A model generated the notes under the pieces. It was not told the origin of the DNA. It worked only from the letters and a program-made list of their open reading frames with translations, and ran no database searches. From the NCBI RefSeq assembly GCF_022637415.1, contig NZ_CP093340.1, positions 2,232,001 to 2,296,000 of the forward strand: a stretch of DNA of 64,000 nt, in the 5' to 3' direction. Of this stretch, positions 1 to 64,000 are shown in pieces. The position numbers were made by a program, and so were the translations under genes. The stretch is from Luteimonas sp. S4-F44. Lineage in GTDB: Bacteria > Pseudomonadota > Gammaproteobacteria > Xanthomonadales > Xanthomonadaceae. Position 1 is the first letter of the stretch. Each line of letters begins with the position of its first letter.

Positions 1-681
1 CTCGTCCAGTGGGCCAACGCCGCCGGCGCTCAGGTGACGATGCTGGAACTTGCCTCCCAGTTCCGCTGCAGCGGCTCGGATGGCTATATCGCATGGCTCG
101 ACGACTGGCTGGGCCTGCGCGAGACCGCTAACCCGGACTTCGACCGCGACACCTTCGACTTTCGCATCGTCGACTCCCCGGTCGAGTTGCACGATTTGAT
201 CCGCGAAAAGAACAAGGTCAACAACAAGTCGCGCGTTGTGGCGGGCTACTGCTGGGACTGGAACAGCAAGAAGAACCCGAACGCCGACGACATCGTGATC
301 CCGGAGTTCGGCTATCGCGCGCAGTGGAACCTGGACCGCGACGGCAGCCTCTGGATCGTGGCAGAAGATTCGGTCGAACAGGTCGGCTGCATCCACACCT
401 GCCAGGGCCTGGAGCTGGACTACGTCGGCGTGATCATCGGCCCGGACCTGCAATCATGCGACGGCCAGCTGGTCACCGCCCCCGAACATCGCTCGCGCAT
501 GGACCGCTCGATTCGCGGCTACAAGACGCTGATGAAGCAGGACCCCGAAGCCACGCGGGAGCGTGTGGATCGGATCATCCGCAACACGTACAAGACGCTG
601 ATGAGCCGGGGGATGAAAGGGTGCTACGTGTATGCGACGAATATCAATCGCATCCCGTATCAATTCCCCGATCTGCGCTGA
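1..681 (+). CDS. DUF2075-type helicase-like protein, 3' part only
   Basis: The reading frame is open from the first base of the window, so the gene begins upstream and only its C-terminal ~226 residues are seen. The segment HTCQGLELDYVGVIIGPDL, following a region rich in charged and aromatic residues, resembles the C-terminal part of DUF2075 proteins (P-loop DNA/RNA helicase-like proteins often found in mobile or defence-associated DNA). The Walker motifs would lie outside the window and cannot be checked. It is on the same strand as the hxs operon, 90 bp before hxsD, and shares its lower G+C. A functional link to hxs is not shown; the pairing may only reflect a shared accessory island. Confidence 0.7.
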   Translation, partial: LVQWANAAGAQVTMLELASQFRCSGSDGYIAWLDDWLGLRETANPDFDRDTFDFRIVDSPVELHDLIREKNKVNNKSRVVAGYCWDWNSKKNPNADDIVIPEFGYRAQWNLDRDGSLWIVAEDSVEQVGCIHTCQGLELDYVGVIIGPDLQSCDGQLVTAPEHRSRMDRSIRGYKTLMKQDPEATRERVDRIIRNTYKTLMSRGMKGCYVYATNINRIPYQFPDLR

Positions 682-771
682 AACCGGCAAATACCGAATT
701 TTCAGTTGCGAAAAATCGCGACCTAGCGCACAGTACCTAAGCCGCGGGGGGGCGGCACAGGGGGATGAGCG

Positions 772-1077
772 ATGGACAGCTCCACGATCCGGTTCGACCG
801 CGGTCTCTTCGGCGACGAAGTCATCGCGCGCACGGCACACCGCTATACGAATTTCTTCCACGTTGCCATCCACAGCAATGCTGACGAGATCGGCGTGACG
901 CTCACACCGCGTGCTGGTGTCGAGCGCCCCTCTGACTTGGAAGCCCGATTTCGGGACGACGCACTGGACGAGCGCCTGCGGCAATCTGTTCGCGAGGAGA
1001 CATGCGACCTGCACGCGGAACTGATCCGTGCAGCGCTACGCGAAGCGCTGCCGCGGCGCACGGATAGCACGCCATGA
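772..1077 (+). CDS. hxsD: His-Xaa-Ser system protein HxsD
   Basis: A 101-residue protein that opens the hxs operon. The N-terminal half looks like a small alpha/beta fold (AHRYTNFFHVAI). The C-terminal part has LDERLRQSVREET, which matches the conserved tail expected of HxsD, the small partner of the two His-Xaa-Ser radical SAM proteins. A G-rich ribosome-binding stretch (GGGGG) lies just before the ATG. The stop overlaps the hxsB start (ATGA), so the two are probably translationally coupled. The role of HxsD is not established. By size and context it may be a scaffold or substrate-recognition subunit; that is inference. Assignment rests on the motif and on the three recognisable neighbours. 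Confidence 0.85.
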   Translation: MDSSTIRFDRGLFGDEVIARTAHRYTNFFHVAIHSNADEIGVTLTPRAGVERPSDLEARFRDDALDERLRQSVREETCDLHAELIRAALREALPRRTDSTP

Positions 1078-2582
1078 AGTTTCGTCCCGCAGAGGCGTTT
1101 ACCGGCTCTGCTCAGAGCTACCGCCTGCTTCCTCTTCGCTTTCGTCGCCTCTCATGGGATCGCGACCGCGTGTTCGTCTCGTCGTTGGCGGGCGATTGGC
1201 TGATCATGAGTCGAGACGCATTTGATCAGTTCGTTAACCACGCGCTGGACATGCATGATCCTTTGCTGGCGGATTTGCAGTCGCGTCACCTCGCAGTGAT
1301 CGATCCGCAGCGCAGCACGCTTGCACCATTGCTAAGCCAGTATCGAACCCGGAAGTCCTACCTGTTCGGGGGGCCGGCGCTTCATATCTTCGTGGTGTCG
1401 CTGCGATGTCACCACACTTGCAACTATTGCCAAGTATCCCGTCAGCAGGCCTCGGCGACGGCCTTCGATCTAAATGAGTACTCCGCCAACCTTGCGGTCG
1501 AACGCCTGTTCGAGTGGCCGTCGCGCGAGCTGACCATCGAATTCCAGGGGGGAGAGCCACTACTCAATTTTGAGCAGGTGAGGGCTATCACCGAACGGAT
1601 CGTTGCGCTTAATGTCGTCGAGAAGCGTGCGTTGCGCTTTGTGCTGGCCTCTACCTTGCATGATCTCACCGATGCGCAATTGGCTTTTTTCCAGGAACAC
1701 CGCTTCAAACTCTCGACCTCGCTTGATGGCCCTGAGTGGCTACACAACGCAAATCGGCCAAGGCCAGAGCGCGACAGCTACCGGCGTACGGTCGAGGGCA
1801 TGGCGCGTGGCCGCAAGGCGCTGGGGGATGATGCTGTATCGGCACTGACCACACTGACCCGCCGCAGCCTTGAGGCGCCCGAAGCCATCATCGATGAGTA
1901 TCGGAAACTCGGCCTCCATTCCATCTCGTTGCGTCCGCTAAGCCCCTACGGCTTTGCCGCAAAGACGCGCGAGCGCAACGGCTACAGCACGGCGAATTAT
2001 CTTGCGTTCTACAGGCGAGCGCTGGAGCATCTGCTGGCGGTCAACCGCTCCGGCTACGTCATGGATGAGACGTTTGCCAGTTTGCTGCTCTCGCAGTTAC
2101 TTGGTCCTTTCGGGCACGGCTACGTGGACCTGCGCTCGCCTACAGGCGGGGGCTTCGGTGCGGTCATCTACGACTACGATGGTCAGGTGTACCCCTCCGA
2201 CGAAGCGCGCATGCTGGCGGCCATGGGGGATACCTCGTTCGCACTCGGTCACGTGGCTCAGTCAGTGAGTGATTGGTTGGCTTCACCGGCCATGGCACGC
2301 CTGATGGCTGCCGGGGTGTCCGAGTCACTGCCCACATGTAGCGATTGTGCCTACGTCCCGATGTGCGGCGCAGACCCCATCGAGCACTATGCCCGTCAGG
2401 GTGACGCCATTGGTCACCGCCCAACGAGCGACTTCTGCCAGCGGCAGATGGGAATGTTCGATTTTTTGCTGCAGCGCTATGAGTCCGCCGATACCGCGGA
2501 CCGGCGTGTGCTGGAAAGCTGGGCTTTCGGGAATATCAGTAGTCCCCACGAAGCAGAGGACGCACTCGATGCTGCCGCTTGA
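1074..2582 (+). CDS. hxsB: His-Xaa-Ser system radical SAM maturase HxsB
   Basis: A 502-residue radical SAM protein. The cluster motif CX3CX2C is at Cys112, Cys116 and Cys119 (RCHHTCNYCQ), followed by the glycine-rich QGGEPLLNF segment that contacts SAM. A SPASM-like C-terminal region carries further cysteines at about 422, 425, 431 and 455, suggesting auxiliary Fe-S clusters. The ~110 residues before the barrel may hold a substrate-binding domain. The ATG overlaps the hxsD stop, and the gene has no clear Shine-Dalgarno of its own, fitting coupled translation. It is one of two radical SAM proteins thought to modify HxsA post-translationally; the chemistry is unknown to me. G+C is visibly lower than in the chromosomal genes to the right. 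Confidence 0.92.
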   Translation: MKFRPAEAFTGSAQSYRLLPLRFRRLSWDRDRVFVSSLAGDWLIMSRDAFDQFVNHALDMHDPLLADLQSRHLAVIDPQRSTLAPLLSQYRTRKSYLFGGPALHIFVVSLRCHHTCNYCQVSRQQASATAFDLNEYSANLAVERLFEWPSRELTIEFQGGEPLLNFEQVRAITERIVALNVVEKRALRFVLASTLHDLTDAQLAFFQEHRFKLSTSLDGPEWLHNANRPRPERDSYRRTVEGMARGRKALGDDAVSALTTLTRRSLEAPEAIIDEYRKLGLHSISLRPLSPYGFAAKTRERNGYSTANYLAFYRRALEHLLAVNRSGYVMDETFASLLLSQLLGPFGHGYVDLRSPTGGGFGAVIYDYDGQVYPSDEARMLAAMGDTSFALGHVAQSVSDWLASPAMARLMAAGVSESLPTCSDCAYVPMCGADPIEHYARQGDAIGHRPTSDFCQRQMGMFDFLLQRYESADTADRRVLESWAFGNISSPHEAEDALDAAA

Positions 2583-3786
2583 AACCAAAGCTGCGGTGAC
2601 CGGCCTGACGAGTCCGCTACTAGTCAAGCTTGCTGGGCTACACGAACTCGCCGAGGACCAGTACCCGCTCGAGCGAATGGCTTTGGATTTGAGATCGATT
2701 CCCAAGGCCGCGATGACACCTGAACTTCTCGACCTACGATGGGGCGCACTCATCGGTACCCAGCCATGGGAGGACGTCGTCTCAGACGGTCTACTTGCGC
2801 AGGTCTGGTCGTCCGGACGTCCTGTGGCGGCGCTGCAAGGCGACAGCGCCATCGCCAAACCCGGCGACGTCCTTGAGCTAGACCCCTACCGTCAGCGCGC
2901 CGCCGTGCGCTATCGTCGCGGCGACAATGGCAATGTGCTTTTCGCTACCGAGCGCTGCAACAGCTATTGCCTGATGTGTTCCCAGCCGCCGCGCCAGGTT
3001 GAGGATGATTGGCGGGTTCAGCATCTTTGCGATCTGGTGGAGCTCATCGACGACACCGAGCCATCGCTGGCGATCAGCGGCGGGGAACCGACACTGTTGG
3101 GCGATGGTCTCGCTACTGTTGTAGCGAAGTGCTCGGAGCGCCTGCCCAGTACGCACTTACACGTACTGTCCAATGGTCGTCTTCTCGGCAGCACCGACCT
3201 CGCTAACCAGTTCGAGCGCATCCATCCCCGTTTGACCTGGGGTATACCACTCTATGGGGATCACTACGCCTTGCACGACTACGTGGTCCAGAGTGAGGGC
3301 GCATTCGCGCAGACCCTCCGCGGCCTGTATGCACTCGAGGCGGCCAAGCAACGCATCGAGATCCGCGTCGTACTAGTGAAACCATCGCTCGAACGTCTGG
3401 AGGCGCTTGCTCGCTTCATTCTTCGCAACCTTCCGTTTGTCGAGCATGTCGCGCTGATGGGCATCGAGCCGACCGGCTTTGCCAAGGCGCACCACGCGGC
3501 ACTCTGGGCAGACCCGGCCGACTACAGCGCGCAGCTGCAAGGTGCAGTGAATGCTTTGAGCCGTCGCGGAATGGATGTTTCGCTTTACAACCTGCCCTTA
3601 TGCACCATTCCGGAATCGCTTTGGCCGTTCGCGCGTCAAAGCATTTCCAACTGGAAGAACGATTACCTCGATGCATGTACCCCATGCGCTGTAAAGCATC
3701 GCTGCGGTGGCTTCTTCTCCTGGGTGACCCCCCAATGGACGAGCCGCGCAGTCATCCCCATTGAACTCGATCTGGAGGCCGCCTGA
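2569..3786 (+). CDS. hxsC: His-Xaa-Ser system radical SAM maturase HxsC
   Basis: A 405-residue radical SAM protein. I chose the ATG at 2569 because AGAGGA lies about 9 bases upstream; it overlaps the end of hxsB by 14 bases. The frame is open further upstream, but that part is shadowed by hxsB. The cluster motif CX3CX2C is at Cys130, Cys134 and Cys137 (ERCNSYCLMC), followed by ISGGEPTLLG. A C-terminal cysteine set at 370, 373 and 379 (CTPCAVKHRC) suggests at least one auxiliary cluster. The ~125 residues before the barrel are family-specific. HxsB and HxsC always occur together in this system, so each may do a different step or they may act as a heterodimer; this is inference. Confidence 0.9.
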   Translation: MLPLETKAAVTGLTSPLLVKLAGLHELAEDQYPLERMALDLRSIPKAAMTPELLDLRWGALIGTQPWEDVVSDGLLAQVWSSGRPVAALQGDSAIAKPGDVLELDPYRQRAAVRYRRGDNGNVLFATERCNSYCLMCSQPPRQVEDDWRVQHLCDLVELIDDTEPSLAISGGEPTLLGDGLATVVAKCSERLPSTHLHVLSNGRLLGSTDLANQFERIHPRLTWGIPLYGDHYALHDYVVQSEGAFAQTLRGLYALEAAKQRIEIRVVLVKPSLERLEALARFILRNLPFVEHVALMGIEPTGFAKAHHAALWADPADYSAQLQGAVNALSRRGMDVSLYNLPLCTIPESLWPFARQSISNWKNDYLDACTPCAVKHRCGGFFSWVTPQWTSRAVIPIELDLEAA

Positions 3787-4376
3787 TGTCTGCTGCTCTC
3801 ATCCTCACAGGCGGCGCACTAGGCGCCTTCGCGCCGGAGCCCCCACAACGCCCGACAGACCTGCTGCAACTTGCCGCCGCGGATGCCAAGTACTCGACCG
3901 TGTTGAGCTCATCGCTCAACGCCGGGCTCGACAACCTCTATGCAGGCCATCGAAGCCATAGTTCGCACCGGTCACACAGTTCGCACCGGTCGCATTCGTC
4001 AGGCTCGGGCAGTTCATACCGCTCCTATACTCCACCATCGACTTACCCGCCTCCGCCGCGGCCACCAACACCCACGCCAAGTCAGGTGAGACCACTCGAC
4101 GAGTCGCGCAACCCCCAATCCACAGGCACGGGAACCAACCTGAGTCCCGCAACGCTGCAGACCCAAGCGCCGCAGCGGAATGCTGAAGACCTGAGCATGC
4201 TGATAATGCGGGTGCAGGCCGCGCTCTTTTCTCGCAACTACGATCCAGGTGCGATTGACGGCGTGATGAGCCCCAAGACCCAAACGGCGCTGCGTGCGTT
4301 TCAGACCGCTTATGGCCTCAGGGTCACAGGTACGATGACGACCGAGACGCTGACGGCGTTGAGCGTGAGGCTGTAA
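3786..4376 (+). CDS. hxsA: His-Xaa-Ser repeat protein HxsA, putative modified substrate
   Basis: A 196-residue protein, the likely substrate of HxsB/HxsC. Residues 1-54 form a leader-like segment with a short hydrophobic start. Residues 55-72 are three exact HRSHSS repeats, followed by GSGSS and a Tyr/Pro-rich linker to about 130. Residues 134-196 are a peptidoglycan-binding domain of the PG_binding_1 type (DPGAIDGVMSPKTQTALRAF). The start overlaps the hxsC stop (TGATG), with GGAGG at 3774-3778 giving a good ribosome-binding site. An in-frame stop at 3762 excludes an upstream start. The binding domain implies an envelope location, yet the N-terminus has no basic residue before position 22, so it is a poor match to a classical Sec signal. 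Confidence 0.9.
   Translation: MSAALILTGGALGAFAPEPPQRPTDLLQLAAADAKYSTVLSSSLNAGLDNLYAGHRSHSSHRSHSSHRSHSSGSGSSYRSYTPPSTYPPPPRPPTPTPSQVRPLDESRNPQSTGTGTNLSPATLQTQAPQRNAEDLSMLIMRVQAALFSRNYDPGAIDGVMSPKTQTALRAFQTAYGLRVTGTMTTETLTALSVRL
3948..4001 (+). repeat. 18-bp tandem repeat coding for HRSHSS in hxsA
   Basis: Three consecutive 18-base units encode residues 55-72 of HxsA as HRSHSS each time. The units differ at synonymous positions (for example CAT/CAC, CGA/CGG and AGC/TCA/TCG), so the protein repeat is conserved more strictly than the DNA. This favours selection on the peptide over very recent duplication. Confidence 0.9.
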
Positions 4377-4473
4377 GTCGAGCGGGTTTGCAATCAGCAA
4401 GCGAGAGGCGTTGCCTACACCTCGGGCGTGACAGCAGCCTTGCATCGACCACCCCGCCTGCCTCGTCACACGA

Positions 4474-6666
4474 TCACAGGCGCCACATCCCCCACCGGCG
4501 CAGCCGCCCGCGCGTTTCCAGCAGGTCCACGGCCAGGTCGAGTTCGTCGTCGGCCAGCAACGGGCCGTCGCCGGCGATGGCGTAGCCCACCCAGCGGCCG
4601 CGGCCTTCATGCTTGGCGCGGTAGAGCGCGGCGTCGGCGATGCGCAGGCTCAGCGGCCAGTCGCCGCTGCGGCTGGAGTGCGCGGGAAACAGGCTGGCGC
4701 CCATCGAGACGCTGAGCGCAACGGTCCCCGTCGGGCGCACCAGTGGTTCGGCCTGCAGGCGTTCGCGCAGGCGGCGGAACAAGGCCGGGGCGTCGGCGAG
4801 TGTGCTCCCGGGGCAGATCCACAGGAATTCTTCGCCGCCCCAGCGGGCGATGACGTCGCCGGTGCGGCCGCAGTCGCGCAGGATGTCGCCCAGGTGCATC
4901 AGCGCGTGGTCGCCGCCTTCGTGGCCGTGCAGGTCGTTGACGCGCTTGAAGTGGTCGAGGTCGAGCAGTGCGACGAGCATCGGCGGCTGCGGCTGTCCCT
5001 GGGCCTGCGCGGCGACGCGTGTGTCGAGCCAGGTCTGCACGTAGCGGCGGTTGCGCAGGCCGGTCAGTGCGTCTTCTTCGCTCTGGCGGCGGATGGCGGC
5101 GTTGAGCTGTTCCAGTTCGCGGTGCTGGGCCTCGATCTCGACATTCTTACGGGCAAGTTCGGCATTGGCGTGACGGCGGCGGTGGCCTTCGCGCAGTTTC
5201 AGCACCACGAATGTGCCCAGCGCCAGCAAGGCAGCCAGCAGGCCGTAGACGATGCTGCGCTGGCGTTGTTCGCTGGTCTGCAGCGCGGCGAAGGCGACCT
5301 GTTCGTCGGCACGGGCGCGCTCGACGGCGGCCAGTTCGCTCTCCTTGCGGGCCAGGCCGATGGCCGATTCGAGTTCGGCGATACGGGTGCGCGATTCGAC
5401 GTTCACCGATTCGTCGTTGAGCGCCTTGTACTCGCGCATCAGCGCAAGCGCCTCGCGGTGACGGCCCAGCGCATCGAGGGTGTCGATCATGCGTGGGTAG
5501 AGCTCCAGCCGGCGGGGCACGTTGTCGGACTGGGCGAACAGTGCGCGCGAGCGCTCGAACGCGACCGCCGCGGCCTCGTGTTCGCCCAGGTCCGCATGCG
5601 CGGCGCCGATGTTGGAGTAGACGATGGCGGCCTCGCCGTTGTCGCCGGCGCCTTCGATCGCAGCGGCGGCTTCGCGCAACAGCGGCAGCGCCTCGCGCGG
5701 ACGCTCGAGCCGACGCAGCACGTGGGCCAGGTTGTTGAGCGCGGCCACCGGCGATGCGCCCTCGGCGCGGGCGCTGTCGAGTGCCTGGCGGTACAACGCC
5801 TCGGCCTGGCCCAGGCGGGCAGCGCCTTCATAGGCCGAGCCGAGATTGCTCAGAATCTCGGCGCGCGGCAGCCTGGGCCGGGGGTTGGCGTCATAGGCGG
5901 CCAGCGCGCGGCGGCCGTACTCGATGGCTTTGGGCCAATCCTGGGCGTAGACGAAGACGCCGGTGGCGTTGTGGAGCAAGGCCGGGTCCGCCGGACGGTT
6001 GAGCGCCTTGCCCACGCGCTCGACTTCCAGCAAGGCCTCGATCGCCTCCGGCATGCGGCCCTGCTGGGCGGAGATGATGAAGACGATCTGGTTGGCGTTG
6101 TACTCCACCAGGTGCGGGTGCGTGGGCACCTTCGACAGCGCGATGCGCGCCACGCGCAAGGCGTCGTCCTGCGCGCCCACGTTGTAGTAGGACGCGGCGA
6201 GTTGCCGCCACAGCTCGGCGAGACCGTGCTCGCCGCCGAGGCGGGTTTCCAGGCGCGCGGTCTCGTCCTCGAGCTCGGCAATGCGGGCCGCGTCGCGGGC
6301 CACCCAGATCGCACCGTTGAGCTGCTTGAGCAGCCGCAGCATCTGCTCGGGCGTCAGCGGCGCGCGGGTGCGCAGCGCACTGCCGATCTCGACCACGACA
6401 TCGCGTCGGCTGGCAGCGCCAGCCGCATCGATCAGGGCCAGGCCCAGGGCGATATCCGGGTCCGCCGATGCGTTCGCCTGCCATACCGGTTCTCCCATGC
6501 GCAGCGCGGTGGCCGGGTCGCGGGGCGTGAGTTCGGCGACGCAGGCCGGCACGTCCGCCGGTGTGGTGCAGGGGTCGGCAGTCACCGGCTCGGCGGCCAA
6601 CGAGGGGCCGGCGGCGGCGAGCAGCCACGGCAACAGCAACGAATGCGAACGGGCGCAATGCGACAT
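4474..6666 (-). CDS. TPR-GGDEF diguanylate cyclase, exported sensor part
   Basis: A 730-residue protein that should make cyclic di-GMP. It starts with a signal peptide (LLLPWLLAAAGPSLAA), then TPR repeats over about residues 60-430, a coiled coil, a membrane helix at about 472-491, a second short coiled coil, and a GGDEF domain at the C-terminus. The active-site loop reads GGEEF at about residue 608. An RTGD inhibitory-site motif lies five residues before it, so feedback inhibition by product is likely. The metal-binding LLDLDHFKRVND segment is present. The TPR part would be periplasmic and probably senses a protein or peptide; the signal is unknown. It points toward hxsA and lies convergent with it. 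Confidence 0.92.
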   Translation of the reverse strand: MSHCARSHSLLLPWLLAAAGPSLAAEPVTADPCTTPADVPACVAELTPRDPATALRMGEPVWQANASADPDIALGLALIDAAGAASRRDVVVEIGSALRTRAPLTPEQMLRLLKQLNGAIWVARDAARIAELEDETARLETRLGGEHGLAELWRQLAASYYNVGAQDDALRVARIALSKVPTHPHLVEYNANQIVFIISAQQGRMPEAIEALLEVERVGKALNRPADPALLHNATGVFVYAQDWPKAIEYGRRALAAYDANPRPRLPRAEILSNLGSAYEGAARLGQAEALYRQALDSARAEGASPVAALNNLAHVLRRLERPREALPLLREAAAAIEGAGDNGEAAIVYSNIGAAHADLGEHEAAAVAFERSRALFAQSDNVPRRLELYPRMIDTLDALGRHREALALMREYKALNDESVNVESRTRIAELESAIGLARKESELAAVERARADEQVAFAALQTSEQRQRSIVYGLLAALLALGTFVVLKLREGHRRRHANAELARKNVEIEAQHRELEQLNAAIRRQSEEDALTGLRNRRYVQTWLDTRVAAQAQGQPQPPMLVALLDLDHFKRVNDLHGHEGGDHALMHLGDILRDCGRTGDVIARWGGEEFLWICPGSTLADAPALFRRLRERLQAEPLVRPTGTVALSVSMGASLFPAHSSRSGDWPLSLRIADAALYRAKHEGRGRWVGYAIAGDGPLLADDELDLAVDLLETRGRLRRWGMWRL

Positions 6667-7107
6667 GGACAGGTCCCCAGCAAGACACTGGCGCGCTGGC
6701 GTTCCCTGGCCGATCGGCGCGCCGCCGTCGATCGCCCTCCCCGGTCTGCGACCGATGTCGCATCGTCCGTCCGGATTCTTCGTATCGGCAGCGGCTGCCC
6801 GATCTGTAGTGAAGATTACGTGATGATTGTCACGCGTGGGAAGTGAACTCGGTCACGAACGGCATGCGCCCAAGCCAGGTCCAATGGGCTGCCAATCCAA
6901 GTGCCGTGGGCTGTGCCAAGTGATGCAAGGGCCCGTGTTGGCGCGGCACTGCCATCGCCCTCCTTAGGCCGGGCTGATGCGGACCAGGCAATCGGCATTC
7001 GTCTGTGCGCATGGCGAGCTCGACGGCGCGCTAAGGCGTCAGGAGCGCTGCACGTTGGCGAACGTGCCACCGCATTGGGGCGATGCCAAGCTCGACGTCG
7101 CCTCGCC
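6667..7107. other. Intergenic region without a recognisable gene
   Basis: These 441 bases separate yaeQ from the diguanylate cyclase, both read leftward. No frame here has convincing protein features. The AT-richer stretch near 6810-6840 could hold the cyclase promoter. I see no tRNA, repeat or terminator that I can support. Confidence 0.5.
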
Positions 7108-7656
7108 CTACCCCGTCGGCGCCAGCCGCACCCGCGGCGTCAGCGCGACGCTGGCGCGGTCGCTCATCAGCTGCAGTTCGCCGTCCTGGATCATCGCGGT
7201 CAGGCGCATGCCCCGTTCCAGCAGGCCGACGGCGGCTTCGACATCGGCCGGGTCGAGGTCGAGGACGGTCAGGTTCTTGAGCCGCGCGAGCGCGGCGGGC
7301 TGCTTGCTCCACCAGATCTCGGCGCTGCCGCCGCTGTAGCTCACCACGACCACGCTGCGCGCGCGGGCGCAGGCCTTACGGATGCGGCTTTCATCGGGCT
7401 GGCCCAGATCGATCCACTGCTCGATGTCGCCGGTGTAGTCGCGCAGCCACAGGTCGGGTTCTTCGTCGTTGCTCAGGCCGCGGCCGAATTCCAGCCGCTC
7501 GTGGGCGTACAGCGCGAACGTAATCAGCCGCACCATCAGCCGGTTCGGAGTCTCGGACGGATGCTGGGCGAGCGTGAGGTTGTGCTCGGCGTAGTAATGC
7601 CGGTCCATGTCGCTGACCTGCAGTTCCAGCCGGTAGATCGTCGCGTTGGGCGCCAT
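7108..7656 (-). CDS. yaeQ: YaeQ family protein
   Basis: A 182-residue cytosolic protein with the features of the YaeQ family: the N-terminal strand pattern ATIYRLELQVSDMDRHYY, the segment RLMVRLITFALYAHERLEFG, and EEPDLWLRDYTGDIEQWIDLGQPDE. The fold is PD-(D/E)XK nuclease-like; E. coli YaeQ has been linked to suppression of rfaH loss, but its biochemical role is not settled. The length equals the family norm. It stands alone, with no close partner on its strand. Confidence 0.93.
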   Translation of the reverse strand: MAPNATIYRLELQVSDMDRHYYAEHNLTLAQHPSETPNRLMVRLITFALYAHERLEFGRGLSNDEEPDLWLRDYTGDIEQWIDLGQPDESRIRKACARARSVVVVSYSGGSAEIWWSKQPAALARLKNLTVLDLDPADVEAAVGLLERGMRLTAMIQDGELQLMSDRASVALTPRVRLAPTG

Positions 7657-7934
7657 GGGCGGGCCGTCTCGGAAGGTGCGCCATTGTAGGCGTGCACGGC
7701 GTGTGGCAACCGGTGCGCCTCACGATCACACGCCGGCCCCGGGGTCGCTGCGGCGGCGCTGCTGGCTGCGCCTGACAGCGAGCCTGACGTCGATACCCTG
7801 CATTGTGGTCTACTGCGCGCCAAGCGCCTGCCCCGGTCGTCGACAGCGCCACCCGGACGCATCCGTGTGAGGATATGACGGCGTGTGGCGCAAACACCGC
7901 CGCGCAGGCAACACCAGCCACAAAAGGGAATCGC

Positions 7935-8618
7935 ATGAAGCAGATCGGGTGTGTCGCCATCGCTGTGATCGCACTGCTGGGCGCCAGTGCGTCGGCCGAG
8001 CCCACGACGGCGCCCAAGCGCCCCACGGTCGAGCAGTTGCAGGGCCTGATCGTCGACCGGTCACCACAGACGCGGGTGGACGTGCCCGACAGCGAGCGCA
8101 TCACCGCACGCCGCATCGACATCGTGGACGACAAGGGCGTGATCCGCATGACTCTCTCCGGACAGACACCCGCGCCGATCATCGACGGCATCCAGTACAA
8201 ACGCGCGTTCAATGTGGCCGGCATGGTGTTGTACGACGACACGGGCAGTGAACGCGGTGGTTTCGGCACCGCCGATGTCAATGGCGGCATGGCAGTGCTC
8301 GCGCTGGATCATCCGGCGATGGATGCGATCGGCTGGCGGGTGTCGCCTGATGGCGACGTCCGGTTCTCGATCAACCAGGCCCCGCCGCCGATCCGCGAAC
8401 CCGCATTGGATAACAAGCTCGTACCGGGCGTGCAGGTCCCCACGCGGATCGAGATGCGCGTGGCCGCCGATGGCACGCCGGCGATCGCCCTGAGCGATGC
8501 GCAAGACCGGACCCGCCTGCGCTTGACCGTCACGCCGGAGGGCTACGGCGCCATCGAGTTTCTCGATGCGCAGGGCAAGGTGGTGCACACGCTGGCGCCG
8601 GAAGCCCAGACGCCTTAG
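7935..8618 (+). CDS. Secreted protein of unknown function
   Basis: A 227-residue protein beginning at 7935. The start is supported by AAAAGGGA about six bases upstream and by a classical signal peptide (MKQIGCVAIAVIALLGASASA). The frame is open further upstream, but that part lacks protein character. The mature part is beta-rich with repeated short units such as VDDKGVIRMTLSG, LYDDTGSERGGFGTAD and LSDAQDRTRLRLTV. These recall proteins with repeated beta-hairpins in which Asp-Gly turns alternate with hydrophobic strands. I do not recognise a named family. It converges on the next gene with only five bases between stops. Confidence 0.75.
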   Translation: MKQIGCVAIAVIALLGASASAEPTTAPKRPTVEQLQGLIVDRSPQTRVDVPDSERITARRIDIVDDKGVIRMTLSGQTPAPIIDGIQYKRAFNVAGMVLYDDTGSERGGFGTADVNGGMAVLALDHPAMDAIGWRVSPDGDVRFSINQAPPPIREPALDNKLVPGVQVPTRIEMRVAADGTPAIALSDAQDRTRLRLTVTPEGYGAIEFLDAQGKVVHTLAPEAQTP

Positions 8619-8623
8619 CCGCC

Positions 8624-9133
8624 TCAGCGATCCCGCGGGCTGTCGAGCGCTGCGGCGATGCGACCGGACAGCCAGGCGATGTCGGTTTGCGCCAGGCTCC
8701 GACCGAATGCGACGAGACCGGCGCCGATCAGTCCCAACACTACGCCCACCGGCAGCAGCAGCCAGGCGCGCGATGTTCCAGCGATCCCCTGCGCGATCAC
8801 CGCGCCCGTCCACACCACCGCGAAGCCGAACCAGAACGTGAGGAAGGCCCGCACGCTCCAGTGCATCGCGAAGCTGCCAGCGAGCACGCTGCCGGTGCCC
8901 GCAGGTTGGAAGCGACCGACGAACACCGGCTCGAAGGCGTTACGCGTGCGCGGGACGTGGCGCTCGAGCACGACCCGCCGTTCGGTGACCCGCCCGATCA
9001 TCACTTCCTCGCGCGGCGGCAGGATGCCGCGTCGCCGCACTCCGGCAGCCAGCCGGGCGACGGCGACCTCGGGCGGACAGGCACTCGCGAAGCGGGCGTC
9101 GCGAAGCGGTGTGGCAGGCGGTCGGGCGGACAT
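8624..9133 (-). CDS. Two-helix membrane protein of unknown function
   Basis: A 169-residue protein starting at ATG 9133. The N-terminal ~105 residues are soluble and rich in Arg and Pro, with an IGRVTERRVVLERHVPRTRN segment. Two membrane helices follow at about 108-126 (AFLTFWFGFAVVWTGAVIA) and 132-150 (AWLLLPVGVVLGLIGAGLV). It may belong to a DUF3592-like or related small membrane family, but I cannot assign it. It is followed on the other strand by a secreted protein; no functional link is evident. Confidence 0.6.
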   Translation of the reverse strand: MSARPPATPLRDARFASACPPEVAVARLAAGVRRRGILPPREEVMIGRVTERRVVLERHVPRTRNAFEPVFVGRFQPAGTGSVLAGSFAMHWSVRAFLTFWFGFAVVWTGAVIAQGIAGTSRAWLLLPVGVVLGLIGAGLVAFGRSLAQTDIAWLSGRIAAALDSPRDR

Positions 9134-9423
9134 GGCGCGGCAGTGGACAAACGGGCGGGCATCGTAGGGCACCGGCGCACAACCGGGCACGCGGAGGGCC
9201 GCCGTCTTGCGCGACCCGCCGCGTTCATGGCGCGCCTGTGTGCGGTACGCATCGTTCTGCGTCTGCTGCATCGTGTCGCATTGCTGCGCCGCCTGGGCGC
9301 CCCAACGTGCTGTGGACCGGACGCAGCCGCTTGCATCGCGACGCCGCCGACGCAGGGTCTCCTTGGACAGCTCCCCCTGCCTGTTGTGTCCACGAGCTGC
9401 CCATCCCTGCGAAGGAGACACCC

Positions 9424-10815
9424 ATGGCATTTGCGACCACCAATCCCTACACCGGCGAGACCGTCAAGACGTTCGAGGAGGCCACGCCTGCGCAGATCGA
9501 CGCGGCCGTCGGCCGCGCGCACGCTGCGTTCTTGCAGTGGCGCGAGACCTCGTTCGAGCAGCGTGCACAGGTGCTGCGCCGCGCCGCCGAGCTGCTGCGC
9601 GCCAAGCCGCGCGAGTTCGCGCAGATCCTGACCCTGGAGATGGGCAAGCTGATGGCCGAGGCCGAGGCCGAGGTCGAGCTGTGCGCGAAGATCCTCGACT
9701 ACTACGTCGAGCACGGCGCCAAGGCGATGGGCCCGCGCTACCTGCCCGCCGAGGGCTTCGGCGAGACCGACGTGCAACTGGTCAAGGAGCCGCTGGGCGT
9801 GCTGTTCGCGGTGGAGCCGTGGAATTTCCCGTTCTATCAGGTCATTCGCATCACCGCGCCGCAGGCGACCGCGGGCAACGCGATCGTGCTCAAGCACGCG
9901 GCCAATGTGCCGCAGTCGGCGCTGGCGATGGCGCAGTTGTTCCGCGATGCCGGTGCGCCGGACGGGCTGCTGACCAACCTGTTCGTCTCGCACGACAACG
10001 TCGAGCGCGTGATCGCCGACCCGCGCGTGCGCGGCGTGGCGCTGACCGGCAGCGAGCGTGCAGGCTCGGCAGTGGCGGCGCTGGCCGGCAAGTACATGAA
10101 GAAGAGCACGCTGGAGCTGGGCGGCGCCGATGCTTTCATCGTGCTGTCGGATGCAGACGTCGCGCAGGCCGCGAAGTGGGCGGTGTTCGGCCGCCACTGG
10201 AACGCCGGCCAAGTGTGCGTGTCGTCCAAGCGCATCATCGTCGAGGCACCGGTGTATGACGCGTTCCTCGAACATTACCGTGCCGGTGTGGCTGCGCTGC
10301 AGGCCGGCGACCCGATGGACCCGGCCACGACGCTGGCGCCGCTATCGTCGCAAGGGGCGCGCGACGGGCTGGCGCGGCAGGTCGAGGACGCGATCGCCAA
10401 CGGCGCCAAGGCCGAGACGCTGGGCGCGCCGGTGCCCACGCAGGGTGCGTTCTACCAGCCGACGCTGCTGACCGGCATCACCGCCGACAACCCGGCCTAC
10501 CGCACCGAGTTCTTCGGGCCGGTGAGCCAGGTCTATCGCGTCGCCGACGAGGACGAGGCGATCCGGCTGGCGAACGATTCTCCGTACGGTCTGGGCGGTT
10601 CGGTCTTCAGCCAGGACACCGAACGCGCCAAGCGCGTGGCCGCGCGGCTGGAGACCGGCATGGTCTACATCAACCAGCCCACCGGCGTGAAGGCGGATAT
10701 CCCCTTCGGCGGCGTCAAGAACTCGGGCTATGGCCATGAGTTGATCGACCTGGGATTGACGGAGTTCGTCAACGAGAAGGTCGTGGTGGTGACGGACATC
10801 CACGGGTCGTTCTGA
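9424..10815 (+). CDS. NAD(P)-dependent succinate-semialdehyde dehydrogenase family
   Basis: A 463-residue aldehyde dehydrogenase. The start at 9424 has AAGGAG about eight bases upstream. The family catalytic residues are visible: Cys265 in NAGQVCVSSK and Glu231 in TLELGGADAF. The cofactor-binding EPWNFPFYQ segment and the C-terminal PFGGVKNSGYG motif are present. Length and motifs fit the short succinate-semialdehyde dehydrogenases (Sad/GabD type), which oxidise succinate semialdehyde to succinate in 4-aminobutyrate breakdown. No aminotransferase gene is nearby, so the in vivo substrate is uncertain. Confidence 0.88.
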   Translation: MAFATTNPYTGETVKTFEEATPAQIDAAVGRAHAAFLQWRETSFEQRAQVLRRAAELLRAKPREFAQILTLEMGKLMAEAEAEVELCAKILDYYVEHGAKAMGPRYLPAEGFGETDVQLVKEPLGVLFAVEPWNFPFYQVIRITAPQATAGNAIVLKHAANVPQSALAMAQLFRDAGAPDGLLTNLFVSHDNVERVIADPRVRGVALTGSERAGSAVAALAGKYMKKSTLELGGADAFIVLSDADVAQAAKWAVFGRHWNAGQVCVSSKRIIVEAPVYDAFLEHYRAGVAALQAGDPMDPATTLAPLSSQGARDGLARQVEDAIANGAKAETLGAPVPTQGAFYQPTLLTGITADNPAYRTEFFGPVSQVYRVADEDEAIRLANDSPYGLGGSVFSQDTERAKRVAARLETGMVYINQPTGVKADIPFGGVKNSGYGHELIDLGLTEFVNEKVVVVTDIHGSF

Positions 10816-10825
10816 GGGGCGATTG

Positions 10826-10945
10826 CCCCCTCCCCAGCCCTCCCCCGGAAGCGGGGGAGGGAGCAGAGCATGCGATACGGAGGTTGAGGCGAGTGTGTGG
10901 TTGGCTTGCTCCCTCCCCCGGCCTCTCCTGCGTGCGGAGAAGAAA
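10826..10945. repeat. C/G-tract palindromic intergenic repeat
   Basis: Just after the dehydrogenase stop lies a 10-bp inverted repeat CCCTCCCCCG/CGGGGGAGGG (10838-10847 and 10852-10861). The motif CTCCCTCCCCCGG occurs again about 65 bases later. Such CCCTCCCC-type palindromes are common between convergent genes in Lysobacter- and Stenotrophomonas-like genomes. It may act as a transcription terminator or mRNA stabiliser for the two convergent genes here. Confidence 0.6.
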
Positions 10946-10950
10946 GTGGA

Positions 10951-11283
10951 TCAGTCGTCTTCGTCGTCCGACGTGGGCGGCAGGCCGCGCTCGGGCTGCG
11001 GCGGGATGTCGTCGCCGCCCTGGTCGCTCGCGGGCACGATTTCGCCGTAGTAGTGGCCGCTCTTGTCTTTGTAGACCGTGCCCGGGCTGTCGTAGGTCTC
11101 CGGGTCGAAGTGATCCAGGTGCACGACGACGGCGCCCGCCAGCACATACAGGTCCGGGTTCGTGTTCTTCGGGTTGAGGTACGACTTCCACTTCGCGATG
11201 CCTTTCTGCTTCTCGCTGTGCAGTGCGCTGATCGCGCGGTTGCTGGCGGTGGTGGCCTTCTTTTTTGTGTCGATGATCGGCAT
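10951..11283 (-). CDS. Small hypothetical protein
   Basis: A 110-residue protein without signal peptide or membrane helix. The N-terminus is lysine-rich (MPIIDTKKKATTASNRAIS), the middle has LNPKNTNPDLYVLAGAVVVHLDHFDPETYDSPG, and the C-terminus is strongly acidic (PTSDDEDD). The promoter-side sequence CAGGAGCAATCCC gives a good ribosome-binding site before the ATG, which supports expression. I do not recognise a family. Confidence 0.6.
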   Translation of the reverse strand: MPIIDTKKKATTASNRAISALHSEKQKGIAKWKSYLNPKNTNPDLYVLAGAVVVHLDHFDPETYDSPGTVYKDKSGHYYGEIVPASDQGGDDIPPQPERGLPPTSDDEDD

Positions 11284-11478
11284 GGGATTGCTCCTGGCTG
11301 GATGACGCGCCCAGACTGCAGCCGCACGCCGGCCAGGCCCATCGGGCCGGTGCTGATTCCGGGATATCTGGTGTGCTGAGGTCCGCCGTCTGATCGGGGC
11401 GAAGGCGCCGTGCAGCCGGCGTCGCCCTGCGCTCGCGCCATCGCGCGACAGGGATCGCTGCGGCCTCTTGCTGCCTGG

Positions 11479-12375
11479 CTACAGCCGCTGCATCAGCGCG
11501 GGAATCTCGTCACCGATTTCGCGGGCAAGGAAGCCGACCAGGCCCACGCGACGCGAGAGCCTTGCGCCCGCGCGGGCATGCAGGTGCACACCCCAGGCGG
11601 CGGCCTGTTCGGGCGCCGCGCCGCGAGCGACGAGACCAGCAATGAGGCCGGCAAGCACATCGCCCGAGCCCGATGTGCCCAGGCCCGCGCTGCCGGCGGT
11701 GTTGACCCACAGGCGGCCGTCAGGCGCGGCGATGGTGGTGGTCGGCCCTTTGAGCACCAGCACCACGCCCCAGTCGCGCGCATGGTCGCGGGCGATGGTC
11801 TGGGCGTCGGCGGAAATCGCATCGGCGTCGATGCCCAGCATGCCGGCCATTTCGCCGATGTGCGGCGTCATGATGGTCGCGCCCTGGCCCGCCCGGCGCT
11901 GCAACGTGCGCACGACATCAGCCTGCAAGGCGCCTGCGTCGAGTACGACCGGGCAGGCGACCGCATCGAGCACCGCAGCGACGACGCGTCGCGTGGCCGC
12001 GGTGCAGTCCATGCCGGGGCCGACCAGCACTGCGCCTGCGCTGCGGGCAGCGGCCGTGGCCTTGCGGCCGAGGTCGCGGATGGCGCCGTCGCGGGTACCC
12101 GGCACGCCCATGACCTTGGCCTCGGGCATCGCGATCGCCAGCGGCAGTGCGGCCTCGGCGACGGTGGCGACCTGCAGTTTGCCTGCGCCGGCACGCAGTG
12201 CGGCCAGGCTGGCCAACAGCACGGCGCCGGGAATCTGCACGCTGCCGCCGATCGCCAGCACACGACCGCGGTCCTCCTTGCTCTGCCCGCCCGACGGGTC
12301 GGGCAACGGCCAGGCGCGCAGCAGCGGCGCGGTCAGCCGGCGAACATTGGGGCGACGCGGCGCGCGCGGGGTCAT
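11479..12375 (-). CDS. nnrD: ADP-dependent NAD(P)H-hydrate dehydratase
   Basis: A 298-residue ribokinase-like protein that repairs hydrated NADH/NADPH. The ATP/ADP-binding and catalytic stretch TSGSGDVLAGLIAGLVARG is near the C-terminus. The N-terminal half has GRVLAIGGSVQIPGAVLLASLAALRAGAGKLQVAT, typical of the dehydratase domain. In many bacteria this domain is fused to an NnrE epimerase; here it stands alone with no epimerase next to it. Its ATG overlaps the end of the upstream phosphatase gene (ATGA), so the two form an operon. Confidence 0.9.
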   Translation of the reverse strand: MTPRAPRRPNVRRLTAPLLRAWPLPDPSGGQSKEDRGRVLAIGGSVQIPGAVLLASLAALRAGAGKLQVATVAEAALPLAIAMPEAKVMGVPGTRDGAIRDLGRKATAAARSAGAVLVGPGMDCTAATRRVVAAVLDAVACPVVLDAGALQADVVRTLQRRAGQGATIMTPHIGEMAGMLGIDADAISADAQTIARDHARDWGVVLVLKGPTTTIAAPDGRLWVNTAGSAGLGTSGSGDVLAGLIAGLVARGAAPEQAAAWGVHLHARAGARLSRRVGLVGFLAREIGDEIPALMQRL

Positions 12376-13139
12376 TTCGGTCCGGCCGGGGCGTCGGCGG
12401 CGTCGGTGACCGGTGCCCCGCCCGCCTCGACCGGCAGCGCGAAGTTCGCGACCTGCAGTTCGAAGCGCGCATCGCGCCAGTTGCGGTCGAGTGCGTACGC
12501 GGTGATCGAACAGTTGGGCACGTCGGCCTCACGGTCGATGGCGAGGATCTGCTGTTCGTCCATGCACTCGAGCAGATAACGGAAGCAGTTGACGATGACC
12601 TGATGGGCGACGATCAACACGCGCTCGCCGACATGGTCGCGGCGCAACACTTCGGTCACGCTGCGCAGGCGCAGCAGCACGTCGCACCAGCTTTCACCGC
12701 CCGGCGGACGGAAGTAGAACTTGCCGACCTGCGCGCGCTGCGCGGCCAGTTCGGGAAATGTGGCCTGGATGCCGGCCACGGTGTAGCGGTCGAGGATGCC
12801 AAATTCCTTTTCGCGCAGGCGCTCGTCGACGACGATGTCGGCGCGATCGATGCCCAGTGCATCGGCGACCGCATGGAGGGTCTGCTGAGCGCGGACGAAG
12901 GGCGAGGTCAGCAGCACGGTGGGACGTTCGTCGGCCGGCAGATCGGCGAACCACGCGGCCAGTGCTTTCGACTGGCGATGCCCGAGGTCCGAGAGCGGGG
13001 TGTCGGCGTCGCGGGTCTCGATGTCGATCAGATGGGTCTGCGCGAGTTCGGCTTCGTCGCGCGCGACATTGCCGGCACTTTGTCCATGCCGCACGATCCA
13101 CAGCCGGTCCGGCCAGTCGGTGTGACGAAGCCGCGCCAT
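12372..13139 (-). CDS. Histidine phosphatase (phosphoglycerate mutase-like) family protein
   Basis: A 255-residue cytosolic protein. The phosphohistidine motif is RHGQSAGN at about residues 17-24, and the second catalytic histidine lies in VLIVAHQVIVNCF. RLREKEFG and RPPGGESW complete the branch-specific motifs. The substrate cannot be named: this branch contains phosphoglycerate mutases and phosphatases of sugars and nucleotides. It is the first gene of a two-gene operon with nnrD, overlapping it by four bases, which suggests a metabolite-repair role. Confidence 0.88.
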   Translation of the reverse strand: MARLRHTDWPDRLWIVRHGQSAGNVARDEAELAQTHLIDIETRDADTPLSDLGHRQSKALAAWFADLPADERPTVLLTSPFVRAQQTLHAVADALGIDRADIVVDERLREKEFGILDRYTVAGIQATFPELAAQRAQVGKFYFRPPGGESWCDVLLRLRSVTEVLRRDHVGERVLIVAHQVIVNCFRYLLECMDEQQILAIDREADVPNCSITAYALDRNWRDARFELQVANFALPVEAGGAPVTDAADAPAGPK

Positions 13140-13445
13140 CGCTCAGCGCTCCACGCGGCGTGCGCCGCAGGCGACGGGCGAGGTCGGCGCGAGGCAATGG
13201 GCCCACGCGGCGCTCTGGACACGGCCAAGGCCGCAGGCACGCATCGTCATGCAGGTCTCCATTGCGGGGCACCGCAGCATCGCCAGCGCATCGTCAAGGA
13301 GGCGCGAATCCGCGCGTCGGCCGCAGCGCCTGGTGCGCACAACGGGCGAGCCGAGTGCAGGGGCAGCGACGCGGCGCACCGGCCGGGTGACGGCCTCTGC
13401 CGCCTCCCAATGATGTCCGCTCGAAACCGCACTCTGACCCCGGTT
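13140..13445. other. Intergenic region without a supported gene
   Basis: These 306 bases lie between the LysR-type gene stop and the phosphatase start. A short cysteine-containing frame on the minus strand ends at 13143, three bases before the phosphatase start, but has no ribosome-binding site or family signature. I do not call it a gene. Confidence 0.4.
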
Positions 13446-14378
13446 TTATGGCTGGATGGGGGGCTGCCGGGCCAGGGGGGCATGCTCGGCCATCAGCTCG
13501 ATGACCCAGTCGATGAACACTCGCACTTTCGCGCTGACGTGGCGGTTGGGTGGGAATGCGATGTGCATCGGCATCGGGTCGAGTTGCCAGTCCTCGAACA
13601 GGCGCACCAGTGCGCCGCTCGCCGTCGGCGCCTTGGCCATGTAGGCGGGCAGCCACAGCACGCCCAGGCCGGCGAGCCCGGCGGCGAGGTAGGCGTTACC
13701 GTCGTCCAATGCGACCACGTAGCGCCCCTGCACCTGCAGGGACTCGTCGCCGCGGCGCATCGCAATCGGCAGCGGCTTGCCGGTGCGCGCCCACAGAAAG
13801 CCAACGATGCGGTGCGCACTGTCTTCGAGCTCGCGCGGATGCGCCGGCATGCCCATGCGCTGCAGATACGCAGGCGCGGCACACACGCCGAACTGCAGGT
13901 CGCCGACATGCCGCGCGATCAAGGACTGGTCGGTGATCGTACCGCCACGCACCACGCAGTCGACGTGCTCGCCGATCAGATCGATGCGGCGGTCGCTGAC
14001 GCCGAGATCAAGCTGGATGTCCGGGTAGCGGGCATGGAACTGCGGCAGCGCGGGTACCAGCACCAGGCGTGCGAACGGACTGGGCACGTCCACCCGAAGC
14101 CGCCCGCGCGGCGCAGCGGCGGCGCTCGACAGGCTGGTCTCGGCATCGTCCATGTCGGCCAGCAACTGCACGACGCGTTCGTAATAGGCAGCGCCATCGG
14201 CGGTCACGTTGACCTGGCGCGTGGTGCGGTTGAGCAGCCGCACCCGCAGCCGCGCCTCGAGCTGCTGCACCAGTTGGGTCACCGTCGTGCGGCTCATGTG
14301 CAGCGTGGCCGCGGCCTTGGTGAAGCTGCCGGTCTCCACCACGCGCGCGAAGGCCTGCATCGCGTCGAAACGGTCCAT
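13446..14378 (-). CDS. LysR-family transcriptional regulator
   Basis: A 310-residue DNA-binding regulator of the AaeR/CrgA-like branch. The N-terminal winged helix reads MDRFDAMQAFARVVETGSFTKAA, followed by LHMSRTTVTQLVQQLEARLRVRLLNRTTRQV. A LysR effector-binding domain fills residues 90-295 (VRGGTITDQSLIARHVGDLQFGVCA). The start at 14378 was chosen because the conserved helix-turn-helix begins there; an upstream in-frame start would add 44 residues without homology character. It diverges from a RidA-family gene 122 bp away, the classical layout for LysR control. The spacer holds an inverted TGTCC/GGACA pair (14400-14404, 14424-14428). Confidence 0.9.
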   Translation of the reverse strand: MDRFDAMQAFARVVETGSFTKAAATLHMSRTTVTQLVQQLEARLRVRLLNRTTRQVNVTADGAAYYERVVQLLADMDDAETSLSSAAAAPRGRLRVDVPSPFARLVLVPALPQFHARYPDIQLDLGVSDRRIDLIGEHVDCVVRGGTITDQSLIARHVGDLQFGVCAAPAYLQRMGMPAHPRELEDSAHRIVGFLWARTGKPLPIAMRRGDESLQVQGRYVVALDDGNAYLAAGLAGLGVLWLPAYMAKAPTASGALVRLFEDWQLDPMPMHIAFPPNRHVSAKVRVFIDWVIELMAEHAPLARQPPIQP

Positions 14379-14500
14379 CGGGCGTCCCACTGATGAGATT
14401 GTCCGGATTCTACGAACAGTGCTGGACACAGGGGCGCGTTTATCCCGCCGCCGGTGGCCACCAGACTGATGTCTGTCCTGTATTTGAAGGTGCAACGCCC

Positions 14501-14902
14501 ATGACCACACGCGATGTCGTGTTCCCTGCTCACCGCCATGCGCTGTACGAGCGCCACCGCTACTCGCCGGCGGTCCGCACCGACGGCCTGCTGTTTGTCT
14601 CCGGTCAGGTCGGCAGCCGTGAGGACGGATCGCCCGAGCCGGACTTCGAACGCCAGGTGCACCGGGCGTTCGAGAACCTCAATGCGGTACTCGATGCCGC
14701 CGGTTGCACATTCGACGACGTGATCGATGTGACGTTCTTCGTCGTCGATCCGGCGACCCGCTTCGAGCAGGCGTGGGCGATCGTGCCCGAGTACTGGGGA
14801 CAGGCGCCGTTCCCGACTGCGACCGTCGTCGGGGTGACGTGGCTCGCCGGCTTCGATTTCGAGATCAAGGTGGTCGCCAAGCTCCCGCGCACGCCCGGCT
14901 GA
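14501..14902 (+). CDS. RidA/YjgF/UK114 family protein
   Basis: A 133-residue protein of the RidA family, whose members hydrolyse reactive enamine/imine intermediates or act in related detoxification. Visible family features are VRTDGLLFVSGQVGS near residue 24, NLNAVLDAAGC, and PTATVVGVTWLAGFDFEIKVVAK at the C-terminus. The arginine normally near position 105 for keto-acid binding is not seen at the usual place, so this is probably a Rid subgroup other than RidA proper. It diverges from the LysR gene, which may control it. Confidence 0.85.
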   Translation: MTTRDVVFPAHRHALYERHRYSPAVRTDGLLFVSGQVGSREDGSPEPDFERQVHRAFENLNAVLDAAGCTFDDVIDVTFFVVDPATRFEQAWAIVPEYWGQAPFPTATVVGVTWLAGFDFEIKVVAKLPRTPG

Positions 14903-14979
14903 GCGAGACGCAGCAGTCAAGGCCAATCGGCAGGACGGGCCCCGCAGGGCCCATTCTTCGTCGCATGCGAAGACCGTGA

Positions 14980-16385
<1,406 letters not shown>

Positions 16386-16389
<4 letters not shown>

Positions 16390-16826
16390 GCCACCACCTC
16401 CCGGCGGCGCAGCGTGCCGCCCAGCGCGAACCACAGGGTCGCGGCGATCGACAGCACGCACAGCGTCGACCACACCAACGCCTGCGGCATCTTCTGCCAC
16501 GCATCCATCGCATGGATCAGCGAGTTGAGAAAGCCCAGCACGCAGGTCAGCGCCAGCAGGCCGACGTAGAGGAACCGGGTGCGCGTGCGCGCGGTCGGGG
16601 CGGCCAGCGAGACCAGCGCCCAGACCAGGCCGACGACGGCGAACAGCATCGCGCCGACCAGCAGCCAGGAGGCGAAGTTGGTCCACTGGATCTCGTAGCT
16701 GCGCGCGTAGGCGATATCGGCGATCAGCGCGCCGAGAAACAGCGGGAATGCGCTGGTGACCAGCAGCATGTGCAAGGGGTGCAGCGGCCTGTGCAATGGC
16801 GCCACGACGACAGGGCGTGTGTCCAT
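16386..16826 (-). CDS. DUF2231 membrane protein
   Basis: A 146-residue protein with four predicted membrane helices. It begins with RPLHPLHMLLVTSAFPLFLGALIADIAY, the HP-rich first helix typical of DUF2231. It overlaps the downstream propeller lipoprotein by four bases (ATGA), so both are made from one mRNA. In other genomes such membrane partners may pass electrons or anchor periplasmic enzymes, but no haem or Fe-S motif is visible here apart from the conserved histidines. Confidence 0.85.
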
Positions 16827-17131
16827 GAAAGGTCTCGATGAGGGCGGGACGCGTCGCGCGCGGGCCACGCGCGGCAGCGGCCATCCTCCTCGAAGCGGCG
16901 GCAAGGGCCGGTGAAACGGCTGCAGTGTGGTGGTCCCCTGCCCCGCGCGGAACGCGTCCCGGTGGCCGCCGCCGGGCCTCAGGCCTCGAGATGGGCCAAA
17001 GGCAGACGATGACCGCCTGACGTGGCGTGCCTGGCGCATCGTTGCGCCGCGCGCCATCGCGTGCAAGTCCGGCGTGCGCGAACGGCCGGGTCCGCGGGGC
17101 GATGGCGCCACCGTGTTCCGGGCGCCGGATA
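16827..17131. other. Intergenic region upstream of the DUF2231 gene
   Basis: About 300 bases between the purA terminator hairpin and the DUF2231 start. It should contain the promoter of the DUF2231-dehydrogenase pair. I see no gene, repeat or named regulatory site in it. Confidence 0.4.
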
Positions 17132-17162
17132 CGACACGGCCCGGACATGCCGGGCCGTGTCG
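17132..17162 (-). terminator. Hairpin after purA
   Basis: A perfect 13-bp stem (CGACACGGCCCGG at 17132-17144 with its complement at 17150-17162) and a 5-base loop lie 18 bases beyond the purA stop. There is no T-run, so termination could be Rho-dependent or the hairpin may protect the mRNA end. Confidence 0.55.
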
Positions 17163-17180
17163 GTCACGCAGCGTCCGCGA

Positions 17181-18713
<1,533 letters not shown>

Positions 18714-18905
18714 TCAGCCCGCGCCGCGCACCAGCACCAGGGCGGTCACGCCGAGCAGCAGGACCACGCCACCCACACGCCGCAGCGCACCGGACGACAT
18801 CGCCAGCATCTGGGCGGCGGTGCGCTTCCACAGGCCCGGGGCGACGAAGAGGATCAGCCCTTCGATCACCGCCACCAGGCACAGCGCTGCCCACAACTGC
18901 GCCAT
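18714..18905 (-). CDS. DUF2065 (YjeT-like) small membrane protein
   Basis: A 63-residue protein with two membrane helices (AALCLVAVIEGLILFVAPGLW and VGGVVLLLGVTALVLV). The sequence pattern matches DUF2065, the YjeT-type protein found between hflC and purA in many gammaproteobacteria. It starts eight bases after the hflC stop. Its function is unknown. Confidence 0.88.
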   Translation of the reverse strand: MAQLWAALCLVAVIEGLILFVAPGLWKRTAAQMLAMSSGALRRVGGVVLLLGVTALVLVRGAG

Positions 18906-18913
18906 CGACGTGC

Positions 18914-19777
18914 TCAGCGGTCGCTGCGCAGGTACTGCAGGAACGGGTCGTTGCGCTCGAGCACGATCACGTTGTCGCCCTTCTCGAACGCCTTGCGGTA
19001 CGACTCCAGGCTGCGCTGGAAGGCGTAGAAGCCCGGATCGCGGCTGGCGGCCTCGCCATAGATGCGGGTCGCCTCGGCATCGCCCTCGCCTCGCAGCTTC
19101 TGCGCATCGCGCTCGGCCTCGGCCAGCAGCACCGTCTGCTCGCGATCGGCCTGACCGCGGATCGCACGCGCCTGCTCCTCGCCCTCGGCGCGCAGCCGGG
19201 TGGCGACTTCGCGGCGCTCGGCGCGCATGCGGTCGTAGACCTGCACGATGACCTGGCTATCGGTGGGCAGGTCGATCTGCTTGAGGCGAATGTCGACGAT
19301 CTGCATGCCCAGCGACTTGGCGGCTTCGTTGATGCCCGGCAGCTGGCGGTCGACGAACTGCGCCCGGTTGCCCGAGACCAGTTCGGTCAGCGTGTTGGCG
19401 TTGATCTCGTTGCGCAGCGAGTTCTTGATGATCGGCTCCAGGCGCAGGCTGGCGTCGTCCTCGCGGCCCTGGGTGGCGCGATAAAACGCGGCGGCGTCGC
19501 TGATGGTGACGATCGCGACGAAGTCGACGCTCACGTCCTTGCGCTCGGAGGTCAGCGAGCGCTCGGGCGAGAACGCGCTGGCGTTGAAGCGGCGATCGAA
19601 GATCCGCGCCGATTCGATCAGCGGGACCTTGAAGTGCAGGCCCGGGCCGATATCGGTGCGGGCCACGCGGCCGAGGTTGAGCACCAGGGCGACCTGGCCT
19701 TCGCGGACCACGAACACCGAGCCCATCAGGCCCAGCAGCACGATGATCAGCAGCGGAATGACGAAATTCAGTCTCAT
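18914..19777 (-). CDS. hflC: HflC, FtsH-modulating SPFH protein
   Basis: A 287-residue inner-membrane protein. One N-terminal membrane anchor (FVIPLLIIVLLGLMGSVFVV) is followed by a periplasmic SPFH/band-7 domain (REGQVALVLNLG) and a long Ala/Glu/Arg-rich helix. With HflK it forms a large complex around FtsH and limits degradation of membrane substrates. Its start overlaps the hflK stop (ATGA), consistent with the 1:1 complex. FtsH itself is encoded at 26484-28412. Confidence 0.96.
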   Translation of the reverse strand: MRLNFVIPLLIIVLLGLMGSVFVVREGQVALVLNLGRVARTDIGPGLHFKVPLIESARIFDRRFNASAFSPERSLTSERKDVSVDFVAIVTISDAAAFYRATQGREDDASLRLEPIIKNSLRNEINANTLTELVSGNRAQFVDRQLPGINEAAKSLGMQIVDIRLKQIDLPTDSQVIVQVYDRMRAERREVATRLRAEGEEQARAIRGQADREQTVLLAEAERDAQKLRGEGDAEATRIYGEAASRDPGFYAFQRSLESYRKAFEKGDNVIVLERNDPFLQYLRSDR

Positions 19778-20934
19778 CGGGAGCCTCCATCGCGCGGCGG
19801 GCGCGGCAACTGCGAGGACCGCGCGGGCGCCTGGGCGGCCTCACGGGTGGCCTCGACGGTCGGCGACAGCACCTCGGGCGGGACCAGCGACGGCGCCGGC
19901 TGGGACGAACCCCCACCCCCGGCCATCGGGACATAGATCAGCTGGCGGCCATCGCCGCCGATCACGGTGCGGTTCTTGGCGAGCACCTGCTGCACGGTGT
20001 CGAGCCACAGGCGCTTGCGGGTGACCTCGGGCACCTTGGCGTATTCCTCGACCAGCAGCGAGAAGCGGGTCGCGTCACCGGTGGCGCGGGCGATCTCGGC
20101 GGTCTTGTAGCCCTCGGCCTGGGCGCGGATGCGCGCGGCCTCACCGCGGGCCTCGGGCACGATCTGGGCGGCGTAGGCGCCGGCTTCCTTGACCAGCTGC
20201 TCGTTCATCTGCTGGGCGCTGTTGACCTCGTCGAAGGCCGGCTTGACCTCTTCGGGCGGACGCGCGTCCTGCAGGTTGAGTTCGGTGACCGCCAAACCCG
20301 TCTGGTAACTGTTGAGCGAGACCTGCAGCGATTCCTGCGCCGCGGTCGACAGCGGGCCGCGGGCATTGAGCGCGGCGTCGAGGTTGGCACGGCCGATCTG
20401 CTCGCGCACCGCGCTGACCGCGGTCTGCTCGAGCATCTCGCGCGCGTTGCGGGTGCCGTAGAGGTACTTGATCGGATCGCCGACCCGGTACTGCACGTTG
20501 AACGACACCACGACGATGTTCTCGTCGCGGGTCAGCACCGGCACGGTGTTGCTGTAGGACTGCACCGTGGTCGCATCGACCTTGGTCACGCGCTCGATCG
20601 GCCAGGGCAGTTTGAAGTTCGGTCCCGGGCCCATGACGCGCGCGGCCTGCCCGAACCGCAGCACCACGCCGCGCTGCTGCTCGCCGACCAGCACGAAGCA
20701 GTTGAGCAGCACGACGACGACCAGCGCGACCACGATCCAGCGCAGCGGGTTACCGCCACCGCCACCGCCGAACAGGCCGCGCAACTGGTCGATCAGGCCG
20801 TCGAAGGCACCGCCACCGCGACCGCGACGACCACCATTGCGGCGCGGCGGCCAGGGATTGCGGTCACCGCCGCCGGACCCGCGATGGTCCGGGGCTTCGT
20901 TGTCCTTGTTCTTGCCGGGAATGTTCCAGGCCAT
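19774..20934 (-). CDS. hflK: HflK, FtsH-modulating SPFH protein
   Basis: A 386-residue inner-membrane protein. The start at 20934 gives MAWNIPGKNKDNEAP, the usual HflK N-terminus. A glycine/arginine-rich cytoplasmic stretch precedes the membrane helix (WIVVALVVVVLLNCFVLV), then an SPFH domain (GEQQRGVVLRFGQ) and the coiled helix with LNLQDARPPEEVKPAFDEV. It is coupled to hflC by a four-base overlap. Confidence 0.96.
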   Translation of the reverse strand: MAWNIPGKNKDNEAPDHRGSGGGDRNPWPPRRNGGRRGRGGGAFDGLIDQLRGLFGGGGGGNPLRWIVVALVVVVLLNCFVLVGEQQRGVVLRFGQAARVMGPGPNFKLPWPIERVTKVDATTVQSYSNTVPVLTRDENIVVVSFNVQYRVGDPIKYLYGTRNAREMLEQTAVSAVREQIGRANLDAALNARGPLSTAAQESLQVSLNSYQTGLAVTELNLQDARPPEEVKPAFDEVNSAQQMNEQLVKEAGAYAAQIVPEARGEAARIRAQAEGYKTAEIARATGDATRFSLLVEEYAKVPEVTRKRLWLDTVQQVLAKNRTVIGGDGRQLIYVPMAGGGGSSQPAPSLVPPEVLSPTVEATREAAQAPARSSQLPRPPRDGGSR

Positions 20935-21130
20935 GCCTGCTCCAGTTCTGGGCGCGCAGCCTGCGTCGGCGACGGCGCGGGGATTGCATAGTCTAACCGG
21001 CTCCCGGGCTGCGGACGCCACGGCGCCAGCAGGAAACACGGTCGTCGATGTCGGGAAAACGCGAGGAAGATCGGGAAACGGACGTGATCGGTGCGCCTGT
21101 GCGGGCGCCTCCACGACCCAAAGCCCCAGA

Positions 21131-22453
21131 TCAGATGGTGTCGGGATCGTCGACAGGCAAGAGCCCGCGCAACGGCGCGCCCTCGGCGTGCGCGGCCAGG
21201 CGCGCGGCGTCGGCATGCGCCAGGTCGATCTGCAGCCGCCAACCGCCGGCCTCCTCGGCCGCTTCCTCGCGCACCGCCTCGAGCGCGTGCAGGCGCGCGC
21301 GCAACCGGCCCGCTTCGGGCGGCAACGCCACGCTGCCGACGATGCGGCGCATGCCCAACCGGCGCGCCAGTGCCTGCGACAGCAGATCCAAGCCGAGCCC
21401 GTCGCGCGCGGAGATCCACACCGCCTCACGCACGGCATCGTCGGCGAGCGCCGCCGGGTCCATGTCGTAACGCGGCGCGGCCCCGTCGATGCGGTCGATC
21501 TTGTTGAACACCAGCAACTGCGGCAGCTCGCCGGCACCGATCTCGCCGAGCACCGCGTCGACCTGGGCGATGCGCTCGTTGCGCAGCGGGTCGGCGGCGT
21601 CGATGACGTGCAGCAGCAGGTCGGCCTCGCGCGCCTCGCTCAACGTGGAGCGGAACGCGGCGACGAGTTCGTGCGGCAGGTCGCGGACGAAGCCGACCGT
21701 GTCGGCGAGCACGATCGCGCCGCCCGACAGGTCGACCCGGCGCACGGTCGGGTCCAGGGTCGCGAACAACTGGTCGGCCGCGTAGGCATCCGCGCCGCTG
21801 AGCGTGTTGAACAGCGTCGACTTGCCGGCGTTGGTGTAGCCGACCAGGGCCACGCGCGGCAGCTCGCTGCGCACACGCGCGCGGCGCATCTGGGTGCGCT
21901 GCACCTCGACCTTGCCCAGCCTGGCCTGCAGCTGCTCGACCCGCTTCTGCAGCAGGCGGCGGTCGGTCTCGAGCTGGGTCTCGCCGGGCCCGCGCAGACC
22001 GATCGAACCACCGCGCTGGCGTTCCAGATGGGTCCAGCCGCGCACCAGGCGCGTGGCCATGTGGCGCAGTTGCGCCAGTTCGACCTGCAGCTTGCCTTCA
22101 TGGCTGCGCGCGCGCTGGGCGAAGATGTCGAGGATCAGCCCGGTGCGGTCGACCACACGCCGCTCGAGCGCACGCTCGAGGTTGCGTTCCTGGCCGGGCG
22201 AGAGCCGGTGATTGACCAGGATCAGGTCGGCACCGCTGGCCTCGGCGGCGGCCTTGACCTCCTCCAGCTTGCCGCTGCCGATCAGCGTGGCGGCATTGGG
22301 GCGATCGATGCGTGCGGGGATCACCATCGCGACCTGGGCACCGGCCGAGCGCGCGAGCTCGGAGAATTCCTCGAGCACGCCTTCGTCGACCGGACCGTGC
22401 GCGTGGGGCTGGATCAGCAGCGCGTTTTCACCCTTGCGGGAGCGTTCGAACAA
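21131..22453 (-). CDS. hflX: GTPase HflX
   Basis: A 440-residue ribosome-binding GTPase that splits stalled or hibernating 70S ribosomes. The N-terminal HflX domain (LIQPHAHGPVDEGVLEEFSELA) leads to a GTPase domain with P-loop GYTNAGKST, DTVGF switch and NKID. GLRGPGETQLETDRR, the linker signature, is present. The start appears to be TTG at 22453: no in-frame ATG or GTG fits the conserved N-terminus, and AGAGG lies about 11 bases upstream. The start is 20 bases after the hfq stop, so the two are probably cotranscribed. Confidence 0.95.
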   Translation of the reverse strand: MFERSRKGENALLIQPHAHGPVDEGVLEEFSELARSAGAQVAMVIPARIDRPNAATLIGSGKLEEVKAAAEASGADLILVNHRLSPGQERNLERALERRVVDRTGLILDIFAQRARSHEGKLQVELAQLRHMATRLVRGWTHLERQRGGSIGLRGPGETQLETDRRLLQKRVEQLQARLGKVEVQRTQMRRARVRSELPRVALVGYTNAGKSTLFNTLSGADAYAADQLFATLDPTVRRVDLSGGAIVLADTVGFVRDLPHELVAAFRSTLSEAREADLLLHVIDAADPLRNERIAQVDAVLGEIGAGELPQLLVFNKIDRIDGAAPRYDMDPAALADDAVREAVWISARDGLGLDLLSQALARRLGMRRIVGSVALPPEAGRLRARLHALEAVREEAAEEAGGWRLQIDLAHADAARLAAHAEGAPLRGLLPVDDPDTI

Positions 22454-22473
22454 GCGGGGTCAGGCCTCTGGGT

Positions 22474-22752
22474 TCATTCAGGCTGTTCGACGGTGTCGTC
22501 GCCCGCACCGTTTGCGGACTCGACGAAACCGCCACCGGGGGCCACGCGCACGTTGCGCGCCGGCACCACGGTCGAGATCGCATGCTTGTAGACCATCTGG
22601 CTCACGGTGTTGCGCAGCAGCACCACGAATTGGTCGAACGACTCGATCGTGCCCTGCAGTTTGATGCCGTTGACGAGGTAAATCGAGACCGGTACGCGCT
22701 CACGGCGCAATGCGTTCAGGAAAGGATCCTGCAAGGACTGTCCCTTGGACAT
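22474..22752 (-). CDS. hfq: RNA chaperone Hfq
   Basis: A 92-residue Sm-like protein that pairs small RNAs with mRNAs. The start at 22752 gives [20 protein letters not shown], the usual beginning. Sm1 ([20 protein letters not shown]) and Sm2 with KHAIST are intact. The C-terminal tail is short and acidic ([13 protein letters not shown]). It lies between miaA and hflX as in most gammaproteobacteria. Confidence 0.97.
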
Positions 22753-22900
22753 CGTGTTCCCCAGCTTGGTTATTGTTGTCGGGCGCTGGCCCGTCGACGC
22801 CACTCCCCGCGACGCGACCCGCCGATGTTACACAACCCTCGCCTCGCGCGTACGGGACGGTTCGTCTCGAATGGTCTGTCGGGTCGAGCGGCATGGCGGT

Positions 22901-23887
22901 TCAGCCGTCTCCTGCATGCGTCGCGGGGCGCGCTGCCAATGCCTGGTCCACCGCGGCATCGAGCGCGACGCGCTCGCGGACCGGGTCGAACCAGCGCACC
23001 TGGCTGCGCCCACGCAACCAGGTGAACTGGCGCTTGGCCAGTTGCCGGGTCGCAGCGATCGCACGCTCGCGCATCGATGCCGCATCGCCCAGCCCGTCCA
23101 GGTACTCCCAGGCCTGGCGGTAGCCGACGGCGCGGATCGCCGGCAGGTCCAGCGGCGCAGGATGGGCGCGCAGCTGCGGCAAGGCACGCAACGCGCGGAC
23201 CTCGTCGAGGAAGCCGGCGGCAAGCATCGCGTCGAAGCGCGCGGCGATCCGCGCATGCAGCTCGCTGCGCTCGGGCGGCGCGATCGCCAGCTGCAGCACG
23301 CGCGCCGGAAGCGGCGGTGCCTCGGGCGGGCGGCGTTGCCAGTCGCTGATCGGCACGCCGCTCAGGCGATGCACTTCGAGCGCCCGCTGGATGCGTTGCG
23401 GGTCCCCCGGCCCGATCCGCGCCGCGGCCTCCGGATCGACCTCGGCAAGCTGGGCGTGCAGCGCCGGCCAGCCGAGTACCGCGGCTTGCGCGGCGATCTC
23501 CGCCCGCACGGCCGGGTCGGCGGCCGGCATCGGCGAGAGACCTTCGAGCAGAGCGGCGAAGTACAGCCCGGTGCCGCCGGCGAGGATCGGCAGCCGGCCG
23601 CGCGCGAGGATGTCCTCGATCGCGCGGCGGGCATCGGCGGCGAACTCGGCGGCCGAATAGGTCTGCCACGGGTCGCGCAGATCCAGCATGTGGTGCGCGA
23701 CGCGCGCGCGCTCGGCGGCATCGGGTTTGGCTGCACCGATCTCCAGGCCGCGATACACCAGCGCCGAGTCGACGCTGACGATCTCGCCATCGAGGCGTTC
23801 GGCCAGAGCCAGCGCCAGCGCGGACTTGCCCGAGGCGGTCGGGCCCATCAGCGCGATCGCCCAAGGCCGGGCGTTGCCGGCGTTCAT
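22901..23887 (-). CDS. miaA: tRNA dimethylallyltransferase
   Basis: A 328-residue enzyme that adds dimethylallyl to A37 of tRNAs reading UNN codons. The start at 23887 gives a P-loop [11 protein letters not shown] at about residues 15-25. [37 protein letters not shown] and the [18 protein letters not shown] substrate region follow. It is the first gene of the miaA-hfq-hflX block; the 148-bp spacer before hfq may hold an hfq promoter, as known in E. coli. Confidence 0.95.
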
Positions 23888-23909
23888 CGCCTGCGGATGC
23901 GCGCGGACC

Positions 23910-25331
23910 TCACGCGTCGCCGCCCCGGCCCAGCACGCTGTTGCGCCGCGCGTAGAGCAGGTAGACCACGACGCCGAACGCGTTCCAGGCCAGGAACCAC
24001 AGCTGCGTGCGCTGCGGCAGGCTCCAGAACAGATAGCTACAGCCGAGAATCGCGATCGGGCCGATGACCCAGGCCAGCGGCGCGCGGAACACGCGCGTGC
24101 GCTGCGGATCGCGCACGCGCAGCACCAGCATGCACAGCGCGACTGCGGTGAATGCGGCCAGCGTGCCGGCATTGGCGAGCGCGGCGATCTCGTCCAGGCG
24201 TGCCACGCCCGCAAGTGCGGCGACCAGCACCGCGGTGAACAACGTGATCATCACCGGCGTGCCGCGCCGGGCGTCGACCTTGGACAGCCCGCGCGGCAGC
24301 AGGCCGTCGCGCGACATCACGAAGAACACCCGGCTCTGGCCATAGAAGAACGCCAGCAGCACCGTCGGCAGCGCGACCACCGCCGCGCCCGAGACGATGC
24401 CCGATGCGGTGCCCTGCCCCAGTTCGCGCATGATCAGCGCCAGCGGCGCCGGGCTCTGGGCGAACAGCGTGTAGTGCATCGCACCCACCGCCGCCAACGC
24501 GACCAGCAGGTAAATCACCGTGCAGCCGACCATCGAGCCGATGATGCCGATCGACAGGTCGCGCTTGGGATTGCGGGTTTCCTCGGCCGCGGTGGAGATC
24601 GCGTCAAAGCCGTAGAAGGCGAAGAAGATGATCGCCGCGGCCGCCATCACCCCGCGCTCCACACCATCGCCGCCCATGCTCTTGGCAAAGCCGTGTGGCA
24701 TGAACGGCTCGAGGTTGGCCGCGTCGAAGTGCGGCAGCGCGATCGCGACGAACACCGCCAGCGCCACGACCTTGACCACGACCAGCACGGCATTGAGCGT
24801 CGCGCTTTCCTTCGTGCCCACGACCAGCAGGCCCGCGACGGCGAAGGTGATCAGCACCGCCGGCAGATTGATCACGCCACCGGCATGCGGCCCGACCGCG
24901 ATCGCCTGCGGCACGGTCACCCCGATGCCGGTCAGGAACTCGACCACCGAGCCCGACCAGCCGACCGCCACCGCGCTCACGACCAGCGAGTACTCCAGGA
25001 TCAGGCTCCAACCGACGATCCAGGCGATGCCCTCGCCCAGCACCGCATAGCTGTAGGTATAGGCGCTGCCGGCGGCCGGCATCATCGTCGACATCTCGGC
25101 GTAGGCGAGCGCGGCGCAGGCGCAGACCACGCCGGCGACAAGGAACGACAGCAGCACCGCCGGGCCGGCGAGGTTCGCACCGACGCCGATCAGGGTGTAG
25201 ATGCCGGTGCCGACGATCGCGCCGATGCCCAGCGCGACCAAGTGCGGCCAGCCGAGGGTGGGCACCAATCGGCGACCTTCCTCGTGCACGGTGATCAGAT
25301 CGATGTTCTTGCGCCGCAACCAGGCCTGCAT
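23910..25331 (-). CDS. Amino-acid permease of the APC family
   Basis: A 473-residue inner-membrane transporter with about 12 helices. The cytoplasmic N-terminus ends in [24 protein letters not shown], the first helix with the conserved G-S/A-G-type substrate loop. [23 protein letters not shown] is the consensus after helix 6. This points to the cationic amino-acid transporter-like subfamily (YhdG/CAT type). The substrate is not determined. It lies 22 bp upstream of miaA on the same strand but is probably an independent gene. Confidence 0.88.
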
Positions 25332-25452
25332 GCGGAAATCCCCACCCGAAGACGAAGCGCACAGTGTGGGGCATCCCCCGGCCCATTGCGATGTGCGCTG
25401 CGACAGCCGGTCGCGCCGCCTGCGGCGGCGGCGCCGATGCCGCTGGCGACGC

Positions 25453-26352
25453 TCAGGCGTCGTCGGGCCACTGGATTGCCGGCGGCGCCGAGGCGACCCG
25501 CGGGCGCGGCACCGCTGCCACTGCCTGCCAGACCTGCAACGCGTCGACGGTCGCCGCGACATCGTGCACGCGCAGCAGCCGGGCGCCGTTCTGGGCGGCG
25601 ATCAGGTGCGCGGCGACCGACCCGGCGACGCGCTCGGCCGCCACCTCGCGTCCGGTCAACTCGCCGATGCTGCGCTTGCGCGACAGACCGGCTAGCACCG
25701 GCACGCCGAGTTCGCCCAGGCGCGCGAGTTGCGCCAGCAGCGCCAGATTGTGTGCGGTGGTCTTGCCGAAGCCGAAACCCGGGTCGATGACGATCCGTCG
25801 CCGTTCGATGCCGGCCATCTCGGCAGCGAAAATGCGCTCGGCCAGGAACCGGTGCACCTCGGCGACCACGTCGTCGTACTCGGGCGCGTCCTGCATGCCG
25901 CGCGGCTCGCCCAGCATGTGCATCAGCACCACCGGCACGCCGAGCGCGGCCGCGGTCTCGAGCGCGCCCTCGCGGCGCAGCCCGTAGACATCGTTGATCA
26001 GGCCCGCACCGGCCTCGACCGCGGCGCGCATGACCTCGGGCTTGGAGGTGTCGATGCTGATCGGCAACGCGGTCTGCGCGACCAGCGCCTCGACAACCGG
26101 CAGCACCCGCCGCAATTCCTCCTCGAGCGGCACCTCGTCAGCGCCGGGCCGGGTCGACTCGCCGCCGATGTCGAGCACGTCGGCGCCCGCCTCGGCCAGC
26201 CGTAGGCCGTGCGCAATGGCCGCCTCGGTCGTCGCATACGCCCCACCATCGGAGAACGAATCGGGGGTGACGTTGACGATGCCCATGACCCGCGGGCGGT
26301 CGAGCCGCAGGACGCGGCCGTTGCAATCGAGTTGGGGAGCGGTGTCGAACAT
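25453..26352 (-). CDS. folP: Dihydropteroate synthase
   Basis: A 299-residue enzyme joining p-aminobenzoate to dihydropterin pyrophosphate in folate synthesis; the target of sulfonamides. Signatures are VMGIVNVTPDSFSDGG near the start, DIGGESTRPGA, SIDTSKPEV, and VIDPGFGFGKT. A final RLLRVHDVAATVDAL matches the substrate-binding RxHD region. It lies 131 bp after ftsH, as in E. coli, with a terminator in the gap. Confidence 0.96.
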   Translation of the reverse strand: MFDTAPQLDCNGRVLRLDRPRVMGIVNVTPDSFSDGGAYATTEAAIAHGLRLAEAGADVLDIGGESTRPGADEVPLEEELRRVLPVVEALVAQTALPISIDTSKPEVMRAAVEAGAGLINDVYGLRREGALETAAALGVPVVLMHMLGEPRGMQDAPEYDDVVAEVHRFLAERIFAAEMAGIERRRIVIDPGFGFGKTTAHNLALLAQLARLGELGVPVLAGLSRKRSIGELTGREVAAERVAGSVAAHLIAAQNGARLLRVHDVAATVDALQVWQAVAAVPRPRVASAPPAIQWPDDA

Positions 26353-26418
26353 GGGCGTCGGGCATCGGAATTGGGGCGTCGATTATCGGACGTCCGGCAT
26401 CGCGACGCCCGCTCATGC

Positions 26419-26447
26419 AAAACGGCACCCCGTCGCCCGGGTGCCGC
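26419..26447 (-). terminator. Intrinsic terminator between ftsH and folP
   Basis: On the minus strand CGGCACCCGG pairs with GGGTGCCG and is followed by TTTT. It lies 37 bases beyond the ftsH stop and would limit read-through into folP. Confidence 0.75.
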
Positions 26448-26483
26448 TCAGTTGAATCACGTCCTGCGCGTCCGCCCCAGGCG

Positions 26484-28412
<1,929 letters not shown>

Positions 28413-28527
28413 GTGATTGTTCGACTCTTCATTAGGTGGAGCGAGAAAACCGTCGCCACGCCGGCCGATGGTACTACGGCCGTGTGGTGCCGCTGTTCAT
28501 GGTCCCAGGGCCCGGATCTGCACCCGC

Positions 28528-29154
28528 TCAACGCGGCCGCTTGCCCTGGGCCAGGGCGTAGACCTCGGGCGAACGCTGCCGGGAGGCGGCCGGCTTGCGG
28601 ATCGAGAGCTTCTCGTACCGCTGCCGCAGGTCCTTCACGTAGGCGTCGAAATCGGTGCCCTGGAACAGCTTGATGAGGAAGGTGCCACCGGTGCGCAGGT
28701 GGTCGTCGGCGAACGCCATCGCCAGCTCGGCCAGGTGCATCGCCCGTGGCTGGTCGACAGCATCGATACCGCTTTTGTTGGGGGCCATGTCCGACAACAC
28801 AAGGTCCACCTGCTGGCCGCCGAGCGCGGCCTCGAGCGCGGCCAGCACCGCATCCTCGCGGAAATCGCCATGCAGGAACTCGACCCCGGCCAGCGACGGC
28901 ATCTCCAGGATGTCGAGCGCGATCACCCGCCCGCTGTCGCCCAAGGCCTGCCGGACCCACTGCGACCAGCCACCGGGAGCGGCCCCCAGGTCGACGACGA
29001 CCATGCCCGGCTTGAGCAGCCGGCTGCGCTCGACCAGTTCCTCGAGCTTGTACGCCGCACGCGAGCGCAGGCCCTCGGCCTGCGCCTTCTTCACGAAGGG
29101 GTCGGAGAAATGTTCTTTCAGCCAGCGCTGGCTGCTTTTGCTGCGGGAGGCCAT
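28528..29154 (-). CDS. rlmE: 23S rRNA U2552 2'-O-methyltransferase
   Basis: A 208-residue SAM-dependent methyltransferase of the RrmJ/FtsJ family. The start [37 protein letters not shown] carries the catalytic-lysine region. [15 protein letters not shown] is the SAM-binding motif, and [14 protein letters not shown] holds the catalytic aspartate. It is directly upstream of ftsH, as in E. coli, with a 115-bp gap. It diverges from yhbY. Confidence 0.95.
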
Positions 29155-29237
29155 TGCCGGCTCGGTGAGGCTGAACGGAGGACGCGAATTGCCATGATAT
29201 CCTGCGGACCGTTTTCATTCCTGCGACCGGTTCATCC

Positions 29238-29543
29238 ATGAGTAACGTCCTGACCGCTGCCCAGACCCGTTTTCTGCGCGGCCAGGCCCATAGCATCAAG
29301 GCCATGCTGCAGGTGGGCGGCAAGGGCATCACCGATGCGCTGGTCGCCGAGATCGATGCCGCGCTTGAGCATCACGAGCTGATCAAGGTGAAGGTCGGGG
29401 CCGCCGATCGCGAGGCCCGCGATGCGATGATCGCCGAGCTGGCCGAACGCACGGGCAGCGCGCTGGTCCAGCGCATTGGCCATGTCGCCGTGCTCTACCG
29501 GCAGAGCCGCGACCGTCGCCAGATCGTGCTGCCGCGGGCCTGA
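29238..29543 (+). CDS. yhbY: Ribosome-assembly RNA-binding protein YhbY (CRS1/YhbY domain)
   Basis: A 101-residue single CRM-domain protein. The motif GGKGITDALVAEIDAALEHHELIKVKV and the C-terminal RIGHVAVLYRQS are characteristic. Family members bind pre-50S ribosomes. It diverges from rlmE, another 50S factor, with an 83-bp shared promoter region, the typical arrangement in gammaproteobacteria. Confidence 0.95.
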   Translation: MSNVLTAAQTRFLRGQAHSIKAMLQVGGKGITDALVAEIDAALEHHELIKVKVGAADREARDAMIAELAERTGSALVQRIGHVAVLYRQSRDRRQIVLPRA

Positions 29544-29558
29544 GCGCCCGGTTCGCCG

Positions 29559-29942
29559 ATGCAGCTCAGCCTCGAAACGCCCGACTTCGACTACGTCCTG
29601 CGCGGCGCCAACGGCACCAGCGCGCGGGTCAACGATCGCCAACTGACCCGCAGCTTCATCGTCGCACCGCGTGCGCTGGTCGAGGATTGGCCGGTCACCT
29701 CGGTGCGCACGCTCGACCTCGATGCCCTCGCCCGGGTGCTGGCGCTCGAGCCCGAAGTGATCCTGCTGGGGACCGGCGGCATGCAGGCCTTCCCGCCGGC
29801 CGCGACGATGGCCGCCTGCCTGTCACGCGGCGTCGGCCTGGAAGCGATGACCAATGCCGCCGCGGCGCGCACCTTCAACGTGCTCGCCGGCGAAGGCCGG
29901 CGGGTGGTGGCGGCGTTCGTGCTGGAGGGCGATGACTCGTGA
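29559..29942 (+). CDS. Mth938-like domain (DUF498) protein
   Basis: A 127-residue protein with the Mth938/NDUFAF3-like fold. Typical segments are RQLTRSFIVAPRALVEDWPV, PEVILLGTGGMQAFPPAATMAACLSRGVGLEAMTNAAAARTFNVLAGEGRRVVA. It begins 15 bases after yhbY on the same strand, so the two are probably cotranscribed. The function in bacteria is unknown. Confidence 0.88.
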   Translation: MQLSLETPDFDYVLRGANGTSARVNDRQLTRSFIVAPRALVEDWPVTSVRTLDLDALARVLALEPEVILLGTGGMQAFPPAATMAACLSRGVGLEAMTNAAAARTFNVLAGEGRRVVAAFVLEGDDS

Positions 29943-29950
29943 TCGCTGAT

Positions 29951-29980
29951 TCGACGTCAGCGGCTCACCGCTGACGTCGA
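29951..29980. terminator. Convergent hairpin between DUF498 gene and nlpD
   Basis: A perfect 13-bp stem (TCGACGTCAGCGG and its complement) with loop CTCA sits in the 74-bp gap between two convergent genes. There is no T-run. It may terminate both transcripts or protect their 3' ends. Confidence 0.55.
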
Positions 29981-30016
29981 CGCATCACGCCTTCACGCCT
30001 GCCCCATGACGCCGGC

Positions 30017-30742
30017 TCATCGCGCCGGCAGATACGACAACGGATCGACCGGCTTGCCGTTGTAGCGAATCTCGAAGTGCAGCATGTCGCGGGCGGCGCC
30101 GCTGCGGCCCATCTCGGCGATCTGCTGGCCGGCGCGGACGCGCTCGCCTTCGTTGACCCGGCGGGTGCGGTTGTGGCCGTAGGCCGACAGCCACTGTTCG
30201 TCGTGCTTGACGATGATCAACTCGCCGTAGCCGACCAGGCCCGAGCCGGAATACACCACGACGCCGTCTGCGGACGCGCGAACCGGCTGTCCGCCGGTGC
30301 CGGCGATGTCGATGCCCTGCTTGGTCGGTTCGTTGGCGACATAGCGCGCGATCAACTGCCCGTCGGTCGGCCACTGCCACTGGAACGGGCTGCGCGCCGG
30401 CGGTGGCGCGGGGGGCTGCGGCGCCGACTGGGTCGGCCGCACCGGCTGGCGCGTGCCGCCCGACGATGCGGCGGCCGACGCGCCGCGCCCGCCCGGGTAC
30501 AGGCGCAGGCGCTGGCCGGGATAGATGGTGTACGGCGGCCGGATGCTGTTCCAGGTCGCCAGGTCCAGCACGCTGATCCCGTTGCCCGATGCGATGCGGT
30601 ACAGCGTGTCGCCACGCTGTACGACCACGCTCTGTCCCGGCTTCGGGGTCGAGGTGCGCGTCGCCCCGCCTTCGCGCACCACCCGGCTACTGCCGCAGCC
30701 GACAAGCAACAAGGCCGTCAACACCAGTACCACGATCCTCAT
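30017..30742 (-). CDS. nlpD: NlpD-like lipoprotein with LysM and degenerate LytM domain
   Basis: A 241-residue outer-membrane lipoprotein that activates the amidase AmiC during cell division in E. coli. The signal ends in LVLTALLLVGC. A LysM domain (VVQRGDTLYRIASGNGISVLDLATWN) spans about residues 42-85, followed by a Pro-rich linker. The C-terminal M23 domain reads QGIDIAGTGGQPVRA, lacking the first zinc histidine, and ends HFEIRYNGKPVDPLSYLP. It should therefore be an amidase activator and not a peptidase. It ends the surE-pcm-yqaA-nlpD operon, overlapping yqaA by four bases. In E. coli rpoS follows; here it does not. Confidence 0.92.
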   Translation of the reverse strand: MRIVVLVLTALLLVGCGSSRVVREGGATRTSTPKPGQSVVVQRGDTLYRIASGNGISVLDLATWNSIRPPYTIYPGQRLRLYPGGRGASAAASSGGTRQPVRPTQSAPQPPAPPPARSPFQWQWPTDGQLIARYVANEPTKQGIDIAGTGGQPVRASADGVVVYSGSGLVGYGELIIVKHDEQWLSAYGHNRTRRVNEGERVRAGQQIAEMGRSGAARDMLHFEIRYNGKPVDPLSYLPAR

Positions 30743-31323
30743 CGGCGAAACTCCATCCAGACCAGTCCGACTGCGACCAGACCGACCATCAGCCAGCCCA
30801 GCCATTCGATGTAGCGCCGCAGGATCGGCTCCACGCGCGGGCCGCCCCAGGCCATCAGCCCGGCCACGAGGAAGAACCGCGCGCCGCGCCCCACCAGCGA
30901 GCCGGCAATGAACGGTAACAGCCCAACGCCGAGCGAACCCGACGCAATCGTGAATACCTTGTACGGAATCGGCGTGAAGGCAGCGAGGAAAACGAACACG
31001 AAGCCATGGCGCAGAAACAGCGCCTGGATCTCCTCGAACGCCGGCTGCCAGCCCATGCGCACGATCCATGGCCAGACCAGATCGAGCGCGTAGTGACCGA
31101 TGACGTAGCCCAGCAGGCCGCCGACCAAAGAACCGAGCGTGCACAGCAACGCGTATCGCCACCACTTCCGAGGCTGCGCCAGCGCCATCGGCGCGAGCAT
31201 GACATCGGGCGGGATCGGGAAGACCACCGACTCGGCGGCGCTCATGAAGGTGAGATAGCGCGGCGCATGACGATGCCGGGCCCAGGACAGCACGCGCTCG
31301 TAGAGCGCCTCGAACAACTGCAT
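30739..31323 (-). CDS. yqaA: YqaA/DedA-family (SNARE-associated) membrane protein
   Basis: A 194-residue inner-membrane protein. Typical segments are FPIPPDVMLAPMALAQPRKWWRYALLCTLGSLVGGLLGYVIG and FLAAFTPIPYKVFTIASGSLGV, with the re-entrant G-x-x-x-G and P-Y-K-V motifs of the DedA/VTT superfamily. The related E. coli YqaA has been linked to membrane lipid transport; the substrate here is unknown. Its start and the pcm stop overlap (TGATG), and its stop overlaps the nlpD start. Confidence 0.9.
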   Translation of the reverse strand: MQLFEALYERVLSWARHRHAPRYLTFMSAAESVVFPIPPDVMLAPMALAQPRKWWRYALLCTLGSLVGGLLGYVIGHYALDLVWPWIVRMGWQPAFEEIQALFLRHGFVFVFLAAFTPIPYKVFTIASGSLGVGLLPFIAGSLVGRGARFFLVAGLMAWGGPRVEPILRRYIEWLGWLMVGLVAVGLVWMEFRR

Positions 31324-32018
31324 CAGTCGATGTACCCCGAAAGCAACGGCACGAAGGCCACCGCCGCGACATCCTGCTGCACGAGCCGGCCGTCGGCCTG
31401 CTTGTGCAGCACCAGCAGCCGCTGCGAACCTGCCGCGCCGACCGGCGCGACCAGCGTGCCGCCGTCGGCGAGCTGCGCGGTCAGCGCATCGACCAGCGCA
31501 GGGCCGGCCGCAGTGACCACGATGCCGTCGAACGGACCGTTCTCCGGCCAGCCGATGCGACCGTCGTCGTGCTTGCTGCGGACATTGAGGCCGAGCGAGC
31601 GGAAGCGCTTGCGCGCCACGCGCAGCAACTCGCCGATCCGTTCGACCGTGTGCACCTCGATGCCGAGCGCGGCAAGGATCGTGGCCTGGTAACCCGAGCC
31701 GGTGCCCACTTCGAGCACCTTGCGCGGCATGCCGTTGGCCAGCAGCGCCTCGGTCATGCGGGCGACCACCCAGGGCTGGGAGATCGTCTGGCCATGCCCA
31801 ATCGGCAGTGCGGTGTCTTCATAGGCGCGGGTTGCCAACGCCTCGTCGACGAACAAGTGCCTGGGCACGGTGCGGATCGCGTTGAGTACGCGCTCATCGG
31901 AAATCCCGCCGCCCGGATGCGCGCCATCGCGCAGTCGCTCGATCAGGCGGTCGCGCACGCGCTGCGAGGTCATGCCCACGCCCAATGCCTCGGGTTGCAA
32001 CCGCAAGCGCGCCATCAT
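31323..32018 (-). CDS. pcm: Protein-L-isoaspartate O-methyltransferase
   Basis: A 231-residue SAM-dependent enzyme that starts repair of isoaspartyl residues. The SAM loop is [33 protein letters not shown] and [26 protein letters not shown] match the family. The ATG at 32018 overlaps the surE stop (ATGA); the next codon is also ATG and could serve. The surE-pcm-(yqaA)-nlpD order is conserved in gammaproteobacteria. Confidence 0.95.
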
Positions 32019-32797
32019 GCCTGCGTCGCCCGGAGCCCGGCCTCCAGCCCACTGACCCAACTGGCGACATGCTCGAGCGCCTGGTAACGGGTGAGATCGA
32101 CATGGATCGGGCTGATCGAGATATGCCGTGTGCGCACGGCATGGAAATCGGTGCCGGGGCCGGCGTCCTGCTCCGGGCCGGCGGCGCCGATCCACCAGAA
32201 CGTGCGTCCGCGCGGGTCGACGATCGGCGTGCAGCCCTCGGCGCGGTGGCGATTGCCCAGCCGTGTGACCTCGAAGCCTGCGAGCGCGTCCCAGGCGACA
32301 TCCGGCACGTTGACGTTGAGGATGGTGTCGGCCGGCAGCGGATCGGCCTTGAGCCGGGCAACGATTTCGACCGCGGCGCGCGCGGCGGTCTCGTAGTGTC
32401 GCCCGTCGTGATGGGCCGTGACCAGCGACATCGCGACCGCCGGCAAGCCGCAGAAGCGGCCTTCCATCGCCGCGGCGACGGTGCCCGAATAAATGACGTC
32501 GTCACCGAGGTTGGCGGTGTTGTTGATCCCCGACACGACGATGTCAGGTTCGCGATCGAGCAGCCCGGTCATCGCCACGTGCACGCAGTCGGTCGGCGTG
32601 CCGTGGACCCGCCACGTCGTCTCGTCGAGCTGCACTACGCGCAACGGCAGGTCGAGCGTGAGCGAGTTGCTCGCCCCGGACCGGTCACGGTCGGGGGCGA
32701 CGATCAGCACCTCGTGCCCCGCATCCCGCAGCCCCTGGGCGAGGATCCGGATGCCCGGCGCGTCGACGCCGTCGTCATTGCTGACCAGTACGCGCAT
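32015..32797 (-). CDS. surE: 5'/3'-nucleotidase SurE
   Basis: A 260-residue metal-dependent nucleoside monophosphatase. The metal site SNDDG is at residues 6-10, and the second half of the active site is in the [29 protein letters not shown] region. The start [16 protein letters not shown] at 32797 is the family N-terminus. It heads the surE-pcm-yqaA-nlpD operon and diverges from the smr gene. Confidence 0.96.
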
Positions 32798-32920
32798 GAA
32801 CGTTTCCGAAAGCCCCCTGCGGTTGGCGAAGCGGACATGATAACGGATGCGTCCCACGTGCCCCAGCTTGTGCGGGCACACGCGCCTGCGCACGGCAGGC
32901 GTCCGCGCTACGCTGGTGCC

Positions 32921-33466
32921 ATGAGCCGCAACCACGACGCGCCCGACGACGACGATGCTGCGCTGTTCCGCGCCGCCATCGGGGCCGTGCGCGAGCTGCC
33001 CAGCGCGCCGCCGCCGCCGCAGGCGCCCCGCCCGCGCCCGGCCACGCGCATGGCCGAGCGCGACGACGAGGAGGCCCGCAGCGAGTTCCGACAGCTGCTC
33101 GACGGCCCGCTGCTGCAGGGCGGCGATGCGATGCAGTACCGCCGCGACGATGTGCCCGTGCGCGTGTTGCGCCGGCTCGGCCGCGGCGAGTACGCGGCGC
33201 AGGAAGAACTGGACCTGCACCACGCCGATACCGCGCAGGCGACGGCGCTGCTGCGGCTGTTCCTGCGCGACGCGATCGACGCCGGCGTGGGCTGCGTGCG
33301 CATCGTGCACGGCAAGGGCATGAATTCCTCGCCCGATGCGCCGGTCATCAAGAATCTGGTCGACCGCTTGCTGCGCCAGCGCGGCGACGTACTCGCGTTC
33401 CACAGCGCCCCCAGCGCACAAGGCGGCACCGGCGCAGTACTGGTGCTGCTGCGCCCACGACGCTGA
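32921..33466 (+). CDS. Smr-domain protein (SmrA/SmrB-like)
   Basis: A 181-residue protein. The N-terminal ~80 residues are acidic and then Pro/Arg-rich. The Smr domain follows: [24 protein letters not shown], then [10 protein letters not shown] and [20 protein letters not shown]. The DLHG-like motif reads DLHH and HGKG is intact. SmrB-type proteins cleave mRNA at collided ribosomes in E. coli; whether this protein does so is not shown. The gene diverges from surE; a terminator follows. Confidence 0.9.
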
Positions 33467-33525
33467 CCGTCGGTCGAGACGGCGACCTGCCCAACCGGTT
33501 TCGAGAGCAGTTGGGAGAGCCCCAT

Positions 33526-33558
33526 AAAAAAGGGCCGCAATCGCTTGCGGCCCTTTTT
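33526..33558. terminator. Bidirectional intrinsic terminator between smr and lon
   Basis: AAAAAAGGGCCGCAA, loop TCGC, TTGCGGCCCTTTTT forms a strong stem with A- and T-runs on either side. It serves both the rightward smr-domain gene and the leftward lon gene. Confidence 0.92.
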
Positions 33559-33578
33559 CGGTGCGCATCGCGCGGGGG

Positions 33579-36038
<2,460 letters not shown>

Positions 36039-36164
36039 GGGGGTTCCTTGAAAGATCGCGTCCGGCCGGCGGCGCCGGCCCGGCGGCCGGACGAGGCCGC
36101 CTGGGGCCAGTCGTTTATGGGGCGCGCGAGCGCCGGATGCAAGCGGGTCGCCCCGCCCCACGCG

Positions 36165-36197
36165 GAAGCGCCGCGATCTGTCCGATCGCGGCGCTTC
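36165..36197. repeat. Perfect 14-bp palindrome between clpX and lon
   Basis: GAAGCGCCGCGATC (36165-36178) and its exact complement (36184-36197) flank a 5-base loop. No T-run follows on either strand. It could be a Rho-independent-like terminator for clpX or an mRNA-stability element. Confidence 0.7.
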
Positions 36198-36266
36198 GTA
36201 GCGGCCTTGGGGCAGGCACCGCAGCTGAACGATGCGGCGGCCGGAACATTTCGTTCCGGGGCGCGA

Positions 36267-37556
<1,290 letters not shown>

Positions 37557-37668
37557 GCCTTCGCCAAATCAGTATTGCGGTTACGTTTCGAGAATAGCAC
37601 AGCGTCCGGCACCGCCCTCATGGGCGGTCCCGGCGCTCGCATGCCTGATGAATCAATGACTTGGAACG

Positions 37669-38295
37669 TCAGGCAGGGGTGATCGTCTCGTCGGGACGGC
37701 GCTCGAGCACCTGGTCGACCAGGCCGTACTCGCACGCGGCCTTGGCGCTCTTGAAGTTGTCGCGCTCGGTGTCGCGGGCGATCGTCTCGATCGGCTGGCC
37801 GGTGTGATGGGCCATGATCCCGTTCAACCGCTGCTTCATCGACAGGATCTCCTTGGCATGGATATCGATGTCGGTGGCCTGGCCCTGGAAGCCGCCCAGC
37901 GGCTGATGGATCATCACCCGCGAATTCGGCAGCGCGTAGCGCTTGCCCGCCGCGCCCGAGGTCAGCAGCAATGCGCCCATGCTGGCCGCCTGGCCGACGC
38001 AGATCGTGCTCACGTCCGGCTTGATGAACTGCATGGTGTCGTAGATCGCCATGCCGGCGGTGACCACGCCACCGGGCGAGTTGATATACAGGTTGATGTC
38101 CTTCTCGGGGTTTTCGGCCTCGAGGAACAGCAACTGGGCCACGATCACGTTGGCCATGTGGTCGTCGATGCCGCCGACCAGGAAGATCACGCGCTCCTTC
38201 AACAGGCGCGAGTAGATGTCGTACGCGCGTTCGCCGCGGCTGGTCTGTTCGACCACCATCGGCACCAGGTTGAGGGCTTTGGTTTCGATGCTCAT
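37669..38295 (-). CDS. clpP: ClpP, proteolytic subunit of ClpXP
   Basis: A 208-residue serine protease. The catalytic residues are Ser105 ([10 protein letters not shown]), His130 (VMIHQPLGG) and Asp179 (ERDNF). The start [17 protein letters not shown] at 38295 is preferred; an ATG 12 bases earlier adds only MERL. A tetradecamer forms the chamber fed by ClpX. It begins 59 bases after the tig stop. Confidence 0.96.
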
Positions 38296-38353
38296 CAATC
38301 GTTCCATGTCGGAGGGACGCCCGGCCCCGTTGGGCCGGACGGACGGACGCCGC

Positions 38354-39661
38354 TTACCCCTGGGGGGCGATGGCGTCCTGGAAGGACAGCGGCTGCTCGG
38401 TGTGCTGGGCGCGCTCGGCGATCCAGTCGATCACCTGCTCTTCCATCACGCGGTTCTGCAGCCCCGACATCAGCTGGGGGTCGTTGCGGTACATCTCAAT
38501 GACCTGCTGCGGCTCTTCGTAGGTCGAGGCGATCAGGCGCATGGTCTCGTTCACGCGCTTGGGATCAAGCTTGAGCTCGTTGCGGCGCGCGACTTCGCCC
38601 ACCAGCAGCCCGACCAGCACGCGCTTGCGCGCCGGCTCCATGAAGCCGGTGTGCGCGTCCTCGCCCACGTTCGGGTTCTGGCCGTTGCGACGGGCCTGCT
38701 CGATGGTCTGGCGCAGCAGCGACCGGGCCTCGGCCTCGACCAGCTTGGGCGGCAGTTCGACGTGCGCGAACGCGGCGACCAACTGCTCGCCGACTTCGCG
38801 GCGCAGGCGGTTCATCAGCGCGCCCTTGAGCTCGCGCTCCAGGTTGCTGCGGATCTCGGTGCGGAACTGGTCCATCTCGCCGCTCTTGACGCCGAAGCTG
38901 CGGATGAACGCCGCATCGACCTCGGGCAGCTGCTGCTCGGAGACCTGCTCGATCTTGACGTGCACGGTGGCCTGCTTGCCGGCCAGCTGCGGCACGCGCC
39001 AATCCTGCGGGAAGCTGACCTCGATCGCCTTCTCCTCGCCCTTCGACAGGCCGACCAGCGCCTCCTCGATCTGCGGGAACATCGCGCCCGAGCCGAGCAC
39101 GGTGACGCCGCGCTCGGCACCTTCGGCCGGCAGGCGCTCGTCGCCGATCTGCGACCAGGTCTCGACATCGACCGCGTCGCCGGTCTGCGCGCCGCGCGTG
39201 ACCGCGCTCCAGCTGCGGCGCTGCAGGCGCAGGTTCTCGATCATGCGATCGATGTCGTCCTCGGCCACCTCGGCGGTGTGACGCACGACCTGGAGCTTCT
39301 CCAACTCGATGTCGCCGAAATCAGGAACGACCTCGAATGTGGCGGTGAAGGCCAGTTCGCCCGCGTCCGGGGCGTCGGACGGCGCGATCTGCGGCTGGCC
39401 GGCCAGGCGCAGCGCGTTCTCGCGCACGCCCTGGTCGAAGCCCTCGCGCAGCAGACCCTCCAAGACCTCGGCACGGACCTGCTCGCCGAACCGCTGCTCG
39501 ACGACCTTGGCCGGCACCTTGCCAGGCCGGAATCCCTTGAGCCGCGTGGTCCGCGCGATCTCGCGCAGACGGCCAGCGACCTGGGTCTCCAGGCGTTCGG
39601 ATGGCACACGGAACGTCATCCGGCGTTCCAGGGTGCCCAGCGATTCGACCGAAACTTGCAT
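38354..39661 (-). CDS. tig: Trigger factor
   Basis: A 435-residue ribosome-bound chaperone with peptidyl-prolyl isomerase activity. The N-terminal ribosome-docking domain begins [17 protein letters not shown] and contains [17 protein letters not shown], the signature loop that contacts protein L23. The FKBP-like domain (residues about 160-245) reads GDAVDVETW. The C-terminal helical arms follow. It heads the tig-clpP-clpX-lon block. A repetitive intergenic region lies upstream. Confidence 0.96.
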
Positions 39662-39931
39662 ATCCACTCCTGCGCTGCGGACGGCGCCGCACGACTCTGA
39701 CTTGTTGGGAAATTGGTTCCGACGGCGGCGGCCGCCCGCGACCTGCGCGGCTGGCGACGGAACGGCGTAGTTTGGCCGATTCGGGGGCCGGCCGCCACCG
39801 GGCGGCGCGCCAGGGGTGTGAGCCGGGCGGTCAGGGGGAGTCGAGGCCCGGCTGGACCGGACGTGATATTGGTTGGAGTGAAAGCGGCCCGGGACCGGAA
39901 GGCAGAGGCGCTTGGGCCCTGCCGCCAAGGT
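39662..39931. other. Intergenic region upstream of tig
   Basis: About 270 bases between tig and the 123-bp repeat array, without a supported gene. It should contain the tig promoter. A GGTCGCAGGGTCACGACC inverted sequence at its end leads into the array and resembles the half-unit core of the repeats. Confidence 0.4.
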
Positions 39932-40456
39932 CGCAGGGTCACGACCCTGGCGCGCGACGGCGCTGCTCCCGACTCTCTTGAAAAGCCCGCGGCGTCACGA
40001 TCCGGGCGCAACGGCGCGCCCTGCTCCCAACGCTCTCTCCTGAAAAGCCCGCTGCGTCATGATCCCCACGCGCGCGAGCGCGTTGCTCACCGGGGAAGCC
40101 TCGAACAGCCTGCGGCGTCACGATCCGGGCGCGCGACGGCGCGCCCTGCTCCCAACTCTCTCCTGAAAAGCCTGCGGCGTCACGATCCCCACGCGCGAGC
40201 GCGCGTTCCTCACCGGGGAAGCCTCGAACAGCCCGCGGCGTCACGATCCGGGCGCGCGACGGCGCGCCCTACTCCCAACTCTCTCCTGAAAAGCCTGCGG
40301 CGTCACGATCCCCACGCGCGAGCGCGCGTTCCTCACCGGGGAAGCCTCGAACAGCCCGCGGCGTCACGATCCGGGCGCGCGACGGCGCGCCCTGCTCCCA
40401 ACTCTCTCCTGAAAAGCCTGCGGCGTCACGATCCCCACGCGCGAGCGCGCGTTCCT
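39932..40456. repeat. 123-bp tandem repeat array between tRNA-Leu and tig
   Basis: The string AAAAGCC recurs at 40043, 40166, 40289 and 40412, giving an exact 123-base period and about four full units; partial diverged units extend the array to about 39932. Each unit has two halves of about 61-62 bases ending in the shared core GCGGCGTCACGATCC. One half contains the palindrome GGGCGCGCGACGGCGCGCCC, the other an ACGCGCGAGCGCGCGT palindrome. Identity between the three right-hand units is nearly complete. The units are too long, and have no separate unique spacers, to be a CRISPR array. Confidence 0.92.
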
Positions 40457-40487
40457 CAATGCCTGCCGCTTTGGGTTCCACCTGGGC

Positions 40488-40572
40488 TGGTGCGAAAGGC
40501 GGGACTCGAACCCGCACGCCTTGCGGCACTGGTACCTAAAACCAGGGCGTCTACCAATTCCGCCACTTTCGC
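40488..40572 (-). tRNA. tRNA-Leu (anticodon TAG)
   Basis: Read on the minus strand: GCGAAAG acceptor arm paired with CTTTCGC, D-arm with GGTAGACGC, anticodon loop TTTAGGT, a long variable arm, and T-arm GGGTTCGAGTCCC. CCA is encoded (40488-40490). The 85-nt length with the long variable arm is typical of a class II leucine tRNA. Confidence 0.95.
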
Positions 40573-40639
40573 TCCGTGTCCGGCTGGCGGACGGCGGCAT
40601 CGTAGTCGATCCCAGCCTCCACGCCCATCCCGCCCCTAT

Positions 40640-41033
40640 GTCCAAACGAAAAACGCCCGGCGGTGCCAGGCGTTCTTCCTAACTGGTGGGCCGTCAAGGG
40701 TGAGCCCGGGCGGCTTGCGAACCACTGGTTCGCGCCCGGGCGAACGCCATGCGCGCTGCGCATGGCCGGACCTGCGCAGCAGGCGAACCACAGGTTCGAA
40801 TCCCACGACCAAGCACCCAAACGAAGAACGCCGGCGATGCCGGGCGCTTTTCGTAAACTGGTGGGCCGTCAAGGGTGAGCCCGGGCCGCTTGCGAACCAC
40901 TGGTTCGCGCCCGGGCAAATGCCATGCGCGCTGCGCATGGCCGGACCTGCGCAGCAGGCGAACCGCAGATTCGAATCCTGCGACCAAGCACCCAAACGAA
41001 GAACGCCCGGCGGTGCCGGGCGTTCTTCGTAAC
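40640..41033 (-). repeat. 175-bp tandem repeats that begin with the tRNA-Lys 3' end
   Basis: Read on the minus strand after tRNA-Lys, two units follow. Each is exactly 175 bases (CCA boundaries at 41034, 40859 and 40684). Each unit contains a terminator-type hairpin first, then a structured segment with GCGAACCACTGGTTCGC nested within GCCCGGGC/GCCCGGGC, and ends in CCTTGACGGCCCACCA, the last 16 bases of the tRNA-Lys gene. A third partial unit with a hairpin reaches 40640. The layout resembles the 178-bp repeats behind tRNA-Tyr in the E. coli tyrT locus. Confidence 0.9.
40994..41029 (-). terminator. Hairpin terminator after tRNA-Lys
   Basis: A perfect 15-bp stem (CGAAGAACGCCCGGC, loop GGT) starts five bases after the encoded CCA of tRNA-Lys and is followed by TTT on the minus strand. 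Related, slightly degenerate copies recur 175 and 350 bases further on. Confidence 0.8.
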
Positions 41034-41109
41034 TGGTGGGCCGTCAAGGATTCGAACCTTGGACCTATTGATTAAGAGTCAACTGCTCTACCAACTGAGC
41101 TAACGGCCC
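41034..41109 (-). tRNA. tRNA-Lys (anticodon CTT)
   Basis: On the minus strand: GGGCCGT acceptor, D-arm TAGCTCAGTTGGTAGAGC, anticodon loop CTCTTAA, T-arm AAGGTTCGAATCCTT, and 3' ACGGCCCA with encoded CCA. Length 76 nt. It lies 78 bases after tRNA-His and probably belongs to the same transcript. Confidence 0.96.
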
Positions 41110-41187
41110 GATGAAGCGGGCGCGCATTGTAATACCGCCTTGCGCGCCGATGCAACACCCGACGGGTATCGCATCTTGTTGAAACGG

Positions 41188-41265
41188 TGGGGTGGCTGAG
41201 GGGATTCGAACCCCCGACCACTGGAATCACAATCCAGTACTCTAACCAACTGAGCTACAGCCACC
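41188..41265 (-). tRNA. tRNA-His (anticodon GTG)
   Basis: On the minus strand: the encoded extra G (G-1) opposite C73, acceptor GTGGCTG/CAGCCAC, D-arm TAGCTCAGTTGGTTAGAG, anticodon loop TTGTGAT, T-arm GGGGGTTCGAATCCCCT. CCA is encoded. First tRNA of the His-Lys-Leu run. Confidence 0.96.
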
Positions 41266-41407
41266 ACAGATCCGTATCGCCTGGCGACCTAAGGGGCACC
41301 CGGCGGCCGCGCATTCTATCCCGAAACGCATGGCAACGACATGCCTTCGAAACGACCCGCGCGGCGGGCGCGCATTGTAGCGCGGCACCGACCGAAATGG
41401 CAGCGCC

Positions 41408-41857
41408 TTGGTGGCGCTATCGGCCTGCGCCGCCGCGCCACGAATGCGCGTCATGCCCGCCTGTGCGTCGATCTGCTCACGCACCTCCCATGCACGCGCG
41501 GCAACAACGCCCCTGGCGCGGGCAAAGGCCGCACCGATCCTCGACCACCTCGAACCGCAGCCTGACGACACGCTGATCCTCAAGCCGCGGCATTCGGCGT
41601 TCCACCAGACCGCCCTGCATTTCATCCTGGAGACCCGCGGGATCCGCCGCCTTCTGCTCACCGGCGTTTCGACCGAGGCCTGTGTCCTCGCCACGGCGCT
41701 GGATGCGCGCATGCTGGAGATCGACGTGGCGGCGGTGTCGGACTGCGTCGCCGCGAGCAGCGTGCAACGCCACCGGGACGGGCTCGCGGTGCTGCGGCAC
41801 TTCGAGCTCCCCGTCGTGCGCGCGAGCGCGGCGATGCGTGTCTTCGACCGCGACTGA
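41408..41857 (+). pseudogene. Truncated isochorismatase-like (cysteine hydrolase) gene
   Basis: The frame encodes 149 residues. Only the last ~100 are family-like: PQPDDTLILKPRHSAF, then RRLLLTGVSTEACVLATALDA with the catalytic cysteine, and DVAAVSDCVAASS. The N-terminal half of the family, with the essential aspartate and metal ligands (usually near a DxQ motif) and the first strands, is missing. The upstream ~50 residues look like translated non-coding DNA. The breakpoint lies just past tRNA-His. The gene is probably a remnant; expression of a short product cannot be ruled out. Confidence 0.6.
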
Positions 41858-42016
41858 AGCTGACGAGCACCAAGTCACGCGTCGGGCTGGACGGTGCGGC
41901 ACTGGGGTGCACGCGTGCAACATCGTCACATCCATTCAGCGATGTCGCCGGGATCCTCACGGCCTGGTCGCGAACCCAACCGCCATGTTGCGGGTTCGTT
42001 TCCACCGTGGTCGCAC

Positions 42017-42310
42017 ATGCCTCACCGGAATCTCGACACCCTGTTTTCTGCCTGGGAAGGCGAACTTGCACTGCTCTTGGAAGCGAAGCCTGGGATCGAA
42101 GAGTTCTGGCAGCACTGGCGCGAGCGTGAAGCGGTGATCGAACGATTTGTCACGCCCGAACTCGCCGTCTTTGCGGATGCCGCGTTCGACCGGTTGGAGG
42201 CGCTGGCCGAAGCGCAAGGCTACGGCAGCCGCCCGCGTGGCACGACACCGACCTGCGCTGTGGATGCGGCTGACACGCCCACCGCACCCGACACGCATTC
42301 AACACGCTGA
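42017..42310 (+). CDS. Small hypothetical protein
   Basis: A 97-residue protein starting MPHRNLDTLFSAWEGELALLLEAKPGIEEFWQHWRERE. The first ~75 residues are predicted helical and rich in Glu/Ala; the last ~25 are Thr/Pro-rich and look disordered. No signal peptide or membrane helix. I recognise no family. It lies between the isochorismatase fragment and the DUF892 gene, in the disturbed tRNA region, and its reality is uncertain. Confidence 0.5.
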   Translation: MPHRNLDTLFSAWEGELALLLEAKPGIEEFWQHWREREAVIERFVTPELAVFADAAFDRLEALAEAQGYGSRPRGTTPTCAVDAADTPTAPDTHSTR

Positions 42311-42561
42311 AAGACTGCCCATCGCACGCGCGGCGCGCGTTCACGGTGGCGTGTGCCCATTGCGGTGATGGCACGCGTCTCACGCGCGGTGCCATCACGT
42401 TGTCTCCGCAATGTGCACGCTCGGCGCCATATCGCATTGCACCACGCGCGCATTGCGCAGATCACTTTGCAGACATCACGCTCAACGGCGCCCGCGACCT
42501 CACGCATCCCCGACGATGCGCTCCTTAAACAGGACCGTCCGGTCCCACAAGAGAGCTTGCA

Positions 42562-43059
42562 ATGGCAGTCAAGACGCTCGAAGAGTTGTTCATCCACGAA
42601 CTCTCGGACACCCATTCGGCCGAGCGCCAGATGGCGAAGGCACTGCCGCGCCTGGCGCGTGCGGCCGCCAACCCGAAGCTGGCGGCCGCGTTCGAAACGC
42701 ATCTGGAAGAGACCAATCTGCAGATCGAGCGCCTCGACCGCGTCGTCGAGTTGCTGGACACGCGCCTGAAGCGCATCAAATGCGCGGCGATGGAAGGCTT
42801 GGTCGAGGAGAGCAAAGAAGTCATCGACTCGATCGACAAGGGCCCGCTGCGCGACGCCGCGCTGATCGGCGGTGCGCAGAAGGTCGAGCACTACGAGATC
42901 GCCTCCTACGGCACGCTGTGCGCGCTCGCCAAGCAGCTCGGTTACACCGATGCGGCCAAGCTGCTGCACGAGACGCTGGCCGAGGAGAAGGCCACCGACG
43001 AGAAGCTGACGCTGCTGGCCGAACACGGCGGCAACCAGGCGGCGGCCGAGAACACCTGA
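42562..43059 (+). CDS. DUF892 (YciE-like) ferritin-like protein
   Basis: A 165-residue four-helix-bundle protein. The family start MAVKTLEELFIHELSDTHSAERQMAKALPRLARAA has the glutamate/histidine ligands, with EEKATDEKLT near the end and QKVEHYEIASYGTL in the third helix. Related YciF/YciE proteins belong to the stress-induced set in enterobacteria. GAGAGC lies 8-13 bases before the ATG. No partner genes of the yci set are adjacent. Confidence 0.93.
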   Translation: MAVKTLEELFIHELSDTHSAERQMAKALPRLARAAANPKLAAAFETHLEETNLQIERLDRVVELLDTRLKRIKCAAMEGLVEESKEVIDSIDKGPLRDAALIGGAQKVEHYEIASYGTLCALAKQLGYTDAAKLLHETLAEEKATDEKLTLLAEHGGNQAAAENT

Positions 43060-43213
43060 TCGCGGAGACGGGCCTGACGCAACGCCGGCCCATGGCGTCG
43101 CGCTTCGACGCGCGCGCCCCAGGCCTGACGACCGGCATGCGCGCTAGGCGCGCCGAGTTGTGTGGAGAATTGTTTGGGGCGCTCGGCCGGCGAACCGTAA
43201 GCCATTGATGCAA

Positions 43214-43290
43214 TGGCGCGCCCGACAGGAATCGAACCTGTAACCCCCGACTTAGAAGGTCGGTGCTCTATCCGGTTGAGCTACGGGCGC
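43214..43290 (-). tRNA. tRNA-Arg (anticodon TCT)
   Basis: On the minus strand: GCGCCCG acceptor paired with CGGGCGC, D-arm TAGCTCAACCGGATAGAGC, anticodon loop CTTCTAA, T-arm ACAGGTTCGATTCCTGT, encoded CCA. Length 77 nt. Confidence 0.96.
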
Positions 43291-43322
43291 CCGCGGGACA
43301 CGTTGCGACCGGGCTCGCCGGG

Positions 43323-43399
43323 TGGTCGGGGTAGAGGGATTCGAACCCCCGACATCCTGCTCCCAAAGCAGGCGCGCTACCAGACTGCGCTATACCCCG
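43323..43399 (-). tRNA. tRNA-Pro (anticodon TGG)
   Basis: On the minus strand: CGGGGTA acceptor paired with TACCCCG, D-arm TAGCGCAGTCTGGTAGCGC, anticodon loop TTTGGGA, T-arm GGGGGTTCGAATCCCTC, encoded CCA. Length 77 nt; 32 bases before tRNA-Arg, so a Pro-Arg pair. Confidence 0.96.
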
Positions 43400-43545
43400 C
43401 CGGAATCGAGCGGTCGAATCGCCCGCCGGCAGGCCGGAGGACCCAGGCATTGTCGGAAGGCGCAGCCGCGCTGTCAACGCGCCGCCCAGCCGCCGCGGTG
43501 TATCCTGCCGGGCGATCCAAACATGAACCACCAGGGGCTTATTCG

Positions 43546-44307
43546 ATGCGCAGCGGCAATCCCACTCTTCAGGAATCGACCTTCCTCGACCTCGCCAGCG
43601 GCAGTGTCGTCACCCGCGACAGCGAGGCGATGACGCTCAATGGCACGGTCAACAAGACCGGCCTGCTGCTCCTGCTGGCGGTATTGACGGCCGCCTTCGC
43701 GTGGACCCAATCGGTCGCCCCGGACGGCACGCCGACGGCCAGCTTCGGCCTCTATGCCTGGGGCGGCGCGATCGGCGGCCTGATTCTGGCGCTGGTTACG
43801 GTGTTCAAGAAGACCTGGGCACCGGTCACCGCACCGATGTACGCGCTGGTCGAAGGCTGCTTCCTCGGCGCGATCTCGGCAATGTTCGAGGCGCGTTTCC
43901 CGGGCATCGTGATGCAGGCGGTGATGCTGACCTTCGGCACGCTGTTCGCGCTGCTGGCGGTGTACCGCAGCGGCCTGATCAAGGCGACCGAGAACTTCAA
44001 GCTCGGCGTGGCGGCCGCCACCGGCGGCATCGCACTGGTCTACCTGGCCACGATCGTGCTGGGTCTGTTCAACATCCAGGTGCCGCTGATCCACGAGTCG
44101 GGCCTGGTCGGCATCGGTTTCAGCCTGTTCGTGGTCGTGGTCGCTGCGCTGAACCTGGTGCTGGATTTCGACTTCATCGAGACCGGCGTCGAGCACGGGG
44201 CGCCGAAGTACATGGAGTGGTACGGCGCGTTCGGCCTGATGGTCACGCTGGTGTGGCTGTACGTGGAGTTCCTCCGCCTGCTGGCGAAGTTGCAGTCGCG
44301 CGACTGA
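43546..44307 (+). CDS. Bax inhibitor-1/YccA family membrane protein
   Basis: A 253-residue protein with seven membrane helices. The N-terminus has TLNGTVNKTGLLLLLAVLTAAFAW; LVEGCFLGAISAMFEARFPGIV is the conserved third loop and helix. LVLDFDFIETGVEHGAPKYMEWYGAFGLMVTLVWLY holds the two aspartates of the calcium/proton-leak site. In E. coli YccA modulates FtsH; FtsH is present in this window, but no direct link is shown. The start at 43546 is downstream of tRNA-Pro on the other strand. A terminator follows. Confidence 0.93.
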   Translation: MRSGNPTLQESTFLDLASGSVVTRDSEAMTLNGTVNKTGLLLLLAVLTAAFAWTQSVAPDGTPTASFGLYAWGGAIGGLILALVTVFKKTWAPVTAPMYALVEGCFLGAISAMFEARFPGIVMQAVMLTFGTLFALLAVYRSGLIKATENFKLGVAAATGGIALVYLATIVLGLFNIQVPLIHESGLVGIGFSLFVVVVAALNLVLDFDFIETGVEHGAPKYMEWYGAFGLMVTLVWLYVEFLRLLAKLQSRD

Positions 44308-44348
44308 GCCTCCACGCGCCGGGGATCGCACCCCTGGACGACAGAAAC

Positions 44349-44377
44349 GACAAGGGCGCCGAACGGCGCCCTTGTCA
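44349..44377. terminator. Convergent terminator between BI-1 gene and isocitrate dehydrogenase
   Basis: GACAAGGGCGCC, loop GAAC, GGCGCCCTTGTC forms a perfect 12-bp stem in the 89-bp gap between two convergent genes. Only a short T-rich flank is seen. Confidence 0.7.
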
Positions 44378-44396
44378 TGTAGACCTGCCGGCGACC

Positions 44397-45404
44397 TCAG
44401 AGTCGCGAGGCGATCGCTTGCGCAAAGCCCATCGTGGTGCCGGTGCCGCCCAGGTCCGGCGTCACGCGGTCCTTCGCGTCGAGCGTGGCGACGATCGCGC
44501 CGCGCAGCCGCTGCGCCTGCTCGGGCAGCGCCAGGTGGTCGAGCATCTGCGCGGCGGCCAGCAGCAGCGCGCAGGGATTGGCCACACCCTTGCCGGCGAT
44601 GTCCGGCGCCGAGCCGTGCACCGCCTCGAAAATCGCCGCGTCCTTACCGATGTTGGCGCCCGGGGCCAGGCCCAGGCCGCCGACCAGACCGGCGCACAAG
44701 TCGGAGATGATGTCGCCGAACAGGTTCGTGGTCACGATGATGTCGAACTGTTCGGGACGCATCACCAGCTGCATGCAGGTGTTGTCGACGATCATCTCGT
44801 TGGCCTCGATCTCCGGATAGTCGGCCGCGACTTCGCGGGCGACTTTCAGAAACAGGCCCGAGGTGCTCTTGAGGATGTTGGCCTTGTGGACGATCGTGAC
44901 CTTCTTGCGACCGGTCTTGCGCGCCAGCTCGAACGCGTAGCGCACGATGCGCTCCGAGCCCTTGCGGGTGATGCGGGTGATCGACACCGCGGTCTCGCCG
45001 TCGGCCGACACCTCCTGGCCTTCGCTGATGTACGAGCCTTCGGTGTTCTCGCGGATCGTGATCAGATCGACACCGCTGGAAAAGCGCGAGCGGGTGTTGG
45101 GGAACGAGGTCGCCGGGCGGACATTGGCGTAGAGATCGAACTGGCGACGCAGTTCGACGTTGATCGAGCTGAAACCACCGCCCACCGGCGTGGTCAGCGG
45201 GCTCTTGAGCGCGACCGCATTGCGGCGGATCGAATCGAGCGTCGCGGCCGGCAGCAGTTCGCCGTGCTTGTCGAGCGCCATCAGGCCGGCGTCGGCGTCC
45301 TCGTACTTAAGACCCAGCTGCATCGCGTCGAGCACGTGCAGCGTGGCGTCCATGATTTCCGGGCCGATACCGTCGCCGCGGATAACCGTAATCGTGTGCG
45401 TCAT
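44397..45404 (-). CDS. NAD-dependent isocitrate dehydrogenase
   Basis: A 335-residue decarboxylating dehydrogenase of the isocitrate/isopropylmalate type. VIRGDGIGPEIM opens the fold; RENTEGSYISEGQEV and NLFGDIISDLCAGLVGGLGLAPGANIG match the family, the latter with the metal-binding aspartates. The region IFEAVHGSAPDIAGKGVANP decides cofactor choice and lacks the usual NADP pocket basic pair, suggesting NAD. TCA-cycle role: isocitrate to 2-oxoglutarate. The short length fits this NAD type used by Xanthomonadales. Confidence 0.9.
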   Translation of the reverse strand: MTHTITVIRGDGIGPEIMDATLHVLDAMQLGLKYEDADAGLMALDKHGELLPAATLDSIRRNAVALKSPLTTPVGGGFSSINVELRRQFDLYANVRPATSFPNTRSRFSSGVDLITIRENTEGSYISEGQEVSADGETAVSITRITRKGSERIVRYAFELARKTGRKKVTIVHKANILKSTSGLFLKVAREVAADYPEIEANEMIVDNTCMQLVMRPEQFDIIVTTNLFGDIISDLCAGLVGGLGLAPGANIGKDAAIFEAVHGSAPDIAGKGVANPCALLLAAAQMLDHLALPEQAQRLRGAIVATLDAKDRVTPDLGGTGTTMGFAQAIASRL

Positions 45405-45545
45405 GTCGGGGGGAGATCCCTGCGCAGGGGACGCCGCGCAGCGCGCGGCGCCAGGGTGAAATGAAGGAAGAAAACCGCCGTATTATGCCCGATGCGCGCA
45501 GACGGCCCCAAACCGGGGGCTCGCACGCACGCGGCGCGCGGCGGG

Positions 45546-45947
45546 TCAACCGTGGTCGTGACCGGCGGGCGCGGCGGCCTCGCCCTGCTCCAGCCGGTCG
45601 AGGAAATCGACCGCGCGGCGCAGGTGCGGGATGACGATGCTGCCGCCTACGACCAGGCCCACCGAGAACGTCTCGAACAGTTCCTCGCGGCTCGCCCCCG
45701 CGTCCTTGCACTGGGCAACGTGGTAGCTGATGCAGTCGTCGCAGCGCAGCACGAGCGACGCCACCAGTCCCAGCAACTCCTTGGTCTTCACGTCGAGCGC
45801 GCCGGCCTGGTAGGTCTGGGTGTCGAGCGCGAAGAAGCGCCGTACCACCTGGTTGGGCTCGGCGAGAATGCGCTCGTTCATGCGCTTGCGGAACGCGGTG
45901 AACTCGGCGAGCCGGTCGCTCTCGCCTTCGGTCTGGGCGCTGCTCAC
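45546..45947 (-). CDS. Carboxymuconolactone decarboxylase (AhpD-like) family protein
   Basis: A 133-residue protein. The CxxC active site with its histidine is at Cys69, Cys72 and His76 (RCDDCISYHVAQC), the AhpD-like peroxidase signature; SREELFETFSVGLVVGGSIVIPHLRRAVDFL ends the domain. The start is GTG at 45947, overlapping the glutaredoxin stop (GTGA). A histidine-containing tail (GHDHG) follows. Coupling to a glutaredoxin fits a thiol peroxidase or reductase role; that is inference. Confidence 0.9.
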   Translation of the reverse strand: MSSAQTEGESDRLAEFTAFRKRMNERILAEPNQVVRRFFALDTQTYQAGALDVKTKELLGLVASLVLRCDDCISYHVAQCKDAGASREELFETFSVGLVVGGSIVIPHLRRAVDFLDRLEQGEAAAPAGHDHG

Positions 45948-46264
45948 GAAGCCGCGCCCTCGACCAGCGGCAGAAAGCCGCCCTGGCGGTGCAGCGCCAT
46001 CATGTCGTCGTAGCCGCCGACGTGGGTCTGGCCGACGAAGATCTGCGGCACGCTGGTGCGGCGCGCACGCTCGACCATGCGCTGGCGCTCGTCGGCATCC
46101 AGGTCCACGCGCACTTCGCGCCACGACAGGCCCTGGCTCTTGAGGAAGTTCTTCGCGGCCGCGCAGTAGCCGCAGATCGCGCTGGTGTACATGACGATCT
46201 CCGGCGCCGCCGGGTCGGGGGTTGGGCTGGTCAAGTCGGTCTCCGGGGAAACTTGTGCCGCCAT
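45944..46264 (-). CDS. grxC: Glutaredoxin
   Basis: A 106-residue thioredoxin-fold protein. The dithiol active site is CGYC (Cys31, Cys34) in YTSAICGYCAAAKNFLKS in place of the usual CPYC. TSVPQIFVGQTHVGGYDDMMAL holds the cis-proline and glutathione-binding motif. The first ~20 residues are a disordered extension. The stop overlaps the GTG of the CMD gene, so the two are translated together. Confidence 0.93.
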   Translation of the reverse strand: MAAQVSPETDLTSPTPDPAAPEIVMYTSAICGYCAAAKNFLKSQGLSWREVRVDLDADERQRMVERARRTSVPQIFVGQTHVGGYDDMMALHRQGGFLPLVEGAAS

Positions 46265-46398
46265 TGTCGGTCAAAGCCGGGTCATGGGGCGATGATGTCG
46301 CAACCACCGCGTGCCGTCGGCTTAACATGGGATTCACGCCCGTGCCCGAGCCCGCCGGCATGCTGGTTGCGCGGCCCCGCCCCTCCGACTCCGAGCCG

Positions 46399-48072
46399 AT
46401 GCCCACGATCCGACCTCGCCGCTCTTCCTTCCGCGTCCGGCTGCTGCCATCGGCGATCGCGCTGACGCTGGTCGCCGCGTCCATCGGCGCGCCGGCCCAG
46501 GACACCCGGTTGCCGGACATCGGCTCGTCGGCCGGCACGGTGCTCAGCCCCGCCAAGCAGTCGGAGTACGGGCAGATGCTGCTGGCGCAGCTGCGGCACT
46601 ACAACTACGTACTCGAGGACCCCCTGGTCGAGAACTGGCTGCGCGCCACCGGCACGCGCTTGGCGGCGTCGAGCGACCGGCCGCAGCAGCCTTTCACCTT
46701 TTTCATGATGCGCGACCGCAGCATCAATGCCTTCGCGACGCTCGGCGGCTACATCGGCATGAACGCCGGCCTGGTGCTGGCGGCCGAGAGCGAGGACGAG
46801 GTCGCCGCGGTGCTGGCGCACGAGATCGCGCACGTAACCCAGTCGCATGTGCTGCGTGGCGTCGAGCGCGCCCAGCGCGACCAGGTGCCGATGCTGCTGG
46901 CGATGCTCGGCGCGATCGCGGTGGCCTCGCAGAGCAGCAGCAGTTCTTCCGATGATGCCGCAATGGCGGTACTGGCCGGTGCCCAGGGCCTGGCCCTGCA
47001 GCGCCAGATCGACTACACCCGTTCCAACGAATCCGAGGCCGATCGGCTCGGTATCCGCACATTGGCGCGCAGCGGCTACGACCCCGATGCCATGGCCTCG
47101 ATGTTCGAACGCATGCAGGCGGTCTCGCGCACCAATCAGGGCGGCGAACGCGAGCGGCTGCCCGACTATCTCAAGACCCATCCGGTCACCACGACCCGAA
47201 TCAGCGAGGCGCGCGACCGCGCCGAGCGCATGGCCCGCGACACCGTGCAGGTCACCACCACGACCCCGCAGGGCTCGCGGGTGGAGCGCGTGCCGGTGGA
47301 CGGCACGCCCGAGGCGCCGTTGCGCGCGCTCGACAACCCGCTGCTGCCGGCCGCCCTGCGCCTGCCGCCCGGCGCCACCGGCGGCACCGATCCGGTGCAA
47401 TTCGGCTGGGCGCGCGAGCGGTTGCGCGTGCTCAGCGCCAATACCCCGGCCCAGGCGATCCGCGAATACGAGGCGATGCGCCGCAGCGGTAGCCTGACCG
47501 ATGCCCAGCGCTACGGGCTGGCCTTCGCCCGCCTGCGCGCCAACGAGGCCGAGGTCGCCGCGCGCGAGCTCTCGACTCTGCTCGACGCCTACCCCGGCGA
47601 TGTCTGGCTGTCGCTGGGCATGGCCGAGGCCGATGCGCGAATGGGCCGCGCCGCGGCCGCCGACCAGCGTCTGGAGGCGCTGGTCGAGCGGATGCCGCGC
47701 AACCCGGCGGTCGTGCTGAGCTACGCGACCTTGCTGCTCGAGCGCGACTCGGCCGAATCCGGGCGCCGCGCCCAGGCGCTGCTGCGGCCGTTGCTCAACG
47801 GCTCGAGCGACGACCCCGCGTTCCAGCGTGCGTTCGCCCGCGCCAGCGAGATGGCCGGCGACCCGGTGCGGGCGGGCGAGGCCTGGGCCGAGGCGGCGTT
47901 CCTGGGCGGCCGCGCGGAACAGGCGCTGATCCAGCTCAACACGCTCAAGAAGCGCGACGACCTGGACTACTACGCCCGGGCGCGGATCGATGCGCGGATC
48001 GCCGCGATCACGCCGATGGTGCTGGAACTGCACCGCCAGGGCGTCCGTGACGAGGATCTGCGTCGACGCTGA
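46399..48072 (+). CDS. bepA: BepA-like M48 metalloprotease with TPR domain
   Basis: A 557-residue periplasmic protease/chaperone. The signal peptide is RVRLLPSAIALTLVAASIGAPAQ. The zinc motif HEIAH is at residues 141-145, with the third ligand in NESEADRLG at about 211-218. TPR repeats fill the C-terminal third. E. coli BepA takes part in assembly and quality control of outer-membrane proteins such as LptD. The exact start is uncertain: in-frame ATGs exist at 46327 and between; 46399 best places the signal peptide. Confidence 0.9.
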   Translation: MPTIRPRRSSFRVRLLPSAIALTLVAASIGAPAQDTRLPDIGSSAGTVLSPAKQSEYGQMLLAQLRHYNYVLEDPLVENWLRATGTRLAASSDRPQQPFTFFMMRDRSINAFATLGGYIGMNAGLVLAAESEDEVAAVLAHEIAHVTQSHVLRGVERAQRDQVPMLLAMLGAIAVASQSSSSSSDDAAMAVLAGAQGLALQRQIDYTRSNESEADRLGIRTLARSGYDPDAMASMFERMQAVSRTNQGGERERLPDYLKTHPVTTTRISEARDRAERMARDTVQVTTTTPQGSRVERVPVDGTPEAPLRALDNPLLPAALRLPPGATGGTDPVQFGWARERLRVLSANTPAQAIREYEAMRRSGSLTDAQRYGLAFARLRANEAEVAARELSTLLDAYPGDVWLSLGMAEADARMGRAAAADQRLEALVERMPRNPAVVLSYATLLLERDSAESGRRAQALLRPLLNGSSDDPAFQRAFARASEMAGDPVRAGEAWAEAAFLGGRAEQALIQLNTLKKRDDLDYYARARIDARIAAITPMVLELHRQGVRDEDLRRR

Positions 48073-48174
48073 CGGGCGTGTCCCAAGCCGGCAGGCGCGC
48101 GCCCACACCGGCGCCTGCTGCGGCAGACCAGAGCCGCGGGCGCGCCGACAGGCTCGGCCGCCCCTGTCACCGGA

Positions 48175-48192
48175 CCGTCATAAAACTGTCGT
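48175..48192 (+). promoter_or_regulatory. Pho box upstream of phoB
   Basis: CCGTCATAAAACTGTCGT has two 7-base half-sites (CCGTCAT and CTGTCGT) separated by AAAA, differing from the PhoB consensus CTGTCAT-N4-CTGTCAT at two positions. It lies 34 bases before the phoB ATG and implies autoregulation under phosphate starvation. Confidence 0.85.
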
Positions 48193-48226
48193 GTAATGAG
48201 GCTCCCCGGTCCTAACGGAAGGCTCC

Positions 48227-48916
48227 ATGCAGAAGCGCATCCTCATCGTCGATGACGAACCGGCGATCCGCGACATGGTCGCGTTCGCGCTGCGCAAGGG
48301 CGAATTCGAGCCGATGCACGCGGGCGACGCCCGCGAGGCCCAGTCGGCGATCGTCGACCGCGTGCCCGACCTGATCCTGCTCGACTGGATGCTGCCCGGC
48401 ACCAGCGGCCTGGAACTGGCCCGACGCTGGCGCAAGGACGCGCTGACGCGCGACATCCCGATCATCATGCTCACCGCACGCGGCGAGGAGAACGATCGCG
48501 TGGGTGGGCTTGAGGCCGGTGTCGACGACTATGTGGTCAAGCCGTTCTCGGCGCGCGAGTTGCTGGCGCGTATCCGCGCGGTGATGCGCCGGGCGCGCGA
48601 CGACGACGAGGACGGCAGCGTGACGGTCGGCACGCTGCGCATCGACGGCGCGGCGCACCGGGTGTTCGCCAGCAACGAACCGGTCCAGATCGGCCCGACC
48701 GAGTACCGCTTGCTGCATTTCTTCATGACCCATCCCGAGCGCGTCTACAGCCGCTCGCAACTGCTCGATCACGTCTGGGGCGGCAGCGTCTATGTCGAGG
48801 AGCGCACGGTCGATGTGCACATCCGCCGGCTGCGCAAGACGCTCGAGCCCAGCGGACTGGACGGCATGGTGCAGACGGTCCGCGGCGCCGGCTACCGGTT
48901 CTCGGCGTCGGTGTGA
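48227..48916 (+). CDS. phoB: Phosphate-regulon response regulator PhoB
   Basis: A 229-residue OmpR-family regulator. The receiver domain has the acidic pair at 9-10 and the phospho-acceptor Asp53 ([10 protein letters not shown]), with Lys in VVKPFSA. The winged-helix domain reads [49 protein letters not shown]. The binding helix and the Pho box upstream agree with PhoB identity. It is followed by phoR, ppk1 and ppx. Confidence 0.97.
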
Positions 48917-49025
48917 GGCCCGCTCTGCGCGGCGCGTGCGTGCCGCCTGCGGTCGCCCTGCCCCGCGGCGACACCGCATCACGCCCTCGCAGACCTGCCC
49001 GCCTACATTGCCTAGACTTGCCGCC

Positions 49026-50354
49026 ATGCCCCCTCGTCTCCACGCCGCCTGGACCCGCACGCTGTTGCAGCTCGGGGCCGTGCTTGCGGGCGCGACGCTC
49101 ATCGGCGCCCTCGCCGGTCAGGCATGGATGGCGCTGGCGCTGGCCGCGCTGGGCGTGATTGCCTGGCACGCGTGGAAGCTCTACGCCCTGTTGCGGCGGC
49201 TGACCTCGCGCAGCCGAGTGCCACCGCCGCAAGGCGACGGGGTCTGGCAGGAAACCGACCGGCTGCTGCACCGCGGCCAGCAGGACATGCGCAACCGCAA
49301 GCGGCGCCTGATCGCGATGCTGCGCGCATACCGCGCGGTCGCCGCGGCGCTGCCCGATGCGGTCGTGGTGGTCGAGCGCAACAGCCAGCGGGTGCAGTGG
49401 GTCAACCGCGCGGCGACGACACTGCTCGGCCTGCAGATGCCACGCGACGTCGGCCGCCCGGTCGGCGCGGCACTGCAGCCGCTGCCGCTGGCGCACTGGC
49501 TGGCCCAGGGCCGGCGCGCGGAACCGCTGCTGGACGTGCCCTCGCCGTTCTCGTCGGGCACCCGGCTGGAACTGCGGCTGATCCCCTATTCAGACGATCT
49601 GTGGCTGCTGCTGGTGCGCGACGTCACGCGCATGGTGCGGTTGGAGCAGATGCGCCGCGATTTCGTCGCCAACGTCTCGCACGAACTGCGCACGCCGCTG
49701 ACCGTGGTCCACGGCTACCTGGACATGCTCGACCCGGAGGAGCAGCCCGAATGGGCGCCGATGCTGCAGGAGATGCAGCGCCAGTCGCAGCGCATGACCC
49801 AACTGGTCGAGGACCTGCTCACGCTGTCGCGGCTGGAAGCGCAGGAAGGCGTCGGCGACGAGATCGTGTCGATGGCCTCGATGCTGGCCTCGCTGCGCCG
49901 GGAACTGGAGATGCTCAGCCAGGGCCGGCATGCGATCGAGGTCGAGGATGCATCGGACACCGACCTGGTCGGCTCGACCCGCGAACTGCACAGCGCGTTC
50001 TCCAACCTGGTCAGCAACGCCGTGCGCTACACGCCGCCGGGCGGGCGCATCACGATCCGCTACGCCCCCACGCGCGACGGCGGCGTCGCGCTGTCGGTGG
50101 ACGATTCGGGCTACGGCATCCCGGCCGCGCACCTGCCACGCATCACCGAGCGCTTCTACCGGGTCTCGACCAGCCGTTCGCGCGAGTCGGGTGGCACCGG
50201 GCTGGGGCTGGCGATCGTCAAGCACGTGCTGCATCTGCACCAGGCGCGCCTGGAGATCGACAGCGAGGTCGGGCGCGGCAGCCGCTTTGCCTGCCATTTC
50301 GTCGCCGAGCGCGTCCGCGCGCGCGACGCCCATGTCACAGGAGCCTTCGGATGA
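49026..50354 (+). CDS. phoR: Phosphate-regulon sensor kinase PhoR
   Basis: A 442-residue sensor histidine kinase. Two N-terminal membrane helices with almost no periplasmic loop lead to a PAS domain (LPDAVVVVERNSQRVQWVNRAATTLLG). The phospho-acceptor is His219 in NVSHELRTPLTVVHGYLDML. The ATP-binding domain has NLVSNAVRYTPPGG and GGTGLGLAIVKH. The start at 49026 follows phoB by 109 bp. Its stop overlaps the ppk1 start (ATGA). Confidence 0.96.
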   Translation: MPPRLHAAWTRTLLQLGAVLAGATLIGALAGQAWMALALAALGVIAWHAWKLYALLRRLTSRSRVPPPQGDGVWQETDRLLHRGQQDMRNRKRRLIAMLRAYRAVAAALPDAVVVVERNSQRVQWVNRAATTLLGLQMPRDVGRPVGAALQPLPLAHWLAQGRRAEPLLDVPSPFSSGTRLELRLIPYSDDLWLLLVRDVTRMVRLEQMRRDFVANVSHELRTPLTVVHGYLDMLDPEEQPEWAPMLQEMQRQSQRMTQLVEDLLTLSRLEAQEGVGDEIVSMASMLASLRRELEMLSQGRHAIEVEDASDTDLVGSTRELHSAFSNLVSNAVRYTPPGGRITIRYAPTRDGGVALSVDDSGYGIPAAHLPRITERFYRVSTSRSRESGGTGLGLAIVKHVLHLHQARLEIDSEVGRGSRFACHFVAERVRARDAHVTGAFG

Positions 50355-52498
50355 GTCGTCCCCCCGCTCCCGGCAAGCCACTGCGTCCGCGCCGGCCGGC
50401 GCGCAACGCAGGACGCGACGCCGGGCCGCCGCCGCAGATCGCAGGCGATCCGCTGCTCGATCCAGCGCTGTATCTCAACCGCGAACTGTCGCAGCTCGAC
50501 TTCAACTTCCGGGTGCTGGCCCAGGCGCTCGATGAGACGGTGCCGCTGCTCGAACGAGTGAAGTACCTGTGCATCTCGTGCACCAACCTCGACGAGTTCT
50601 TCGAGATCCGCGCCGCGACCGTCCGCCACGCGCAGGACTTCGGCATGCCGCTGCCGCCCGACGGTCTGCCGCCGGCGACGGTGCTCAAGCGCATCCACGA
50701 GCGGGCCGCCGCGCTGGTCGAGGCGCAGTACACCTGCTGGAACCAGATCCTGCGCCCGGCGTTGGGTGCGACCGGTGTGCGGATTCTCGGCCGCGATACC
50801 TGGACGGCACGGCAGAAGCGCTGGCTGCGGGCGTACTTCCGCGAAGAAGTGATGCCGGTGCTTTCGCCGCTCGGGCTGGACCCCGCGCACCCGTTTCCCA
50901 AGATCCTCAACAAATCGCTCAACATCGTCGTGGTGCTCAAGGGCAAGGACGCGTTCGGCCGGATCGGCAATCTGGCGATCGTCCGCGCACCGCGCTCGCT
51001 GCCGCGCATCATCCAGTTGCCCGAGCGCGTGTCGGGCGGCGAATACGACTTCGTGTTCCTGTCGGCGGTACTGTCGGAGTTCGTGCATGAACTGTTCCCC
51101 GGCATGGACGTGCGCGGCGCCTACCAGTTCCGGGTCACCCGCAACTCGGAGCTGATCGTCGACGAGGAGGAGGTCGAGAACCTGGCGCTGGCGCTGCGCG
51201 ACGAACTCGCCGGCCGTGGCTATCTGCGCGCGGTGCGACTGGAGATCGCGGCCAACTGTCCCAAGGCGATCGTGCGCACGCTGCTGCAGAACTTCGACCT
51301 GCCCGAGAACGCGGTCTACCGCATCGACGGACCGGTCAACCTCAACCGCGTCAGCCAGATCTTCGACCTGGTGCAGCGTCCGGATCTGAAGTTTCCGACG
51401 TTCCAGCAGCGCCAGTTGCCGGGCAACGACGCGATGTTCGAGACGGTCGCCGATGGCGACGTGCTGTTGCATCACCCCTTCGATTCCTTCGCGCCGGTAC
51501 TCGAACTGATCAAGCAGGCGGCGGAAGACCCGAACGTACTGGCGATCAAGCAGACGCTCTACCGCACCGGCAAGGATTCGGCGATCGTCGAGCACCTGGT
51601 CACTGCCGCGCGCAACGGCAAGGACGTCACGGTCGTGGTCGAGCTGCGCGCACGGTTCGACGAGGAAGCCAATCTCGGTCTCGCCGACCGGCTGCAGGAG
51701 GCCGGCGTGCAGGTGGTCTACGGCGTGGTCGGCTTCAAGACTCACGCCAAGATGCTGCTGATCGTGCGCCGCGAGGGCCGCAAGCTGCGCCGGTATGTGC
51801 ACCTGGGCACCGGCAACTACCACGCCGGCACAGCACGCGCCTACACCGACTTCGGACTGATCACCGCCGACCCGCAGATCGGAAACGACGTGCACCTGAT
51901 CTTCCAGCAGCTCTCGGGGCTGGCGCCGGCGATCGAGCTTGAGCGCCTGCTGCAATCGCCGTTCACGCTGCAGCCCGGCATCATCGCGAGGATCGAGCGC
52001 GAGACCCGGCACGCCGCGCAGGGCCGCCCGGCGCGGATCGTGGCCAAGATGAACGCGCTCAACGAGCCGCAGGTGATGCGCGCGTTGTACGCGGCCTCGC
52101 AGGCGGGGGTGAAGATCGAACTGATCGTGCGCGGCGCCTGCGCGCTGCGGCCCGGCGTGCCCGGCGTGTCGGACAACATCCGGGTGCGTTCGATCGTCGG
52201 GCGGTTCCTGGAACACCATCGCGTGTACTGGTTCGCCAACGATGGCGATCCGGAACTGTTCTGCGCCAGTGCCGACTGGCTGGAGCGCAACCTGCTGCGG
52301 CGCGTGGAGACCTGCTTTCCGATCCTCGATCCCCAGATCGCGACCCGGGTGCGCACCGAATCGCTGGACAATTATCTGGCCGACAACATCAACGCCTGGG
52401 AGCTGCGCGAGGACGGCAGCTACGTGCGGCTTGCACCCGAGGGCGATGCGATGCCGCACTCGGCGCAGGGCTGGCTGCTCGCACGGCTGTGCGGCTGA
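50351..52498 (+). CDS. ppk1: Polyphosphate kinase 1
   Basis: A 715-residue enzyme making polyphosphate from ATP. The N-terminal domain has NRELSQLDFNFRVLAQALDE and KYLCISCTNLDEFFEIRAATV. The autophosphorylated histidine is at about residue 465 (GFKTHAKMLL); the second conserved histidine is near 622 (FLEHHRVYWF). It overlaps phoR by four bases, tying polyphosphate synthesis to phosphate starvation. The ppx gene follows. Confidence 0.97.
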   Translation: MSRPPAPGKPLRPRRPARNAGRDAGPPPQIAGDPLLDPALYLNRELSQLDFNFRVLAQALDETVPLLERVKYLCISCTNLDEFFEIRAATVRHAQDFGMPLPPDGLPPATVLKRIHERAAALVEAQYTCWNQILRPALGATGVRILGRDTWTARQKRWLRAYFREEVMPVLSPLGLDPAHPFPKILNKSLNIVVVLKGKDAFGRIGNLAIVRAPRSLPRIIQLPERVSGGEYDFVFLSAVLSEFVHELFPGMDVRGAYQFRVTRNSELIVDEEEVENLALALRDELAGRGYLRAVRLEIAANCPKAIVRTLLQNFDLPENAVYRIDGPVNLNRVSQIFDLVQRPDLKFPTFQQRQLPGNDAMFETVADGDVLLHHPFDSFAPVLELIKQAAEDPNVLAIKQTLYRTGKDSAIVEHLVTAARNGKDVTVVVELRARFDEEANLGLADRLQEAGVQVVYGVVGFKTHAKMLLIVRREGRKLRRYVHLGTGNYHAGTARAYTDFGLITADPQIGNDVHLIFQQLSGLAPAIELERLLQSPFTLQPGIIARIERETRHAAQGRPARIVAKMNALNEPQVMRALYAASQAGVKIELIVRGACALRPGVPGVSDNIRVRSIVGRFLEHHRVYWFANDGDPELFCASADWLERNLLRRVETCFPILDPQIATRVRTESLDNYLADNINAWELREDGSYVRLAPEGDAMPHSAQGWLLARLCG

Positions 52499-52646
52499 CG
52501 CGACCGCGATCGGCCGGCGCTCGCTGCGCCGTGACGTGCGGCATCGCGCACACCGTCACGGTTTGCGCGCCCGCGGCATGCTTTACCATGCGCACTTCCC
52601 ACCACCGCCACGTGGCGCCGCGCGCGTCGCGCCACGCAGGACCGTG

Positions 52647-54191
52647 ATGACCGGACAGGACACGCTCGCACTCGCCGATGCGCTGACGCCGCCGATCGAG
52701 GACGGCGACATGCTCGCCGCGATCGACCTGGGATCCAACAGTTTCCACATGATCGTCGCCCGCTACACGCTGGGCCAGCTGCGCGTGGTCGACCGACTTC
52801 GTGAGACCGTGCGACTGGCCGAAGGCCTGGATGCGCGCGGCGGGCTGGATGCGGACGTGCGCCAGCGCGCGTTGCAATGCCTGTCGCGCTTCGGCCAACG
52901 CATCCGTGACATCCCGCCGCAGCACGTGCGGGCACTGGCCACGCACGCCGTGCGCCGGCTGGCCGCACCGCAGGCTTTCCTGGTACCGGCCGAGACCGCG
53001 CTGGGCCATGCGATCGAGATCATCGCCGGCCGCGAGGAGGCGCGCCTGATCTACCTGGGCGTCGCCCACGCACAGCCGCCCAAGCCGGGCCACCGCCGGC
53101 TGGTCATCGACATCGGCGGCGGCTCGACCGAATGCATCATCGGCAGCGGCTTCGACGCCCTCGAGCGCGAGAGCCTGCAAGTGGGCTGCATCGCTAGCAC
53201 GCGGCGCTTCTTCGCCAACGGCAAGCTGACCCGGCGCCGCTGGCGCGAGGCGCTGGCCGAAGTCGCCGCCGAGTTCCAGCAGTTCGCCAGCACCTACCGC
53301 GCGCTCGGCTGGCAGGAAGTCGTCGGCGCCTCGGGCACCAACAAGGCGATCGGCGAGATCTGCGCGGCGATGAAGCTGACTAAGGGCGCGGTGACCGCAG
53401 AGGCGTTGCCGGTCGTGCGCGACCGCCTGCTGCAGGCCGGCCACATCGATGCGATCGACCTGCCCGGCTTGTCGGAGGACCGCCGGCCGATCATCGCCGG
53501 CGGCGTGCTCGTGCTCGAGGCCGCATTCGAGGTGCTGGGCATCGAGCGCATGCACGTCAGCAAGGCGGCGATGCGCGAAGGCGTGCTGCACGACATGCTC
53601 GGCCGCCGCGGCGAGGCCGACCCGCGCGAGACCTCGATCGAGGCGCTGGTGCAGCGCTACGGCATCGACGGCGCCCATGCGGCGCGGGTGGAGGCGACCG
53701 CATTGCGGCTGTTCGACCAGGTCGCGCGGCCGTGGCAGCTCGACGGCGACGACCTGCGCATGCTGGCCTGGGCGGCGCGCGTGCACGAGATCGGCCTGGT
53801 CATCGCGCATAGCCAGTACCACGTCCACGGCGCCTACGTGCTGGCACATTCGGACATCGCCGGCTTCTCGCGCCAGGAGCAACAGTTCCTGGCCGCGCTG
53901 GTGCGCTGCCACCGCCGCAAGGTGCCCAAGTCGGCCTTCGACGCCCTGCCCGACCGCCTGCTGCGCCAGGCCCGCTACACCGCCGCCCTGCTGCGGCTGG
54001 CGGTGCTGCTGCACCGCAGCCACGAGCCCGACGAGATTCCGCAGCTGCAGGCCAGCGTCTACGGCGACGCGTTGCGGCTGCAGGTCTCTCGCCATTGGCT
54101 CGAGGCCCGGCCTCTGCTGCGCGTGGATCTGGAATGCGAGCCCGAGCACATCGGCGCGCTCGGCGTGAAGCTGGTGCTGGCCGCCGAGTAG
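52647..54191 (+). CDS. ppx: Exopolyphosphatase
   Basis: A 514-residue Ppx/GppA-family phosphatase that degrades polyphosphate. The nucleotide-binding motifs AAIDLGSNSFHMIVARY (about 24-40) and VIDIGGGSTECIIG (about 153-166) are present, with the conserved catalytic glutamate region EEARLIYLGV. A C-terminal HD-like domain carries the HEIGLVIAHSQYHVHGAYVLAHSDIAGFSRQEQ signature. It lies 148 bp after ppk1. Opposing enzymes in one locus suggest controlled polyphosphate turnover. Confidence 0.95.
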   Translation: MTGQDTLALADALTPPIEDGDMLAAIDLGSNSFHMIVARYTLGQLRVVDRLRETVRLAEGLDARGGLDADVRQRALQCLSRFGQRIRDIPPQHVRALATHAVRRLAAPQAFLVPAETALGHAIEIIAGREEARLIYLGVAHAQPPKPGHRRLVIDIGGGSTECIIGSGFDALERESLQVGCIASTRRFFANGKLTRRRWREALAEVAAEFQQFASTYRALGWQEVVGASGTNKAIGEICAAMKLTKGAVTAEALPVVRDRLLQAGHIDAIDLPGLSEDRRPIIAGGVLVLEAAFEVLGIERMHVSKAAMREGVLHDMLGRRGEADPRETSIEALVQRYGIDGAHAARVEATALRLFDQVARPWQLDGDDLRMLAWAARVHEIGLVIAHSQYHVHGAYVLAHSDIAGFSRQEQQFLAALVRCHRRKVPKSAFDALPDRLLRQARYTAALLRLAVLLHRSHEPDEIPQLQASVYGDALRLQVSRHWLEARPLLRVDLECEPEHIGALGVKLVLAAE

Positions 54192-54322
54192 ACGCAACGC
54201 GCGCCGGGCTGCCTGCACCGGGACCGTCCGCCTGCCACTGTCACCGTTCTGTCGCCGCGCGGTCATGGCGCGGGCATCTCGCGCCGCGATCATCGCCGCA
54301 GCCACGGCAGCGGGACCGAACG

Positions 54323-55504
54323 ATGCGCTACGCGATCGTCACCGACACCTACACGCCCGACCTCAACGGGGTGGCGCTGACCCTGCAGGCCTACGTCGCC
54401 GGCCTGCGCGCCCGCGGCCATGCGGTCGAGGTGATCCGGCCCCACCCGCCGGGTGGGCTTGCAAGCGAAAGCGACGCGGGCCCGGTGCGGGTCCGCGGGC
54501 TGCGTCTGCCGCGCTATCCCACACTGCGCGTCGGGTTGCCGGTCCAGGCACGCCTGCAGGTGGCCTGGCGTGCGCAACGCCCGGATGCGGTCTACGTCGC
54601 GACCGAAACCCTGCTCGGCGGCTCGGCGATCCGCGCCGCGCGTACGCTTGGCATCCCGGTTGTCACCGCACTGCACACCCGCTTCGACCTGTACATGGCC
54701 GACTACGGCCTGCGCGCGCTGGCCCCGTTGGCGCTGGCGTGGATGCGGCGCTTCCACGGCGGCGCCGATGCCACGGTGGTCGCGACCCAGGCGCTCGCCG
54801 CCTGGCTGCAGGCCCAGCGCATCGGCCATGCGGTGGTGCTGCCGCGCGCGGTGGATTGCACGCAGTTCGATCCGGCGCGGCGCGACCCGGCGCTGCGCGC
54901 GAGCTGGGGCATTCCGCCGGACGGACTGGCGGTGATCCATGTCGGCCGGCTCGCGGCCGAGAAGAACCTGCCGCTGGCGATTCATGCCTTCCGTCTGCTG
55001 CAGCAGCAGCGGCCCGATGCGCGGATGGTGCTGGTCGGCGACGGGCCCCTGCGCGAGACACTCGCGCGTGCCCATCCCGACCTCGTGTTCGTCGGCGCGC
55101 GGCGCGGCGAGGCGCTCGGCCGGCATTTCGCCAGCGCGGACCTGTTTCTGTTCCCCAGCCGCAGCGAGACCTTCGGCAATGTCGTCCTCGAGGCCATGGC
55201 CAGCGGCGTGCCGCAGGTGGCCTTCGACCTGGGCGCGGCCTCCGAGCACCTGGTCGATGGCCTGCACGGCGCCCGGGTCGCAGACGATGCACATGGCGAC
55301 GCGGCCTTCGTCGCCGCAGCGCTGCGGCTGGCCCAGAACGACGCCGACCGCGAGGCGATGGCCCGCGCCGGTCGCCGGGCGATGCAACGGCTGACGCCGG
55401 CCCAGGTCGCTGCCGAACTCGATGCGCTGCTGGCCGCGCCGCGCGCGCGCGCGGCCTCTGTTCCCGTCCGACAGGCCGATCGTCATGCACACCGCGCCGC
55501 GTAG
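54323..55504 (+). CDS. Glycosyltransferase family 4 protein
   Basis: A 393-residue GT-B fold glycosyltransferase. The N-terminal RYAIVTDTYTPDLNGVALTLQAYVAGLRARGH, the middle VIHVGRLAAEKNLPLAIHAF and the sugar-nucleotide site SRSETFGNVVLEAMASGVPQVAF match family 4 mannosyl/glucosyl transferases that act on lipids or cell-surface glycans (MgtA-like). The acceptor is unknown. It overlaps the following PAP2 gene by 20 bases. Confidence 0.9.
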   Translation: MRYAIVTDTYTPDLNGVALTLQAYVAGLRARGHAVEVIRPHPPGGLASESDAGPVRVRGLRLPRYPTLRVGLPVQARLQVAWRAQRPDAVYVATETLLGGSAIRAARTLGIPVVTALHTRFDLYMADYGLRALAPLALAWMRRFHGGADATVVATQALAAWLQAQRIGHAVVLPRAVDCTQFDPARRDPALRASWGIPPDGLAVIHVGRLAAEKNLPLAIHAFRLLQQQRPDARMVLVGDGPLRETLARAHPDLVFVGARRGEALGRHFASADLFLFPSRSETFGNVVLEAMASGVPQVAFDLGAASEHLVDGLHGARVADDAHGDAAFVAAALRLAQNDADREAMARAGRRAMQRLTPAQVAAELDALLAAPRARAASVPVRQADRHAHRAA

Positions 55505-56018
55505 CCGTCTGCATCTCCACGACGTGGGCTGGTGCCTGCGCGCCAACCGCGCCTGCACCCGCCTGTGGCTCCGCCGCGGCTTTGCGACCGTCAGCCGGCT
55601 CGGCGACGGCGTGTTCTGGTATGGGTTGATGACTGCGTTGGTGGTGCTCGACCGCCTCGACGGCGCGCTCGCAGCCGCGCACATGGCGGCCACCGGCGCG
55701 GTGGCCCTGCTGCTGTACCGTCGCCTGAAGCGCTGGACCAGGCGTCCGCGGCCATTCGCCGCGGACGTGCGCATCCGCGCCTGGGTCGCGCCGCTCGACG
55801 AGTTCAGCTTTCCGTCCGGCCATACCCTGCATGCGGTCGCGTTCTCGACTGTAGCCATCGCGCACTACCCGGTACTGGCCTGGCTGCTGGTGCCGTTCGC
55901 GGCCGCGGTCGCGGCCTCGCGTGTGGTGCTCGGCCTGCACTACCCCAGCGACGTGCTCGCCGCGACCGCGATCGGCGGCGCATTGGGCGCGGTCTCGCTG
56001 TGGGTGGCCGGGCTCTGA
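55485..56018 (+). CDS. PAP2-family phosphatase, membrane-bound
   Basis: A 177-residue integral membrane phosphatase. The three acid-phosphatase motifs are present: K82(X6)R89P90 in KRWTRRPRP, PSGH at 110-113, and S145R146(X5)H152(X3)D156 in SRVVLGLHYPSD. The start at 55485 lies inside the end of the glycosyltransferase gene, so the two are coupled. The pair suggests a glycolipid pathway: a transferase and a lipid-phosphate phosphatase. A convergent terminator follows. Confidence 0.9.
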   Translation: MHTAPRSRLHLHDVGWCLRANRACTRLWLRRGFATVSRLGDGVFWYGLMTALVVLDRLDGALAAAHMAATGAVALLLYRRLKRWTRRPRPFAADVRIRAWVAPLDEFSFPSGHTLHAVAFSTVAIAHYPVLAWLLVPFAAAVAASRVVLGLHYPSDVLAATAIGGALGAVSLWVAGL

Positions 56019-56064
56019 GCGCGTCCGCCTCACCGGCACATCGCGAGCCGGCAGTCCAGAAACG

Positions 56065-56096
56065 ACGCAACCGCGGACCGAAGCCCGCGGTTGCGT
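56065..56096. terminator. Convergent hairpin between PAP2 gene and creD remnant
   Basis: ACGCAACCGCGG and its exact complement pair across an 8-base loop in the gap between the rightward PAP2 gene and the leftward creD remnant. No T-run is seen. Confidence 0.65.
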
Positions 56097-56115
56097 GGTG
56101 TGCGCCTGACGCGTG

Positions 56116-56658
56116 TCAGCGATCGGGCAGCGGCGGCGGCGTGGCGGTCGCCGGTGCGTCCGACAGTGCGTACCAGTCCAGGAGCCGGGTCGTGAGCATG
56201 ATCGCCGCCAGGATCGCGAACAGCAGGCCGGCCCCGAGCACCAGCGCGTTGTCCTCGGAGATCAGCAGACCGTAGAGCGCGGCGTACAGGATCGCCAGCA
56301 TCCCGGCGAAACCGGCGACCCAGGCGCGGCTGCGCAGCACCGACGACAGGTAGACGCCGATCAGGCCGATGCAGGCGACGCTGGCGGCCAGGTACGACCA
56401 GCCGAACCCGATGCGCTCCGACAGGCCGATCAGCAGCAGGAAGAAGATCGCCAGCGCCAACCCGACCATCGCGTACTGGATCGGGTGGATGCGCAGGTGC
56501 CGCAGCATCTCGAACAGCAAGAACCCGGCGAAGGTCAGCAGCACGAACAGCACGCCGTACTTGCTGGCGCGATCGGCGCGCACGTAGGCATCCACCGGAT
56601 CGACCAGCGCGATACCGAGCGCGTCGATCCCCGCCTCGCCGTTCTCGCGCAGCATCGC
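56116..56658 (-). pseudogene. creD: CreD 3' remnant
   Basis: The frame from about 56658 encodes the C-terminal ~180 residues of CreD, the inner-membrane envelope-stress protein: VDPVDAYVRADRASKYGVLFVLLTFAGFLLFEM, then RIHPIQYAMVGLALAIFFLLLIGLSERIGF, SVACIGLIGVYLSSVLRS and the terminal SEDNALVLGAGLLFAILAAIMLTTRLLDWY. A full CreD is about 450 residues; the first ~270 are missing. Five or six membrane helices remain. The frame starts inside the creB fragment, in a different reading frame, so no proper start codon belongs to it. Confidence 0.85.
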
Positions 56659-56660
56659 CG

Positions 56661-56867
56661 CCGGCGCAGGGCCGCGCACAGGGCGAAGCCGCTGACGTCC
56701 GGCAGCCCGACATCCAGGATGGCCAGATCGAAGGTCTCGGCGGCCGCCGCGGCGAGCGCCGTGCGGCCGTCCAGGCAATGCCGTACCTGGTGGCCCTCGG
56801 CGCGCAATGCGTAGGCAACGGTGTCGGCGATGGCGGGCTCGTCCTCGACGAGCAGGATGCGGGACAT
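56661..56867 (-). pseudogene. creB: CreB 5' remnant (receiver domain fragment)
   Basis: From ATG 56867 the frame encodes MSRILLVEDEPAIADTVAYA and continues to AILDVGLPDVSGFALCAALRR, the first ~69 residues of an OmpR-type receiver like CreB, with the acidic pair and the phospho-acceptor aspartate at about residue 52. It then runs out of homology; the shifted frame continues to a stop near 56535. The second half of the receiver, the winged-helix domain and all of the kinase gene creC are absent. Immediately downstream lies the 3' part of creD, so an internal deletion of the creBCD operon is the simplest explanation. Confidence 0.85.
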
Positions 56868-56935
56868 GGCGCGGCGCGAGTGTAAACCGCGCACAGCATA
56901 CGGCGTGGCCCGTCGCGCGCCGCTACCCTATGCCG

Positions 56936-57793
56936 ATGAACTATCGCCACGCCTTCCATGCCGGCAACCACGCCGACGTCCTCAAGCACGTCGTGCTGCT
57001 GGCGATCTGCGACGCGCTGGCAGTGAAACCGGCGCCCTGCTTCGCGCTCGACACCCACGCCGGCGCCGGACTCTACAGCCTGGTCGACGACCCGGCCCGC
57101 CGGACCGGCGAGGCCGACGCGGGCATCGGCCGCCTGCAGGCCGCGCGCCCGGCCGCGGCGGCGGTCGTCCGCTACCTGGACGCGGTCGCGGCCTGCCGCG
57201 CCGCGCACGGCGCCGACGCCTACCCGGGCTCGCCCTGGCTGCTCGCCCATGCCCTACGCGCGCAGGACCGCATCGCCTGCTGCGAGATCGAGCCAGGCGC
57301 ATTGGCCGCGCTGCGCCTGGCAGTCGGCCGCGACCCGCGCGTGGCGGTGCATGCACGCGACGGCTACGAGGCCTGTCGGGCGTTGCTGCCGCCGCGGCAC
57401 GGCGCGCAGAAGTTCGCCCGCGGCCTGGTATTGATCGATCCGCCTTACGAGGCGCAACGCGCGGAGTTCGACACCGCCCTGCTCGCCATGCGCGATGCCC
57501 TGGCGCGTTGGCCGCAGGCGGTCCAGGCGCTGTGGTATCCGATCAAACAGCGGCGCACGCTCGCCCCGTTCCTGCGCGCCGCGGGCCGGCTCCAGAGCCG
57601 CTCGACTCTGGTGGTGGAACTGCTGGTCCGAGGCGACGACTCGCCGCTGCGGATGAACGGCAGCGGTTTGCTGCTGATCGACCCGCCCTGGGCGCTGGCC
57701 GATACCCTCGCGCCGGCGCTCGACGCCTTGCGCGGCACCCTGGGCGAGGCTGGCGCCGACACCCGCCTGCACTGGCTACGCGAACCGGCCTGA
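56936..57793 (+). CDS. rlmJ: 23S rRNA A2030 N6-methyltransferase
   Basis: A 285-residue methyltransferase. The N-terminus MNYRHAFHAGNHADVLKHVVLL is the family signature; FALDTHAGAGLYSL is the SAM-binding segment and LVLIDPPYE, near residue 166-172, is the catalytic DPPY motif. Length fits E. coli RlmJ (280). It diverges from the cre remnant and lies 68 bp from it. Confidence 0.95.
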   Translation: MNYRHAFHAGNHADVLKHVVLLAICDALAVKPAPCFALDTHAGAGLYSLVDDPARRTGEADAGIGRLQAARPAAAAVVRYLDAVAACRAAHGADAYPGSPWLLAHALRAQDRIACCEIEPGALAALRLAVGRDPRVAVHARDGYEACRALLPPRHGAQKFARGLVLIDPPYEAQRAEFDTALLAMRDALARWPQAVQALWYPIKQRRTLAPFLRAAGRLQSRSTLVVELLVRGDDSPLRMNGSGLLLIDPPWALADTLAPALDALRGTLGEAGADTRLHWLREPA

Positions 57794-57866
57794 GCACTGC
57801 AGGTTGTGGCGGGTAGACCAGCGGCTGGCGTCCTGCCTTCACGGTACCTGAATCGCGGAGTTAGGT

Positions 57867-58487
57867 ATGGTCGGCGCCACCCTCCCAGCCCGACCTTCGA
57901 TGACCGCACGCAACCGCCTCCCTCCCTGGCACGAGGAAATCCGTCTCGCGAACGGCCGCCAGGTGTTGATCCGGCCGATTCGTCCCGCCGATGCCGAACC
58001 GCTGCGCGCGGCCTTCGCGTTGCTGGAGCCCGATGAGGTCCGCCAGCGCTTCCTGTACGCCAAAACGGAGCTGTCGCCCGAAACCGCGCTCCGTCTGACC
58101 CAGCCCAACCCCAAAACGGAGTTCGTGCTGGTCGCCGCCGAGCCGATGACGCCCGGCGAGGCGCTGGTGGGCGCGGTGGCGCGCGCGGCGATCCTGCCCG
58201 GCACCCGGCACGCCGAGTTCCACATCCTGGTCAGTCACTACGTCGCCGGCATGGGGCTGGGGCGCCATCTGATGCGGCGCCTGGTGCGCTGGGCCAAGGG
58301 CAAGCGCCTGGACCGGCTGTACGGTGATGTGCTCGAAGAGAACGAGCCGATGCGCGCGCTGGCCAAGTCGCTCGGCTTCCAGCAGACCGGCGGCGAAGCG
58401 CCGGGCATGATCCGGGTCTCGCTGGACCTCAAGCGCAGCGCCCCGGAAAGCATCGGCGCCCAGGCGCCGCATCTGCCGCTGGGCTGA
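57867..58487 (+). CDS. GNAT-family N-acetyltransferase
   Basis: A 206-residue acetyltransferase. IRPIRPADAEPLRAAFALLEPDEVRQRFLYAKTELS is typical of the GNAT domain found alone or at the C-terminus of acyl-CoA synthetase-like protein acetylases; ILVSHYVAGMGLGRHLMRRLVRWA is the acetyl-CoA-binding motif A (GMGLGRHL). The start at 57867 has GGAG six bases upstream; a second ATG at 57900 lacks one. The substrate is unknown. Confidence 0.88.
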   Translation: MVGATLPARPSMTARNRLPPWHEEIRLANGRQVLIRPIRPADAEPLRAAFALLEPDEVRQRFLYAKTELSPETALRLTQPNPKTEFVLVAAEPMTPGEALVGAVARAAILPGTRHAEFHILVSHYVAGMGLGRHLMRRLVRWAKGKRLDRLYGDVLEENEPMRALAKSLGFQQTGGEAPGMIRVSLDLKRSAPESIGAQAPHLPLG

Positions 58488-58508
58488 CGCCCGCCGCGGT
58501 GGCGTCGC

Positions 58509-58530
58509 ATCGCCGGGACATCCCGGCGAT
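58509..58530 (+). terminator. Hairpin after the GNAT gene
   Basis: ATCGCCGGGA and its complement TCCCGGCGAT form a 10-bp stem 22 bases beyond the GNAT stop. No T-run follows. It may be a terminator or a short palindromic repeat. Confidence 0.45.
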
Positions 58531-58686
58531 CGCGGCGTCGCCGAGCCGCGCGCTGTCTCAGGCCGCGAGACCGCTTCGTTTAGACTGACAGGTTGATCGC
58601 GCCGGAAGCCCGATGGGCATCCGGCGCTGTCGTCGTTGTGCCCTGTTCCCACCGCTCCCGCCGCTGTCCCGCTTCCCGACGTTCCG

Positions 58687-62213
<3,527 letters not shown>

Positions 62214-62214
<1 letters not shown>

Positions 62215-62819
62215 TGCCCACCACCACCTCGCATGTCGACCGCGCGCCCGACGACCTCGTCGCCTCGCTGCATGTGCTGACGGTGGCATTGCACGAGCGC
62301 GACACCTATACCCACGGCCACTGCGACCGCGTCGGACGACTGGCCAGTGCCCTGGCCCGCCGTCTCGGCCTGTCGCGCGCGCGCCGGCATGCGCTGGTGC
62401 TGGCCGCGCGGTTCCATGACATCGGCAAGATCGGCATCCCCGACGACGTGTTGCTGCACCCGCATCGGCTGGATGCCGAACGACTCGCGATCATGCGCAC
62501 CCATTCGGCACGCGGCGCGCGGGTGTTCGTCGCCACCGGCCGCGAAGACGCCCACGAAGTCGCTCGGATCATCCGCCACCACCACGAGGCGGTCGACGGC
62601 AGCGGCTATCCCGATGGGCTGACCGGCGAGGCAATCCCGCTCGAGGCGCGCATGCTGGCAGTCGTCGACAGCTACGACGCGATGACCAGCGATCGCCCGT
62701 ATCGCCCCGCGCTGGGCATCGACCAGACGCTGATGCGGCTGCGGGCCGACGCCGCGCGCAGGCTCGACCCCGACCTGGTGGACGCCTTCATCGGCGTCCT
62801 GCACAGCAGCCCGGGCTGA
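62214..62819 (+). CDS. Single-domain HD-GYP phosphodiesterase
   Basis: A 201-residue protein consisting only of the HD-GYP domain. The HD motif is HDIGK at 68-72; the GYP signature HHEAVDGSGYPDGL is at 123-136. Other metal ligands (HGHCDRV) are at about 34-40. Family members hydrolyse cyclic di-GMP. No sensor or receiver domain is attached. The start overlaps the mfd stop (TGATG), a rare pairing. The cyclase at 4474-6666 is its only opposing enzyme in the window. Confidence 0.92.
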
Positions 62820-62822
62820 CGC

Positions 62823-64000
62823 TCAGCGCGGCGGCTGCACCCCGCCGACACTGTCCAGGATCGTGCCCGCCAGGCGCGCATAGTCGCCGTCGAAATGGTG
62901 CCCGCCGGGCAAGGTCTGGACCGTGACATGGCCGGGCGGCAAGGTCGCACAGGTGGCGTCATCGTCGCCCTCGCCTTCGATGCACAGCACGCGATCGGCC
63001 GACAGGCGCAGCACTTCGGGGGCGACCTCCAGCGCATCGGGGTCGGCTGCCGACAGCCAGTTACCAACATGGAATTCGAACGAGGCACGCCGGCCCAGCC
63101 CGATCAACACCGTGTGCGCGACCATCGCGCGGGTGGCCGGCGACAGCCGATTGACCGCGAAGGGCAGCACGTCGGCACCCTGCGAGTAGCCGATCAACAC
63201 CACCCGCGACCGTCCCCAGCGCGCGGCATAGCTTCGCACCACGCGATCGATGTCGTGTGCCAGGCCCCCGGGCGTGCGCGCCGACCAGAAGTAACGCAGC
63301 GAATCGAAGCCCACCACCGCGATGCCGCGCGCGGCCAAGGCATCGGCGACCTCGGTGTCGAGCCCGGCCCAACCACCGTCACCGCTGAGCAGGATCGCGA
63401 ACATCGGCTGCGCCGGCCCGTGGGTCGGGACCTCGACCAGCGGCAGGTCGCGCACGTCCGCGGGCGGCCCGGCCGGTTGCGCGCGTGCCGACAGGCGCGC
63501 CAGGCGCTGCACTGCGGCGCGCAACGGCGCCGGCGCATCGCCATGTGCGCGCATCGCAGCGCCGTCGATGCCGCGCGCGAAGCGCTGGAGCTCGCCCAGG
63601 TCGGCCGCGTTGACCAATGCGAGCCAGGGCATGACGAGGGCGGGCACTGGGCGCAGCATCACCGTGTCAGGCTGGGGCGTGTGCGCAACGAACAGCGTGC
63701 CTGCGCCCTGGCAAGGCGGCTTGCCCAGCGCCAGCGGCGGCAACGCGCCGCGCGTGATCGCACCGGCGAACACACCCGGCTGGGCCTGTGCGGCCATCGC
63801 GTAGACGATCGCCGCGCCCTCGCCCTGGCCGACCAGCACCGGCGGCCGGTAATCGGGCAATTGCGCATACCCCTGCAGCCAGTGCGAGAGATTCTCCAGA
63901 TCCCCATCCGGAAACACACAGGCCGCGGCGCCCCGCGCGAGCGCCGCCTGCAACCGCGGCACGTCGATCTCGGCCACCAACGCACCGTCGGCCGCCAACG
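62823..64000 (-). CDS. AcvB/VirJ-family protein, 5' end outside the window
   Basis: The frame encodes ~392 residues, with the start beyond the right edge. The C-terminal alpha/beta-hydrolase domain has FAILLSGDGGWAGLDTEVADALAARGIAVVGFDSLRYFWSARTPGGLA, the nucleophile GYSQGAD, and the GHVTVQTLPGGHHFDGDYARLA end with the catalytic histidine. The segment SADRVLCIEGEGDDDATCATLPPGH is typical. Related AcvB/VirJ proteins are periplasmic hydrolases that remove lysine from lysyl-phosphatidylglycerol; a signal peptide cannot be checked here. Confidence 0.9.
   Translation of the reverse strand, partial: LAADGALVAEIDVPRLQAALARGAAACVFPDGDLENLSHWLQGYAQLPDYRPPVLVGQGEGAAIVYAMAAQAQPGVFAGAITRGALPPLALGKPPCQGAGTLFVAHTPQPDTVMLRPVPALVMPWLALVNAADLGELQRFARGIDGAAMRAHGDAPAPLRAAVQRLARLSARAQPAGPPADVRDLPLVEVPTHGPAQPMFAILLSGDGGWAGLDTEVADALAARGIAVVGFDSLRYFWSARTPGGLAHDIDRVVRSYAARWGRSRVVLIGYSQGADVLPFAVNRLSPATRAMVAHTVLIGLGRRASFEFHVGNWLSAADPDALEVAPEVLRLSADRVLCIEGEGDDDATCATLPPGHVTVQTLPGGHHFDGDYARLAGTILDSVGGVQPPR

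Follow-up and report, generated by a model that had tools for sequence, protein, structure and literature searches.

A complete hxsDBCA operon in Luteimonas sp. S4-F44, with a predicted leader-binding domain in HxsB and a conserved His-Xaa-Ser core in HxsA

Introduction

What is made by an operon that encodes two radical SAM proteins beside a protein carrying an unbroken row of His-Xaa-Ser (HxS) tripeptides? This question is raised by a locus in the 64,000-nucleotide stretch of Luteimonas sp. S4-F44 DNA analyzed here (the window; positions 2,232,001 to 2,296,000 of contig NZ_CP093340.1, which makes up the whole 3.69-Mb genome). The His-Xaa-Ser system, HxsA to HxsD, was reportedly described by Haft and Basu in 2011. 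HxsB and HxsC have been named putative maturases, citing Haft and Basu (available text of PMC9062424), and hxsABCD appears in a gene list alongside integrating-conjugative-element and phage genes (available text of PMC8446631). The system is widespread, yet no description of its product was found in the literature searched, which took in few subscription papers, and a structure may have been published elsewhere; the initial annotation had likewise held that the product has no settled structure or function. The present analysis adds to this picture an RRE-like domain in HxsB, a pattern of cluster cysteines, and the conservation of His and Ser at the protein level.

Composition of the operon

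The hxs locus occupies positions 772 to 4376 of the window as a tight operon of four genes in the order hxsD-hxsB-hxsC-hxsA, all on the forward strand (Table 1). The four genes had been annotated as overlapping, and overlaps of 4 nt (hxsD/hxsB), 14 nt (hxsB/hxsC), and 1 nt (hxsC/hxsA) were found. Gene families were assigned against NCBIfam models with curated cut-offs. HxsB and HxsC exceeded theirs, as expected of the radical SAM proteins they had been taken for, and so did HxsA; the locus is assigned to the Hxs system because of these three, HxsD alone falling short (E 4.6e-8). Position, synteny, and weak homology are therefore the grounds for assigning HxsD; proteins alignable with it lie in the same place upstream of hxsB in many relatives, but not at every locus. 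None of the four operon genes encodes a protease or transporter. The nearest relative of HxsB in the genome scan was that of Luteimonas sp. FCS-9 (92%).

Compared to the catalogued His-Xaa-Ser system (TIGR03976-TIGR03979), the window operon has the same D-B-C-A order, HxS repeat, and peptidoglycan-binding tail, but its HxsD is divergent and its HxsA lacks a basic n-region. The operon is genuine and typical of this catalogued family.

Table 1. Features of the hxs locus (window coordinates unless a locus is named)
Feature	Position	Strand	Description
hxsD	772..1077	+	101-aa accessory protein; TIGR03976 33.3 bits, below cut-off 50; model pLDDT 90.9
hxsB	1074..2582	+	radical SAM maturase with N-terminal RRE-like domain; TIGR03978 551 bits, cut-off 370
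RRE-like domain of HxsB, residues ~13-88	1110..1337	+	predicted structure
HxsB radical SAM motif C112-x3-C116-x2-C119	1407..1430	+	Cys in 29/29
HxsB Asp376	2199..2201	+	invariant; aligned with AnSME Asp277
HxsB auxiliary-cluster cysteines C422, C425, C431, C455	2337..2438	+	Cys in 29/29
hxsC	2569..3786	+	second radical SAM maturase; TIGR03977 376.3 bits, cut-off 267.9
HxsC radical SAM motif C130-x3-C134-x2-C137	2956..2979	+	Cys in 24/24
HxsC auxiliary-cluster cysteines C345, C370, C373, C379	3601..3705	+	Cys in 24/24
hxsA	3786..4376	+	substrate protein, 196 aa; TIGR03979 153.4 bits, cut-off 121.65
pre-core element LNAGLDNLYAG, residues 44-54	3915..3947	+	candidate RRE leader motif; shared by many gammaproteobacterial substrates
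six HxS tripeptides, residues 55-72	3948..4001	+	likely modified core; repeat scans, alignment, codon use
PG_binding_1 domain, residues 142-192	4209..4361	+	PF01471 49.4 bits, cut-off 23
TIGR03982 and MauG-like di-heme protein (TIGR03981) after hxsA	L108:11203-12962 and L093:8792-10403		

The repeat core of HxsA

The HxS core of HxsA consists of six uninterrupted units, and it was the single run of at least three HxS in all six frames of the 64-kb window. In genome-contig loci of more than 12 kb, the hxs stretch (locus positions 5500-12500) contained 55 such runs, compared to none in the remaining 548,563 bp of flanks, which served as the control. An in-frame run of at least three HxS was present in the window and in 117 of the 118 loci fetched via HxsB, a scan that left out L063 (a distant radical SAM gene) as well as L001 and L002 (both from the genome that contains the window); the sole locus without a run, L111, begins inside hxsB. 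The window and loci together gave 83 distinct HxS contexts, 80 of which had 5 to 8 units (6 units in 45 of the 80). The three shorter ones were two runs truncated where the retrieved sequence stops (L067 and L073) and the interrupted blocks of L118.

The conservation of individual residues was computed directly from an alignment of 53 substrates, made up of that of the window and 52 of 81 complete distinct substrates; 29 near-copies, mostly from Pseudomonas and Stenotrophomonas, were dropped by eye. Eight columns were invariant (H55, S60, H61, S63, H64, S66, H67, and S69), all of them His or Ser of the HxS units, and S57, H58, and S72 were nearly so. The substrates had been chosen for having at least three HxS, so this conservation is partly a selection effect, which does not account for five units in register. 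Of 94 distinct runs with at least five units, 70 mixed TCN and AGY codons for their Ser residues within one run, which indicates that Ser is held at the protein level and that the array is not a recently formed DNA repeat. The middle residue varied: Ser was the most frequent (229), followed by Arg (155), Tyr (49), Ala (40), and other residues. The initial annotation had named HRSHSS repeats as the likely modification sites; the repeat stands as the likely target, but the unit is the tripeptide HxS and not the hexapeptide, because the middle residue varies and the alternation of R and S is sometimes lost.

The regions flanking the core were more variable. Directly ahead of it, many gammaproteobacterial substrates share the consensus L-N-x(4,5)-N-[LIMV]-[YF]-A-[GA], with column counts among the 53 substrates of 27 for L44, 24 for N45, 20 for N50, 20 for Y52, and 45 for A53. 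This element is a candidate for the leader segment that an RRE would bind. After the core come 124 residues that include a peptidoglycan-binding domain, so release of a small product is not expected. That domain had been considered unusual among such systems; in fact it is part of the TIGR03979 model and was found in 32 of the 53 substrates scanned, and by these matches it is a normal part of HxsA. Elsewhere it is replaced or absent: HxsA2-type substrates stop directly after the repeat (e.g., L086 and L088), and in the substrates at L055:6631-7407, L056:1663-2382, L059:6433-7152, and L089:8827-9552, which come from Opitutaceae, Bryobacterales, and Calothrix, its place is taken by a different C-terminal tail with no Pfam match. 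With the domain present in some substrates and missing or exchanged in others, the N terminus and HxS core are the constant part of the protein and the tail an exchangeable one.

The N terminus of the window HxsA has a hydrophobic stretch with no basic residue (Lys or Arg) before it. When a crude Sec-signal rule of our own was applied, with every start codon 25 to 130 residues ahead of the repeat tried, 65 of 98 distinct N termini passed; the rule also rejected signals that look clear, that of L030 for example. The window protein failed for want of Lys or Arg ahead of the hydrophobic stretch, as did those of L007, L008, L009, L011, L020, L021, L023, and L024, which come from several Luteimonas and Stenotrophomonas relatives; others of this group, L003 and L006 for example, passed with an earlier start. 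The initial annotation had the modified repeat held at the cell wall instead of being released; given this N-terminal sequence, export and wall location of HxsA are putative in this species.

HxsB, HxsC, and HxsD

Each of the two radical SAM proteins has three radical SAM cysteines and four further cysteines, all invariant among 29 (HxsB) and 24 (HxsC) aligned sequences. The N terminus of HxsB was modeled as three strands and three helices (beta3-alpha3), and in a structure comparison its best four matches were all RRE-bearing chains; nine further matches among the first 24 were also RiPP enzymes (McbBCD three times, ThcOx and CteB twice each, TglHI, and a heterocyclase). The predicted structure suggests that this domain is an RRE, the leader-binding fold of RiPP enzymes by which an RRE-containing RiPP pathway is recognized. 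Together with the family matches, the predicted RRE agrees with the earlier reading of the locus as a complete RiPP-type His-Xaa-Ser system.

Among solved structures, the best-scoring relatives of HxsB were CteB and then AnSME (82.9 bits), with the profile match to CteB running from residue 53 of CteB onward. Asp376 of HxsB lies in an invariant D-E-x-R-M motif and aligns with Asp277 of AnSME, which serves as the catalytic base when Ser or Cys is oxidized at C-beta, while AnSME cysteines 255, 261, 276, and 330 have no counterpart in HxsB in the profile alignment. The system that includes TigE yields cyclopropylglycine. Both TigE (8vpo) and CteB (5wgg), which are radical SAM RiPP enzymes, have an N-terminal domain that aligns structurally with HxsB residues 13-99 and is followed by the radical SAM domain; CteB differs in its thioether chemistry (5wgg entry title). 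HxsB reached none of the cut-offs of the cyclophane-maturase models for YhhB (52.9 of 445 bits), AmcB (51.3 of 425), GrrM (48.2 of 310), FxsB (39.7 of 370), and XyeB (37.5 of 450).

HxsD was predicted, in a model built from 29 sequences, to fold as beta-alpha-beta-beta-long alpha, and this model had no significant match in the PDB. The order of its predicted elements is not RRE-like. On the model, it may be a scaffold or adaptor.

Proposed modification and its alternatives

It is very likely that the HxS core undergoes some modification by HxsB, HxsC, or both. In the scheme we propose, HxsA would be made ribosomally and modified in the cytosol at every HxS tripeptide. The RRE-like domain of HxsB would bind the segment just ahead of the repeat, and its radical SAM center would attack the beta carbon of the Ser side chain; HxsC would carry out a second or processive modification, and HxsD would be a small protein acting as scaffold or adaptor. 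The likeliest product would be a row of crosslinks from His (imidazole) to Ser (C-beta), i to i+2, each closing a three-residue cyclophane, of which there would be six here. Modified HxsA would then be exported and held at peptidoglycan by its tail domain. The crosslink chemistry, the division of labor, the export in this species, and any biological role are the parts of this scheme that we infer. Taken as a whole, from RRE-guided modification through His-Ser crosslinks and export to peptidoglycan anchoring, we regard it as plausible but somewhat short of probable.

The His-to-Ser(i+2) crosslink is our tentative first choice of chemistry, one we would not yet call probable, and it is preferred because i to i+2 bonds at both His and Ser are known and because of the aligned Asp. 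According to the accessible part of PMC11002830, HaaB forms a C2(His)-Cb(Ala) bond and YhhB a C2(His)-Cb(Arg) bond, while MscB joins C4(Phe) to Cb(Ser); placing the His partner and the Ser partner of these enzymes in one motif gives His-x-Ser. Like the triceptide enzymes described there (MscB, HaaB, YhhB, XncB, and OscB), HxsB and HxsC are radical SAM enzymes of a RiPP-type system with an i to i+2 motif, and known triceptide members use His or Ser as partners, but the Hxs system has two radical SAM enzymes and a protein substrate with a wall-binding domain. The dynobactin maturase also makes an imidazole crosslink two residues apart, between Tyr at i and His at i+2 (accessible part of PMC11002830), but in reversed order, through a C-N bond, and in a free antibiotic; HxsB scored 34.2 bits against its model, whose cut-off is 450. 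In noursin, a copper-binding site can arise from a His crosslink (accessible part of PMC10206099), which by analogy is only a hint as to what Hxs might do. If the scheme is true, the chemistry is testable as up to six losses of 2.016 Da within residues 55-72, a leader-binding domain becomes available for the His-Xaa-Ser system, and peptide modification by radical SAM enzymes reaches from released peptides to a structural cell-wall protein.

Four other readings were weighed against the crosslink. The HxS core could become a redox or metal center, quinone-like or with oxidized imidazoles, with a MauG-like di-heme enzyme completing it in the periplasm. Two loci point this way: a MauG-like gene and TIGR03982 follow hxsA in L093 (by annotation) and in L108 (TIGR03981 531 bits, cut-off 340), the NCBI name of TIGR03981 is SAM_quin_mod, and the protein of L108 has a further match, to the MbnH family. 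On the other side, TIGR03981 at E 1e-40 was found in none of the 23 hxs-positive genomes, that of the window included, a count that weighs little since the control matched nowhere, and chrA in L082 was the sole metal-transport gene seen in 15 annotated plasmid and phage stretches, whose gene tables are incomplete. We consider such a center improbable.

A second reading, to which we give a small probability, is that every Ser is oxidized by HxsB to formylglycine, in the manner of anaerobic sulfatase-maturating enzymes, the aldehydes perhaps condensing with neighboring side chains or wall amines. AnSME oxidizes one residue. The rank of AnSME (4k37) among the solved relatives, a profile match along most of its length, the aligned Asp, and Ser as the possible target are all consistent with this, but HxsB lacks the four AnSME cluster cysteines, and the strict His at i-2 would be left unexplained. 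HxsB also differs from AnSME in having the extra RRE-like domain, and it does not reach the AnSME family cut-off (62.5 versus 349.45 bits). The crosslink and formylglycine give an equal mass change per residue and are distinguishable by reactivity.

The probability is similarly small, if anything smaller, that the repeat undergoes epimerization or another backbone change (D-amino acids), with no mass change. HxsB has a weak profile match (22.7 to 24 bits, E 1e-4 to 3e-4) to YydG, an epimerase, but it is confined to the radical SAM core, at profile positions 98-167, and the strict HxS register with a free middle residue points to a pair of side chains. Finally, that HxsA is a plain His-rich wall protein left unmodified while the enzymes act elsewhere is very improbable: it would fit the lack of a characterized product in the literature searched, but not the RRE-like domain of HxsB, the HxS run at nearly every locus picked by HxsB alone, or the HxsA match in every hxsB-positive genome (below).

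Distribution, mobile elements, and gene neighborhood

The distribution of hxs is patchy. At E 1e-60, TIGR03978 matched 15 of 398 sampled Pseudomonadota genomes, that of the window included, with 14 over the cut-off; within the family it matched 11 of 149 genomes and within the genus 2 of 6 listed, again with the window's own. An HxsA match was present in 23 of 23 hxsB-positive genomes, 20 of them over the cut-off, whereas at the loose threshold 5 of 14 control genomes also matched, none over the cut-off. HxsB relatives were found at E 1e-40 in 387 of 72,556 plasmid records, of which 316 were from Klebsiella and 306 were predicted to be conjugative. In the one Klebsiella plasmid record examined (L081), an IS1-like transposase adjoins hxsD.

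HxsB relatives were found in 2 of 50,697 phage records at E 1e-20, and IMG/VR yielded 19 hxs loci. When eight flanking proteins, drawn from 5 of the 19 loci, were compared with PHROGs, phage genes were identified beside hxs in four: a terminase small subunit and major head protein in L104, an endolysin and Rz-like spanin in L108, a tail sheath and head closure protein in L112, and a terminase large subunit in L118. The flank of L111 gave a weak scaffold match only. Such lysis, tail, and packaging genes suggest that hxs is at times phage cargo, and in L104, L108, L112, and L118 it lies as if carried as lysogenic cargo. A more far-reaching form of the crosslink proposal, which we think rather unlikely, is that HxsB and HxsC link every His with the Ser at i+2, so that five to eight consecutive three-residue rings form a rigid ladder, a wall-fixed poly-cyclophane that plasmids and temperate phages would carry as an envelope-altering host trait.

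Several loci departed from the common arrangement. Gene order was C-B instead of B-C in L080 and L116, and in L080 a longer HxS-rich substrate that matches HxsA3 follows hxsB. The HxsB frame was shortened or split in three Pseudomonas loci (L048, L054, and L062). A 5.4-kb contig labeled Paenibacillus dendritiformis (L004) encodes an HxsB 79 to 80% identical to that of the window and is probably a contaminating contig from a Luteimonas-like bacterium. In the window itself, a Schlafen group 3 type helicase (691 aa; window 1-681, L002:15607-17682) lies directly 5' of hxsD and is preceded by a MazG-like stretch recognized by eye; the Schlafen/MazG stretch gave weak PADLOC matches to PDC-S41, Nhi, and AbiO. 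The helicase is absent between matching flanks in L020, which indicates that it belongs to a separate variable cassette.
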